A DNA stretch of 64,000 bases from Odontesthes bonariensis (lineage: Eukaryota; Chordata; Actinopteri; Atheriniformes; Atherinopsidae), in the NCBI RefSeq assembly GCF_027942865.1, contig NC_134509.1, positions 15,960,017 to 16,024,016 on the forward strand, written 5' to 3'. Positions within the stretch are counted from its first letter, which is position 1. Each line of letters opens with the position of its first letter. Below, piece by piece: positions 1 to 64,000 of the stretch. The notes beneath the pieces are model-generated. The model saw nothing but the letters and a program-made list of their open reading frames with translations. It searched no databases and was not told where the DNA came from. Both the position numbers and the translations under genes were made by a program.

Positions 1-112
1 ATGTTAAGACCATAAAAGCAACCCATTAAATATGATTACACAACTGTCCATATAACTCTCGCTAACATGAGATTTTATTGCTTCTACAACGCATTTCCTT
101 ATCCAGTTCTCA

Positions 113-231
113 CCTGGGGTGCCTGAGGTGTCTGGGGTGTCTGGGGTGTCTGGATCACCATCAGCTTCTGGCTCGTTGTCAGGTGCTTGAGTTGTTTGAT
201 CGTCACCAGTGTGACTGTCTTGACAAAATGC
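113..231 (-). other. Possible isolated coding exon, Pro/Asp/Thr-rich
   Basis: On the minus strand a TTTTTCAG acceptor ends at 232 and is followed by an open segment that runs to a CAG|GTGAGA donor at about 112. The segment encodes an acidic stretch with a PDT triplet repeated three times, then SGTP. Reading through the donor, the frame stays open to position 4 and contains NWIRKCVVEAIKSHV. I do not recognise the family. Partner exons would lie left of the window or in the next kilobases, and I could not find any. It could be the edge of a real gene or a chance open frame with splice-like ends. Confidence 0.22.
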
Positions 232-3080
232 TGAAAAACAACACCTCATTTTACTTTAGGCGAAGTCATTATATGATTGAAAAGAAGAGGTTGAAGCTTA
301 AGGAAAGACAACGAACACTCATATTGAAAGAAAAACCGATACATGAAGGAAGGAACTCAACTCTGCTGGGGCTTTGATGCAGGCTCTCGTAAAGAACATC
401 ACCAGCGAAACTGTTTCAGATTACACAGGAACTGTACACTTCCATCTTAATTGTTGCAAACTGTTAAAAAAAAAATCGATTGCAAAATTCCCACCCTTGA
501 CAGAACAGAGGGGTGGAGATATAAAAACATTTCTCCACAGAGGTGAGTCATGCAGATTTACTTATCTCATCTCTGAGATTGGTTTAAACGAAAGCCAAAT
601 GTTAAAATTGCTCATTTGACATTTGACTAGTATTCCAAGTGTATATAGTGAAATTGTAGGTTACATAGGCTGAGCTTATCATAGCGTTACAGATTCCACT
701 GAAATGCAACAGGTCTTAATTCCCCACGATGGCAAAGTTTCGACTGGAAGAAAAACAGAACTGGAACACGTTTTAATACGTTTAGGTCCGCGTGCTCTTC
801 GATGTAACTATTCTGGTGTTCCAAACTCTAATAATTTTATAACGCTCTTAACTTTCCACCAAGAGGCGATTCTAACAGTCCCACAGTCAGGGAAGCAGAC
901 TACAGCACAAAAGGTAAAGTAGGGTGGAGACAGGAGAGAAAAAAAAAACGACTGTTCTTTGTCCTACCTGTCCCAGTCAAACTGGTGAGTAGCAGCAACA
1001 GCAGCAGAGGGGTCTTCACTTGGGGGCCTCTCATGTTAGCACGCAGAGAGGCAGACATAGTGCCATTGTGCGCCTGCTTCCAACTGTCACAGCATCACAC
1101 TTCCTGATCTGACTTAACACAATCAGTGAAGTGAAAAAAAAAAAAAAAAGCCACCCACGCCCACAGACTCACTCAAAAAAACTTACTCAGATGTGATGCA
1201 ATCATCTGTGCGCTTGTAGCTACAAGTCTGACGGCTCTTCAGCTGCGGTACAGTCACATTCCTGTCGGTTAAGTATGCAGTCCAACAGAGTGAGGGGGAA
1301 GCTGAACAAACTTTGAGGAAGCAAATACTCTTTCTAAAGAACCCACAGTGGGTGCCAGCTCGTCAGGTGTCTCTCGTCATCCACATAACATAACTCTCTC
1401 CAAAGCTGTGAATTCACTGTGTATTTGTTTGGTGATCCACCTCTTGATTTGAGCTCGTGCAGGATCCTCAGCCCCACTGTGTGGTAAATTAGTGATCATG
1501 AATCCGAGGGTCATGCTGCTATGATTATCTCTGGGCTGGCTCTTTTGGGCTGGTGGCCTACTTTCTCAAGACTCTAGAATGTTTTCTTCACTCAACGGTG
1601 GAGACAAGATGAGAGTGTGTTTCAACATGAAGGCTGCGGTATCTGTCAGTTTTCTGTCTCATCTGTACATCAAAGGTGGTTTAAAAAGCATTACAGACTA
1701 CTGAGTTAGACAATGGGGCATGACTCCTACATGAGAAAAGACACCAAATTAACCATAGAGAACAGCCACTCAAAAACAAACAAAAAAATCTACATTAGAA
1801 TTGGAAGTGCTATGAGATATGAGCAGGACACCCATCACATCAGCAGTGCTAATAGGTGTATTTTTCACCCTATTCAGTGTCTTCGTTTAGTAAGTTCGTA
1901 CATCAACATTTGCCAGCTAGGAATAACACAAAGTTAAGCACAGGCTGATGAGAACAAAATATTTGGTTCTCTGGATTTGATCATGAACTAAACCATTTTG
2001 ACATGCAGACAACGCTACGGAAAAAAAAAAGTTTCAGGCCTTTCCAAATTAGTGCAGCTGATGCTAAGGATGAACAACAATAATGTCAACCTCAAGCTGA
2101 CAACAAAAATAGAAGTCTAGAAATCACCAAAGTGAGAGATAAGCATGAATGTCTGAGTTAAATTTCTCAGCAGTCTGTGGTGTGGTGCTGCTGGCACTGT
2201 AAACCGTCAGTGCCTCCAAGAAGGAATTCTTAATACTTGCATCAAAAGAGCAGAATAAATGTATAATCTTTGGAAAATGAATAATTAATTGGTGATTTAG
2301 ATGTGATTCAAGGCATATAAGAACAAACTTTGTCATGAAAAGTCCTCCTGACGTGATTATCTTTTCTAATAGGTGACATGCTGTTAGGATTGCCTGGAAA
2401 GCATTAATTAGCTCTTGAGGCTATTGTTATAGAGGTTTATAACCGCAAAATGAATTTTAGTCCAAGTCGACCACAGATCAGATGATCCAACAAAGGGAGT
2501 TGTCACAACCTGGCAACCCAAATGGTCTGATTAAATGCTCATTAGTGATCCATAACTCTGTGAGTCTGTCGTGATAAACCTAACAGGGACTTGTTGTAAA
2601 GTGACACCGATATTATGCTCATTTCCGAGGTCTATAACGTTTAAAAGACGAAAAATGTCTTAAAAATATCTTAAACAATGTCTGTCCATTTGTGGAAAAA
2701 AAGAATAGAAGCTCTGTCACAAAACTTTTAAATTATTTAAGATGATAATAACAACAAAAAAAACCTGTCAAATCTTGCAAAACCTACTTCCTCAGAGGGG
2801 TGAATGTGGTAAATTGTAGAAATTAAAATGACAGTTATTTCGAGGAACCTAAATATTTTTAGCTCAGAGAAAACCAAAGCTAACGGGGTTAGGGTTAAGG
2901 GTAAAAGGCTTTAAAGGATTTCCATATCCATGACCGTTACCCCTGTATGCTTAACTTGGTCATATGATATGAGTTAGCCTGTGGAAGCCATAATTCAATT
3001 TGGTGAACACACACTTGATTTATTTAATAAAACTTTAAATTCCAATGTACTTGGAAGACCACATCTTTTTGTTACTCCTT
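232..3080. other. Intergenic stretch, no supported gene
   Basis: I see no convincing exon here. The open frames are short and have AT-rich codon content. A poly(A) tract occurs at 1134-1149. Otherwise there are scattered A/T homopolymers and no clear terminal repeats. Confidence 0.4.
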
Positions 3081-3084
3081 CCAA

Positions 3085-3425
3085 AAAGTGATCTGCAACA
3101 TAAAAGGTGTCAAGGTCTGGAGTTTTGTGTTCCGTTTGCTCTGGTCCTTAGCTGCTCTGACACACCTGTCTTCCTCAGTATATCCCATTGGTTTCCTTCA
3201 GTCCTTGCCAGATCCTCGCTGTATCATTTCATGGATTAAGCTCTTGTCACTTTCTTTGGTCTGGTACTCCTGTTCATCAGGGTTTTTTGCTGTTTAGATT
3301 TCCGGCTCAACCTGCCCCTTTTGCTACAGTCTGAATAAATCAGTTTAGTTTCTCCTCGACCTCCTGCCTCTGCCCGCACTTTGGATCCCTCTTTTCTCAA
3401 CACCACCGCCCGTGACAAAAGGTCT
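3085..3425. repeat. Dispersed repeat fragment, retroelement-like
   Basis: The pyrimidine-rich prose (TGCC, CCTG, TCCTG runs), then GTCTGAATAAATCAGTTTAG, then a short C-rich end resemble a widespread teleost dispersed repeat. I assign it from general resemblance only and cannot name the family. No coding frame is supported. Confidence 0.3.
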
Positions 3426-3429
3426 CCCC

Positions 3430-4400
3430 CCACAGAATAAGACGATACAGTTTTTCATAGCCAGTGGCGGCTGCTGACTTTTACAACAGGGGAAGCCCAT
3501 ATTACGCGTTCAGGGTTGTAGTGGCTCGTGCCATCCCAAAGCAGAAGATAGCAAAGTTAAAAAAGAATTAGTTATAACATAGCTGTGTCTAGTATGACAA
3601 GTATGCCCAGCAAATACACAGAAAGAAGGTATAGACTTTGAAAATTCACACAGCGAGGCCAAAATCAAGTATGATCGAACCTAATGGCTGGATCTGTGGC
3701 TGGATCAGAATCTGTGGAGCATTTTTCCCTGTCATAATGAATACTTAGAGTTTGATGGTGGTGGTAAGTATTCTTAAAAAAGGTAACATTTGTGAATGGG
3801 CAGCATGAATTCTGGAAAGAAACAACTAAAAGTATTACAGCACTTTCACAGACAACCAGTCTCTTTCGTATCCGCTTTGGGACTGAAGTTCCAGCGTGCT
3901 TCTCCCCGCTTAAAAATTCGGCTGCCACAGAATCTCTCACGACGGACAAACACGAACTCCAATCATCACGACACAGCCCCTCATATTGACACGCCCACGT
4001 CTAATCTACCCCCAGAGACGCCGAGCAGCCTCGGAAGTGATGAGTTTTTGTCGATTTAGCCAATGATGACCTAGAATTGTAGAAAAAAACTTGACCCTCC
4101 CGCCCCCTCCTGAAGCCGGGCAGCCCTCGGCTCGGAAGCCTGGCTGACAGTGGCGGCTTCATAACATGATTTCCTCAGTGAACGGCGGCGATTTCAGAAC
4201 AAATCACTTCATTAAGCTACAGGACAACATGTTGTAGTTATGAAAGTAAATGCAGTTTTGGGCATATCTTGTGTTTTGTGAATAACTGTTTTATCTTTAA
4301 TTTAACATTGAAGATGTAGCAATTTCGCCAGAGAATGGGAGAGGCTGCCCGGCTTCCCGTGTTGTCTCTGAATAGCCGCGGCTGTTCATAGCAGAGCAGC
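3430..4400. repeat. Probable degenerate transposon region
   Basis: The motif AGTGGCGGCT occurs at about 3464 and again at about 4151. A segment reading ACAACAGGGGAAGCC near 3484 reappears in near-inverted form close to 4345-4365 (CTTCCCGTGTTGT). Direct and inverted copies about 0.9 kb apart suggest a decayed DNA element. Boundaries and class are uncertain. Confidence 0.3.
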
Positions 4401-6974
4401 AATTAGATGAAAGCAAAAAAAAAACTTACTCTTTCTTTTCTCCCCCATTTCTCACCTCATAACCTCCAGAATTATTCTTGTTACGTCTTGGAACTCGCCA
4501 TGCCTTTGTTTGAGAACTGTTCAAATGCTTCATCTTGTGGCAGTAATGCACTCCAGCATATCTTAAAGACCTCATTGCTAAGGATTTTCCCAACACAGCA
4601 CCTCCTTCTCAGACTGCAGGCTTACTTGAGATTTCTAGATTGTCTAAAAGATAGAGCCTTCAGGGATCAGCCTTCTTTCTTGAGGAGCCAGCAGACGTCC
4701 GTTAAGCTCAGAACTGTGACGGGCTGTACAACTCAAAAGCTTCCCCTCACAACACACCGCCTATTCAGCAGGCCTTTCGATATAAAGTCAAGCAGCGCCG
4801 CCCGGTCGATAGAGCAAGTTATCCAGTAACTAGGTGTAGGGAGTTATTCTTTCGGCAAACATCCTTTTTATTGAGAAAGCATTTCGAAATACTACTGACA
4901 GTGCTAGCATAGCGGTCTAATGATATAAATCTAAAAATTGAATATAATTGCCTCACTGTTCGAGCTACTTTTCTTACTGCCACAAGATGGTGTGGCCCCC
5001 TGGGCGCTTTAGGGTTAATATTGTTTGAAAAAAAAATCTTTATGATAGTTTTTGTGCCATTCTGGTTCATAGATTTTTACAACCACAATGATCGTAATCA
5101 CAATGATAACCAGAGATGCTCTTCTGGGTAACAAACCACCTGCTTACCAAAGTAGTTTTTTTTAATGATGTTTGTGTTTGCGACTGGATGGCAGTAGCGA
5201 TTTTTTGCTATGTCAGTAATTTGGAAAACTTGATGGTGATTTCCCTCCAGAGCAAACTAAATCATTTCAGAGATGACACTCAAAACTTTCCTAAATAATG
5301 ACCTTGCAAAGTCAGTGAAAACAGGGTTATAACCCCAGACAAAAACAATCATCACCATTAACATTCATTTCTACAGTTCAAGGAGCCAGAGTGTCTTGTT
5401 TATGCACCAAGTCAAACAGAACAACTGCCAAGGTTCAGTGAGTCCAGGGGTAAGTCCAGATGGACATGTGGCATCTCTCTTGGTCTGGCCTGCCACAATG
5501 CACCGATATAACGTCCTAACATCAGTATCAGCCAATATTCAGCTTGTTGATGGCAATCGGTCTGTTAACAAAAAAGATCACAGCAACAGATGGTTACAGC
5601 TGACTGGACTTATAGATCCGGTGTGTCATGGTGAGTCGGACACATTTGCCTTGAAACCGGCAAGAATGATTGATGTTTAGTGTGTCGTGCACCAAGGAAT
5701 AAATAGATGAGATGAAATCAAATTCAACTCAGTTGAAAATGAAATGTTGGGCCATCCAAACACTGAAAAGGAAGTGAGCTGGCAGTGGTTTCACTGGCTG
5801 AAAGATCTTTTGAAACGGTTTTTATTTTTTATGGGTTTCTTTTCTTTCTTTTTACCTCCAGTGTGACAGGTTATAATGAAGTTTAGAACCGATGTAAAAT
5901 TATAGAATCATAATGAAGTTTATTAAGCATTTGGGTGAATGAATTTGTGTTCAGAGAGCGTGATGAAAGGCTGAAATACTTTTCACTGTTCAGTAATTAT
6001 TTATGATGCAAATGTTAATGTTTCCCTGACATTCAAGGGAAAATAAATAACAAAAACTAACTGTATCAGCTAACAGTAACTGGCCAAAATATCATTTACT
6101 TTTATATCGCTACCAGTCTCTGTCCAGAATTTGAGAATGGGTAAGTCCCTTCTTAAAATCTGCCATTTTTTCTCTTATTTGTTTTTGGTAAAGCTTGGTG
6201 ACCCGGAACCATCCCTTAGTTATGCTGCTATAGTCCAGGCTACTGGATGACCTCCCATGATGCGTTTTTCTGTACACTCTATGTCAATCTATGTCAATGA
6301 AGCTCCATCCATGCTCAGGATGAGGATTGATTGATTGAATCGACTTAATGAGATTTGTTGGTTCCCTTATCCGCACAACATTTCATGAATTGGCATTTTA
6401 TAAATACAATTATACTGAATTAAATTGGACGTAATTGGATTGCATTTAATTGAACATGTTTGCTTTCTCTGCAAAGCATCCTGCGATTACTTTAGTTTTT
6501 AAATAAAAACTGAATCGAGTTAAAAAACTAACTTCACATTTTTAACCAGCTTTTTACAGCAAACTGCTTTCGAGTGACTGATGCAGCACCCTGAACCATT
6601 AAATAAAAATAACTCATTTAAAAAGCAGCAGCATCTTAGGAGCGCTGAGGCCTGACGCCGTTTGGGATGTTTCTAACAAATGCAGGAGCTGCAGGAGCAG
6701 CCCGACTGGTCTCAACTGGTCCCACTGAACAAGCTTGAACTGGACTGATGAGTATCCTTCTCTAAAAGCACATGTGGACACGTTCATCTTTAAAAAAGGG
6801 GAAAAAAAACAAAAAAAAAACAGGGTTGTTTTATGTCACTTTTAACTCAGACAAAAAACGCTCCTTTATAGGTTTGTCCATCAAATTACTGTTATAATTT
6901 CTTCCTCCTTGATTTTGGAAAATTATCACCCAAAACTAGTTGGATAGAGAGCCTGGCAGAAGGAAATGTCTACA
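4400..6974. other. Intergenic stretch, no supported gene
   Basis: No exon with family similarity is visible. The longest open frame (4407-4829, plus) has no recognisable domain and no splice context. The 6216-6265 segment (GTTATGCTGCTATAGTCCAG and following) resembles a dispersed vertebrate repeat. The rest is AT-rich. Confidence 0.35.
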
Positions 6975-7634
6975 GTTAAAGGACAAGACCGTTTTTTTGA
7001 CATTGGGCCCTTGATTTCACATTATAACATGATGTTCTACTCACCCCTGCTTGTTGTTGGTAATTTGGAGCTGTTCCGAAGATATTCGAGAGGCGTCTGG
7101 CTGCTCTCTTGAGATATTCGGCCATGAAACGGTTTCCTATGGGCAAGTTTATACAGGCACAAACTATGCTGTTTATAATTTATTAATTACTCTACACTAG
7201 CACTGATAACGTGGAGGTGCGTCGCTTACTTAAAAAAATCCGGGTTACTGTAATTTTGAATTTTTGTCGTAAAGTCTGTGTGTGTTTGTCTGTGGGCTGT
7301 CTGTGGTAGTAGCACGATGATGACGTCACACCCACTTTACGACAAAAATTCAAAATTACAGTAACCCGGATTTTTTTAAGTAAGCGACGCACCTCCACGT
7401 TATCAGTGCTAGTGTACAGTAATTAATAAATTATAAACAGCATAGTTTGTGCCTGTATAAACTTGCCCATAGGAAACCGTTTCATGGCCGAATATCTCAA
7501 GAGAGCAGCCAGACGCCTCTCGAATATCTTCGGAACAGCTCCAAATTACCAACAACAAGCAGGGGTGAGTAGAACATCATGTTATAATGTGAAATCAAGG
7601 GCCCAATGTCAAAAAAACGGTCTTGTCCTTTAAC
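6975..7634. repeat. 660-bp near-perfect inverted repeat (foldback element)
   Basis: Two arms of about 301 nt (6975-7275 and 7334-7634) are near-perfect reverse complements, separated by a 58-nt loop. The outer ends read TTAAAGGACAAGACCG on one side and its complement on the other. The arms are the same length to the base, so there are essentially no indels. If TTAA is the duplicated target, the element fits the TTAA-target superfamilies (piggyBac or Kolobok-like). A 3-bp CAG duplication just outside is an alternative reading. No protein is encoded. Confidence 0.85.
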
Positions 7635-7849
7635 AGGAAATAAAAGCAAATTTGACTTCTTGTTTTTTTTCTTCAAGGGAACAGCAGGATTTGTTGTTCG
7701 TATTAAAAACGTAGGTTTGTAGCTGAACACAGAAATTAGAACCTCGAATCAAAAGTGTTTTTTTTTTTTTTTTTTTCCAATCTGGAGTGTTGCCCTACTG
7801 TACATCTCATAAGACTGGCTCAAAAGACACAGGTGAGATTCGCAATATG

Positions 7850-7855
7850 TTTATT
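7850..7855 (-). terminator. Poly(A) signal AATAAA overlapping the zinc-finger gene stop codon
   Basis: On the minus strand the hexamer AATAAA overlaps the TAA stop codon of the zinc-finger gene (stop at 7851-7853). Whether it is used is unknown. A usable signal normally lies downstream of the stop, so the real 3' end may be further left. Confidence 0.35.
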
Positions 7856-9556
7856 TTTCATTCATGTTCAAACTCTCCTCCTCTGTCGGGGAGTCTTCGT
7901 GAGTAGTCTCTGGTATGTGTTCTCCTTCATAAACGTATCTCTTATTTCTCTTCATCTCCAAAGCAGGAGGAAAAAAGGGAGGAGATTCTGGTGAGGTTTC
8001 ACTGCTGAATGGTTCAGTCACAAAGAGTTCCCTCCTGGTTTGGAAAAGGCTCCATTTAGCAACGTTCTTGTGCCCGCATGATTTACTCGTCTTTGCAAAG
8101 GGGCAATGGAAGGTGTTTTCTCTCGTCTTGTACGTCACCATAACTCTGCCAAAACAACAGAAGGGGCATACTTTGGGCTCGTGTACGGAAAAACAAATCA
8201 GGTCTCCGACTTCTAACCAAAGTGACAAGGGTGCATGAGCTTCCTCTGCTGCTTTTAGCCTCATTTTACAAGCTGCCACCTTAGATTCTCTCAAAATACC
8301 TAATTTCAGCATTTCTTCTAGAACCTCGTGCTTAAGTGGTCCCTCATAAGCAGTTCTGCTAAAGCATTCAAGTGAAGAGGCATGCTCACAGAGGCCGTGA
8401 CTGAGACTCTGCTGTGCAGCCGACTGAATCTGGCTCAGCGCCTTTGATTCACATTTCTCCACAGGTCGGTTATCCTGCGATTTGCTTTGAACATATGCTG
8501 GCACACATATGCCATTTCGGCCTTGTGGGAGTGCAAACGGACAGCGGCCGTTTTGGACACCTTCACTTTGAAGACGAGGCGCAGCTTTATCGTCTTCCGG
8601 CCTTGGATGTTTTCGTTGGACGTGTACGAGCAAGTTCTTCTTGTACAGAACCAGAGAGCAGTGAGGGCACTTCACCGACTTTAAATATAGCACACGTGAA
8701 GGCCACTCTGCCGCTTCAGACTGTTCAGCCGTACTGGCTTCCTCCTCGTTTGACTCCATCCTTTCACACGGTTCAACGGCACCGACAGCCCCCTCGAGCG
8801 ACTCCGCCTCTGAAGGTGAAGACGGGGGCGGCTGACAGGACTGTGGTGTGACTGTAGGGGACTCAAGAGTAGCTGAGGGGGGGAGTGTGTAAGAATGGTC
8901 AGCACTCATTACTGATACACCAGATTTGGCTGAAATCTCTTGGGGGGTAGAGGGGATGAAGAGAAATAAAGAGACTGGGCTGATTTCAGTTGAACTTGGG
9001 ACCGGCTGCCCCACATTGTGCTTCTTTTGGCATCCAGACACGTGTAACGCAATATCCTCCCTCTGCATGACGGTTTTTGCACAGTATGGACAGTGGTAAT
9101 GACCTGTGTGCCGACAGGACAGGTTGCATCTGCAAATGAGGATGTCTGCAAGAGAACAGTCATCAAACTTTAAACGAAAACATCTACGAAATTGCAACAA
9201 AACAACAACAAAATGCACTCTTTGGATCCATTATATGACATACAATCAGGGATTTTGTCCATGTCCATGGAGTGCTACTCAAAACATTTTTACCTCACAA
9301 ATTCCAACCTTTTCTACACAAAACACCAACAAACCTCTTAGCATTCAGGTTCAATGTAATAGTATATCGCTTTTCAGCAGATGCTTGTCATCATACCTCG
9401 GAAATGCACCGCTCGTTTGATGTGGTTATCCAGATGCCTCTCCATTGCCTTCCCACGTCTGGTTTTGAATTTCGGACAAAGTGGACAACTCAGCTGAGAA
9501 CTGCGTGAGGACGCGCTCTCTAACTGACCTCCAGTCTTTATTATGGATGGGTGCAT
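7851..9556 (-). CDS. Uncharacterised C2H2-type zinc-finger protein with SWIM-like segment
   Basis: Two coding exons: 9556-9397 and 9145-7851, joined in phase 1 (GTATGA donor, TTGCAG acceptor), giving 484 aa if the first ATG of the 5' exon is used. That ATG lies directly after a TTTTCAG acceptor, so an upstream non-coding or coding exon is likely. Visible zinc-binding groups: CPLC...H...H at residues about 24-45; CPYC with H and a final C at about 72-93; CPHC...H...H at about 213-235. Between them is a Ser/Pro/Glu-rich linker. At about 376-428 is EPKVCPFCC...GRVMVTY followed by HCPF...CGHKNVAKW, which resembles the SWIM finger of HMGXB3-related fish proteins, except that the second cysteine of the CxC pair is replaced. 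That link to transposase-derived HMGXB3 relatives is from memory. A nuclear DNA-binding role is inferred. The gene name is unknown. Confidence 0.75.
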
Positions 9557-9817
9557 CTGAAAAATAGCATTGTGCCTATTTTTGTTATTGGTTGACTCAT
9601 ATTCGTGCAGTTTGGTTCAAGATGATCATAACAGGCGATGAGTACAAAGAGATATAAATAAAATACAGACACATGGCAACTGGAAAGAGATCATGTGAGA
9701 ATACAAAGATACACAGTTCAGAAAAACTGTTTTTTCATGCAATGAATCCTTTTTCTTTTGTAACTCATCTTGGGGGAAAGTTTACAAGCAAGCTGAGCTC
9801 ATAGCGTGATGTGAAAA

Positions 9818-10010
9818 CGCAGTCAGCCAGAATATTATGACCACCAGCCTCCCTCCTCCTAATGCTGCCAAAAGAGTGCTGTCCTGTCAGAGTGTCCGGT
9901 ACCAGGTCTTTACCTATAGATTATTTGGCCCCTGTGGCCCACATATGCCATCTGATCGGATAAGATTGGTATCTGGGGAGTAATGAGGCCGGGTGAAAAT
10001 AATGGGCTCT
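9818..10010 (-). mobile_element. Degenerate Tc1/mariner-like fragment (non-coding)
   Basis: The order of short phrases (TATTATGACCACC, CTAATGCTGCCAAAAG, then a stretch ending ATCTGGGGAGTAATGAGGCC) matches the minus-strand layout of a common fish Tc1-like family. There are many substitutions and no open frame. I recognised it by resemblance only. Confidence 0.35.
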
Positions 10011-10855
10011 TGGCACGTGTGACTGGTCTGGATAAATGTTTAGATTCTACATCTTTGTAGGAAAAAAGGTGGGGACCTGTTTTTTTTTTTTGTTGTCGTT
10101 TTACCTGAGCCCAAGGACCCATCGTTTAAAAAAAATCTGTCCAGGTCTGCTGTCCAAACAGCGAATTAATGTAAGGTGACACAACGTGGCTCAAGACTCA
10201 ATAAAGCCACATAATTTTTTTTTTTAAATATCTCTAAGACCCACGGCAATTTCGAACATTACATGTTTAAGACATTTATTCAAGTGTGTGTCCTTTACGT
10301 TGCTGTCATATTTATTCAATAAATTAAATCCGACAAACAACACCGAGTCAAACCTTGGAGAAGGCAAAAAAGGGGAAACTTTAAAATGATCTTCTCTATA
10401 TCTTTACCTCTTTAAGGTCGGTCTTCTTCTCCTTCTTCTTCTTCTTCTAAGATTTAATGCCGGTGGTTAGCAACAACGATGCTGTGCTACTGCCACCCTC
10501 AGTTTTTACTTTCCATCCAGTGTCCCTTAACTTTAAAGCCGTAATTGCAGTCCATTCGTCATTAAAAATCACACACTTTTAATGTCTCTAAATTGTAGTA
10601 AACTTTCAGCAGCGCCGGTAGAAAAGTCTCAAGATTTGTATTCGTTACAGTTGGACGTTGAACATGCGCAGTATCCAATTTCCGGTCAAGTCAATACAAA
10701 CTTCCGCTGCTGATGCGCAAGTTTAAGGTTGCCATTTTGTCTGCATCCCGCTCCTTCTTCCTATCGTCTTTCCACGTTATGCGCCTTCAAAATGGTTTAA
10801 TCCAACTCATAAAGTACCGTACATATATACACTGCTCGTCCAAAATAAAAGTCAC

Positions 10856-11020
10856 CACCTGGGGTCCGTTTCACAAAGCAGGTTCAACAAACTCTGAGTC
10901 TATTCCTGAACTCTGAGTTGATCTGCTCTGAGATAGAAAACTCTTGAGTTTTCGGTTCCAGAAACGCTGATTTGAGTGAGATTAATCAACTCTGAGTAGG
11001 TTCACCTTGAGTTTTGTGTG
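10856..11020. repeat. Dispersed fish repeat (CTCTGAGTT-rich MITE half)
   Basis: The segment starts GGGGTCCGTTTCACAAAGC and carries repeated AACTCTGAGTT/ACTCTGAGTAGG blocks and GGTTCCAGAAACG. These are hallmarks of a very common teleost MITE-like repeat. Only one half seems to be present. Confidence 0.45.
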
Positions 11021-11525
11021 TGCGCCACAACTTTAACCCTTTGATGCGCAACATATGCACACCCCCTCTAATGCACAACATGGGTAAAACATGACCAGCA
11101 TTCATTTCCCAGGTTATTTCATGCTGGCTGAGTTTCTCTTTGTTCTATCTTTTGAAATCAATTTAATTTATGATTGAATATTCCAAGTATTCTTTAAATA
11201 TCTTGTTTTTGATCACCACTGATCGTTATTTTCATTTTTACTTTCATACTTTATAAGCAAAAGTAGTTATTATATTACTACATCGAATTTACACACATGG
11301 GTCAAAAATTCATCCAAGTGTGACATAAAATAAAGTAACTTTATACTATTTAACTTGTTTCAAGTAGTTACTTTAGCAGTGAGTGGGGTCAAACACTTAT
11401 TTAGTATTTGCAACATATTTGTCATTTTTTCCATACACACATACTGTCAGGTGTTTGGGGTGGCAAAGCAGGTGGACCCGAATGCAGACACTGCAGGCTG
11501 AGGGACTTTGAACAAAGCATCTTTA

Positions 11526-11820
11526 ATTTCTCCAAAATGATACAGTGAATATGCCTGATACTGAGTGAGTGAACAGTCAGGATGTTCGAGTTCAAGTGTA
11601 CACACCTCTGTCAGAAATTATGGATCAAAGGGATTTTACAGTATCGTAAATATCGTACATAATGCCTTTTTCACTTCAAATGAATGACCTTTGAGGCTGA
11701 ATTTCTCCAAAATGATACAGTGAATGAGCTTGATACTGAGTGAGTGAACAGTCAGGATGGTCCTGAGTTCAAGTGTATCAACCTTTTTCAGAAATTATGG
11801 ATCAAAAGGATTTTACAGTT
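11526..11820. repeat. Imperfect direct duplication, two units of about 120 bp
   Basis: The block beginning ATTTCTCCAAAATGATACAG at 11526 recurs at about 11700. Both copies run through TGATACTGAGTGAGTGAACA and CAGAAATTATGGATCAAA to GGATTTTACAGT. The spacing is about 173 bp. The preceding 11447-11520 text resembles the start of another dispersed repeat (also seen near 55.8 kb). Confidence 0.7.
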
Positions 11821-11914
11821 GAATAAAATATTTGCACGCCCCGTGTCATGGACAAATTCTGTAAATACGGGCGCACTTTAAATCAGGGAAAGACGGACGT
11901 CTGCTCACTTGACC

Positions 11915-12245
11915 GCAGTTGGGACGGGCGGGCATACTCCAAGATGACAATGCCCGAATTCATTGGGCTCAAACTGTGAAAAAGTGGTTCAGGGAGCATG
12001 AGACAATGAGACAATTTCACACATGGACTTACCACGGAGTCCAGCCACTAACCCCATTGAGAATCTGTGCTGAAAAAGACTTTGCGCAGCGGCCCGACTC
12101 TCCCGTCACCAACACAACATCTTGGCAAAAATGTATGCTTGTCTGACTGGAAATAAATGTTATGAAATTGCAGAAGCTTGTCGAAACGATGCCAAGGCCA
12201 GTGCGTGCCGTAATCAGAGCTAAAGGCGGTCCAACGAAATATTAG
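11915..12245 (+). pseudogene. Tc1/mariner transposase remnant
   Basis: Translated in shifting frames, the segment gives ILQDDNARIH...VKKWFREHE, then NPIENLC, and finally MPRPVRAVIRAKGGPTKY. These are the DDE-domain QDN-H motif, the NPIENLW motif and the C-terminal AKGGPTKY tail of Tc1-type transposases, in the right order. Frameshifts and stops show it is dead. It lies 0.5 kb upstream of tma16. Confidence 0.75.
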
Positions 12246-12727
12246 AGTGTGTGATATATATTTTTGTTTTGTTATGTTTAATTGGTTTCATAATATGATT
12301 CCGTTTTTCTAATAAGATGTAATCTGTTTCTATGAAACCCTGGAAAAGTGAATTTCCTGAAGAGAATTCGTGATCTTTACAAATGTGCCTCCATGATTTC
12401 ATTTATCGGGGATATGAGGTAGTATCCATACCTTTTTTTTACAATGAATATTGGAAGCTACGTAAGCCCAAGGTAGAAAACAAACAAACAAAAACCTCGT
12501 TTACTGTGATGTGACAACTTATTAATAAATGGTTTTTAGATGTTAGATGTTAACAGAGTCAAACACCTGAGCCTTCGCTGCTTCTTGGGTACAAACGTGT
12601 TTGAAGCATATGGGAAATAGAACCCCAGCTATTTGCCTCGCAACGGATCCGGACATGATTAACTGACGGACCGTTTCCGGTTCACTTGTCAACAGAGTAG
12701 TTCCACGCGTGTTTTGGTGCTGTGAAG

Positions 12728-15700
12728 ATGGTAAGTCTGTTTATATCATAAGTAACGACAGTCACCAATTGCTGTGGAAATAATTAAGCTGCAGCTGTTA
12801 TTTTTGTGTGTTTATATTTTTCAGCCGAAGACTCAGAAGACGAAAGGCGAGAAAGTTTGTCATCCGTTCAGTAGAAAGGCTGCATATCTGGCTCGAGAGG
12901 AAATCAGACTGAAAAAGAAAGAAAGGTGTGTATACGAAAAAAATAAAACACAAAATACATCGAGTTTCTGTCGTGTAAAGAATTTATCGGTGTTTAAATG
13001 ATCAACTTTACTTCGTGTGTATTGCAACAGAAGAGCCATGCAACTCTAACCATTTAAAAACACAGACATTTTTGAAGATTTTTCTCCATTAAAGAACATA
13101 GTAATGGAGAGAAATTAAGCTTGAGCCAGAAATATAAAAGAGATGAAAATATAGAAGGTTGCACTCTTGTTTCCTTTTTCATGAAAGCTGTTTGTGTAGC
13201 CACTTAATATACTGCTGACATATACATTAATGAATGTTCCTCAGGCAGACATTTTTTCAAATGTTTGGACATCTTTCATTTAACTGGCTCCTCTAATGTT
13301 TTAGGCAGAAGAATGAAAAAGCAACACGATTGAGCAACACCGGTAAGCAGCTTTATCGCTCATTTGAGTAAAACGGCAAAATCACAGGTTGATAAACTCT
13401 TCTGTTGTTGCGTTTGGGTGTCAAATCACAGGCGAGAAGCTGTTGTGGTTTCAGAGTCAATTGGATCCCACAAAGACAAGTTACACGCGGAAGGATGCCT
13501 GTGACATTATTGAAAGGTCAGAGGCAGTTTTTATTCATTGCTTTTATTCATCTGTTCATCTGTTTTTTTTTCCAACTACTCATAGTTTTCATTTTGAAAA
13601 TCATAGAAATGTCTCCAAAATACCTTCAGAGACGCACAGAAGATGCTGAATGACCAAAATGTTCCACGAAACGGATCAAAGTTGGGCCACCAAAGAGATT
13701 TATAAATATAGCTGCAAGCAGCGATGTGGGGGTCCTAGCAGAATGGCACAATAGGCAAGGCTTGGGCTGCTCAGGAAGGCGTCGTGAGTCCATGCGCCAA
13801 GTTTGGCATCGATACATCAATGCATCGCAGAGATGCGGCCAAATGTCCCGTTTGCGCGTCGGCGTAGAGTTTGATTGGCTGCCGCGGTGAAACGGAAGTG
13901 AAATAAAAAAAATCCACATGATAACTTATGTGCGGCTTGGTCTGAAGATTCTATGTGCCAAGTCCCGTGGAGATTGGACAATCTCAGTGGCCTGAAATAC
14001 TTTTTGAAGGTTTTCGATTAAATTCAAAATGGCGGAAAATCCAAGATGGCGCTGATGATGTCATGATGTGCGTTGACCTCGTCTTTATCCAGGGATTCCA
14101 TCGGTACCTCATTTGTGAAATTTGGACCAAGGGGTCCAAAGATATGAGCAAAAATGCATTTTTGCTACATATAGCGCCACCTATTGGCCAAACGTCACCA
14201 AACTTCTTGGGCCTCTTACGGCCTTGGTCTTGAGTCTTTGTTAGAAGTTTGACGTCATAACATCAAATGGTTGCCAAGATATGGCCTCACTTCCGGTTTG
14301 GCGGCGTCAACCTCGAGTTTGATTGGCTTTTATTGGAAAACGGAAGCCTAATTAAAAATTCCACACGATAACTTTTGTGCGGCTTGGTCTTAAGAGTCTA
14401 TGTGCCAAGTTTCGTGAAAATTGGACAATCTCTGTGACCTGAAATGCTTTTTTAAGCTTTTTGATTAAATTCAAAATGGCGGAAAATCTAGGCATACGCA
14501 AATTGACGTCATAGGGTGCGTTGGACTCGTCATGATCCAAGGATTCCAACGATGCCTCATTTGTGAAATTTGGACCAAGTAGTCAAAAGTTATTAGGCTG
14601 AATGCACTTTGAACTTTGACGTGTTGGTGGCGCTAGAGAGTAGACTCTTGGGCCATGAAAATTCTTGAGTTTGTGATTGGCACTTGGCTGATTACGTGTG
14701 CCAAATTTCACAACTTTCTCGCATTACGTTCATGGGGCTGCCATAGACTTCAATTGCAGCAGAAACTGAACAATAATAATAGGAAAAGCTACTATTCCAA
14801 TGGGTTCCTGCAGCTTCGCTGCTAGGACCCCCAATAAACAAAAGTGAGACGTAATGATAAAAGTAATCCATAAGCATCCATAAGCACATGCAAAATTATG
14901 CAGGACATCTGCAAATGACATGGTTGCAACCACAAATCTAATACGCGTTGTGTGTAGTTATTTGTGTTGAGCCTTTTTCACATGTGTACCACATGGTTCA
15001 GGTGATAGAGTTATTGTCTTCTAAACAGAAGTTTGGTGATTTGATTCCAAGCCACTCTATGTATGGACGCGTCCTCGGTCAAAAAACCCAGCCACACCAT
15101 CCCTGATAAGCTCATCTCTGTGTGATGGCAGAGGAATAAACATGTTGAATACCATATGTAGAGAGCAAATATATGATAAGAGACACTCTGTGAGAGAGTG
15201 GGCAACACAAAGTGAAGCAGTTTGTAGAGCCCAGGTAAGTTTATATAAACATGCACCAGTTAGCATTTCTTTTATAATCCACACAAGAGAGCCTGTGGTA
15301 TATTGGTGCTTAGTGACCCGACATGCTTTTCTGTGCATGTGTTCAGTTACCTCTGTAGATTTGACGCAGAACTTGAGCAGATCGAGATAGCAAATGGGAT
15401 CAAGGGTCGGCAGGGTCGTCTCCATGGCGCCAGAGAGGCCGTCATCAAACAGACGATAGAGCGGGAGCGGGTGCAGTACGAGAGTATCGGGTTAGGTGAG
15501 TCCCCTTTATCGTCTTTCACGTATATGCTGCGCATGCAGGCATCCAAAGCTGAAAAATACTCCTTTATCAAATGTTGTGTCGTTCACAGAGATCCCAGAC
15601 GTCATCAATGCAAAGCATCTGAAAACATTCAGGTGAGTTGACAAACTGTGTGCCATGGCAAGGAGGGTTCCGCCTTCTGTTGTTTGACAGAATTTGATTG

Positions 15701-16989
15701 GGCAAGTTTATTTCCTTTTCATACATAATGTCCATTCAAAGGGTTTTATGTGAAGATTAGAAAGAGAAAACTTGCATAAAACCATTAAATGACTGAAGAG
15801 TGTCAAAATGCATAATGTATAAAAAGTCATTTTCATAAACATTTGTAGTAAAAGGGGATTTAAACGAGTTGATGGAAAAGAAATTGCACAGGAAAATGCA
15901 TAAAAGCAAAAACATGTCTGAGAGAAGTGTGCAGTTGTAAAAACTACTAAGTTCTGGGTCGAAGTGGTTCCAGCAGAGGGCGGCAGAATAACACACATAA
16001 TTTCACCTTGTTTGTTCTGAGCGCTCTGCTCCACCAGCTGACCAGTCACTGAAGGTCCGAGACTCTTTCCAGGGTTGTATTTCGTTAACATGTCTGAGAT
16101 ATATTGGGACCTGACCACTCAGAGTCCTGTGAACGATAACCAGGGTCTTAGATTCTGTTGTATATTCAGTTGGAAGCCAGTCCTAAGATCTTAGAGCAGG
16201 AGTGATGTGTGATCTTCCCCTGGTGCTTGTCAGCATTTTAAATTGGTCACAGATGTCTCATGTTCTTGGTTTGAAGCCCACTAAGAGTTTTGACACTTAG
16301 TTAAGACTTAAGTGTTTTGCAGTGATCAACCTTACAAGAAATAATGAGCGTTAGCTGGCTGGATAACTGGCGACAGCTCAGTTATCTCCCTGACAGACGA
16401 GTCGGCAACAGTTGGAGTCTTTGACATTCTTACATGCTCGTTTATCCCCAATCAAAGCTTATTAGATTTTGGGATTTGTGATGTCTCCTCTGGTATTATC
16501 AAGGTGTTTTGGTTAGTGTTGCAGAAAAAAATGTATCATCTGGTCTTCTTGGAGCCTCCACTGCTAACCCCGTGTCTTTATGTTCTATCCTGGGAATCAG
16601 TTTGTCCACCATTGGATGTTTCTCATTTGATGAAGTCATTTGCTCACTCTTGTGTATGATGCAGTGCTGATAAAATCAAGTCCTTAACACAACATATTGT
16701 GTAAATCATCTTCTTCCAGGAATCCGTTTCTTTTAAAGGAAGCCTAAAAGTGCAGACATCCAGGATTTGAGCATGGATGTTTGAATATCTGTAAATATTT
16801 CTTTGTTTTGGCAGAGAGTGGACCGGAGATCTGAAGAAACTTCCAAATATTAAAATGCGGAAAGTGTCAAATAAAGGTCTGGATGCAAAGAATGAAGCAG
16901 AAGAGGAAGATGATGATCTTGAGGAAGATGAGGATGATTTGGATGATGAGCAGGTAGATGAGAAGGTGCAGATGTCAGAAACTCACTGA
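12728..16989 (+). CDS. tma16: Translation machinery-associated protein 16 homologue
   Basis: Seven coding exons: 12728-12730 (ATG only), 12825-12925, 13305-13342, 13432-13516, 15347-15495, 15590-15632 and 16815-16989. All introns are GT-AG and the phases agree, giving 594 nt or 197 aa (human about 203). Landmarks: basic N-terminus [20 protein letters not shown], then [13 protein letters not shown], the [21 protein letters not shown] block, [10 protein letters not shown] and [10 protein letters not shown]. These match the vertebrate TMA16 family closely. The C-terminus is an acidic [12 protein letters not shown] tract. The family associates with pre-60S ribosomal particles in the nucleus. Exon 1 codes only the initiator methionine. 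Intron 4 carries a 1.1-kb repeat and a SINE. Human TMA16 is likewise next to MARCHF1. The assignment is firm. Confidence 0.96.
13705..14836. repeat. 1.1-kb inverted-ended repeat in tma16 intron 4, with two internal subunits
   Basis: The left end reads GCTGCAAGCAGCGATG then GGGGGTCCTAGCAG. The right end is the reverse complement, CTGCTAGGACCCCC, preceded by GCAGCTTCGC. Inside, a block of about 260 bp occurs twice (about 13884-14150 and 14334-14590). Both copies contain GCGGCTTGGTCT, TATGTGCCAAGT, TTCAAAATGGCGGAAAAT and CTCATTTGTGAAATTTGGAC. This is a common fish repeat type. No transposase is visible. Confidence 0.65.
14990..15250 (+). repeat. tRNA-derived SINE-like sequence
   Basis: GGTTCAGGTGATAGAG resembles a tRNA A box, and GGTGATTTGATTCC, 25 nt further on, resembles a B box. 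Between them is an anticodon-arm-like stretch. The body that follows (CTCATCTCTGTGTGATGGCA and onward) is not tRNA. It is degenerate and intronic, so unlikely to be a functional tRNA gene. Confidence 0.45.
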
Positions 16990-17259
16990 CATTTTTCTTC
17001 TATGGAGCTGGGACGTCAGACCCTCAGCAAAGATTTGGAAACTGTATAAAAAGTGTGGGAGGACGCTGCTTTTCCATGACCGTCCAGAAGATGGCGTTGA
17101 ACACCAAGATTGGAAAGTAAAATGTTACCATTCCAACCGTTTAAAGCGTATCGGTCAATGACTTCACACCAGCATCTTTAGGGGTTCTACATTCACTGTT
17201 TATTGCACAAACGAAATAGTGTTGTATGTAACCTTCATCGAGTCCAATAAGAGCTAAAA

Positions 17260-17265
17260 AATAAA
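17260..17265 (+). terminator. Candidate tma16 poly(A) signal
   Basis: AATAAA lies 271 nt after the tma16 stop codon. It is the first canonical hexamer in the 3' region. Confidence 0.55.
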
Positions 17266-17989
17266 TAGTTTTAACAAAACTGCTGTTGAGGGTTTAAGTT
17301 GGAGGAAACTGTATTATTTATTTTTTTTGTGACATGCTAGTAATGCCGGTTAATTAAACCTGTATAAAAATGGACAGGGATAAACAACAGTCCCTTTTAG
17401 TAATCTAATCTAATGTAAAACATGAACGAATGGCAACCATGAACGTTCTAGTTACATTCACATAAATAACTGATCTCCAGAGGAAGATCACGTACAGCTG
17501 CAAACTGTCAAAACAAAACATCATAAACAAAGGGCTACGTGATGTTCTATTTCAACAAATTTCCCTATGATCATAGCTTTTTTCCAAAATATTACATGTT
17601 AGATTTCAGACTGAGATAAAGATTTAGTTTGAATGATTCTTTCTCTACTTGCAGTATCTGACTCTTTGGTGTCTAAAGACCTGATTGTCTAGAGGGAGTG
17701 CTTAGGCCTCAGTATGCTTCAGACAAAGACGACCTCAAAAGCATCTGAATTATGGGTTACTCATCATTCTGCCTACAAATGCCCTTTCCACCTGTCTCAC
17801 ACCAACATAAATGCTGTCAGGGAGAGAGTATGTATCCTTGACAGCACAACACCATGAGCAGATGAAGTCATTCGTGGGTCCACGTCTCTCTTTCACTCAC
17901 CAACAAAGAAAGTCTCTACTGGTTAAGTATATATTATAGCGTGTATTTAAAAAAAAAAAAAAAAAAAAGAAAAGTGGGGTGGTATCACT

Positions 17990-17995
17990 TTTATT
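17990..17995 (-). terminator. Candidate distal marchf1 poly(A) signal
   Basis: A minus-strand AATAAA (plus TTTATT) lies about 720 nt past the marchf1 stop. A proximal copy is at 18434-18439. The convergent tma16 signal lies about 730 nt away. Confidence 0.45.
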
Positions 17996-18717
17996 TATTT
18001 GTTGCTTATTTAATGGAAAAATAGAAAAGACTAAACTAGATATGGCTGTACTGCGGTATGCTGACATCTGGGATGTGCCACAGTATGAAGTCCAATGTGT
18101 TGCATCTGCAGGGCGTCGACTCTCACACGGCAGCACAGGGATTCTTGTTGTTTCTTAATCAACCTTCCCTTCATCTACCATTGATTTTTACAGCTCATCG
18201 TGCCTCACTTCTGTGGGTCATTTGGAACAACTAAAACATTTCTGAATTTAGACGTGGTCACGAGCTGTGCTGTGTGAGGTTTGCTTGAAGCATACTGAGA
18301 CCTTCAACCGATAGTTTCCGCGGGATTTTCACATCTTAAGTCATTGCAGGTTTACAAAGTGCATACAAATAAAATGGCATCAGTATACCATTTATCCACT
18401 GTCTTCATATACAGTACGTTCTTGGTTGCTGGCTTTATTTTCTGTCTCCTTTGCACCTCTTTTCTCGTTTCATTCTTTAATTTTTTTGTACATTCACATC
18501 AATGCAGCCCTTCTGCCTTCAGTTTTCCTGAATCACTGAAGGACTGGGTCAGTTCTTACGCTTTAAACCTGTCCGTTCAATCCCGAGATCCAGCAAGCAC
18601 CGGAGCTGAAAAGAACATTAAAACGCTGCGTGAGTCTAAATCCCACCGTGCTCACACCGGCTGGTTTTTGTCGGGTGAGCAGGGTGCGATTCAACATTCA
18701 GGAGGATGGGGTCTTGC

Positions 18718-21348
18718 TCAGACGGGGTTTTGCTCCGGCGCTACTGCAGCCTCCATAGACTGATCTGAGTCCATCTGAGCCTCAGGAGCCGGCACAGGGC
18801 CCGGGGTATCTGGAACCTCCACAGTTTCATGCTTGCCGTTGGCGAGGACACTGGGCCGGGCCTGAGGGTTGTGCAGGTTTTTCTCCGGGCAGTTCTGCAC
18901 GGTGATAATGCGGTTGAAGGCCTTGAGGCGGCGCCACAGCTGCAGGTAGACTTTACACTGGATGTACATGAAGATGAGGCCACCTGTAGAGCCAATGGCC
19001 ACCACAATCAGCTTGGTCCAGAAGGGCCATTCCAGCACACCTGTGGACACACAAACGCACAGCTGCCATCAGTCAACCTGCAGAAAGTGTGAGGGATCGT
19101 GATGGTGGTGTGTGCAGAGCTGTGCTTACCCTGCAGCGAATAGTACTTCACAAGAGAAACTCTCCATAATTCGTCTGCAATCAAGATTGGGTGTAATTCT
19201 TTAAAGTTTTTCTGATCGCTGGATTAAATTGTTCTACATGATCATTCACGACGTACATCGATGTAACCTGCTGTATCTAATTTTATGTCCTAAATCATCA
19301 CAACACGCCACACTGAACACAACATTTAGGGTACAGAAGCACTGAGGGGTCTATTTTCAATTTGGTAATGATGTGAAGAACAAATTTAGGTCAAAATATG
19401 AATCCGTCTGTGACCAGTTTGTCAAGCTGTGCTGCAGCTGTGCTTTACAGGTCGGGGACCTCATACAATTTTTTTTTATTCCTTCATAAATGTGACCAAA
19501 ATCAACATCATAGTTTTAGCACGACTCCTAAAAGTAGATGAGAACAACCCAACCAAGATTAGATTTCTAAGTTTTGGAAAATGTTCTCGTATTTCATAGC
19601 TGTGAGTGGCAACAGGTTGTAGAACTTTGTTTTCAGTGACTGAAAGTTGACTTTTCCAGCCGATCATTCCTGCACATCAGCTCAGAGGAATTTCAGCCCA
19701 CAAAGAACAGTTTCAACCCCGTTGTTGGGTTTCCTGCTCGCCCCAGGTGGTTCCCCAACATTTCTATTGGATTGATGTCAGAACTATGTCAAAATTCCAA
19801 AACGTTAGCTTCATTCTTCTTCAGATTCGTTCTGTGACGAAGGTTTCTTTTTAGATTCTTATTAACAAACTGCAGATGAGGATGAGCATGACTTTTCTTT
19901 TTGGAGAGCAGTGGACATTTTCTCACAGCTCTGACATGCACATCGATGAGGGACTCGTAAACATTACCATAGCCAAAGTTAGAGATGTCTTCAGTTGCTT
20001 AGATGTAAGTCTAGGTTCCTTTTTTGTTCCGTTGATACCAACAGCAGTCCTAACTTTCTTCCATTTGTGCAAAAGCCTGAATTCCAAAGTCCAACCTTTG
20101 AATACATGGTTTTATAACCTTTTCCCTTCTGATGAGCTCCAACAACTCTTTTCCTGAGGTCTTCACAATTCCTGCTATTGTGCTGTGATACACGTAAACA
20201 AGCATTTGTCATGATCAGACTTTGATAAATGTAAGTTTGAGTATATGTTCAAATCAGTAAGTCTGGCCTTTTGAGAGCATTGGTGTTAATGATGCATTGA
20301 AGGTTAACATTCAAGACCTTGAATGCATTTACATGTTAACTAATCAAAACGACAACAGACTGCTTTAGTACCTCTACAAATCTGCAAAACACCAAATATC
20401 TAAAACTGCTGAAACTTCCCTCTAGGATAAATACAGAGCAGAGGGACACCTATAGATGACCACCACGAGACATTTACAGTACCAGTCAAAAGATTTTTGA
20501 GCCATTCAAATGGATAGGTACAGTACACACCTACCATGTGTCCAAACCTTTGGTGACTGGCACTGAATACTCTACACTACACACACATTCCACTAGATTT
20601 AGAGGAAACGCATAAACACAGAGCAACTGCAAAGAAAAAAACACATCTCCAGAGTCACACAGCCAGAGTCAGACAGGTGTAAAGATCAACAGGTGAAAGG
20701 TTGCAGGGACCCTGTGGAGTATTGACCACGCGTTCTACTGTTCTTGGACAATTTAGAACGTCCTCCGACATCCACATGGAGGTGAAGCTGATAAACAGTT
20801 GCATCAGGATTTTGTTCTACTTAAGCATCTTGAGTACTGCGTGTCTTTAACTCTTCAACATCAACAGTCAATGCCAGCTATAATTAGAATGTCATGTCAA
20901 AGGTTAAGGAGAACCTTTGCAGGTCTGCGGGCTTAAGACTCTTACACACATTTAGGAGCTGGCACGCACTTCTTTAAAAATATAACTGTCTGGGATACAG
21001 CATCAACAAATACAGTACCCTGTAGTTTCTGCCTTGATCGACGGCTTTTAGCTGCACATTTCTGATGCTGAAATTAACGAAAGACTCAAGTCATCTTACT
21101 AACAGATATCAAAGCAATCACTCTGCAAACCCTCTGCTGTCCGTTTGAATTAATAAACACAACCGTTGCACAGTGGACAATATAAGAGAGGCTAGTCCTA
21201 AGCACAAAAAACATCCAGTGTTGGAGAGGTGGTCGCAGCAACGCTATAATGGCGCTCAACTTTAAATCAAAAAATCCCCCCACAGCAGAATTCCTGTTAA
21301 CAGCTTGTGTGGACAAAAACTCAAAACCCAAACACTACCACTTTTAGC

Positions 21349-21392
<44 letters not shown>

Positions 21393-23012
21393 ATTCGAAA
21401 GCGTCTAAGAAACTGCATCCAACATGTCATGTTAGTCAGATGATAGTTTTAAATTAGTGAGTTTAAAAAAAAGAATATAAAAAAAAACACTGCCGGGTAC
21501 CTTGAAGCTGCTACAGTCTTTATTAAGATCTAAAAGCTATTGAAGGTTACACATTTCTCTCTGTGTGTCTCTGGTATGTGAGATGGGGAGATAAAAAAGT
21601 ACTGACCGTTCTTCCCAAGTCTGATCTCGTCAGTGGTTCTCTTGATCAGAATGAGGATAGACCACAACATAAACACTATTGCTATCAGGTGAAAAAACAC
21701 TGAACAGAAGATCTTTCTCCTCTCACTCTTCGTCATGTGTAGCTTCTCCCACTGGAAAACAGAGGGGTGGAGACAAAGATGAGGAAACAGTGCCGAGAAC
21801 TGCACCTCCTGTCTTGATGTTTACAACTCTCAGTAAGCATGTCTGCATACCTTGCTCAAAGGTTTGAGCTTTGTCTCCATGATGAAGTCATATTTGCAGA
21901 GTTCACAGCAGCGAGTGTCTGAGGATTTGATCCACTGGTTGAGACACGACTGGTGGACAAAACTCAGGCTTCCCGTGCAGCGACATGGCATTATCAGTGG
22001 GCAATCGTCATCCCCCTCACAGTGACAGATCCTACACACACACACACACACACACAGAATAAGCGCATACAGGTCAGGAATAATAATAATATGGGGCCTC
22101 TACAAGTTTTATAAATCCTCCCTCTTTTTCTCTCCACTGATTTTTTTGGATAAGCTTTATGGTGTTACATGTTTGGTACTCAGAAACTAACCTGCAGACC
22201 TCCAGCTCAGAATCATCCGAACAAGGTTGCCCTGCGCCCCCATTCATACTGCAGTGTTTCTGTTGTGTGGGTGCTGACATGTCCCCACCTCCTGACCCCT
22301 TCTCCTGGTATTTCTTGGTAATGAGCTCCTCGACGTCTTCTGCCAATGAAGAACTGCCTTTTGGGCTCCTTGACTTGCAGTTCTTCTTCTCGTTTTCTTT
22401 GCTGCGTGATCTCTCCCTCTGTGAAACATCGCTGTCTCTCTTGATTGAGCTCCTGATGTTGTGGCGCTTCTTAAGGCCACTATCTTCCACCAGAGGATGA
22501 TTCTCCTTCCCTTCATCTGAGTCCACTGACTGCAGCTCCATTATCTCTGCTTTGTCTTCACCTCCTTTACGCCCATTTGTTGCGTCCCTCTCTCGACTGC
22601 TTACACTGCGGCGGCGCGCTCTTCTGGCTTTCTCCTTGCTCCAGCTGCGGGCCTCACGCCACGCCTCGTCCTCAGTGGAGGATTCAGACTGTGGGGCACC
22701 TGAGCAGCGGAGCCGGGGAGGGAGCTCCTTGCGGTTCTTGAAGGAGCGCTCCCTCTTCTCCCCCAGCTCATTGCGGTCAGAACTGAGACTGCGGTCGCTC
22801 TGTTCCTGTTTGCCGTTTGATTCCACGCAGTCCAAGGTGGTGCAGCTGCTCCTTTTGCGGCGGTGACGCCTCTTGACCTGCTTTTTCAGGGCCTGAGCCG
22901 ATGAGCTCAGAGCTGTGCCGGTGACTGTCATTGCAGGGGTATTGTGTGCGGGCTTTCTGTGTTGGTGTGACTCAGAAGTATCCTCCTGTAAACGGGTCAG
23001 CTGTCCAGAACT

Positions 23013-23053
<41 letters not shown>

Positions 23054-26000
23054 TACACGTAGATGGAGATGAGCATACATATGTGAAAAAGAATGTGAAT
23101 GTGAAGTCAAATAAATGAGAATGACAGTAAATTTGATTGGATGCACTCAAATGGTTCATTCAAATAACAAAAACTGAACTACAGGTTTATTTTCAATTAC
23201 TCTGGTTTTGAGTTGTCGATTTGTTGAATTTCTTCCATTACAAAACTAGGAAAATACAATTTTGTTGTGTGAGCACTGATAAGTAACCTTTAGAACTCAA
23301 CAGCACCATCACCTCTAAGCCCAGTTGCTCTGAAAGAATGTGTTTTCAAGGCAAAGAAAAGTCTTACGATTAACAAGATATCTACAATTTCTAAACAGAT
23401 TAATCTAGCTGAATTTCTTAAATGTGATTCTTTTGTTTTTGGGGGGAATTCAGTTCAAGTCCATCCTGAAATGAGGCATAAATACCTCAAAAACCTTGGT
23501 AAATAAAACCTCTGCTTCCTGCAATTGTGGATACAAATAAAAACACATAACTTGGTTGCTTTTGGAATTTTATTTCTTCTGTTAAGCCTCGTCACGTAAT
23601 TATTTTTATGTGAAGTGGAAACAGTTTGTGATCACTGAAGTCTACTTGCCATTTTATTAATGTGAACAACATAATGTTTAACGTTCATAGTGCATCTTTT
23701 GTGGACGATGACACAGGATGTCAACCATGACTGACTGTTCCTACCAAACAGATAATGAATAATGTGACACAAAAATAGAAACTGAGTCAGTGATACCAGT
23801 ACTCAATTAATATGAAATGAGAAGAGAATGATAAGTGACAAATGGAGGCTCAGACGCTCACAAACATCACGCGCCAATGTTCCTAATGAACACAGTGTTC
23901 TTTCAGCCTTGAAGCCAAAGGACTGAGCGTTACAGACGCCATCGCTGCTTCATTTCCTGAAAGATTCTATTTCTGGAATCAATTATCCTCCTCTTATTTA
24001 CTGCACTGTGGGAACATCCATTTTCACTTTGTTGTGCCCTGAAGGTTGCAGTGGGCCATACTAATTGAACGTCCCACTCACTAGAGAGTAGTTCTTAAAC
24101 AGTGCATGTTAATATCACAGAAATCTCCATCTGTTTTCGGCTTTAACAAAGATATTTGTTTGCATATTTGACATGTACGCCAGTATTTCCTCTCAGTCGC
24201 TTTAATTCTTTAAAAAGAGAGCTTTCTTACCTGCATATGTCCTGAGTAGATGGACTTAGTGATGTCCTTGAGGCTGTAGTATGTCCAGCTGTAGAGTTGC
24301 TGGCCTGAAACATCAAACACCCTCTATTTAGCACTATTCAGAATTCACTTGGGTTTTTTCAACTGGGTTTGTTAGTCTGGCTAAAAAAATTGGTAACGTA
24401 CAATTTCTGTGAGACCAACTAACAGTCTATACATATGTGTGTGTGTGTGTATTTTCTTATCTGATGTCATGTAAATGACATGTTATGACAGATACATTCA
24501 GTTTATTTGCTGGTTTCCAGTTCAAAACAATAAACTAGAATATACAAAAACTCAAGGGATCCGTTTAGTTTTTGACTCTTTGACAGAGCTGCTAGAATAA
24601 TTGAGCCTCCCATGTAGAGCAAAGTGTTTTGATTCATAGTTGACTTTAAAAATGTAAATTAGTAATGCTTACAACTTCGTTAAAAATCCCTTGAGTCATA
24701 CAACAGTGTGTACTCGGAGCACTAAGAGCTGCCTCACACTATGTGTTTAAACAGTGTTTCATCAAAAGAAGACATATCATATCCTGTGAACTGTGACCTT
24801 GGTTTTGGCCCTTTAAGCTTAAATATTTGATGGTTACCTTGGAGATGTTGCTGGATCGACTTCCTGAGCGCCCAGGTGCTTTCCTCCCCTGCAGGGAGAA
24901 ATTGAGGCAGAAAATCATTAGAGCCAAAGAACACAAAAAACGAATGTGATGCTTTAATGATATCTGGCAGCTCTGTAGCCTGAGATTGAATTACTCTGGC
25001 ACACAACACCAGGAATAATAATAAAAGAATGACGAAACAATACTTTCCTGCGCTTATGTCCGTTAAAGTTAAGGGCTGCAGTGACTGACAAAGCAATCTG
25101 CGGAAATTCGAAAATGTAATCTGCCGATGCTTCCACTTTGATAGGTGAGAAATTTCAGAAATTTAAGTTCATTTTTTAAATAATAATTTAGTTTCAAGTA
25201 GCCAAAAACAGACACATTGGAATAGCTTCTGTTCTGAATCTGGTGTAAAGACACCAAAAAAAAAAGAGTTACTTACACTAAGCAGCTTTTAACACCTCTC
25301 GTGTCTACAGCACTCGGTGTTGCATGATCCTGCTGCATTTACAGTTTATAATCCAGCGTCAGAGGTCACATGTTCTTGCTATTTCACTGTGACCTGAGCT
25401 AAAGCCAGCAATCCTATTACCTGGTTGGCCTGCTTCATGAGCATGATGGTGCTCTGCAATGTGTTGCTATTTAAAGTCAACTTAAGGCACATTTTCCAGA
25501 ACTTGCCAGGGTGCTGATCGTCTCAACTCAGCTGTTACGCCACAGACTTAATCATCACTGTCTGTGGCCACAGTCCCTCCTTGCATCACTTTAGGAGATT
25601 GCAATGAACCAAGTTATTTTCCCCACACCAACACAGTTTCAAACCTTGCCTGCCAGGGGCTGGAAGATAGTCTTCTATAGTACATGTGGGTCTTGATTTA
25701 ATTCAAGATTTTTTATATCCTCTGGTTGCAATTTTTTTGAGAATTCAGCAAGTAAATTCACGAGAAACTAATGTAATTTGTCATCTAAATATAGAAATAT
25801 CAACTATATATATATAAAAATCAGAATTTGCTCTGATCAGCCAGTTGTTAACTCTGGAGGCAAAACACCAGTACACTTTGAGACAAATTTCTGGCATCTG
25901 TCTGCATGTAAACCATCAAAGCCCACAAACAACGGTCAGCATTGCCTCTGCATTCACATAAGTTAATTAATGTTTTAAATCCTAAAACAACTGGATGAAT

Positions 26001-29000
26001 GGCAAGCCTATGGCTGCTGAAGGGATTTGCATCCACTGTTATTTGAAAAGAAGAAATACAGATGAACCGAAGAAAACCTTTCTCGAAATGCTTTTATCTG
26101 TCTCATCTTTCTTACATTTGATCTACATGAATACTTCTTTGGCTTCCATCCCTAACCCTACACCATTGATGATAAGAAAGCTATCTCCACGACCTCTGTG
26201 AACACCTTGGTCTTTTTATGCCCTCAGTTAAATAACCCCACTCAGAATGCACATTATTATGCACATTACTTGTCCTTCCTGTGGTGTGCATTCACTCACT
26301 GCTTCTGTGTGTCTGTAAATTTTGACTAAATAGCTAATCAGAGAGCAGTCCTTTCATTAGTGTGACCACCTGCCCCTGCATGCAGTTTTAACACACTATA
26401 CTAGACAAGTGGAGAAATCCTTCAAAATGGGTCCTTTACACAAAGATTCTCACCGACACTGAACGTGCCTGGGGACACCCTAATGTCTTTGTTCCAACAC
26501 AGTCACCAATGTATCCACGACGGGTGATTCTAAAACTACCCAGATCCACAATACAAACAACCATAGAATTTTTCACTGTTGTGAATCCCCAAAATGATCA
26601 AGATTATAGTATAGCCGGTAGTAAAAAGAATTATAACAAAACCTTGTCTCATGAATTAAGATGAGAACCAAACCATGGAATCCTTACATCCCCAGTTTGA
26701 CTCATAAATCACATCAGGTTTTAATGGCCCAAACAATGGTGACAATCACAGTGACACAGCCCACAATATTTTACAATTAAAGACTAAACACACCTTCCAG
26801 GCTTAATTGTCCAGGAAGCTATTAAGAGCAAATATTAAAATGTACTTTTGACATATAATAAAAAGGGTTTGCTTGATCTTTTCAGTCATAGCCCTGCTGG
26901 GGAAACATTTTCAACAACAGGCAGGAGGAGGAACCTTTATCCCTCTTGAAGTTATTGGAAAATTTTGTTAAGCTCGTGGTGGAAAAGAAGCGATAGGTGA
27001 TGGTGGCTTTGATAATATATGAGAAAAAAAATTCAATACAAATATCGTTCTGGAAGGCCAGTGACAATGAGTACAAGTACCAGTAGGGCAGGATAAATGC
27101 TCTCATTCATTTCTTTTTCTCTCTTTTAATATTGATGTAAAAGAGCTCGTGTGTTTCCGCCCCCATGAGGACATCGTTGCAGGGACACTGCAAATCAGGA
27201 GTGAGGCCGACAAGCAGAAGACTGAATCTAAGCTGATCAAGGGATTTTCCTATAGCCACGTTTAAATCAGTAGTCGTGTTTAGAGTCAAACACTCCTCTC
27301 TACTGTCTCCTCTATGTGTTACGGCAGATCAACACATGTACTGGATCTTGTGCACATGTTTGTATTTTCATGGTGTTTATTTCAAATAGACAGAACGGTT
27401 ATGAGTCATTATGAGTCATAAGACCAAATGTCTTTTATGTTAAAATCCCCTTTAAAACTTTCATTTTGAATGAACTGAAACTTCCGTGTTTAAGCATGTT
27501 GGTTTCTTATATTTTGCACAAACTGAAAATTTAATTTTAAATGCATTTGGCAAGCATGGATATTTTTTAATTGTGGGAGCACCCTCTTTTAACAAAACAA
27601 TCCCCAGTGGGATCAGCTTCACATGGAGGCCAGCGGCAGACTTTTCAAACTAGTTTTTTTCTGTTAATTACAAAGCTGCTGTTTTCTGTCATTATTCTCA
27701 TTATTATGTGGGAAATCATTAAATTTGTGGGAAAACAGACAAGAGCATTGTTAGAGATCTTTCTTGGGCGACAAGGTATTGACCACTGCAGAGAACATGG
27801 ACTGAAAGCATCAGAAGACGCAGATCAGATACTTGCACTCCATGTAAAAACATCTGTATTTTCTTTAGACACAACAAACTGAAAAAAGTTGCCAGGTTTC
27901 ACATAAAGGTTACTGAAACAACATCTTCATAGGACAGCTGACGGAGTTTCCGCCTGCTTCCAGTCTTTGAGAACACTTTTGTAAGCAAACCACTGATAAC
28001 GCAAGCGTTTATGGGATATAAATCTATAATGACAGCTTGCTGTCCCTGCATTTCCATTCAGTCATGCTACCATCATGGGGTAATAAAGCCAAAATGAAAT
28101 GTTCAAGCAAACATCTATGCTGGACAAAGATGTTTGCATTCATTTTGCCCACCAAACATACATGTAAATACTATGTTGAACATTAGAGGTGTCTGAAAAC
28201 ACACACACACACTCACACAATACATCACAGATGTGTGTGTTCATAGAACATACAACACCTATATTTCTACAACTCATTCTCACTCTCCCGACAGGTTTTC
28301 ATGTTATTGAGCCTATATTTCAAGCCCCGAAGTCATGCAACTGAATTTGAATTTTAGATCCAAAGTGACCTATATTAAGAGGACAAGTGGTGTAAGATGC
28401 AAGCAAGGGCCTGCAGCTGCCAATTCTGAACAACCACAGCAGAACAATGCAAGAAATAAACAAAATAAATCCTGATCACAAAATCCCATAACCCAATGTT
28501 CATCATGCTAAATCCTGTTTTAACTGACTCAGCAGTTATAAAGTAACATATCTGAGCGACGGTTTAACAGTCACTTACCTTAGCCTCTGCCCTTCTGCTG
28601 AAACTCTGACTAAGGAGAGCAGAGACTCCAGTGAGTGTGTGTGAAGAACATGTGCATGTTTCTGCAGAGGAGATTAAGTGGTGTGGCGTGGATTGAGGGA
28701 TATATTTTGGTTCTGTACCCTGGCACATAATCAGAAAAACCTACAGCCACATTTAGAAAAACAATCATGATGCTGCAGCTTCACACTTTCTACTTGGTCT
28801 TTAATGGGATGACAATAAGCCGCAATAAGCCGCAATCAATTGAAAAAAAGAGTCACAACTGTTACACTGAATCATCGTTTGCTGTGGGTTTTTTTTGTTG
28901 ACATTTGCATCTCCATGGCAACAAAACAAAACGACAGATTCTGTCTCTGACAGTCAATCTTCATTGCTCCAGCTTTGACATCTAATATTGTGTTTGTGAA

Positions 29001-31881
29001 AGACACATCACTAAAATGTTAATACATACAGAAGATATAAAAAGGATGTCAGGCCTTTAGGAGAACAACTCAAGATGCTCAAAACATGGAAATCCATAAT
29101 GTTATTTCAGTGAATTTTCAGAGGCCATACCAGCATGACTGGAAAGCATCTTTTTTGTCTACAAATCAAGTATTACAGGGCTCTTATAGTATTAGATTTT
29201 CAGTACATCAAGAAAATAATGTATTTGATTCTTGGCAAATAAATTGATTTGATTGTATAACGATTGTATAATCATTTATAACAATATGATTGTAGTCAGG
29301 TGGAGAGAGAAAGTGTAAGAATAACAACTATCACAGTTTATGGACAACGTAAAAAGGCAGTCAGATTAACTTCCAAAGGTCTGACATATGTCATCAGTTC
29401 AATGTCACAACAAAATCCTTCATGATATTATCGTAATTATATTATCAATACAATATCAATATTGATCATTTTAATATTTCTTTTTCCACTCCCATATATT
29501 GCAACACCCAATGTAAACTTGTACACTCTTTCATATAAAAAATCCAAGCTGTACTTTTAGTCTGTTTTAGAATGATTTTCTTTTTTTCCAGGTGCAGAAA
29601 GCCATTTATCTTAAATCCTGGAAACATGGTCAGAATCTGTACCACAGTTGTAAAATGTGTTTGAGCTGAAAATCAAGGTTTAGCTTGCTGACAGCCTGTA
29701 AAGTTCATTAGATCATATCTACATAAATGAAACTGACTTAACTGTGGATTTCCTGTGGTTTTGTGGGCTGAGATTTCTCCATCACAATATTGGTCTTTCA
29801 AAGTAAAAAATGATGTTTAAGAGATGGTTCTGAGAGAGAACCTTAGTCCTAATACAAACAGGTGAGCTGCTTACAGAACAGGGATATTATCTATCAAGGC
29901 TCCAGAATTTGACTGATTTGGTGTGTGACTAACTTTTTTTGTTGATTGCACTTGTGTGCCTAAAATGCTGATCATAGACCTCTGTATACTCTGCATTGGT
30001 GCCTTAAAAACATATGTCCACGTGTTCAAACATTTGCTGCTACTTGGGGGCAGTCTCATAAATACATGTAACTATTTAAGCTTTGGGCTGCTCTTGGTGT
30101 TGTTAACACTGTTGTTGTTCATTTAGCTTTGCTCTGCTGTGGAGACTAATTATGAGAAATGAAAAAAAAAGTTTTGCTTTGTGGTGGAGTGAAAGTAAAT
30201 GTTTATAGATAATGTTAATTAGAATTGACCAGTGCAGCTGTTGCTTGAGCTTTTCTCTTGTGATTTGGTTTTTATGGTTTTCAGCACTTCATCCTCTTTG
30301 TTGTAAAATTGGCTCAAGCTAACTTTAAATCAATCAGCATTTGATCAACGCAGAGCATCATCTACAGAGTCTATGCATTGTCAGGAAGGAAGGAAGGACA
30401 GAAAGACCCGTCAAGATTCTTTTTGGCTGATTTGTATGCTATTTAAACGTGAAACTGAGGGGGACACATGCAAGCAGCTAGTAAGACAAAAACATGCTAG
30501 CCAGCGGTAACTCATGATGAAGAGAAGGATTGATAGTGTTTTAGTGTTGACAGTGAAAGTTTCAGTGTTGCATAACTATCTCTGAGCCCAGCTCTGAAAG
30601 CAGCCGAGACTTAAGTAGGGGAGGTCCCTGATAAGATGCCAAACATTTACTCATGCCAAGCTTCAAAGGTAGCACGAGACAAACGGAGCAAGACCCAACT
30701 GAAAATAAAAAGCCCAAAATACATATATTTGGGAAATACTTGTTAGCCCGATTTCCGTGCCTTAGGTAGGATAAGATGTTTTTTGTGATGTGTTGCATCA
30801 GTTGCAAAGATGGAGAAAACAATGCTTTTTATGTCGAAGCATCAACGTGCAGAATTATAACACAAAAAAAAGTAGGTTCTCCTCTTGAAAAAGATCGAGA
30901 GATAGATGGAAGGAAGGACAAGATTATTACAGCTGTAAATTTCTTACCATGGTAATTGAGGAATTGCAGCTTTAGACACTTGTAAATTGGCTTGCTTTTC
31001 AGCCTTAGGAGTTTTCAGACAGATAATTACAACAGATTTACAAAGGCTGCAATGTTTACCGTTGAAAAAAGAACATTGATGCGGTAAATCTGTTCATGTA
31101 CTAGAGGTCCATTTATTGCCTTCTTACAGACTGCAAACAGCAGAGAGATGTCAGCTAATAAGGTGGAGAAGGCAGGACTCAAAACAGGAAATCTTCTGCT
31201 GGGTGTGAGTCGTCTTAGCTCATTTAAAAATACATCGTGATCTCTGAAAAACACAATTTGGGAACTGAACTAGGGCCAGTTATTCTAAGTAGCTGTGTTG
31301 CTTGTATCTAACTTTGTTTGCTTATTCAGAGTAATTCTGGAAATAAGTATTCAAAGCCTGCGGATATCACAGCCAAATGCTACGTGAGTGTCAGAAAAAG
31401 GATTGATAGACATTTCAAAAAGTCTAACTGCCAATTAGACGCTATTTAAATTCCCAGTTTCAGAAGTATATCTGAATCTAGATTAAGATAATACAACCAT
31501 TCAACCTCTTCCATGAAATCATAACTATACAGATTTAAAGAACCCAACGTTTTAGTTCCAGTATATAACATCATGACCTCAGATCTCGTCTTGGGATCTA
31601 GATTAGATCCTCCCTACCGCCACAGAAAAACACTCTGCAAAAAACATTCAGGCACTTTTTATGTAGTTTGGGAGGCATTACGTGAGGTTGTTTAAAAAAT
31701 GTGTTATGACATTATGATATGATGCGACATAAACTGGTATAAACTTTTGTCTACAGTATGATATGGTGGGATGAATAAAAGGCAACTGAAAGCACCAAAC
31801 TTTCCTAAATAGAGGGAACTGTCGTGGAGGGCAATCAAGCACATATAGAAGATAAAACTGAAGACTGATATAAAGACACAC

Positions 31882-31954
<73 letters not shown>

Positions 31955-32260
31955 TATATGCAACCTCTTCTGAAGCAATCAAGATCAACACTTAAGGACC
32001 AATCAAATGACTTCTGCCAACACAAATAACTTATCTGGAATCTTAAACCTCTGAAAACTGATCACCTTTTCACTAATTTTTAAGCTTTAATGGAAAATAA
32101 GACATAAACAAATGCACACAGCATTCACGGGAACTCATGAGTTTTGAGAACAGTTTTGAGGTCAGAAACTCACCTCGTTCTTGTCTTTGGAGCGAGGTGC
32201 GCTCTTGCCATTACTAGCTGTCTCCCTTGCTGGAACCACAGTTATCTGTTGTACTGGCAT
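18718..32260 (-). CDS. marchf1: MARCHF1 membrane-associated RING-CH E3 ubiquitin ligase
   Basis: Coding exons in transcript order: 32260-32174, 24888-24838, 24304-24231, 23010-22192 (cassette), 22031-21851, 21751-21607 and 19040-18718. All have GT-AG ends and matching phases. The long form is 559 aa and skipping the cassette gives 286 aa, close to the two human isoform sizes (545 and 289). The N-terminus [20 protein letters not shown] is followed by [15 protein letters not shown] and SPSTQDICR. The RING-CH (C4HC3) domain reads [37 protein letters not shown] and CCELCKYDF. Two membrane segments follow: [19 protein letters not shown], and [16 protein letters not shown] after VLEWPFW. The family ubiquitinates MHC class II, CD86 and other endosomal membrane proteins. 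Intron 1 is 7.3 kb. The gene is convergent with tma16, as in human. Confidence 0.96.
19680..20210 (-). pseudogene. Degenerate Tc1-like transposase fragment in marchf1 intron
   Basis: On the minus strand [18 protein letters not shown] followed by a degenerate region resembles the N-terminal helix-turn-helix of Tc1 transposases (RKRVVEAHKKGKGYKTI type). Further on, traces of the central domain appear in several frames (plus-strand order ends with TTCTATTGGATTGATGTCAG). Frames are broken throughout. Confidence 0.6.
20476..20572. repeat. Short inverted-repeat MITE (CAGTACCAGTCAAAAG ends)
   Basis: The left end reads TACAGTACCAGTCAAAAG and the right end CAAACCTTTGGTGACTGGCA, which is its degenerate complement. 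The spacing is under 100 bp. It resembles Tc1-type miniature elements in fish. Confidence 0.5.
21349..21390. repeat. (TAA)n microsatellite
   Basis: About 14 uninterrupted TAA/AAT units, in the marchf1 intron before the last coding exon. Confidence 0.95.
22034..22056. repeat. (CA)11 at the marchf1 RING-exon acceptor
   Basis: On the sense (minus) strand this is a (TG)n run that ends in TAG immediately before the RING exon. It stands where a polypyrimidine tract is expected. Confidence 0.95.
22192..23010 (-). other. marchf1: marchf1 819-nt cassette exon (273 codons)
   Basis: This exon encodes a Ser/Arg/Glu-rich, probably disordered segment ([29 protein letters not shown]). Its length divides by three. 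It joins upstream exon 24304-24231 in phase 2 and the RING exon in phase 2, so inclusion or skipping both keep frame. It ends ...ELEVC plus AG, and the upstream exon ends ...QDIC plus AG. Either way the next exon completes Arg and the first RING zinc-ligand cysteine is present. Its acceptor is preceded on the sense strand by about 18 GT units and TTTAG. Confidence 0.9.
23015..23051. repeat. (CA)18 at the marchf1 cassette acceptor
   Basis: On the sense (minus) strand this is a (GT)n run followed by TTTAG at the 5' edge of the 819-nt cassette exon. Confidence 0.95.
24889..32173 (-). other. marchf1 intron 1 (7.3 kb), no supported internal gene
   Basis: The GTGAGT donor is at 32173 and the CTGCAG acceptor at 24889. 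It contains a TA microsatellite at about 31880-31950 and AT-rich unique-looking DNA. An exon-like stretch near 28580 does not keep frame (see rejected items). Alternative 5' exons are known in mammalian MARCHF1, but I could not identify any here. Confidence 0.5.
31880..31950. repeat. (TA)n microsatellite
   Basis: About 70 nt of nearly pure TA, with one TG interruption. It creates spurious open frames made of Tyr-Ile. Confidence 0.95.
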
Positions 32261-33239
32261 GCTGCTGTTTCCAAGCAACGCTCCAGTACTACTCCCGCAG
32301 CATTCCCAGCCCGCTACGCCTTCCTGTCCTCGAATCCGTGTCCCTGTGTGGGATCCGCTGTCCCATTCAAAAGCTGTTTTTAGAGAAATAAGACGCCACT
32401 CCTGGACTGCTCTACTTTATCAGCTCAATCCGGATCACGAAGAGCAACAGAGATGGAATGGGATCAGGTCACCGTGGCAACACGGGAACAGCTCTGAAGA
32501 TGGTGGGGTGTGAGGTCGTCATGGCGACTGGGAAACTACTCAACAGTGCGCACCACTTCCTCTTCTTCTCTCCGTTCCTCCTCCCTCATGCTAAGAGACA
32601 GACAGACAAGTTGAGATGGCCTGAACAGTAAACAAGGAGGCAGGGAAAAGGTGTGTTGTTGTGATGAACGCTTCTATGTATGTGTGTTTCTCTCTTGAAG
32701 GGGCGGAGCCAGGATTTTGTTGCACTTGCTGTATAACAAGCATAAAGTCCACAAGGATTAGGGCTTAGACTAACCTCAATCTCCTCCTCTGACCAGTGGT
32801 GTAGCTAATAAGCTTACGCAACTTGTGCACATGGACATCACTCACTCAATCAAGCACACACATCACCCAATTGTTGCAGACACCCTGATATGAAACAAAG
32901 TGTTGATTGATGTTTAAATACCCCTTTTCTTCTGTCATGCTAAAGCAATAGAGGCCCATTGCTTTTCTGACTGGAGCCAACTACAAGCCACTTAAGCGTC
33001 TGTGGGTGGTGAGGGCGTAATCCTATTGTAAACTGTCTCAGCTCAGGAGGATTATGATTGATATAACTGGAAAATGGGGGAGCTAAAGTTATCACTAAAG
33101 AGCAGAGGTGGACTGAACGTTGTTCTTGTTGGTTTGCTTGGGTGGTTTTGTTTAAAAAATGTTATCTATCTTAAAAAAAAAATACATCATTACACCATTT
33201 TAAATTAGATTTACAAAAACATTTGGTGTCAAAAGCCTG

Positions 33240-33372
33240 GAAAAGCTATATTCAGATTTATTCATATAGTGCCAAATCACAACAAATGTCATCTCAAAGC
33301 ACTTCAAAGAATCAATACAATTCATTGTAATCCAATCACATCCAATCCATTAAATTTCCAAATTAATCCAAT
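33240..33372. repeat. Dispersed fish repeat (ATAGTGCCAAATCACAACAA type), interrupted
   Basis: TTTATTCATATAGTGCCAAA followed by TCACAACAAATGTC and CTCAAAGCACTT is a very common teleost repeat phrase. It appears to resume after 33640 (TATTCATACAAAAGCCAATT), so the RTE-like tail at 33373-33635 is probably inserted into it, with ATTCAT as a possible target duplication. Confidence 0.5.
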
Positions 33373-33635
33373 TCATCCATCCATCCATCCATTTTCTATA
33401 CCCACTGAATCTGTCGGTCGGGTCGCGGGGGGGCTGGAGCCTATCCCAGCGGTCAAGAGGCGGGGTACACCCTGGACAGGCTGCCAGTCCATCACAGGGC
33501 CACACAGAGACAAACGAGACGCATACACCACACAGAAAGGCCTCAGCCGGGAGTTGAACATGGAACCCTCTTACTGTGAGGCGACGGTGCTAACCACCAC
33601 ACCACCGTGCAGCCCCTCCTATTCATACAAAAGCC
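33373..33635 (-). mobile_element. 3' end of an RTE-like LINE with (ATCC)n tail
   Basis: A run of CATCCATCCATCC leads into CATTTTCTATACCCACTG, GGTCGCGGGGGGGCTGGAGC, CTATCCCAGCGGTC and GGCGGGGTACACCCTGGACA, then GGGAGTTGAACATGGAACCC and GAGGCGACGGTGCTAACCAC. This order is the familiar fish RTE-type 3' untranslated tail. It is truncated and not coding. Confidence 0.7.
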
Positions 33636-33779
33636 AATTAAAGAGAAAGTAGCTGAGCTAAAATATCGCACTATGAGATCTTCAAGGTATAATGGATTGT
33701 CCACAACAACAAACAGGAGTTAGAAATAAACCTGGGTCTAGGACCGATTAATAACCCTGATTTGAAGATAGCTGACACT

Positions 33780-34300
33780 CCTCCTTCTCTGCCTGTGGTT
33801 CCAGGAATGTGAAAATTAAGAAAATTAGAGGGAGTTGATCAATTCATGCTAGCATGATCCTCCTGCTGCAGCCAGGTGTCTGCAAGACAAAATCTATCAA
33901 TATAATGCAATTTACAAACAGACTCGTAAAGGAGAAATCTAAAATTCACTAAACCGTGTTTAATAGTTTTATGTTTTTGTCCAGTTTAATCTTTTGTCTT
34001 GTTTTTTTTTTTTAGGTTTTCAGGATTAGTTCCTCTTGTACTTATTGATTTATCACATTTGGGTGGTCTGCAGGAAGCTGCAGAAAAGCGCAAGACTGCA
34101 ACTCTGCATCCTGGTCTCAACCCTGGGTTGTCATGTTTTTGGATGACTAAAGAAATCCAGCCATATATCTAGATATGAGAGCTGCAGCTTCCAAAGCGCA
34201 TCTCTCCTAGTCGGATCAGGTTTTCCCCAGACAGATTGCTAATTATCTGTGTTGCCCGCATGAACTGTAATTTGCACTTAATGTAAGGTCAGCAAGCCAT
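33780..34300. repeat. Probable degenerate LINE-derived sequence
   Basis: Phrases such as CCAGGTGTCTGCAAGACAAA and GCTGCAGCTTCCAAAGCGCA look like pieces of a dispersed non-LTR element. No open frame of useful length survives and the class is not assigned. Confidence 0.3.
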
Positions 34301-34821
34301 GAACCTCTTCTGATATATGGTATGTATTTCACTTAAACGCTATTTCCTGATTTTCTTGTAACGTGCAGATGAGGAGCAACACATTTTCAGCAACAACAAC
34401 TTTTCTGGGTGAGTACAACTTCTAAAGTGAGAAGTGGTTGCAACAGTGACCTAGATATAAATGGGCTCTAACATCCTCTTCAAACTTTCACACATCACAG
34501 CAATACCACTTGATCGCAATGGAAATTAGGAAGTCAACCCACACTTTCATGGTTTAGTGAAAAGAAAAAAATAATTCCATCTACATGGTAAATAAGGTCT
34601 CACTTCTCTAACATTCACAGAGTGAAGATGTATGTGTGTGTGTTTTTTTTTTTGTATCTTTGGGATGAAGCCAAAACCAAAGGACTGGTTGATCTGCATA
34701 AGTTTAAATTCCAGAGCAAGGTCAGAATCGGGGGGTACAAACATTCTTAAACACTTAACTCATAGCATTTAGACAAAATGCCCAAGAGCAGTCGTAAATC
34801 TTATGTGGGGTGTTTTTAATT

Positions 34822-34824
<3 letters not shown>

Positions 34825-34857
<33 letters not shown>
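34825..34857. repeat. (CA)n microsatellite
   Basis: About 16 CA units, upstream of the first smim31-like exon. Confidence 0.95.
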
Positions 34858-34861
<4 letters not shown>

Positions 34862-35194
34862 GGAGGCCCAGGGCCCATCAATAATTACCGTTAATATGAT
34901 CTCACTTGAACTTGAGAGGGGATATCAGCTCTTCACAGCTTTTACAAGAGTGTGACAAAGAGAGAGAGAGACAGAAAGATAGAGCGAAAGAGAGAGAGCG
35001 TGGTAAAGAGAGAACACAGTGGGTTTGACATGTGCTATGACACCGTTGTGTGAATGTCAGCATCTAAATGCTCCGGGAAACACTAGGTGAGTGTTCAACC
35101 TTGATTTTAATGCAGCATGGGATGAGGTCTAACCTTTGGAGATAAGGTAATCTTACTGATTTGACTTACAGCTGTGGCAGCGGATTAAAAGTAG

Positions 35195-35306
35195 ATGGCC
35201 ACTACTATAACTGAGCTCGAGAGTTTAACCATCATGTTCTCCATTCTGGTTTTTGCCCTCTTCACACTCATTGGGATGATTAACCAGGACTGCCCTTGCT
35301 TGAACG
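35195..35306 (+). CDS. SMIM31-like first coding exon (upstream copy)
   Basis: This exon codes 37 residues plus one base (phase 1) and ends at AACG|GTATGG. The peptide MATTITELESLTIMFSILVF... continues ALFTLIGMINQDCPCLN, a single membrane segment. It aligns without gaps to the smim31 exon at 43692-43803, which is exactly the same length and phase. Shared positions include M1, E9, I13, F20, L22, F23, L25 and Q31. Upstream, a likely non-coding exon ends CACTAG|GTGAGT at 35086, and an 85-bp intron ends TTACAG at 35171. I found no private second exon. Phase allows splicing into 43890, which would make it an alternative N-terminus of smim31. Otherwise it is a tandem paralogue whose second exon is missing or unrecognised. 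Confidence 0.65.
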
Positions 35307-35529
35307 GTATGGCTGCAAAACACACAAACTCAAAAGTCTAGTTCATATTTGATGTTTTTTTGTAATTTCCCTTTAGCTTTGTTACAATAATAAAGTATCT
35401 AGAACCAGATGTGATATATGAGAACATGACCTCATGATGAATTATGATGAACTTTTTGATCAAAAACTTGTATTCCACAGAAGGTAATACGAAAGTAACA
35501 AATCAAATGTTAACATTATCTTTTCATAA

Positions 35530-36114
35530 TTAGATGGATGTCAGCGACAGGTTTAAAAAAAGCTGGGGCAGGAGCATTTTAACCGTTGCTCCGTATGAAC
35601 TCTTCTTTTAACAACTGAGGGAGTAGAGGAGACCAATCGCTGTTGTTTTGAAAGTGAAATATTTTCCCATTGTTGCTTGATGTAAGATTTCAGCTACTCA
35701 GCGGTTAGAGAATTCCTTTGTCATATGTTTCTTTTCAATCCGCCAAATGTTTTCAGCAGGTCACAAGTCAGGTGACTGCAGGCAGAGCAGTTCAGCACCT
35801 AGATTATTTACTGCAGTCGTCTAATACACATTTGGGGAAAAATACACGTTTCGAGTTTTCGAGTTTGGTGTAGCATTTCTTCCTAAAATAAGCAAGACCT
35901 TCCCCCAAAGAAGATGCCACAGGACAGATTTCCACTTCATCTCAGACAATCTAAAAGGAATTTAGGTCCAGAGAAAGCAGAAGCATTTCCAGATGTTATT
36001 TTCATATTGTATGCTTTTTCTTTTGCGTGATCAAGTTTTGACTTGCATTTGTGCGGGCGGCAATAACCTATGTTCACCGGAAAATAGTTGAATTGTGTTA
36101 GTTTCCAATGTAGT
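35530..36114. repeat. Dispersed repeat fragment, class unknown
   Basis: The phrases GTCAGCGACAGGTTTAAAAA, AGCTGGGGCAGGAGCATTTT and GCCAAATGTTTTCAGCAGGT are typical of a repeated fish sequence. It borders an L2-like LINE piece at about 36115. No coding frame is supported. Confidence 0.4.
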
Positions 36115-36204
36115 GCTGTCTGAGGTTGATTGTATCAAATACAGCACTGAGATCCAACAGAACAAGCACAGACACAAGTCCGCTATTAGAGACCAAGAGG
36201 ACAT

Positions 36205-37506
36205 TAGGCGCATTCCCATTGTAGGAACCTTTTGCAGTTTCCTATAACCTTTTCAGGAACGGGGCCGTTTTTTCCCCGCATTCGGACATACAGGAATTAA
36301 GCCTGATTTATACTCAGAAACCAGGTCGTCTGCGTGTGTGTCGCAGTTAACGCAGACACTACGCAGACACTACGCAGACACTACGCAGACACTCTGGTGC
36401 ACCTCCTCAAAATTGTAACTCACCGCAGACAGTGCCGCAGACATCGCCGCAGGGAGGAGAGAAAGGAGGCCTCTGATTGGTCAACTCTACATCCGCTCTA
36501 CACTATGCGTATTTCCGGTTTGCTAACCGGCTGACGCTAACCGTGCTAACCGTGACGATTCTTTCGCCTCTCTGCCAGCTCCAGTAGTGGCAATATTTCT
36601 TCTATTTCTAGATCGATCAGCTGCATCTCAATCAAAGTGCGCATTCGTCCAGTCGCCATTGTTGTTGAATGACCTCCGTAACCGTAACACCCACAATCCT
36701 AGCTTGTTCATGATTGTCCCTCTTGCGTTGTGGCGTGGGATTAACATAGCGCAGACAGCGCTTCAAGGCATAAATCAAAAATAACTGCGTCGTGTCTGCG
36801 ACAAGCTCACTGCGACACACTGCTGCAAAGTATACACGAGCCTTTAGGGACCATGGCCCTCAGTTCCTGTAGTCATTTTAGCTCCTTCTCCGAGGCTGGG
36901 TCTTTTCTGGGTTCTATAGGAACACATCTGACGTAGGTGTTTGGTGGTTGGTAGCTACGCCCCATGTCAGATTTCCACTTCTTCATGTTCCTAATCTGCT
37001 CAACGCAAACAGTAGAATAAAGGCTGAAATGTTTACTCATACGACAGACTCAACCTGCGCGTGTTTAATAAGTTAAACTTACACGTCGTCTCCTTTGTCT
37101 GCGGCGCTCTGCTCTCCTTCCTGCATGAAACGAAGAAGTATCGCCTGAGCTCGATTCTTCGTCTCCTGACTCTCTCTGTGAGCTCTTCCAGCCTCGATGT
37201 TAGACGCCCGATGTGATCGTCCATGATTAATATCACCATCATGCAGACCATGAATACGATAGCTTCTTGGTGGTGTTTTTTTCTTCTCTCCTTACTTTTC
37301 GCGGATTTTGTTTTGTTTTGTTTTCTTGTTGAATGTGGCGCTAAAGTAACACGTCACTGTCGCAGACGGTTGCGTCGCATCAGTCCCTATCAAGGTCCCT
37401 ACTCATGTGCGAATGCAAACTGAAACAGTTCCCCTGGGGAAGGGCAGTGATCAGAACGGAATTCGAGGTGGACCGTTCTTAGAACTGCTCTGTCCGAATG
37501 CGGCTA
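36205..37506. mobile_element. DNA transposon with TAGSCGCATTC ends, inserted in the LINE
   Basis: The left end reads TAGGCGCATTCCCATT and the right end, on the other strand, TAGCCGCATTCGGACA. The inner sequence repeats the end motif (CCGCATTCGGACA at 36276 and 37491). It interrupts the LINE reverse transcriptase exactly between ALVKVT and the downstream SNSGL. It carries a nested MITE at 36300-36843. A short open frame on the minus strand (37033-37251) rich in Arg/Glu may be a remnant of its coding region. Confidence 0.6.
36300..36843. mobile_element. PIF/Harbinger-like MITE nested in the DNA transposon
   Basis: The ends are AGCCTGATTTATACT and, inverted, AGGCTCGTGTATACT. TTA flanks both sides (36297-36299 and 36844-36846), the 3-bp target duplication expected of PIF/Harbinger. 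Near the left end a 12-bp unit (CGCAGACACTA) is repeated about four times at 36352-36392. No transposase is encoded. Confidence 0.65.
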
Positions 37507-37928
37507 TAGGTAACTTTAACCAGTGCTGCTTCTGTGCTATGATGCACTGAATCCTGACTGAAACTCTTCAAACAGATTATTTCTGTGTAAATGATCAAAA
37601 GTATTTTATCAAGAACTTTAGACATAAAAGGGAGATTGGATATAGGTCGATAGTTAGCTAACACTTCTGAATCAAGAGTTGTTTTTTTTAAGTAAAGGTT
37701 TAATTACAGCAACCAGAAACAAAGACTGATTAAATCCAATATATAAATACTGATTAAGGAAAATCTCCTTGAACAATCTGGTTGGGATTGAGCCTAAACT
37801 ACATGTTTATGGTTTAGAAGAGACTATTGCTGTTTTTAGCTCAGAGAGTTCGACTGGACAACAGTCTAAATACAAATCAGGTTCTAAAGATACTTCTAAA
37901 GCTGCTATACTTGATTATACGTCAGGGA

Positions 37929-38012
37929 TTAAAGCAATACTATGTAACATTTCTACCTTAAAATAACAGCTTGAAAAAAATTGTGCCGCTAGAATGAGTT
38001 TTAATATTACGA
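37929..38012. mobile_element. Partial left end of a TTAA MITE
   Basis: TTAAAGCAATACTATGTAAC and the next roughly 60 bp match the left 84 bp of the complete MITE at 38524-38961 almost exactly. The match stops at ATTACG, where different sequence follows. It marks the left edge of the insertion in the LINE. Confidence 0.75.
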
Positions 38013-38072
38013 AAGCGAAAGATTGACAAAAAAAATCAATTTGAAACGTATACTGCTCTCTGGTGGAACATA

Positions 38073-38527
38073 TATAATTCATCACCGTTGGAGATATTTC
38101 TGAGGTCATGGTAGATAGATCAATTAATCAGGACTTGTTTCAAGGCTGAAACAAGTAATCATTAACAATTAACAATTATCCCGCTTTATGACATTTGAGA
38201 GCAGAGATTAGGCCTACTGTTGATTTACAACAATGTAAACATACTGTATATAATCCTGGATTATGAAACTAAAGCGAAAGATTGATAAAAAAAAAAACAA
38301 TTTGAAACGTATACTGCTCTCTGGTGGAACATGTATGTAATGATAATCGAGACAATATGTTCTTTTAAATTGTTAAAAATCTAATTTAGCTTTTAAAGGG
38401 AAGTTTGTATGAAATGACTTCCAGATACCGATTCTTGAGTATAACAGAACCGGACTGTTAACACACACATGCCAAGTGTGAAATTGATTTGATGGAAAGT
38501 CTTTATCAAGTCAAGAGAGTCATTTAA
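38073..38527. repeat. 455-bp direct repeat, copy 1
   Basis: Nearly identical to 42942-43396 at a constant offset of 4869 bp with no indels. I noticed only two substitutions (ATATGTTC/ATATATTC and TTGATTTGATGG/TTGATTGGATGG). Its right end falls exactly on the TTAA of the next MITE. Confidence 0.9.
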
Positions 38528-38961
38528 AGCAATACTTTGTAACATTTCTACCTTAAAATAACAGCTTGAAAAAAATTGTGCGGCTAGAATGAGTTTTAAT
38601 ATTACGATTGGCCTGTCTCCTATGCCCTTCGGGGGTCTGAGTTGGAAAAACTGCGCTATGTAACTTTGCTGGACCGGCCCGGGAGCTGAGCGGAAGTACT
38701 TCGACTTGCTTTCTGGCACACCTACCGCAAAAACAAATAGACCCTCTCACGCTCCCAGGTATAAGGCTAAGCTAGCGCAACATTGTCAGTATGATCATCA
38801 TGGCAGAGGCACCGAAGAAACAGAAGAAGTTGACTGATGAAGCAAGGAAGAGAAAGAGAGAGGCCGACAAAGCAAGAGACCGAACTAGAGTTGCTCTCGG
38901 AACAGCCTGTAGGGGGAGCTCCATAATGGGCTTTTTGAGGAGTTACATTGTATTGCTTTAA
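38524..38961 (+). mobile_element. Complete TTAA MITE with remnant coding start
   Basis: The ends are TTAAAGCAATACTTTGTAAC and, inverted, TTAAAGCAATACAATGTAAC. Inside, at about 38802, is ATGGCAGAGGCACCGAAGAA, which encodes MAEAPKKQKKLTDEARKRKR, a start seen in larger fish elements of this kind. The body is a deletion derivative. Its right TTAA is shared with the next element. Confidence 0.75.
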
Positions 38962-39530
38962 AGGGACACTATGTAATAAATTAAGTCATTTATTAGCTCA
39001 AATCAACATATTCATTCATAAGTTAGTCCTCATTGGTGTAAAATGATCTCTGTCAAAAATCTCACTTATCCTCCTGAGTGAAGAATAACTAGTCTGTATC
39101 TACATAGAGCAGGTAAGCTCTATGGAGGCTGCCATGTCCTTCCGGTCTATGAAAAATGACGAAGTGCCGAGAGGGACATAAAGCACTTCGAATCGCGATT
39201 TCCCCACCAGGCCTACAAGCAGAAATGACGTCATTGTGACGTCATTTCCGCCAAATGGCTTATTACAGCCGCTAATGCTAAATAGATTTTATTCCTTGGC
39301 ACATATGTCTTTGTGTTCATTAGCTTTCTTTTTGTAAGTGCATCATCTTCTTTTTATTATTATTCCTATGCTCCCCCTGGATATCTTCTTTTTGGCGTTA
39401 TGCTCACATTTGTAAACTGTTATTTTGTTGGGCTCGGGCACACGCGTTGCATTCTGGGATATGGTCGCCATATTGGAGGCACAATCTCGTAAACAAACCC
39501 TGAGGCAAGACAGAGATCAAGGAACAAACA

Positions 39531-39785
39531 GTGAGAGAAAAGCGAGAGAAAAGCATGTTAAAATCGAAGAAAGGATGTGGGATATACCGGGATACATTAC
39601 AGAAGGAAGCCAGAGATCGGTACATACAGAAGATTGGCGTTATAAACGGACTGGACCCTTATGAAATACCGAGCAAGGAATGGATTGTCGACGAAGATTT
39701 ACTGCCTAAATTCACCCTTTCGGACATAATTGCGTATGTAGTATGTGGTGTCAGTGCTTATACTTTGCAACAGTTTCAATTATAA
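39531..39785 (+). pseudogene. Transposon-encoded protein, N-terminal remnant
   Basis: The frame encodes RDTLQKEARDRYIQKIGVIN, then GLDPYEIPSKEWIVDEDLLP and TLSDIIAYVVCGVSAYTLQQ, and stops. The likely start is the ATG at 39555. This looks like the N-terminus of large uncharacterised proteins that accompany fish transposons. The remainder of that protein is absent, so the central part of the element has been lost. A plus AATAAA follows at 39823. Confidence 0.5.
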
Positions 39786-39882
39786 TGACACTTTACACTT
39801 TTGTCATGTTACTCTACTTGTAAATAAATAATGAAACACACACACTTGGCTGTATCTCAAAGCATATTTATTTCAGACGACT

Positions 39883-40492
39883 TCAACTTTGCACAACACT
39901 CCTGCTCATGGTGGTCAGAGTACAACATACAGACACAATCTTGTCAAAGAATGTTTTGTCTTCACCTTCGCATGGCAAAACTATGTTGATGGGTACTTTA
40001 GCTGACAAAAAGGTGTATTGTTTCTGACAGTTCCAATCGCCCTTTTCATGTGAATTTGGAGATGGGCAATTTTCCTTGTATTTTCCACATTAAATTAAGA
40101 TTAAGATCAGATTTATTGTCATGTATACATGCATACACACGAAATTTGTCCTCCGCTTTTAACCCATTGAGACGTCCCTTGCTTCCAACTGACAGTGTCC
40201 TCTTGTGAAGGCGGGGATCTTTACCTCAGCACACAAAAGTCTGTAACTTACCAGAATGAAAATGCAGAGAACACACTCTCATCGACACCGGGATTGAGTG
40301 GAAAGTTATGCTTGGTTGTCTTACAGCAGCGATCCATGCTAGTTGACGACGCTTTGTTATCTCGGACACTTGGTCTCCGTGGGTGCGCCTCCAAGCAGGA
40401 AACCGGTAAAAAGATAAACCATTTACGATTTCCCCCCCATTCCTGTCACGGCTTACGCTATTGCACCCCACGACACAGCAACGTGCGACCAT
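39883..40492 (-). pseudogene. THAP-domain transposase gene with internal deletion
   Basis: The first exon (40492-40252, 80 aa plus one base, donor CTG|GTAAGT) begins MVARCCVVGCNSVSRDRNGG and includes GLSFYRFP, RRQLAWIAAVR and MRVCSLHFHSG. This is the C2CH spacing and conserved Trp and Pro of a THAP zinc finger. The last exon (about 40077-39883) ends with VCCTLTTMSRSVVQS and a stop, just before AATAAA. Exons for a catalytic domain are missing between them, so the gene cannot make a full transposase. A THAP-only product is possible. Confidence 0.65.
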
Positions 40493-41590
40493 AGTGGCAA
40501 AGACAATAAGTAAAATAGATAAACCAACGAAGAAAGTTCCGAGACCAGGCGGGAGTACGTCTGCGCGCAGTGGAAAACAATGTAAACAAAACAGTTCTGA
40601 GCCTCCAGTATGGCCGCCGCTCACGTAGTGACGTCACGTGCCCGAGCCCTATTTACTAATAAAGTTTAAAAAAAAAAAAAAAATGCTAAATAGATTTTAT
40701 CTCGTAAATGATCCCACTAATAATGCATTGATTGTTACCAAACTTCTGCCGTAGTACACATAGGCTCTTAACTCACAAAACGAGGCATTAGAAAGTTTGT
40801 AAGTTTACCGGGAGTTTATTTACCGCTGCTAATGCTCCTATTGCTAACGCAGGCTAATGCTAACGCTGCGTCGACGTCACTTCCGGTAACTCCCGGAATA
40901 TGACTAATTGCATTGCTTGCACACCAAAGGAGATGTTATGTTATCTGACATGTTATCTGTCATCTGTATTCATAGTGTTGTTGTATGTGTGTTATATAAT
41001 CCTTTGTACTGTGTGTCTTGATTTCTTTTTGTTTGTATGGACCTTGAGTCTGAAGCTATAGCTTCTTGAATCTTGACACATTCCGCTTGCCGTAGTTCAA
41101 GAAGTTGCAGCGCACATTTGAAAACGTGAGGCGCTAGAGAGCAAATTCATTCAACCTTGCAAAATAAAATTGCACCACTAGATGGGGGAAGAAATTACAT
41201 AGTGTCCCTTTAATAGTGGGTCCATTAATCTTCTCTCTAACAGAAACTATTTTATTGGTGAAGAAGCTCATGAAATGATCCCCGCTGAGAGTTAAAGGAA
41301 TACACGGCACAACAGTGCTCAGACCCCTTGTCAGCTTGACTACAGTGCTGAAAAGAAACCTGGGATTGTTCTTATTCTCTATCAATGATGAATAATAAGC
41401 AGTTCTAGCTTAGCAAAGGGCTTTTTTCGTTGTTATAAGACTATATCTCCAGACTAATTGAGATTCCTCCAAGTTAGGGGAACTCCATTTTCTTTACATC
41501 TTCTTTTTGTAAACTGCTTCAGATTCTACTTTTAGCATCTGTGAATTAAACCAAGGAGCCCGCCTCTTCTGAGCAATTAACATCTTAAAT

Positions 41591-42941
41591 GAACAGCAGC
41601 TCAAAATAATTGATCATCATTAACTTAACCACACTTAACCATAACCATATACATGAAGGTCTATTTGTGACCTTTGCAACAGCCTGAATGAATGAGCCTA
41701 CAATCAGTGAGAAATAAATAAACCATTCATAAAACAGAACTCTGTAAATAATTTATTTCTATACACTAATCTTTGCATTATGATTATTAATGACATCCTG
41801 AATAAAAATTACTTATTTTTCATCATCTACACTATTTTTTTAAAAACATGTAACGTTGTTTTAATGGCACTTGATTTGTGGGGAAAAAAAGAACAGTAAA
41901 TTATCTTCTTCTGTAATGTCATTTTATCTTCTGCAGAATCGAATGTAAAACCACAAAATGAGGAGCTGTTGGTGTGACGAGGCTGATGACTAAGACTGAC
42001 ACTTCAGTGGGCAACAGTGTAATCTTATATTGGTGTCTTTTGAGAAAGCTTTGTGTGTCACACTCGGTTTCTATTAGATCCCTGAACAGAGTCTTACAGG
42101 CTGACCTCTGAACATATGTGTGTGTATGCTGTGTTATAGAATGTAGTGTTACAGTACATGCTTCAAGGCACAAAGAGGCACAAAGGAGTGGCCTACATTG
42201 TAAAAATAAGATCAATAAAGAAAGACCTGTTTCAACAAACTGCCACACGACAGTACCTCGTGCCTGACATCTTTCACTCCTCTTTGTTTGGATATAAAAA
42301 CACAAAGAAGTGCTTTTCTTTTTTTTAACTTCAAACTTGGGAACAGCTTCTGTTATTCTACCTCCGGTAAGTCTTAAAACCTCAGACCTGTTAAAAACTA
42401 GGTCAGAAACAAAAAGGTGCGCTGGTAGGATTAGGGCGAGCTTTTAAATTACTGTGCCAGTATGAGACGTGTGACTCACTATAGTCAGGGATCAAAGGTT
42501 GGAGCTATATAAACTATTACATACAGCAGCAAGAAAAGTGTGTTAAAAACAGGCCATCAATGTTTGACCATAATCAAATGAAACAGTGAAACATTTATTT
42601 CAAACAGACATGAAAATCAGTCAAAAGATCATGTTTATTCACACTACAGTTCTCCTAAACATTTGTCTTGTTATCATAAGATTGCTTATATAGGATTTCA
42701 CACTTAGGTGACTCCATGCTACAAACTAAAAACTGATTTCGATTTTGAGTGCAGAGGGTTTGTACCATGAAAAAAATGAAGGATTTATTGATTTATTCAT
42801 AAAGTTTGCAAAATGTTTCCAAGAAGTCGTGCGCCTTCTCTTCCTTCTTTGATTTCATCACTGTTTAATTCATGTGAGCCCATCCTTCAGTTTCAGCTTG
42901 TCTCTAACACTGTGATACCACTGCACATTTCTGAACTTCGC
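41591..42941. other. smim31 upstream intronic/intergenic DNA, nothing supported
   Basis: AT-rich sequence with short open frames on both strands (for example 41919-42305 minus). None shows a domain, splice structure or codon bias I would trust. Confidence 0.4.
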
Positions 42942-43396
42942 TATAATTCATCACCGTTGGAGATATTTCTGAGGTCATGGTAGATAGATCAATTAATCAG
43001 GACTTGTTTCAAGGCTGAAACAAGTAATCATTAACAATTAACAATTATCCCGCTTTATGACATTTGAGAGCAGAGATTAGGCCTACTGTTGATTTACAAC
43101 AATGTAAACATACTGTATATAATCCTGGATTATGAAACTAAAGCGAAAGATTGATAAAAAAAAAAACAATTTGAAACGTATACTGCTCTCTGGTGGAACA
43201 TGTATGTAATGATAATCGAGACAATATATTCTTTTAAATTGTTAAAAATCTAATTTAGCTTTTAAAGGGAAGTTTGTATGAAATGACTTCCAGATACCGA
43301 TTCTTGAGTATAACAGAACCGGACTGTTAACACACACATGCCAAGTGTGAAATTGATTGGATGGAAAGTCTTTATCAAGTCAAGAGAGTCATTTAA
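42942..43396. repeat. 455-bp direct repeat, copy 2
   Basis: Partner of 38073-38527. It also ends in TTAA. Here the TTAA is followed by TGTGCCTTGATATGAC and ATTTGGGTACTATATAAACA, which looks like the 3' tail of a fish LINE in plus orientation. Confidence 0.9.
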
Positions 43397-43691
43397 TGTG
43401 CCTTGATATGACTTTTGTTGCAATTTGGGTACTATATAAACAAATTAAACTGAGACAAATTCTAATAAATGTGTTTTGAACACATCATAGACAAAAAATA
43501 AAAATGAAGTGTTCATGTTCCAACAGTATCTTATATCTTGTATATCCTGTATTTGCAGATGTAAAATATCTTTTTTGTGAGGTGGTGAAAAGATAACGTT
43601 TTGCAATTTGTTAGCAAATTGTCATTTCTGGATCTTAATGTGGGGATGTTACACTCTTTACCTGCATGCTTTGTGTTGGATAGTTGTGTAG

Positions 43692-43975
43692 ATGGAAGTG
43701 CCATTCAATGGCTTTGAGCTGACCTTCATCATCATAGCCTTCGTCATCTTCTCCCTCTTCAGTCTGGCCTCAGTCTGCATTCAGCCACAAGATGCCCAGC
43801 CAGGTACAGTAAACCGTCATCCTCTGTTTCCAGACATGCAGCGACATATGTCTGCATCTCTAATGCAGCTTGTGTTTTTACTCTTTTAGAGGAAGCTGAT
43901 TATGACGTCATGAAGTCACGACCATCAAACAGGAAGCAGAGAGTGATCAACAAACAAGCCAGACAGAAAACATAA
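43692..43975 (+). CDS. smim31: Small integral membrane protein 31 homologue
   Basis: Two coding exons, 43692-43803 and 43890-43975, split in phase 1 by an 86-bp intron (CAG|GTACAG to CTTTTAG). The product is 65 aa (human about 71). MEVPFNGFELTFIIIAFVIF followed by SLFSLAS is a single hydrophobic helix that matches human SMIM31 closely (MELPF...AFVIFSLFTLAS). A short acidic hinge EEADYD and a basic tail NRKQRVINKQARQKT follow. The ATG stands right after a GTGTAG acceptor, so a 5' non-coding exon is expected upstream. Cellular function is unknown. It lies between marchf1 and apela, as in human. Poly(A) signals are at 44154 and 44161. Confidence 0.9.
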
Positions 43976-44153
43976 AGGCAGAAATCTGTTATCAGCTGGG
44001 TGAACTGAGATCTAAACTGCTTCTCATACTGTTCCTCTACACAGTCTTGAGGCAATATCAATAACATTTGGTTTACTCGATAAAATCAAGGTTAACTTAA
44101 CCCCAATCAACAATTAGGTATTCTCATTGTGGAGCATGTTCTTTAGTCTGGTG

Positions 44154-44166
44154 AATAAAGAATAAA
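44154..44166 (+). terminator. smim31 poly(A) signals (two AATAAA)
   Basis: AATAAAG and AATAAAT stand in tandem about 180 nt after the smim31 stop. Confidence 0.6.
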
Positions 44167-44629
44167 TCAGTGAATAAATGGACAAGAAAACTAAAAGTTG
44201 TTGTCAATCAACTTTGGATAGCAGTTTGTCAGGAATTAACCCTTAACAAAGTTAAGCTGTGGAAGAACATGTAAATCTGTGAACAAGTTAATCCGTTTAG
44301 GAATTTAAGAGTGTTTTGATTGTTCATTAATTAATTCAAAGTGAAGTTAATTTTCTCATTTCTTTTACTTGTTTTCCAATATTTCTTGACTACCTCCTCT
44401 GATCTCGTTGACCTTCTGACTCAAGATGTTGTGCCACCACAAATTCCCTTTCAAGGATAATGAAAATTTTGCTCATTAGCTCCATCTACAGTTATAATAA
44501 CATATCACCTCAACTGAAAAGAACCCTAACTGATGGATAGCTTTAAATAAGGTAAAGTGAAGCTCAAATTGTGGCAGAAACTTCACTATTGTCAGTGTAT
44601 AGTTCTGTTATTAGCAAGTGACTGTTTGG

Positions 44630-44899
44630 TCAAGAACTAGAGAGATCCGTACGCTGATCTTCTTCAAAACAATCAAACCACACCCTGCCCGGAGAAGCCG
44701 CTGTGTCTGAGTTGGGGTTTAACAATCTAAGTAACTTTTGCCCCTGAAGTCCTTGTGGGGCATCATCCCGGAGGTTAGAGGCCGCTCCCTGTTGAGTTTG
44801 CCCCTCGACCTCTGAGCCTTCCGTCACTCCTCTGCAGTCAGCCGTCTGGCTGTTGACAGAGAGGAGGAGAAGCTGTGGAATAAAGACAAAGTTAATCAA
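44630..44899 (-). CDS. Candidate small secreted protein (hypothetical)
   Basis: An 89-codon frame starts MINFVFIPQLLLLSVNSQTA, which resembles a signal peptide with cleavage before DC. The remainder is hydrophilic and contains two cysteines, GLQGQKLLRLLNPNSD and GRVWFDCFEEDQRTDL. An excellent acceptor (TTTATTCCACAG) ends at 44874 inside the frame. If it is used, the frame would start in an upstream exon and this would be its second exon. I recognise no family. It lies antisense, 0.65 kb past the smim31 stop. It may be real, or a chance open frame. Confidence 0.35.
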   Translation of the reverse strand: MINFVFIPQLLLLSVNSQTADCRGVTEGSEVEGQTQQGAASNLRDDAPQGLQGQKLLRLLNPNSDTAASPGRVWFDCFEEDQRTDLSSS

Positions 44900-46124
44900 C
44901 TGTTAGATTTGAACGTTTTAAAGAAATTGAAGGGAAAAAAGGTCTGACTAATGGTCCAATTAACGTGTATATATTGGGCGTACACAGCGGTGTATAAGTG
45001 TCCTTTGGGTTCTGCATTGGACAATTAGAGATAAAGGGTATTTAGAGTAATTAAGGTCTGGCTGGCTGATTAACACTGACGACTACATGGTGTATGACAA
45101 CAGACGTGCTATCAATCTAACGATGGAAAACGAACTGACCCATCAGATCACAATCAACGCTTGCACACATACATACGCACACACAGTGACTGCAGGACTA
45201 CACCCAAAAGCATTCAGACTCCATGACACAATTGTATCACTTGATAGTCACTCTGCCAACTAACTTCTCCTCTCTGTCAACCTGAATGAGTGTTTGAAAG
45301 TAAAAATGACTGTAAGTAAAACTTAAAAAGGTTAAGATAGTCACAACTTCCGAAATATATATATATAGACGGACAGGGCACAAAGGGTTGCAATCATTTT
45401 TTAAACGCATCGTTAATGTGATCCCTGCTTTTTCTGTTAATTGATGTAGGTTTGTCACTACAATGATAGAGAATGGTTAAAAATTAGGAGTCTGATCCCA
45501 GGTACAAACAAAAAAAAAATGGAACTGTGCAGGAAGCAGTGGTTAAAAGCTCATATCAGAGACTAGTAGAGGATAATGAAACGAATGCGGGGAAAGGCTA
45601 CAGCTGAGCTAACTTTTCATAGAGAAGAATATGCATTTATTTCTAAGTGAATAGTGTTTCAAAGAGGATAAAATGTCTGTTTGTTCACACAAATAAAAAA
45701 GTCAACACTGTGCTGACAAGTATTGTGGCCCTACTGCTAATATTTATTTCAGATGATTGTATCATTCTTCTAGTAAGGTCCAAAATATTTAGAGAACATA
45801 TCCCAAGGGATCGAAGTGTATTCCTTGGAATAGAACAGATCAGGTCCTGAGGTTTGTGGTTGACAATGCCTCTATGTCACTTATGTACACAGATATCTGC
45901 ATTAGTTAAGTGCACATGCAGTAATGCTCACTTGGGTGGAAAAATAACATTTTATGAGGCACTGTTGCTCTTAACGAGTTTTATCAGAGAGGAAGTTCCT
46001 TATCTGTGGAACCTGGTCAGGAGATGATGGGAGAGGAAGAAGAAGCAGGTGAAAATTCAGGAGGGAAGCAGAGGTTGAAGTTTCCATTATAGTAATAAAG
46101 ATGAAGCTCATGAATGCTGTTACA

Positions 46125-46146
46125 CCCCCCCCCCCCCCCCCCCCCC
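46125..46146. repeat. Poly(C) tract, 22 nt
   Basis: An uninterrupted run of C followed at once by nine A. Such runs are rare and easily mis-sequenced. Confidence 0.9.
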
Positions 46147-47727
46147 AAAAAAAAATCAATTTGAAATGTGAACAACATACTAAACAGGTTGAAAAGAAAT
46201 CAATCTTAAATGGTTCCTTACATAAAGTACGTTATTGATTTCATGTAACTATTCTCATTACTGCTGAGTTCAACTACATATTTAAGTGGGAGGGTCTTTG
46301 GGAAATTGTGTGCACTGATAGATGTTTGCATGGTTTATTCAAAAACTTTCCTGAAAGACTGTGTTTAAGGTTGCAACAGATGATTTTTTTTTTGCAACAA
46401 CTGCCTGCTTTTCCCTTAAATAACCTTTTACCTTCTCAACTGATCAAGGGTGAGATCTCTAAAACTTTAAAGTCGTGTTCGACAACCTGTCAAAACCCAA
46501 AGATATTCACTTTACCAAGATACCAAACAAAATACTGGTTATTTGAAAAGCTGGAACCACTCTTCAAATGTTTATCATGGAAAAAGTCATTTGAACAGAT
46601 TACTGTAGACTAAATCAATTAAAGGGCTAAAAGCTGTGACTCGAAAGATACAAAATAACCTCTTTTTGGCTACAGAAATTCAACTGACAATTCCTCAAAT
46701 ATAAAACAGTGCCTGAACATAAACAGCTGTACAAAAGTAGAGTGAAACTACCAAAACTTTGATTAATATCAGGAACAGTATTGGAGCGGCAGAAGAAGTG
46801 AGGCAAAATTTGACTACAAATCGCCGCAGACTTACGTATTTCATTACCAATACAGGCCTCTATGGACACAATGAACCGATAGCAAAGAGAAGTAGCTGGA
46901 GAGAACTTATCTGGAGCAATTTTGAGCATGTCCGAAACATTTAAGTAATTTATGAAGCAAGGACATCACCTGCAAACTGAGAGTGGGCTTTCTCTTTCAC
47001 ATCAACGTAAAGAGATAATCTTTAGAGTCTACAATGTTTAAATGATTAACAATTTTTATCATTTCAAGACCTTTGAAAGAGTGAAAAACAAGTCGGCTAC
47101 ATTGAAGATACAGGAAATGTCCACAGTCACGTATCCGAACCTAAATCGCACATACTAAAAGTTCTAGACTGAGTTTAGTATATTGGTTGCGGTCTAATAA
47201 GAGTTTAGCCTGTCTGTTTGAGTCTGTGTGCCCCTCTCATGGGGGAGTGTTTGAGAAGGCTGGGTAATCCTTGTAAAGATGTATAATCCCCAGGAAGAGC
47301 AAATATTACAACATGCTCTAATCAGTCACACAGAAAACCTGGTGGGAGAATTTGGCAGGACTCTCTTGCTTCTGTTATGAAGAGCAGACAAACTGAGAGA
47401 CACAGTGAAACAGAGGTCTGGCAGCAGATAGAAGGCAGAGAGTACCAGGTGGCTGTGAATGACAATTGAGACTGAATTAGCATATTCAAATTGGGAAAAT
47501 TAAAGTTTTTTAAAAGACAATAGCAGCTGATATGCTAAGAGCAGCTCGCCAAAGGAACAAACTACATACCTCAGCTGAGTGTTTGCGGCACGATGAATGT
47601 GTGTGCACCACAGTGTGTGCGCGTCTGTGCACTGGTCAAATCCACGAGGAATCTGCCGTTTCGAGCTGCATTTTTGCAAACACCATAAAGCAATAAAAGT
47701 GACATTTCAAAAGACGTAATGACACTG

Positions 47728-47730
<3 letters not shown>

Positions 47731-47783
<53 letters not shown>
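47731..47783. repeat. (CA)n microsatellite
   Basis: About 26 CA units. Confidence 0.95.
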
Positions 47784-47784
<1 letters not shown>

Positions 47785-48653
47785 ACGACAATAATGATGA
47801 TAATAAAAAGAAAAAACATGACCTTGGTGTTTTTTTGTCTGTTTTTTTAGGGCCAAAAGAGTTGATGGTCCAGATGCTTGTTCAAAGTCTCTGCGACTAT
47901 TTTGAGCTCTGTGGTCCATTAGTGTCCTGCTGCTTCTCTAATCCTCATTCACATGTAATGGCTGACATTTCATCTTAATGTGTTAATTCATTAGCTGGGT
48001 GTTGAATAGAGCATCTCAGTCCACAGAGACAACCATCGGCAGACACACTAATGAGTCCTCACATCACCGGCTAATGCCAAATGAAGTTGTTACCTGCTGC
48101 AGGCACATCCCCCTGGTATTCCACCAGCTGACAACATGGATGACATGCAGGGAAAGTTTTTATTTTTGAAAATAACAGTGCTGTTACAATGCAGACTCTC
48201 AGTGGAAAGATTTATATATATATATATACCTCCCTTTGAGCAACTTTTTTTTTCTCCACCAAAACTGATCCAGAATGAGCCAGGTTGCAGAGCAAACAAA
48301 AGTCAAATATACTACAAACTAAACTATAAAGACACTCACTGCCTCATAGTAACACAAGTTAAATAGTTCCAAATGTTTAGAGATTCAGCTCCCAGCACCA
48401 GCAAGAGGATCCAAACAAAGGCCAGTAAACTAGAACAGGGCACTCCACTCAATTTGGAGGGCTACATCAATGCTTCATCTTTACAGAAACTCAGAGTAAC
48501 TTAACTCTCCCAAAACAAAGGCAGCTCAAGGAGCGTAGACAGTAGACAGCATCCAAGACAGACGATCAGACTTCTTTGACTGGTCCAGTGCATCTCTGGA
48601 TTTCATGGATTTTCAGTGAGGGCTGCTGCCCCCTAAATGCTTGATGCAAATAG

Positions 48654-48677
48654 CCCCCCCCCCCCCCCCCCCCCCCC
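48654..48677. repeat. Poly(C) tract, 24 nt
   Basis: The second uninterrupted C run within 2.6 kb, 0.75 kb upstream of the apela start codon. Confidence 0.9.
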
Positions 48678-48999
48678 AACTCCTCCAAATGCCCCAGATG
48701 TGTGTCCTTGTCAGTGCGGGGGCAGGGGAGAACTGGAGGGATCTGGTTCACGAAGGACCTGCTTCTTAATACTATGCTGTGATGTTGTAGGTGATAAATC
48801 AACTCTACCTCCCTTTCCGCTCTCTTTGAATATATCAGTCACCATACACATACATGTACAAAATGCAGCACCAGAGTGTGCACACAAGGAGCAGTAAGGG
48901 TGCAGGGAGGGCACTTCCTGTCACTTGAATTACCCTCTACATGTGGGGTCAATATGTGCAATGCTTGATGTTGTGTGTGTGTGCTGGGGAGAGAAACAC

Positions 49000-49000
<1 letters not shown>

Positions 49001-49032
<32 letters not shown>
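49001..49032. repeat. (GT)16 upstream of the apela TATA box
   Basis: A pure GT run ending 57 bp before the TATA-like motif, with a further short GT run at 48973. Confidence 0.95.
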
Positions 49033-49033
<1 letters not shown>

Positions 49034-49088
49034 AGGAGTTGAGATGGGGGCTGTAGTGGGGGGGAGACACCCCCTCCCCTCTAAAAGG

Positions 49089-49098
49089 CTATATAAAG
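49089..49098 (+). promoter_or_regulatory. apela TATA-like box
   Basis: CTATATAAAG stands in a G/A-rich context about 300 bp before the apela ATG. Transcription would begin near 49120, giving a roughly 280-nt leader without an intron. The position and sequence fit a TATA-driven, tightly regulated gene. There is no experimental support here. Confidence 0.6.
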
Positions 49099-49402
49099 GA
49101 GATGGGGGCAGAGGTACCTTTTGTCACTTTGGAGCCAATCGCTCTCTTGCAGGACACACAGACACTCCGGACAAAGATTCCTCTTGGACATACATTATCC
49201 CCAGGAAAGGGGTAGTTTGTGTGTACTGGACTCTCGCCGTGGTGGGCTCTTTGGACTGAAAACAGAAAAGGACGACAAGACACTCTGAGCATCATCAGTC
49301 CAGCTCATCAGCCCAGATCAGAACCAGAAGGCCTTTCAAAGCGTTTGGGGGGATAAAAAAAATCATCATCTAACCCACTCTGAGGCCAACTGCGGCACAG
49401 CC

Positions 49403-51237
49403 ATGAGGGTTTTCAACCTGTTCTATCTGTTCCTGCTGATCGTAGCTACTGCAGCACCCATCTTCTCGGCCAGGCCAGGTAAGCGTCCTAAAACTTCTTC
49501 GTAAAGGCAGGTGTCCCTTACAAAGACAGAAAAAATAACCAAAGTGTCACCAAGGTTCTCCTTTAAAAAGTCGGCTGCACAATTTACTTATACTTATGAC
49601 AGAGAGGACTTAGTCATGATAAATAACTTAAACAGACTTCAAGGATCACTGCGCATATTCCGTTAAACTGTTTGTAACCATAGCAACAAGATAACGTTTC
49701 TTCCCAGGAAGACTTACACTTTTAATTGTAAAAAAAAAAAAGAAAAGATTTTCGCAGAAAAGCGGGTAAACCTGGCTTTAACTGTAAATTCAAATTAAAA
49801 ATACATTTTTACCCTTGCTTTCAGTAAATGTAAAGGGCAAAAAAATACCGAGGAAAAGTAACGGTTCCTCAACCGTTGCGTTGCGCGTCTTGTCGTAGAA
49901 ACGGCAAAACTGCAAAGTGTTATCAATTTAAAAATACAGTTTTCATTACATTTCATTAAACCCTAATGAAAGGCAAATTAAATTTACGCAGATGCGGGAT
50001 TTTGTTTCCCTTTAATACGGAAGAGTATTAGGGCCAGGCATAAGAAAACATATTTATATTTTGCCTGTCGAGAATAAAGTAATAGATGATGGACCAGAGG
50101 AGTTGACTTTTTTCTCGACATGTGGACTTTATTCTCGACATGTGGACTTTATTCTCGACATGTGGACTTTATTCTCGACATGTGGACTTTAATCTCGACA
50201 GGCAAAATTTTATTATTTTTTCTTATGCCTGGCCCTAATACTCTTCCGTAGGCCTACTTTAAATAAAGAATAATGAATTTATTTATTTTTTTGCCTAAAT
50301 CCAGGGTGGCTCGTGATTATCTCCAAGACAAACAGCTGTTGTTCACGAGGGAGGGTTTAGGCACGATGTGATGCGTTATACGTGATGTTGGTGAGGAGAG
50401 GATGAAGGGAGGCAGAGAGGAAGGGAGGCAGAGAGGACGGGAGGTGACGGCAGCAGAGCGCCGCCGGGGATCGCACAGCAACCACAGGACGACCCCTTTG
50501 TCCACGGCTAGAAGGCGCTCCGGCGGGCTTTTGTTAAACACGGTGTTAAAACGCCATGCAAATACCGAGGTTTATTAACATGACATGGAGCAGTGGTGCC
50601 AAGTGTAAAGAAGCGTACCTCCAGGCGTGGGGGGCAGAGGAACCCGGGGTGGCCCGGAGGGGGTCATAAAGTCATCTGGCAGTTTATCTCTTCCTGGGCT
50701 TTGCTAGTATGTGAACGGGAGTCAAGGGTGGATTTATTGGGGGTCGATTAAAAATAATCATGTGTTAGGTTCGTGTGTCCCGGTCTGTCCCAGCTGTTTG
50801 TAAATGGGACCAAACAATAAAACTTGAAAGTGGTCAAGGGAGGTTAAGCAGCGCCGTAATTAAGATATAGTTATATCACAGGAGGTAGCTTTATCTCCAC
50901 CACCCCCCCATACCAAAGGATAGTTTTATTTCATGTTAGTAATGTTAATCTCTCCTTTTTGATCAATTAGGTCTGCCCCATAATGTGTGTGCCCCCACCG
51001 GGGAACATAAAATCCTGCTTTGAAGAACTTTTGCATCTAAAGCTTCACTAATCAGCAGCCAATATGTCTGATAGCAGTCTAATTTAGGTCGCCATAATCT
51101 ATGTTTTGTAAACCACAATGTACTAATTACAACCTGTCTTCATTTCAGATTTCTTGAATCTGAGGAGAAAATACCACAGACATTCCTGCCCACACAGACG
51201 TTGCTTGCCCCTTCACTCAAGAGTACCCTTCCCCTAA
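49403..51237 (+). CDS. apela: Apelin receptor early endogenous ligand (Elabela/Toddler)
   Basis: Two coding exons, 49403-49478 and 51149-51237 (phase 1; CCAG|GTAAGC donor, TTTCAG acceptor), give 54 aa, the same length as human. MRVFNLFYLFLLIVATAAPI followed by FSA is a signal peptide. The mature part DFLNLRRKYHRHSCPHRRC then LPLHSRVPFP keeps the invariant C-terminus, two cysteines and dibasic sites of the hormone. It acts extracellularly on the apelin receptor in gastrulation and heart formation. The exon with the stop ends one base later at a GTAAAA donor, and a probable 3' UTR exon begins at 51560 after ATTACAG. AATAAA is at 52030. Intron 1 carries a MITE with an internal minisatellite. The assignment is firm. 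Confidence 0.97.
50016..50250. mobile_element. MITE with internal 20-bp minisatellite in apela intron 1
   Basis: The terminal inverted repeats begin TACGGAAGAGTATTAGGGCC and end with the complement. About 55 bp match, including GCCTGTCGAGA. The core is about four tandem copies of TTCTCGACATGTGGACTTTA (about 50110-50192). TA may be the duplicated target. No coding capacity. Confidence 0.8.
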
Positions 51238-52029
51238 GGTAAAATCTGTCTACATGTACATGTGTTTTTGTGTTAACAGGTTACAAGCCAAGCCGCTTGA
51301 TGCGTGTAACAAAAACCGGGTTATAGAGTCGGCAGGTGGCGGTTAAGAGGGTGTGTGTGATAAAGAGCAGAGGTGGATGGTCCTGCAGAACAGGGGCAGA
51401 AGGGGGGAATGGTTCAGACATAAATCTCGCTAATGATGAACAGGATGGCTTTAGTGCCATGGGGGGGTAACTACAGGTAACTCCTGTGCCGTTGTTTTGA
51501 ACTTGTGGCTGAGGTCAACTTAGCAGGAAAACAATTAAAATGTTGTTTTCCCATTACAGGCAGACACACAACAATGAGGGTTTTGCACAAAGGAAAATGT
51601 GAATCTAAATTGCAGTGGACGGATTCCAGGTGGACACGGAAGTGGAAAGGAGAATCTGGGACTCCTTGAAAGGACCTGAAGACCATCTTGCAAATGTAGC
51701 TGCTCAGGCACATCCTTCTGAAAAGCTTCATGTGACTGATACAAATGTATCCCAGCCTGAGATTATGGATGAAGAACTTTTCATTCACAGCTAAATATAA
51801 ATCATTAAATGTTACAGCAGCCTCATGGACACATGTGAATTCAAAGACTTGCAATCTTCATCCCATGCTCCCGCGCAGGAGAAGGGAAGCCAGAAGTATG
51901 TTCAAGATTGAACAGAAAAACCTGTGGACCAAAGAGCCGGAATATGTCTTCACAGCTTTCTCACCAATTGTTTATAATGTATGTATGCACTTCAAATGTT
52001 TATTAAATTACATTTTTGAATTTTTTTTA

Positions 52030-52035
52030 AATAAA
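52030..52035 (+). terminator. apela poly(A) signal
   Basis: AATAAA about 470 nt into the probable 3' UTR exon. Confidence 0.6.
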
Positions 52036-52635
52036 AACCTACACATGCATATCGTTTATTGTGATCTTGTGCTTAAGTGTGTGTGATTTAATCAGTTGAA
52101 TCAAAAACATATATTACAAGTTTTGAGAGTCGCAGTTAATGGTTAAGGCCCTGATCTTTTTTTGTCAGCCTTTATCTAAATTTTGGATACCTTCTGAGAG
52201 AACAGATTAGGTGTAAGATCAAGCGGGGATCCTGATACCTGTGGGACTCTTGTTAACTCTGGGCTCTGAGCTGAAGCTGCATGGGACAGGAGTCGTAAAC
52301 ACCGCACTCCCTGTTGAGTTACAGACGCCAGAATCACAAAAAGGGAGCAAACAACGAGGGCTCAAATGACAGCCTAAATATTTTGTAGATTCTCAGGACT
52401 CTTGAAATTTAACCGACAGGAGGTAAAAAGGCATAAACAGCAGCTACTGTTGACACAGCAACGCTTCATGAGTTTAGATGTCCTGTAGCTCTCACATGAC
52501 CATACAACGATAAAACGGATGTAAAAAGAACAAACAGCAGCAATTTACTTGGGTTTGCTCAAATACTACGTCTGCTCTCATCCTGAACAATCTAAAAACA
52601 AAAAGACAACAACGCACAGTAATAATACCAAAGAT

Positions 52636-52641
52636 TTTATT
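52636..52641 (-). terminator. tmem192 poly(A) signal
   Basis: Minus-strand AATAAA (plus TTTATT) 486 nt after the tmem192 stop. The apela and tmem192 transcripts converge with about 0.6 kb between their signals. Confidence 0.6.
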
Positions 52642-53126
52642 GGGATCGAATCAGAAAAACACAAAATCAACAACAGAAAAGTAAAATGAACTTTCACAAA
52701 ATAGCATTCACGCAGATAAAATAGAACGCTCATTTGTTTGACTCAGATAAGTGATAACCTCTCCTTCCTTTGTGCGGATGATCTTACGGCTCTGATTCTT
52801 TCAGAGAAACAAAAGCGGCAGCATACACGGGTCACCGGAGGTCGTAACGCAGTGATAAAAACTCCTCACCTCTGATCTGTGACCCACGACTCCACCCCCC
52901 AACCTCCCATTTTCCTCTTCAACTGCCCTCCACTTTCAGGCCACCTCCTCGTGCGTTATCTGTCCATCTCAGGTGAGGATGCCTCACAGAGGAGCCGTTT
53001 CTGTCTGTGTGCTCAGGTGCATTTGCTTACTTTAGTCTTTAAGATCTTCACTCAAAAGCTGTAAAATGATCAGGTCCTGAGCATTTGGTGTAGCTGATTG
53101 GTGTAGAGGAAGAGTCTCGACTGTCG

Positions 53127-55038
53127 TTAGTGCTGAGCAGTTAGGTTGAGCAGCCTCCTGCTTAGCAATGTGTTGTGCTGTTTCAGGTACTCTATCAGGT
53201 CGGCCTGCTTCTCCACCACCTCCTCCAGACTGGAGGACCCTCTGTAAAGTAAATAAAAGCACATACGAGTGATGCAAGCAGTTATGGACACTAATGCACA
53301 ATGCTCAGCCTCACATTTGCAACTGTGCAGATGTATTCGGTTCTCTAAATGAAGTTCAACAAATGTGTTTTTCTTATGCTGGAGACGTAAACCAGAGCAA
53401 ATCATTGTTGCTTTCAACTGTGATTAGTTGAAATATACAGTGAGAGTTGGGGTTAGGCCGTCATTTGCCGACCGAATGCCACCATACAAGCGCAGCAGGG
53501 GAATCAAAATATTAAACATAGGACATCCAACGTTTAATGTTCTGGACTGTGTGAGAAAAGAAGTCTGACACACTGTGACGCTCTAACCTTCTCTGTGCAC
53601 TGCTCAGACATCGTCTTTAAGATACTCGAACAGTGATTTTGTCAGATCACACTGCAATGAGAACTTTAAGATTTTAATTAGAGCAGAGTGACAATGTAAC
53701 CGCCTGGAAACGCTTCTGCCGACAATGAGTTGACGCCTCGTCTCAATAGGCTGATGATTTTCAGCCACAATTTCTGAGCAAAATCTCACGCAGTTGCTCA
53801 GCTGAGACTGTGAGAGCCCTAGCTTATGATTCCCATCCTTTTCACGCTTGTGAAATTATTCAGTCGACGTGTTTTCGTTTGTCTGTTCTAGTAGAAACAA
53901 GCTAATGAGAATTAGACCAAATCTAGCCAGTTTAGGTTCGGAAAACAATACTTCATGATGGCACTGAATTGATTGATTTAAAAAAAGATGCTGGCTAAAA
54001 GGCAAAATTATCGAGGACACTTAAGATCTCAGTGTTTTAATGGCGTGTTGCTGAAGCTGTACTGTTAAAGCTACTGAACTTAGAGGTTTGCAGAAAGAAA
54101 ACAAATCAAACAATGGCTAAACTTTTGTTGATGGACTCTTTCGGTAAATTAGTGTACCTGAAGCCGGTCTCAGTTGGTACGCTGGTGACACTGTAGGTGT
54201 GTGAAAGCTCTTCTTGGCTCACGTCGGGTGCAGCTCTCGCTCTGTTGAACTGCATCACTTTGACTGGAAAGACACACAGACACACTGGCTCTTATTTTAC
54301 AAAATCATCAAATACAGGTTTTAGGTAGATGGTGGCGCATAAATACACACAGACACTATGGAGTAGTGAAAGCTTTCGACCAATTGTATTCACCAAGGTG
54401 AGAAATGGCACACGTTTGTTTTTTTTTTGTTTTTTTAACTGTTTTCCATCCCTCTCCCTCTCCTAAACACACACACAAGCAGTTATATCCTCCACTCAGT
54501 GCTCGAGGCTGCCATATCCTGCACTCAAACCTTTAATTCTCACACCTTAAACATACACCTTTACACATGGGGTGGGGCTGGCAGCAAAGTGTGTGTGTGT
54601 GTGGGCTGTTGCAGCAAGATGAGTCAGAGTCAGAACACATCCTGGCTCTGTCTGCACTGTAATGAGGCCATGGATTTCGGATACTGGGTAAGTGTGTGAG
54701 GAAGAGCTGAGGGAGTCGCTGCCTCAGTGTTGATAAGACTCGAGTGTCATTAGCCAGAGGAAATTGTCAGGGAGGCTCTAAGAAGTGCCGTCTTTACTTT
54801 GCTACAGTTCAGCATCCAAGCCTCCACACACTCACACAATCCAAAGAAATACTGCACATTCCTGCATAATGAGGCCCTAAATCTGTGTGTGTTTGTGTGT
54901 GTGTAAATAAAGCAATAGCAGGCAAGTATGTGTGAGAAAGAAACATTCCTGGAAAGCAGTGAAATTGAGTAAAGCAGAAAAGGATGAGCCTGTTTGAATA
55001 GTGTTTGTTGTAGAAAATGACAAGTCAAAAAGGCATAT

Positions 55039-55112
<74 letters not shown>

Positions 55113-57925
55113 AAATATAACCATGGAGAGTTGGACCCCCGCTCTGAGCCCGTCATACACTAAGTTTCTTAGAAAAGAAACGCTGAATGTAAAGTTAAAA
55201 CATTTTGAGCATTTTTGTCAATAAATGTTCTTCCAAAGAACTTGAGTTTACATTGTTTAAGAAAAATGAGCACTACCAGCTTACTGATTCACATCAACAC
55301 TTTTACACTCCCCATAACTGCGTTATCCAGTACAGTGACAACATTAGTTACTGAAGTGAAAAAATCCATCTTTTCTCAGATATTACTTCTCAGTTATATT
55401 TCTGAAAGAAACTCGTATATAATTTAAGTTGTAAATCCTTAAATATCAATTAATCTATTATGTTCCTTGAATTCTGATTAGCGAATCCAAATGAATCCTA
55501 ATATATATTTTTCATATCCCTATTCTATGTCATGTTAATTTCTAGTCATATTGATAACTTAGTTGTTATATGATATCATATGTGCAGTATCTTAGTCCAG
55601 TTAGAGGGGAAACAGGTAGTAGAATTACCATCGAATGTTTTCACTGAGCAATCTCTCAGTCCAAGCTGGAACAAGTGGAGCCTTTTTCAATCCAGTCACA
55701 AAATCGACAAACACGGTGTGCAATGTGAACTGTGAGAAAAAAAACGTTCAAGACCTTCCCGTTCAATGCTCAAGGCTCCCACTGTCACGTGTGGGAGGTG
55801 GCGAGGAAGGAGGACCCAGGTGCAGACACAGCTTGAGAGCCAGGAGGTAAAATGAAAAGAAACTATTTATTTTAAACAAAAGGCAAAGCCCGATGACCGT
55901 TTCCAAAAAGAACACTAGAAAACAAAAAAGCAGACCAAACTGGTAAACCCTAGTTTCTGAAAAAAATGAAATCTGAAAAAAGACAGGGAGGACAACCTGA
56001 AGAGAACAGAGGATCCGACAAAGAGTGAATGGAACCAGGAGTTTAAATCTAGAAGAGGGTGGTTGGTGAGTGAAGACAACTGAGGGAAATAACACAGGTG
56101 AAGGGAGTGAGGCAGATGAAAGGACGAGAGAGACACTTGAGGAAACAAGTGAGGAAGTGAACAGAACTGAGACAAGAAAAAAAAAAGAAAAAAACAAAAA
56201 ACAACAGAATAGAGATACACAACATGGAAAAAAAAAAAGGTAGTGTTGGTGCCAATAGTGCTGTATATTTTGTTAAAAGGTTACATCATCCATCCACAGG
56301 ATGTCAAAGTAGTTTTTCACAAATCTGACTTTTTTTCTTTCTTTCTGAAGAGCAGTGGTGGCTTTCATGGCCTCCGTGTGAAACAGAAAAATTGACTTGT
56401 GCCGACTCCTGGATCGCTGAGCTCTGTGTTCTCCGTAAAAATGAGCTTGTGGAACAGATTTTGAGTTTCGGCTGACTATTTGGAGTAGCCTGCAGTTACT
56501 GCAGAGTCATTTGACGTGGGACTGAATAACGATTGAAAACTTAAAAAAGATGGCAGCATGTTTAGACTTCAAAGCAGAAATCATAGTAATTTTTGCTGTA
56601 CATGCCTCACACTGGTTCAAATCAAACGTACATGATTGTCAAAAGTACATAAGGTTAGTCATAATGTGACTTAATATTACAGCAGAGTTCAAACCAGATG
56701 CGTGCATGAGGATTGATGATGGAAGGAGCGTTATAAAGGAAGTGACGCATTTCACACGTTCCTGTTAAGAGACCCTCACATGGATGGACAGACAGTGCTC
56801 AGACCAGGTCTGCTCCCTTCTGAGAAGCTTCAATCACCCACCCAGAAGTGCACATTTCCAGGTGATAACAGGGAAGCTGCGGAGGTGCCAACAACTAATG
56901 GCACAACATCCTAAATACTGCCTGTTGTGAAGTGAAAGAAGTGAAAGTAAATTGATCCCAGGGACTACATGGGACCATAGAATGATTCTTAAGTCTGAAC
57001 AAAACCACCTAAAGACAACGGAGAAAAGGGGTGCTAAAGGCTTCTGGGTGTAATGCATGCAGTACAAAGTAATATTATGAGAGCCTACAAGAAAATTGAC
57101 TCTGCTCATTAAACTGTGTTATGCGTGGGAGCTGTGAAATAGAAAAGGAAGGATTGGAAAGGGATGCAAACACAAAGGAAATGTACCCAAACTAATTTGT
57201 CCACAGCTATTTACAGCTCACAGAGAAAGATACCGGCTCTGCTCTCAGGCTGTAGAAAAAGACAAAAGATGGTGCGAGATATTTCTTGTTTAGATCCACA
57301 GCTCTGACGCGAAGCATGTTTGAAGCATTTTCTATACTAATATTAAGCTTTTTTATTATTATTGGCTATGTCAAGCATGTTGTGTTGGATTAAGCTCCAC
57401 TCGCATGCACATGTAACCGTGCTAACTGGCCTGTTGTGAGCGCCGAACCATGAGCTCACAATGTAAGCAAAGTTACAGTTCCTTTAAACTCTAGTCTAGT
57501 GAAATGCCGAATTAGAACAAATTCATAGTTCTGGTACAGTATTTCTTAAGGATTTGAGCATATCTAAACACATTTACCTTATGACACATCCTCCACATAT
57601 TTGTTATGCAACCAAAGTGTCATATTGAGATGTTCTGTTCACAGTTGCCATGTGCACATACGTTTGGACAACAGGCTTCTTGGTTGAGAGACGTCTCTTA
57701 CTTTATTGAGGATTGTATTTATTCAGAAAACAGCACTAATATTTCATTCTACAGGTAAAACTGTGATTCTTAGTCCAACATCCATCTCCTGCTCTGAGCA
57801 TAAAACAGGGTAGATGTCAATAATGAGGGATTAGTGCTCAGTAAGGTAGGCTGACACAGACATGACGTCAATCTTTCTCACACGTCTTATAGTAGAATGG
57901 GTTGTGTGTGGGATCTAGTATCAGC

Positions 57926-58008
<83 letters not shown>

Positions 58009-60469
58009 ATGTGCCCTGCAGTGCTTACACTAAGTTCTGGCCAGGCAGCAGAGAAAGATGTATTCTAAGTTGAGCCTTTGAAGGCCATGGCATGGCTTTG
58101 ATGTGCATGGAGCTCTATAGAGGACAGTGTATTCATGTTGAAATGAGAGGCAGAAACATACAGAAAACCTCAAAGACACACACACACACACACAAGCACA
58201 GACACACACTTGCAATCAGTATGCACTTCAAAGAGAAGTTGAACGAGGCCTTCCTGTATGGACTTCATAGCTGCAGGCATTACATCTCCCTCTGTGTCCC
58301 TAAAAATAATTTATTTTCCTGACATCACCAATGTCAACTTGACTCTGCATCTGCAGTGGGTGTGTGTGAGTGTCTGTGCTGGGTTTATATTGCGAGGCGT
58401 CGCTCGGTTTGCGTCGTGCCTGACTGAGCTGATCTGAGCAGGAATGCAACAAGCGAACAGAGATACCCCCCCACTCGCACTGGATCACCAGCACTGTAAA
58501 CACAGGGACAATGCACGCGTGTCTCCCTCGTGGAGGGGGCAGAGGGCTACCCTTTGGCTAAGTTAAATCCTTGTGCTTCTTATCTCCTTCGCCCTCCGGT
58601 ATCTCCTCCTGCAATCTGTGCCCTTTAGCTGCCAAACACACCTTCAATATGGATTTCCTTTCAATACAGATTCTTCAATATCAATATCCTCTGTTCCAGC
58701 ATCTTTAACAGCGGTTTTCCTTCATGAGGAGGGCTGATGTGTTAGTTGCCACTGGCCAACGCAGAAATTTTCTTTACTATCTGCCCCCACACAAATATTT
58801 TACACATAACAACACCTAAGGACCTGTACTAATGTGCTTTTAATACCCCACCTTTTCAAGAACCTGCCTTATTTCAGAGCATTCAAACTTGTTTTTCGTC
58901 AAAACTTTCATTCTCTGCTTTCAGCTTCTCAAATATCTAAATATTGGTGTGGTCAAAAATCTGCATTATTAGGACTTTATATCATCCGGTTGTTTGTCAT
59001 TCACAGTCACATACTGAGGTCGTACTATGTGCGAGGTTGGTATCATGTTTTAGTACAACTCAAAACTGAAGCTGGGCTTCTGGGACTTTTTACGGGATTT
59101 TCTGATTGGAACATACAAGGCTCATGAAGGTATTAACTTATTCATTCCTTTTGCTGTTATCATTTTAGGATGTCTGTGGGAATCTAAGATTACCGAAAAG
59201 CAGCAACTTTGTCCGAGGACATCTACTGACTGCAAAAGCAGTGAATAGACCATTAACTTGTCTTTTCTAACACGCTAAATTATTGTGACCATGCTTGTAA
59301 TGTATTTGCACACCTGTCAGAGGAGTGTTTAAAAAAAGATAACTAAAAATTTTTTTTTAAAAGTATAACTTCAAAGGAAAAGCAGGAGTTTCCTATCAGA
59401 AAGTCGAGAAAAGCAGCTGATGAACAAATGTTTACAGCATCTGGAAAATGTTGCAGAAATTACACTTAGTCATAACGTTCACGTCACGATTCTGGCTGAG
59501 AGCCCATGTGCTTGGCTGGCACGAACAAACGAACAACAGGACGCTGACTTATGTTCACTCATAAAGTCAACAGTCGACCTGAAGGCGCTCCTTTCTGGTT
59601 CCTGTTCTCTATCGGCCTTGTAACTTTTTTAGGTTTCCCGTCGCTCATTCATGAACTTTCTTGGTTGTCCTGACCTTGCAGTGCCTAAAGACTTCTGTGT
59701 GTCCCGTATTTTGGTCCGGTCTTCTTCAACCCCACATTGTTACAATTACAGGACAAATTCAGAGTGAGTTTAACAAAAAAAGTCTGAACCAGTTCAGTAA
59801 AACCATCCTCCCACAACGGTGCCAGTGACTTGTAATATAGCAAGCCAATATAGATATTTTAAGACATCATGGCAACCACAGTTTGACTAATGTCTAAGCA
59901 TCCGATGGCAATCCTGTTTTGTTCAATGCATGCATAAGAAGTGTTTTATGCATGTCTTGACTTTTACAACCCACCCTCTACTTCTCACAACTATTTCTAG
60001 TTCTATGAACTGTAATAGCCAGACGGTTAAGTCATGACAGCGGCTTTTCCACTGCCTCATACCATGACTTAAAACTAAAGTGAACAAGGGCAACAATAAG
60101 GGTTTTAAACCATGAACAGCATCACAAAAGGAGATTTTTTTTTCTCTCCAGCCAATGCATGTTACTTCATGTCAGTTGCAACAAAGCGACTCAACCGCAG
60201 CATCGTACCGCATAGAGTTAAACTAAACTTCACCAATTCGTTCTCGAGCTGTAAAACACAGGAAAAAGACGGACAATAGACACATAGACAGGCATGGTTA
60301 TCATTCAGAAAAGTTTGCATGCTGCTTGTGTCAGAAGCAAAGAATCAGCAGATAGGCAGAGAGAGGGAGGATGGACGGGGAGCTGAATGGTTGATTGTCA
60401 TGCTGTCGAGTCTGAAAAGGGCAGGGCAGGTATTGTAATGCAAATATGCTCAGACACAGAGTGGGGGTA

Positions 60470-60500
<31 letters not shown>

Positions 60501-63107
60501 AAGTGTAAAGTAATCTGCAAGGTGTGTCTCTCTGTGTAAGACAGCTGATATTACAGCCAATATTGACAGGAAAATCAAACAATAGGTGGGACTGCAACAC
60601 TGGAATGATGAACACAATCAGCTTCTTAAATTAGCTACTGAATGTGAACTGACTGAAAAATAGTCCATAATATTAGTCCCAAAGTGGAAAAGGGAACCTG
60701 GTAATGCGACAAAGAAACTTAAGGTCGTTTCAAAGTTGGGTTTTTTTGTGAAGCCAACACAAACGTCAATAATCTAGGTTAGCTTCAAGGAAAAAAAAGC
60801 ACTGTGCATCCTCAATCTGGGGGGCAAAAAACACATCTCAAAAGCTGAACGTGGGCCATGTTTTGGGGCATATGTGGATCAAATACAGACCTCATTGGGC
60901 ACCACCAATGTGTAGTTTTGCCTATTATAGTATAGAGAGTCTGCTTGGAAAACATGTCCCCTACGTGTGTGTTATAAGAGTGTTTACAGAAAGAGGTATT
61001 CTGCTCTAGCCCATACATTTTAAGCACATACTGCCATTACAAAATACTGATTAACTTGACATACAATGTCAATGGAATGAATGTTTAGGAAGTCAAATTA
61101 AGTTCTAGCTTTTCCTTTGTTTATCTTTCTTTTTCCCCCATCTGCTTTAGATCTGTCAGAGAGCAGCTAAATATGGTTTTTAAATTAATAAAATTTATTC
61201 AGAAGGTAACGTCTTCACTCAAATTTTAGTGTGAATCTATTCAGAAGGTATTGTGGCGAAAGAGGATTTACGAGTGGGTAAAATTGATTACATGTATATA
61301 GAATGCTGCATGGGGAGGTAGATGTGTGCCTTGATAAGATGGAAACTGGGGACGGGGTGAGGGTCCCCTTTGATGCTTTTGGGAGGGCAATCCTTTGCAT
61401 ATGTGTGCTTTTTTTTTTCAAAATTTCTATCTTTACACATGCTTTCAATCCTTACCTCAGTCTGCAGTCTTTCAAAAGAGCCAAGCTTCAGTTCCTGAGT
61501 TAGATTGTCTTAAAAGTAATAAGTGTCATGAGTGTACCTGTGTAATAGAGCAGGCATGGTACAGCCACCAAGAGCTCCAACCCGAGAACGATGAGCAGTG
61601 CATAGGTGCGTACAGTCTGTGATAATTTTGTGGCCAGAAGAACCAGTATCAGGACATTTCCTGTTCACATAAAAAAGAAAAAATACAAACACTTTACTGC
61701 CACCTTGTGGAGAACACTAACCTCGACATGAACAGTAAATTCTTACACACTTTCCCAATATGTGAGCTGCTCTACCTGCAGAGTGAATGGTGAGTGGCAC
61801 ATGTTTCAGCCCCTGTGTCTGTCTGTAAAATCTCAGGTATCCTCTGCTTCGTACTCTGTTGTGGTGGTGCTGCACGCAGCCAGTGAATATCAGCACCAGC
61901 ATCCACAAACCGGCCTTCCCGAACACGATGACACTGTCGCCCTTCACATTATTCAAAATACTCATACACATCTCCTCTTGGCCAAACTTCAGCACACACA
62001 GCACAGCCACACATATCGACAACACGACATACAGAACCTAAAAAGAAACAGAGAAAGCAGAGGAAGTGAGACAGACGTATCCTGGGATTTTGTCACAGAC
62101 AAAGACATATTTTGACCATTATCGTAAACAAACAAAAAAAAATTGACCAGGATTAGAAGCTAGAGTGGAAAAATGCATTCAGATGTGCCGCACTAGTCGG
62201 AGCACGCTTCAAAAGCAGAGCAAAAAGTACCTAACAACAACGATTCTGCTGACTATTTTCTTGAAAGATCAATGACAAAGCAATGTCTTATGGCGGCTAT
62301 AATTGAAGGTACTGTGGCAAAAGTACGTCATAACATCGAACAGAAATAAGATTCACAGAAAAATGTTGTTAATAAGGTGTGATTGCATATGTGCATATCA
62401 TACATGCAGTAGAGACAGCAGAGTGGCATGGCAGGGTGTTGGCACAGCCTGAAACTCTCTCCTGATAGCAGAGTGGAGGGCATCAGCAGAGATCAGCGGT
62501 CCATCCACCAAGGAGTCTTCCTCTAAGCTTCGGTTCACATCTGCTGATGAACCTGCCTGCTAAAATGAAGAGATCTTCACAGTGAGAATTTATTCTAAAA
62601 GGGGATGAGGGGGTCTACCCTCTTCCCTTTGGGACAATATTAACAACTGAATCACCACTTTTTTTTAAATTACCTACTGAGCAGAGTATGACTTAGATAG
62701 AGGGACATTTGTCCCTTTTTTTAAAAACTATATAACGTTGCGTCTGTCTGGACAGTTTCTTGAATTCATAATTTTATGTCCAGTTTCACCACCCGATGGC
62801 ACACAAATGCAGTCATAGAGAGTAAAAAAATGACTATATATAGTTTATGTGCAAGTAAATGAAAGAGAAACTGATATACATGACCACAAAGATAAGTCTT
62901 AGCAGACGCGAGATCGGTTTAGAGCTGACATTTTGCTAAAATGCATATGTACAACAGACACAACAGACGCAGTTGTTGGTACGCAACAAAAGAGAGTAGC
63001 GCTAGCTAGTTCCCATGCTAGCTGGCTAGTTAGCCGTTGACATGACAACCAGTTAACGTTAAATGATAGGTACATACGGTATAAACCGATGGTCCTTTTG
63101 GATCCAT
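53127..63107 (-). CDS. tmem192: Transmembrane protein 192 homologue
   Basis: Six coding exons in transcript order: 63107-63078, 62559-62404, 62037-61776, 61660-61538, 54263-54158 and 53241-53127. Phases agree and the sum is 792 nt or 263 aa (human 271). The acidic N-terminal part ends [20 protein letters not shown]. Membrane segments follow in [49 protein letters not shown] and [38 protein letters not shown] and [15 protein letters not shown] match the family. The cytoplasmic coiled-coil tail [20 protein letters not shown] ends in [13 protein letters not shown]. The family is a lysosomal/late endosomal homodimer. Intron 4 is 7.3 kb. Exon 2 has a TAGCAG (NAGNAG) acceptor. The assignment is firm. 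Confidence 0.95.
55041..55113. repeat. (TA)n(TG)n compound microsatellite
   Basis: About 52 nt of TA followed by about 18 nt of TG. Confidence 0.95.
55785..56200. repeat. Dispersed fish repeat (GAGGACCCAGGTGCAGACAC type)
   Basis: GGCGAGGAAGGAGGACCCAG and GTGCAGACACAGCTTGAGAG begin a purine-rich block that ends in GAGG/GACAAG phrases. The start resembles 11451-11510 (GTGGACCCGAATGCAGACAC). Minus-strand frames here are Phe/Ser-rich artefacts of the purine bias. Confidence 0.5.
57925..58007. repeat. (GT)n microsatellite, about 40 units
   Basis: The longest simple repeat in the window. Confidence 0.95.
60470..60498. repeat. (GT)n microsatellite
   Basis: About 14 GT units. Confidence 0.95.
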
Positions 63108-63186
63108 TTCTTTCAGGCTTTTAAAGAGCAAGTGTAACAACAAACAACATAAGTTAACATATCTGTTGCAAGGGCGGTAAACGTAA

Positions 63187-63194
63187 ACTTCCGG
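63187..63194. promoter_or_regulatory. ETS-type motif in tmem192 promoter
   Basis: ACTTCCGG lies 80 bp upstream of the tmem192 start codon (on the coding strand CCGGAAGT, the consensus ETS site). This is typical of housekeeping promoters. No TATA box is evident. Confidence 0.4.
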
Positions 63195-63199
63195 TTCCC

Positions 63200-63850
63200 C
63201 CTTTTTCTTTGTCCGTTCTCTGTTAACATTCTTTTCCTAGCTTGATAGTTCCGATGTAACAGCAAATTCTCTGATCTGATAAAGATTTGTAATCACTTGA
63301 AATAATTTATTGAACTTTTTGCATTCATTTTGCATGCCAGTTATTTAACTCTGGGTGTTGTTTGTGGAATTGACGTTTGTCAATATCTAACGGTGGAATG
63401 AAAATAATCTGAAAAAATTGTTCCACACAAATACATTTTTGACAAAATTCGTGATCTTCTCCCTTTTCTGAGAATATTTCAGGATCACAATTTTTGGCCA
63501 CCGGCTATCAGTTGTGAGCATATCTAAATACTCTAAAGTTTAAAGGAGTTTTTAGAGCATAGCTCATACATGAGAGTATGAAATAAGGTAGGACAAAGTA
63601 TGTATGCAATTGTCATACCGGTGGGCCACTCCTTCAGTATTTGGGTCACATAATCTAACAGGTCATTGAATTTGTTTTTACACCTCTGATTTTCTTCCAA
63701 AACATAAAGTTATTGTATAAAAAAATTGAAACAGTAATGTACATGTTGATCAAAGTAGGGACATTTCTTAAATAAATTCATAGAAATTATTGCTTAAGGT
63801 TAATTTGGGTTGAGTAAAGAAAGAAAGTAAATAAAAAACTCATTTAAAAT
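63200..63850. other. Intergenic DNA right of tmem192, nothing supported
   Basis: AT-rich, without recognisable exons or repeats. Confidence 0.4.
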
Positions 63851-63852
63851 AT

Positions 63853-63858
63853 TTTATT
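63853..63858 (-). terminator. Poly(A) signal of an unidentified minus-strand gene entering from the right
   Basis: Minus-strand AATAAA (plus TTTATT) with an AT-rich downstream region. The 140 nt to the window edge would be its 3' untranslated region or last codons. None of the three frames gives a recognisable C-terminus, so the gene is not named. Confidence 0.35.
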
Positions 63859-64000
63859 GATAAACATACAGTTGCTATAAAATACAACAAACTGCGCTTT
63901 GTTCCTCGGTGGGATGAAGACGCTGTTGGATGTCTTGATGGATATAAGACAGAGGAAAGAGTGAGTCAGCTCGTACTCTAAGGAGGCAACGTTTGTGATA

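Follow-up and report, generated by a model that had tools for sequence, protein, structure and literature searches.

Two coding exons of equal length and phase, both predicted to encode a membrane-spanning N-terminus, mark a 64-kb window (the whole stretch of 64,000 nt that was analysed) of the genome of Odontesthes bonariensis. The downstream exon (43692-43803) belongs to a gene which we take to be smim31. The upstream exon (35195-35306) is best explained, tentatively, as a real, old and strongly diverged tandem duplicate of smim31, possibly residing in a transcription unit of its own and provided with its own 3' end.

The smim31 gene and the upstream exon

The downstream gene (43692-43975) is presumably smim31, having been identified against a presumed human SMIM31 sequence. 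Its first coding exon (43692..43803, plus strand, MEVPFNGFELTFIIIAFVIFSLFSLASVCIQPQDAQP) measures 112 nt, starts with ATG, ends in phase 1 at a GT, and specifies 37 residues featuring one helix. Of these, 19 are common to the presumed human protein; the score is 105, a value not attained in 20,000 shuffles by either of two methods. The tail exon (43890..43975, plus strand, EEADYDVMKSRPSNRKQRVINKQARQKT followed by a stop) is preceded by an acceptor scoring 8.46. The predicted splice joining 43803 to 43890 spans canonical splice motifs and yields an open frame of 65 codons ending at 43975, so that the coding sequence is distributed, as in human SMIM31, over two coding exons. Downstream of smim31 lie apela, spotted by a C-terminal motif at 51196(+) which we assume to be typical of this peptide, and tmem192 (PF14802, E 7.1e-13, 53130-53423(-)). 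The two neighbours adjoin smim31 in what we take to be the human gene order. Pfam gave no match for either 37-mer and nothing beyond noise below threshold for the 65-aa smim31 product, Rfam gave 0 matches in the 64-kb window at gathering scores, and the presumed human N-terminus did not turn up in the literature searched.

The upstream SMIM31-type exon spans 35172..35306 on the plus strand. Its coding part (35195-35306, MATTITELESLTIMFSILVFALFTLIGMINQDCPCLN) also measures 112 nt, starts with ATG and ends at a GT in phase 1, and its translation gives 37 residues around one helix. Hydropathy peaks at 2.57 from residue 11, and at 2.81 from residue 12 in the smim31 exon. The preliminary description had presented the two exons as 112-nt, phase-1 units with ungapped 37-residue products, and it proves correct in coordinates and lengths as well as in phases, donors and translations. 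The 5' non-coding exon that it assigned to the upstream copy is likewise found at the level of sequence motifs, as a donor (TAG/GTGAGT) at 35087 and an acceptor at 35172, which delimit a putative intron of 85 bp (35087-35171). The donor scores 10.67, and equal or stronger sites occur 0.19 times per kb. The putative exon is drawn at 34961..35086 (plus strand), 34961 being an arbitrary 5' limit, and includes four ATGs (35030, 35037, 35054, 35068), all in frames other than the main one. From the ATG at 35037 runs a 30-codon frame which overlaps the main ATG and would hamper translation from it. Because the upstream frame is open also if unspliced (48 codons, stop codon at 35339-35341), we can only infer that the donor at 35307 is used.

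The base composition of the upstream exon is coding-like. GC content is 65% at third codon positions (GC3) vs 35% and 35% at positions 1 and 2, a pattern which resembles that of the smim31 exon (0.68 vs 0.51 and 0.32). The excess of GC3 over the other positions ranks in the top 2.2% of 1,614 windows; GC3 alone ranks in the top 6.7% only, and is at least as high in 10 of the 69 TM-like windows.

Similarity of the two exons and search for further copies

Aligned without gaps, the two 37-mers have 8 of 37 residues in common (M1, E9, I13, F20, L22, F23, L25, Q31), with a BLOSUM62 score of 25 and a BLASTP E of 0.010. The best alignment offset, among 25 tried, is 0. The low identity suggests age or fast change. 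Of the 369 windows of 37 codons that start with ATG in the 64-kb window, and likewise of 1,614 in a 264-kb region, none but smim31 itself matches smim31 better than the upstream exon. Since an ORF at 15836(-) that looks like chance scores 20, similarity alone would be weak evidence. In 60 Mb of Markov-3 simulated DNA (161,480 ATG windows), 10 windows scored at least 25, 171 carried a donor of this strength at +112, and 0 combined the two; the match is significant because similarity is combined with a donor at the homologous position. Among 1,039 simulated ORFs whose helix was placed much as here, 0 reached score 25; among 443 hydrophobic ones, which had been preselected for a score above -10, 2 did. 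Shuffles made within segments, which keep the composition of the helix, gave a p of 0.007. At the DNA level, comparison of the two exon neighbourhoods gave a local score of 31.5, inside the range of 50 shuffles (maximum 35.5). The upstream exon thus features a helix exon of the SMIM31 type, same in length and phase, though the similarity is weak in absolute terms. Agreement with human SMIM31 at L8 and T24 had been put forward in favour of an old duplication. This argument is too weak to be retained: by inspection, the sites at which only one of the two exons agrees with the presumed human sequence are 3 for the upstream exon (T6, L8, T24) vs 1 for the downstream exon (Q31).

The DNA of the upstream exon matches only itself in the 945-Mb genome, in a search which skips very common words. 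A third smim31-like locus was not found by protein and DNA searches of the same genome; these returned each exon alone, and are insensitive, as the upstream protein failed to find even the downstream exon. A pattern of core residues matched the genome at 227 places, and its reversed control at 187. Two of the 100 matches listed are the exons of the window; 7 of the other 98, chosen by eye as most alike, were inspected, and one more was inspected as a repeat. The match at C12:36734887 has an identical core, but was discarded as a third copy, since it lacks an ATG and has a stop 13 codons ahead of the core. In the six others, both ATG and GT are missing from the expected offsets, and these were discarded as well. 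A 14-nt word of the upstream exon is in common with a repeat word found in 21 of the 100 listed matches. A repeat origin of the exon was rejected, since the match to one repeat copy ends after 30 nt and the exon matches only itself. Repeats start about 320 bp downstream of the exon, and parts of the 8.5-kb gap between the two exons are repeats or a THAP-domain ORF.

It is quite improbable that the upstream exon is a chance ORF, or an exon of an unrelated membrane microprotein resembling smim31. The score of 20 attained by the chance-looking ORF in the window, against 25, speaks for chance, as does the exon part CTGGTTTTTGCCCT, which matches the common repeat word (6 of 200 shuffles reach the best local score with one copy). 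Yet score and donor never occur together in the 60 Mb of null sequence, the repeat match is limited to 30 nt without extension, and none of the seven inspected loci elsewhere in the genome that have this core carries an ATG at the expected offset; a GT is missing as well from the six tested for it. The least probable reading is that of a relic, a true old duplicate, dead or dying, which has lost its tail. The failure to find a smim31-like tail further downstream among the candidates scored (see below), the stop met four codons past the local acceptor at 35377, and the closeness of repeat DNA all fit decay; but at 8/37 identity an unconstrained copy should have lost ATG, frame, helix or donor, which are all intact, and GC3 is still coding-like.

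Candidate continuations of the upstream exon

Three continuations can be drawn for the upstream exon. A candidate local terminal exon (35377..35410, plus strand, end guessed), placed after a 70-bp intron, would add ALLQ and a stop. Its acceptor scores 6.4, with equal or stronger sites 3.9 times per kb; the AATAAA at 35389 belongs to a motif with a background rate of 1.0 per kb per strand, and would also serve the unspliced 48-codon frame. A candidate terminal exon of the upstream unit at 41937..42235 (plus strand, end guessed, AATAAA at 42214) would add ESNVKPQNEELLV and a stop; it lies in single-copy DNA, and its acceptor scores 10.4 (equal or stronger sites 0.35 per kb). The third continuation is the smim31 tail at 43890, in frame. 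No tail resembling that of smim31 was found at 35.36-43.89 kb among 48 candidates scored (45 listed), defined as acceptors that score at least 4 and open into a frame of 12-120 codons. The C-side charge of the five upstream products is -1, -1, -3, +1 if unspliced, and +3 with the shared tail. The basic C side of smim31 is absent from all own-tail products, and only the shared tail would fit.

A single smim31 gene with two promoters, in which the upstream exon splices to 43890 and skips the exon at 43692, to give two N-termini on one tail, is somewhat unlikely. Both exons end in phase 1 and would join 43890 in frame, but duplication alone also predicts equal phase. The acceptor at 43890 is strong (8.46), and the product would have the most SMIM31-like charges of the five (N side -2, C side +3). 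The gap is in part made of repeats or the THAP-domain ORF, and the ancestral distance may therefore have been smaller. Against a shared tail, the transcript must skip the smim31 exon and pass AATAAA signals, including those at 35389 and 42214, and smim31 has a candidate promoter of its own. This promoter and the attached 5' non-coding exon (42293..42366, plus strand) are marked by TATAAAA at 42293, one of 10 TATA sites listed in 34.0-43.7 kb, and by a donor GTAAGT at 42367 (score 11.1); two transcription units are therefore likely, as far as sequence signals go. The earlier reading stands in part, homology of the exons gaining from one-genome statistics and coding-like composition, and the existence of two units from the candidate smim31 promoter exon. 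It is unlikelier still than a shared tail as such that fish SMIM31 is a two-headed gene, with two ancient promoters and first coding exons, different helices and one shared cytoplasmic tail, an arrangement which could predate the fish-tetrapod split. If true, one microprotein gene would provide two membrane anchors.

According to the favoured explanation, an old tandem duplicate, the transmembrane coding exon of smim31 would have been duplicated long ago, and would then have diverged strongly. In the upstream unit, the 5' non-coding exon would be spliced across 85 bp onto the ATG exon, and the transcript would have its 3' end short of the candidate smim31 promoter near 42.3 kb. Its product would be a second microprotein, about 41-54 residues long, acidic at the N-terminus and crossing the membrane once by its single helix.

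Relationship to known SMIM31 genes

The upstream exon is similar to SMIM31 for the single helix near the N-terminus and the acidic N-side, but differs in having only 10 of 37 residues in common with the presumed sequence of human SMIM31 (LINC01207), and no recognised tail. The head-to-tail order on the same strand and the equal length and intron phase are those of tandem duplicates or alternative first exons. Identity is very low for neighbours 8.5 kb apart, and the upstream exon is therefore old or fast-evolving, and not a recent tandem copy. SMIM31 had been catalogued as a long non-coding RNA until a 2019 report named the gene coding; its CDS is reported to encode 71 aa, to include a second coding exon and to be conserved as far as coelacanth (PMC6886504). 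The mouse SMIM31 peptide EPRp (EPR/BC030870) has been reported at epithelial junctions (PMC6488594); the likeliest function of the putative upstream product is thus a comparable role at the membrane, in a different tissue or at a different stage. A second SMIM31 copy is not mentioned in the available sections of either paper.

Microprotein and helix contrast aside, the upstream exon would be an ordinary duplicate. Little is known of what the SMIM31 peptide does at epithelial junctions. If real, a second copy or N-terminus would be a microprotein that is easily overlooked; the animal may then produce the protein in two versions, which would give a natural contrast for asking which helix residues matter.

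The smim31 locus

The genome that contains the window, 945 Mb in 187 contigs, is probably that of a fish, judging by its genes and the preliminary description. A gene, probably smim31, is made of coding exons 43692-43803 and 43890-43975 (plus strand), with an open frame across the join, and encodes the 65-residue product MEVPFNGFELTFIIIAFVIFSLFSLASVCIQPQDAQPEEADYDVMKSRPSNRKQRVINKQARQKT. The first 37 residues of this product have 19/37 in common with the presumed sequence of human SMIM31, which is used throughout. Its neighbours are consistent with this identity: the conserved C-terminus of the peptide hormone gene apela, presumably recognized by its motif (CPHRRCLPLHSRVPFP, then stop; 51196, plus strand), lies between smim31 and tmem192 (53130-53423, minus strand; Pfam PF14802, E 7.1e-13). 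For the putative marchf1 on the other side, Pfam showed no match to RING among 10 ORFs chosen from those listed. A candidate start of smim31 features, on the plus strand, TATAAAA at 42293 and the donor CCG/GTAAGT at 42367 (score 11.1; all splice scores are built on textbook frequencies). This 5' structure is putative, because the acceptors adjoining the ATG are weak (43684, 2.8; 43692, 1.5) and a better one is found at 43559 (7.2).

Likeness of the upstream exon to smim31

An ATG exon at 35195-35306, followed directly by GTATGG, encodes MATTITELESLTIMFSILVFALFTLIGMINQDCPCLN. The preliminary description aligned this product to the 37 residues of the first smim31 coding exon without gaps, and the alignment holds, offset 0 being the top of 25 offsets for smim31 and presumed human SMIM31 alike. 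The ungapped BLOSUM62 score is 25 against smim31 (8/37 identities; p 0.0003 by global shuffles, 0.007 by shuffles preserving N-side, helix and C-side compositions) and 37 against presumed human SMIM31 (10 identities; p 0.0001 and 0.0027, respectively). Pairwise BLASTP of the two products gives E 0.010 over residues 1-25. The 64-kb window holds 369 ATG windows with 37 open codons, 30 of them with GT at +112, the position homologous to the exon end. The upstream exon is the top match among the 369, smim31 itself aside, and keeps this rank in a 264-kb region that holds 1,614 such windows; a chance-looking ORF among the 369, at 15836(-), scores 20.

Third-order Markov sequence amounting to 60 Mb gave 161,480 windows, of which 10 reached a score of at least 25 and 171 carried a donor at least as strong at +112, none combining the two; none reached 37 against presumed human SMIM31. 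Among 443 hydrophobic simulated windows preselected at a score above -10, 2 reached 25. A second simulation, again of 60 Mb, gave none among the 1,039 windows whose helix is placed alike, and a first, smaller run (6 Mb) gave one window in 16,371.

The base composition of the exon is codon-structured: G+C at codon positions 1, 2 and 3 is 0.35, 0.35 and 0.65 (smim31: 0.51, 0.32, 0.68), against a flanking G+C of some 0.38-0.41. By the excess of its GC3 over the average of positions 1 and 2, the exon ranks within the highest 2.2% of those 1,614 windows, and by GC3 by itself within the highest 6.7%. This is supportive of coding, not decisive, because among 69 TM-like windows 10 match or exceed the exon in GC3, and 9 do so in the GC3-GC2 difference.

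Ends of the upstream unit and surrounding repeats

On the plus strand, the 5' donor at 35087 is strong (10.67; as strong or stronger at 0.19 per kb), the acceptor ahead of the ATG exon, at 35172, ordinary (6.11; 3.9 per kb). The putative 5' exon, if extended back to 35030, contains four upstream ATGs. The frame opened at 35037 (30 codons) overlaps the main ATG out of frame, and would count against efficient translation of the product.

Five candidate in-phase continuations are found on the plus strand: no splicing (stop codon from 35339, 48 codons; AATAAA at 35389), a 70-bp intron to 35377 (adding ALLQ, before the same AATAAA), acceptor 35481 (17 residues), acceptor 41937 (score 10.4; adding ESNVKPQNEELLV; AATAAA at 42214), within the single-copy stretch 41700-42930, and the smim31 tail at 43890. 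Acceptor score alone picks none, because others, such as 36579 (11.3), score as well or better.

Repeats start about 320 bp 3' of the exon. Segment 35630-35816 has 74% likeness to one place on C7, and stretches inside 36120-36204 match 38/40 places listed (86-93%). Four perfect copies of the 11-bp unit ACGCAGACACT form a tandem array at 36350-36393. A THAP-domain ORF (40229-40633, minus strand; Pfam E 8.1e-10) probably belongs to a mobile element. A 455-bp direct repeat (38073-38527 and 42942-43396, 4,869 bp apart, two mismatches), one copy of which is flanked on both sides by copies of an 84-nt repeat, reflects either a recent local copying event or assembly overlap; searched with the downstream copy, no full copy was found elsewhere in the genome. 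The word TGCTGGTTTTTGCCCTTTTTTGATT, present at 1084-1108 of L006 within a longer unit that is partly doubled, accounts for 21 of the 100 listed places matching the residue-core pattern of both exons.

Origin of the upstream exon

The known biology of SMIM31 is thin. It was reported in 2019 as a newly recognized coding gene of 71 aa, conserved as far as coelacanth and highly transcribed in gastrointestinal tissue (PMC6886504); the mouse peptide EPRp is located at epithelial junctions (PMC6488594). A second SMIM31 copy is not mentioned in the parts of these two papers available.

The exon is very probably SMIM31-derived, as paralogue, alternative N-terminus or relic taken jointly; the simulations leave a chance or unrelated exon improbable, the score of the 15836(-) ORF notwithstanding. 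An alternative N-terminus on the shared smim31 tail is rather unlikely, and has charge on its side: only that tail confers an SMIM31-like distribution (N side -2, C side +3; -1, -1, -3 and +1 with the other continuations), and among the scored candidates (48, 45 shown) likeness to the smim31 tail is absent save in that tail itself. Such a transcript would cross AATAAA signals, those at 35389 and 42214 among them, but with a frequency of 1.0 per kb per strand these signals decide nothing. A relic of an SMIM31-derived copy is quite improbable given the retained donor and codon structure. A tandem paralogue with its own end is tentatively favoured, at slightly under even chances. If homologous, the exon has kept ATG, frame, helix and donor intact despite large divergence, which argues for selection.
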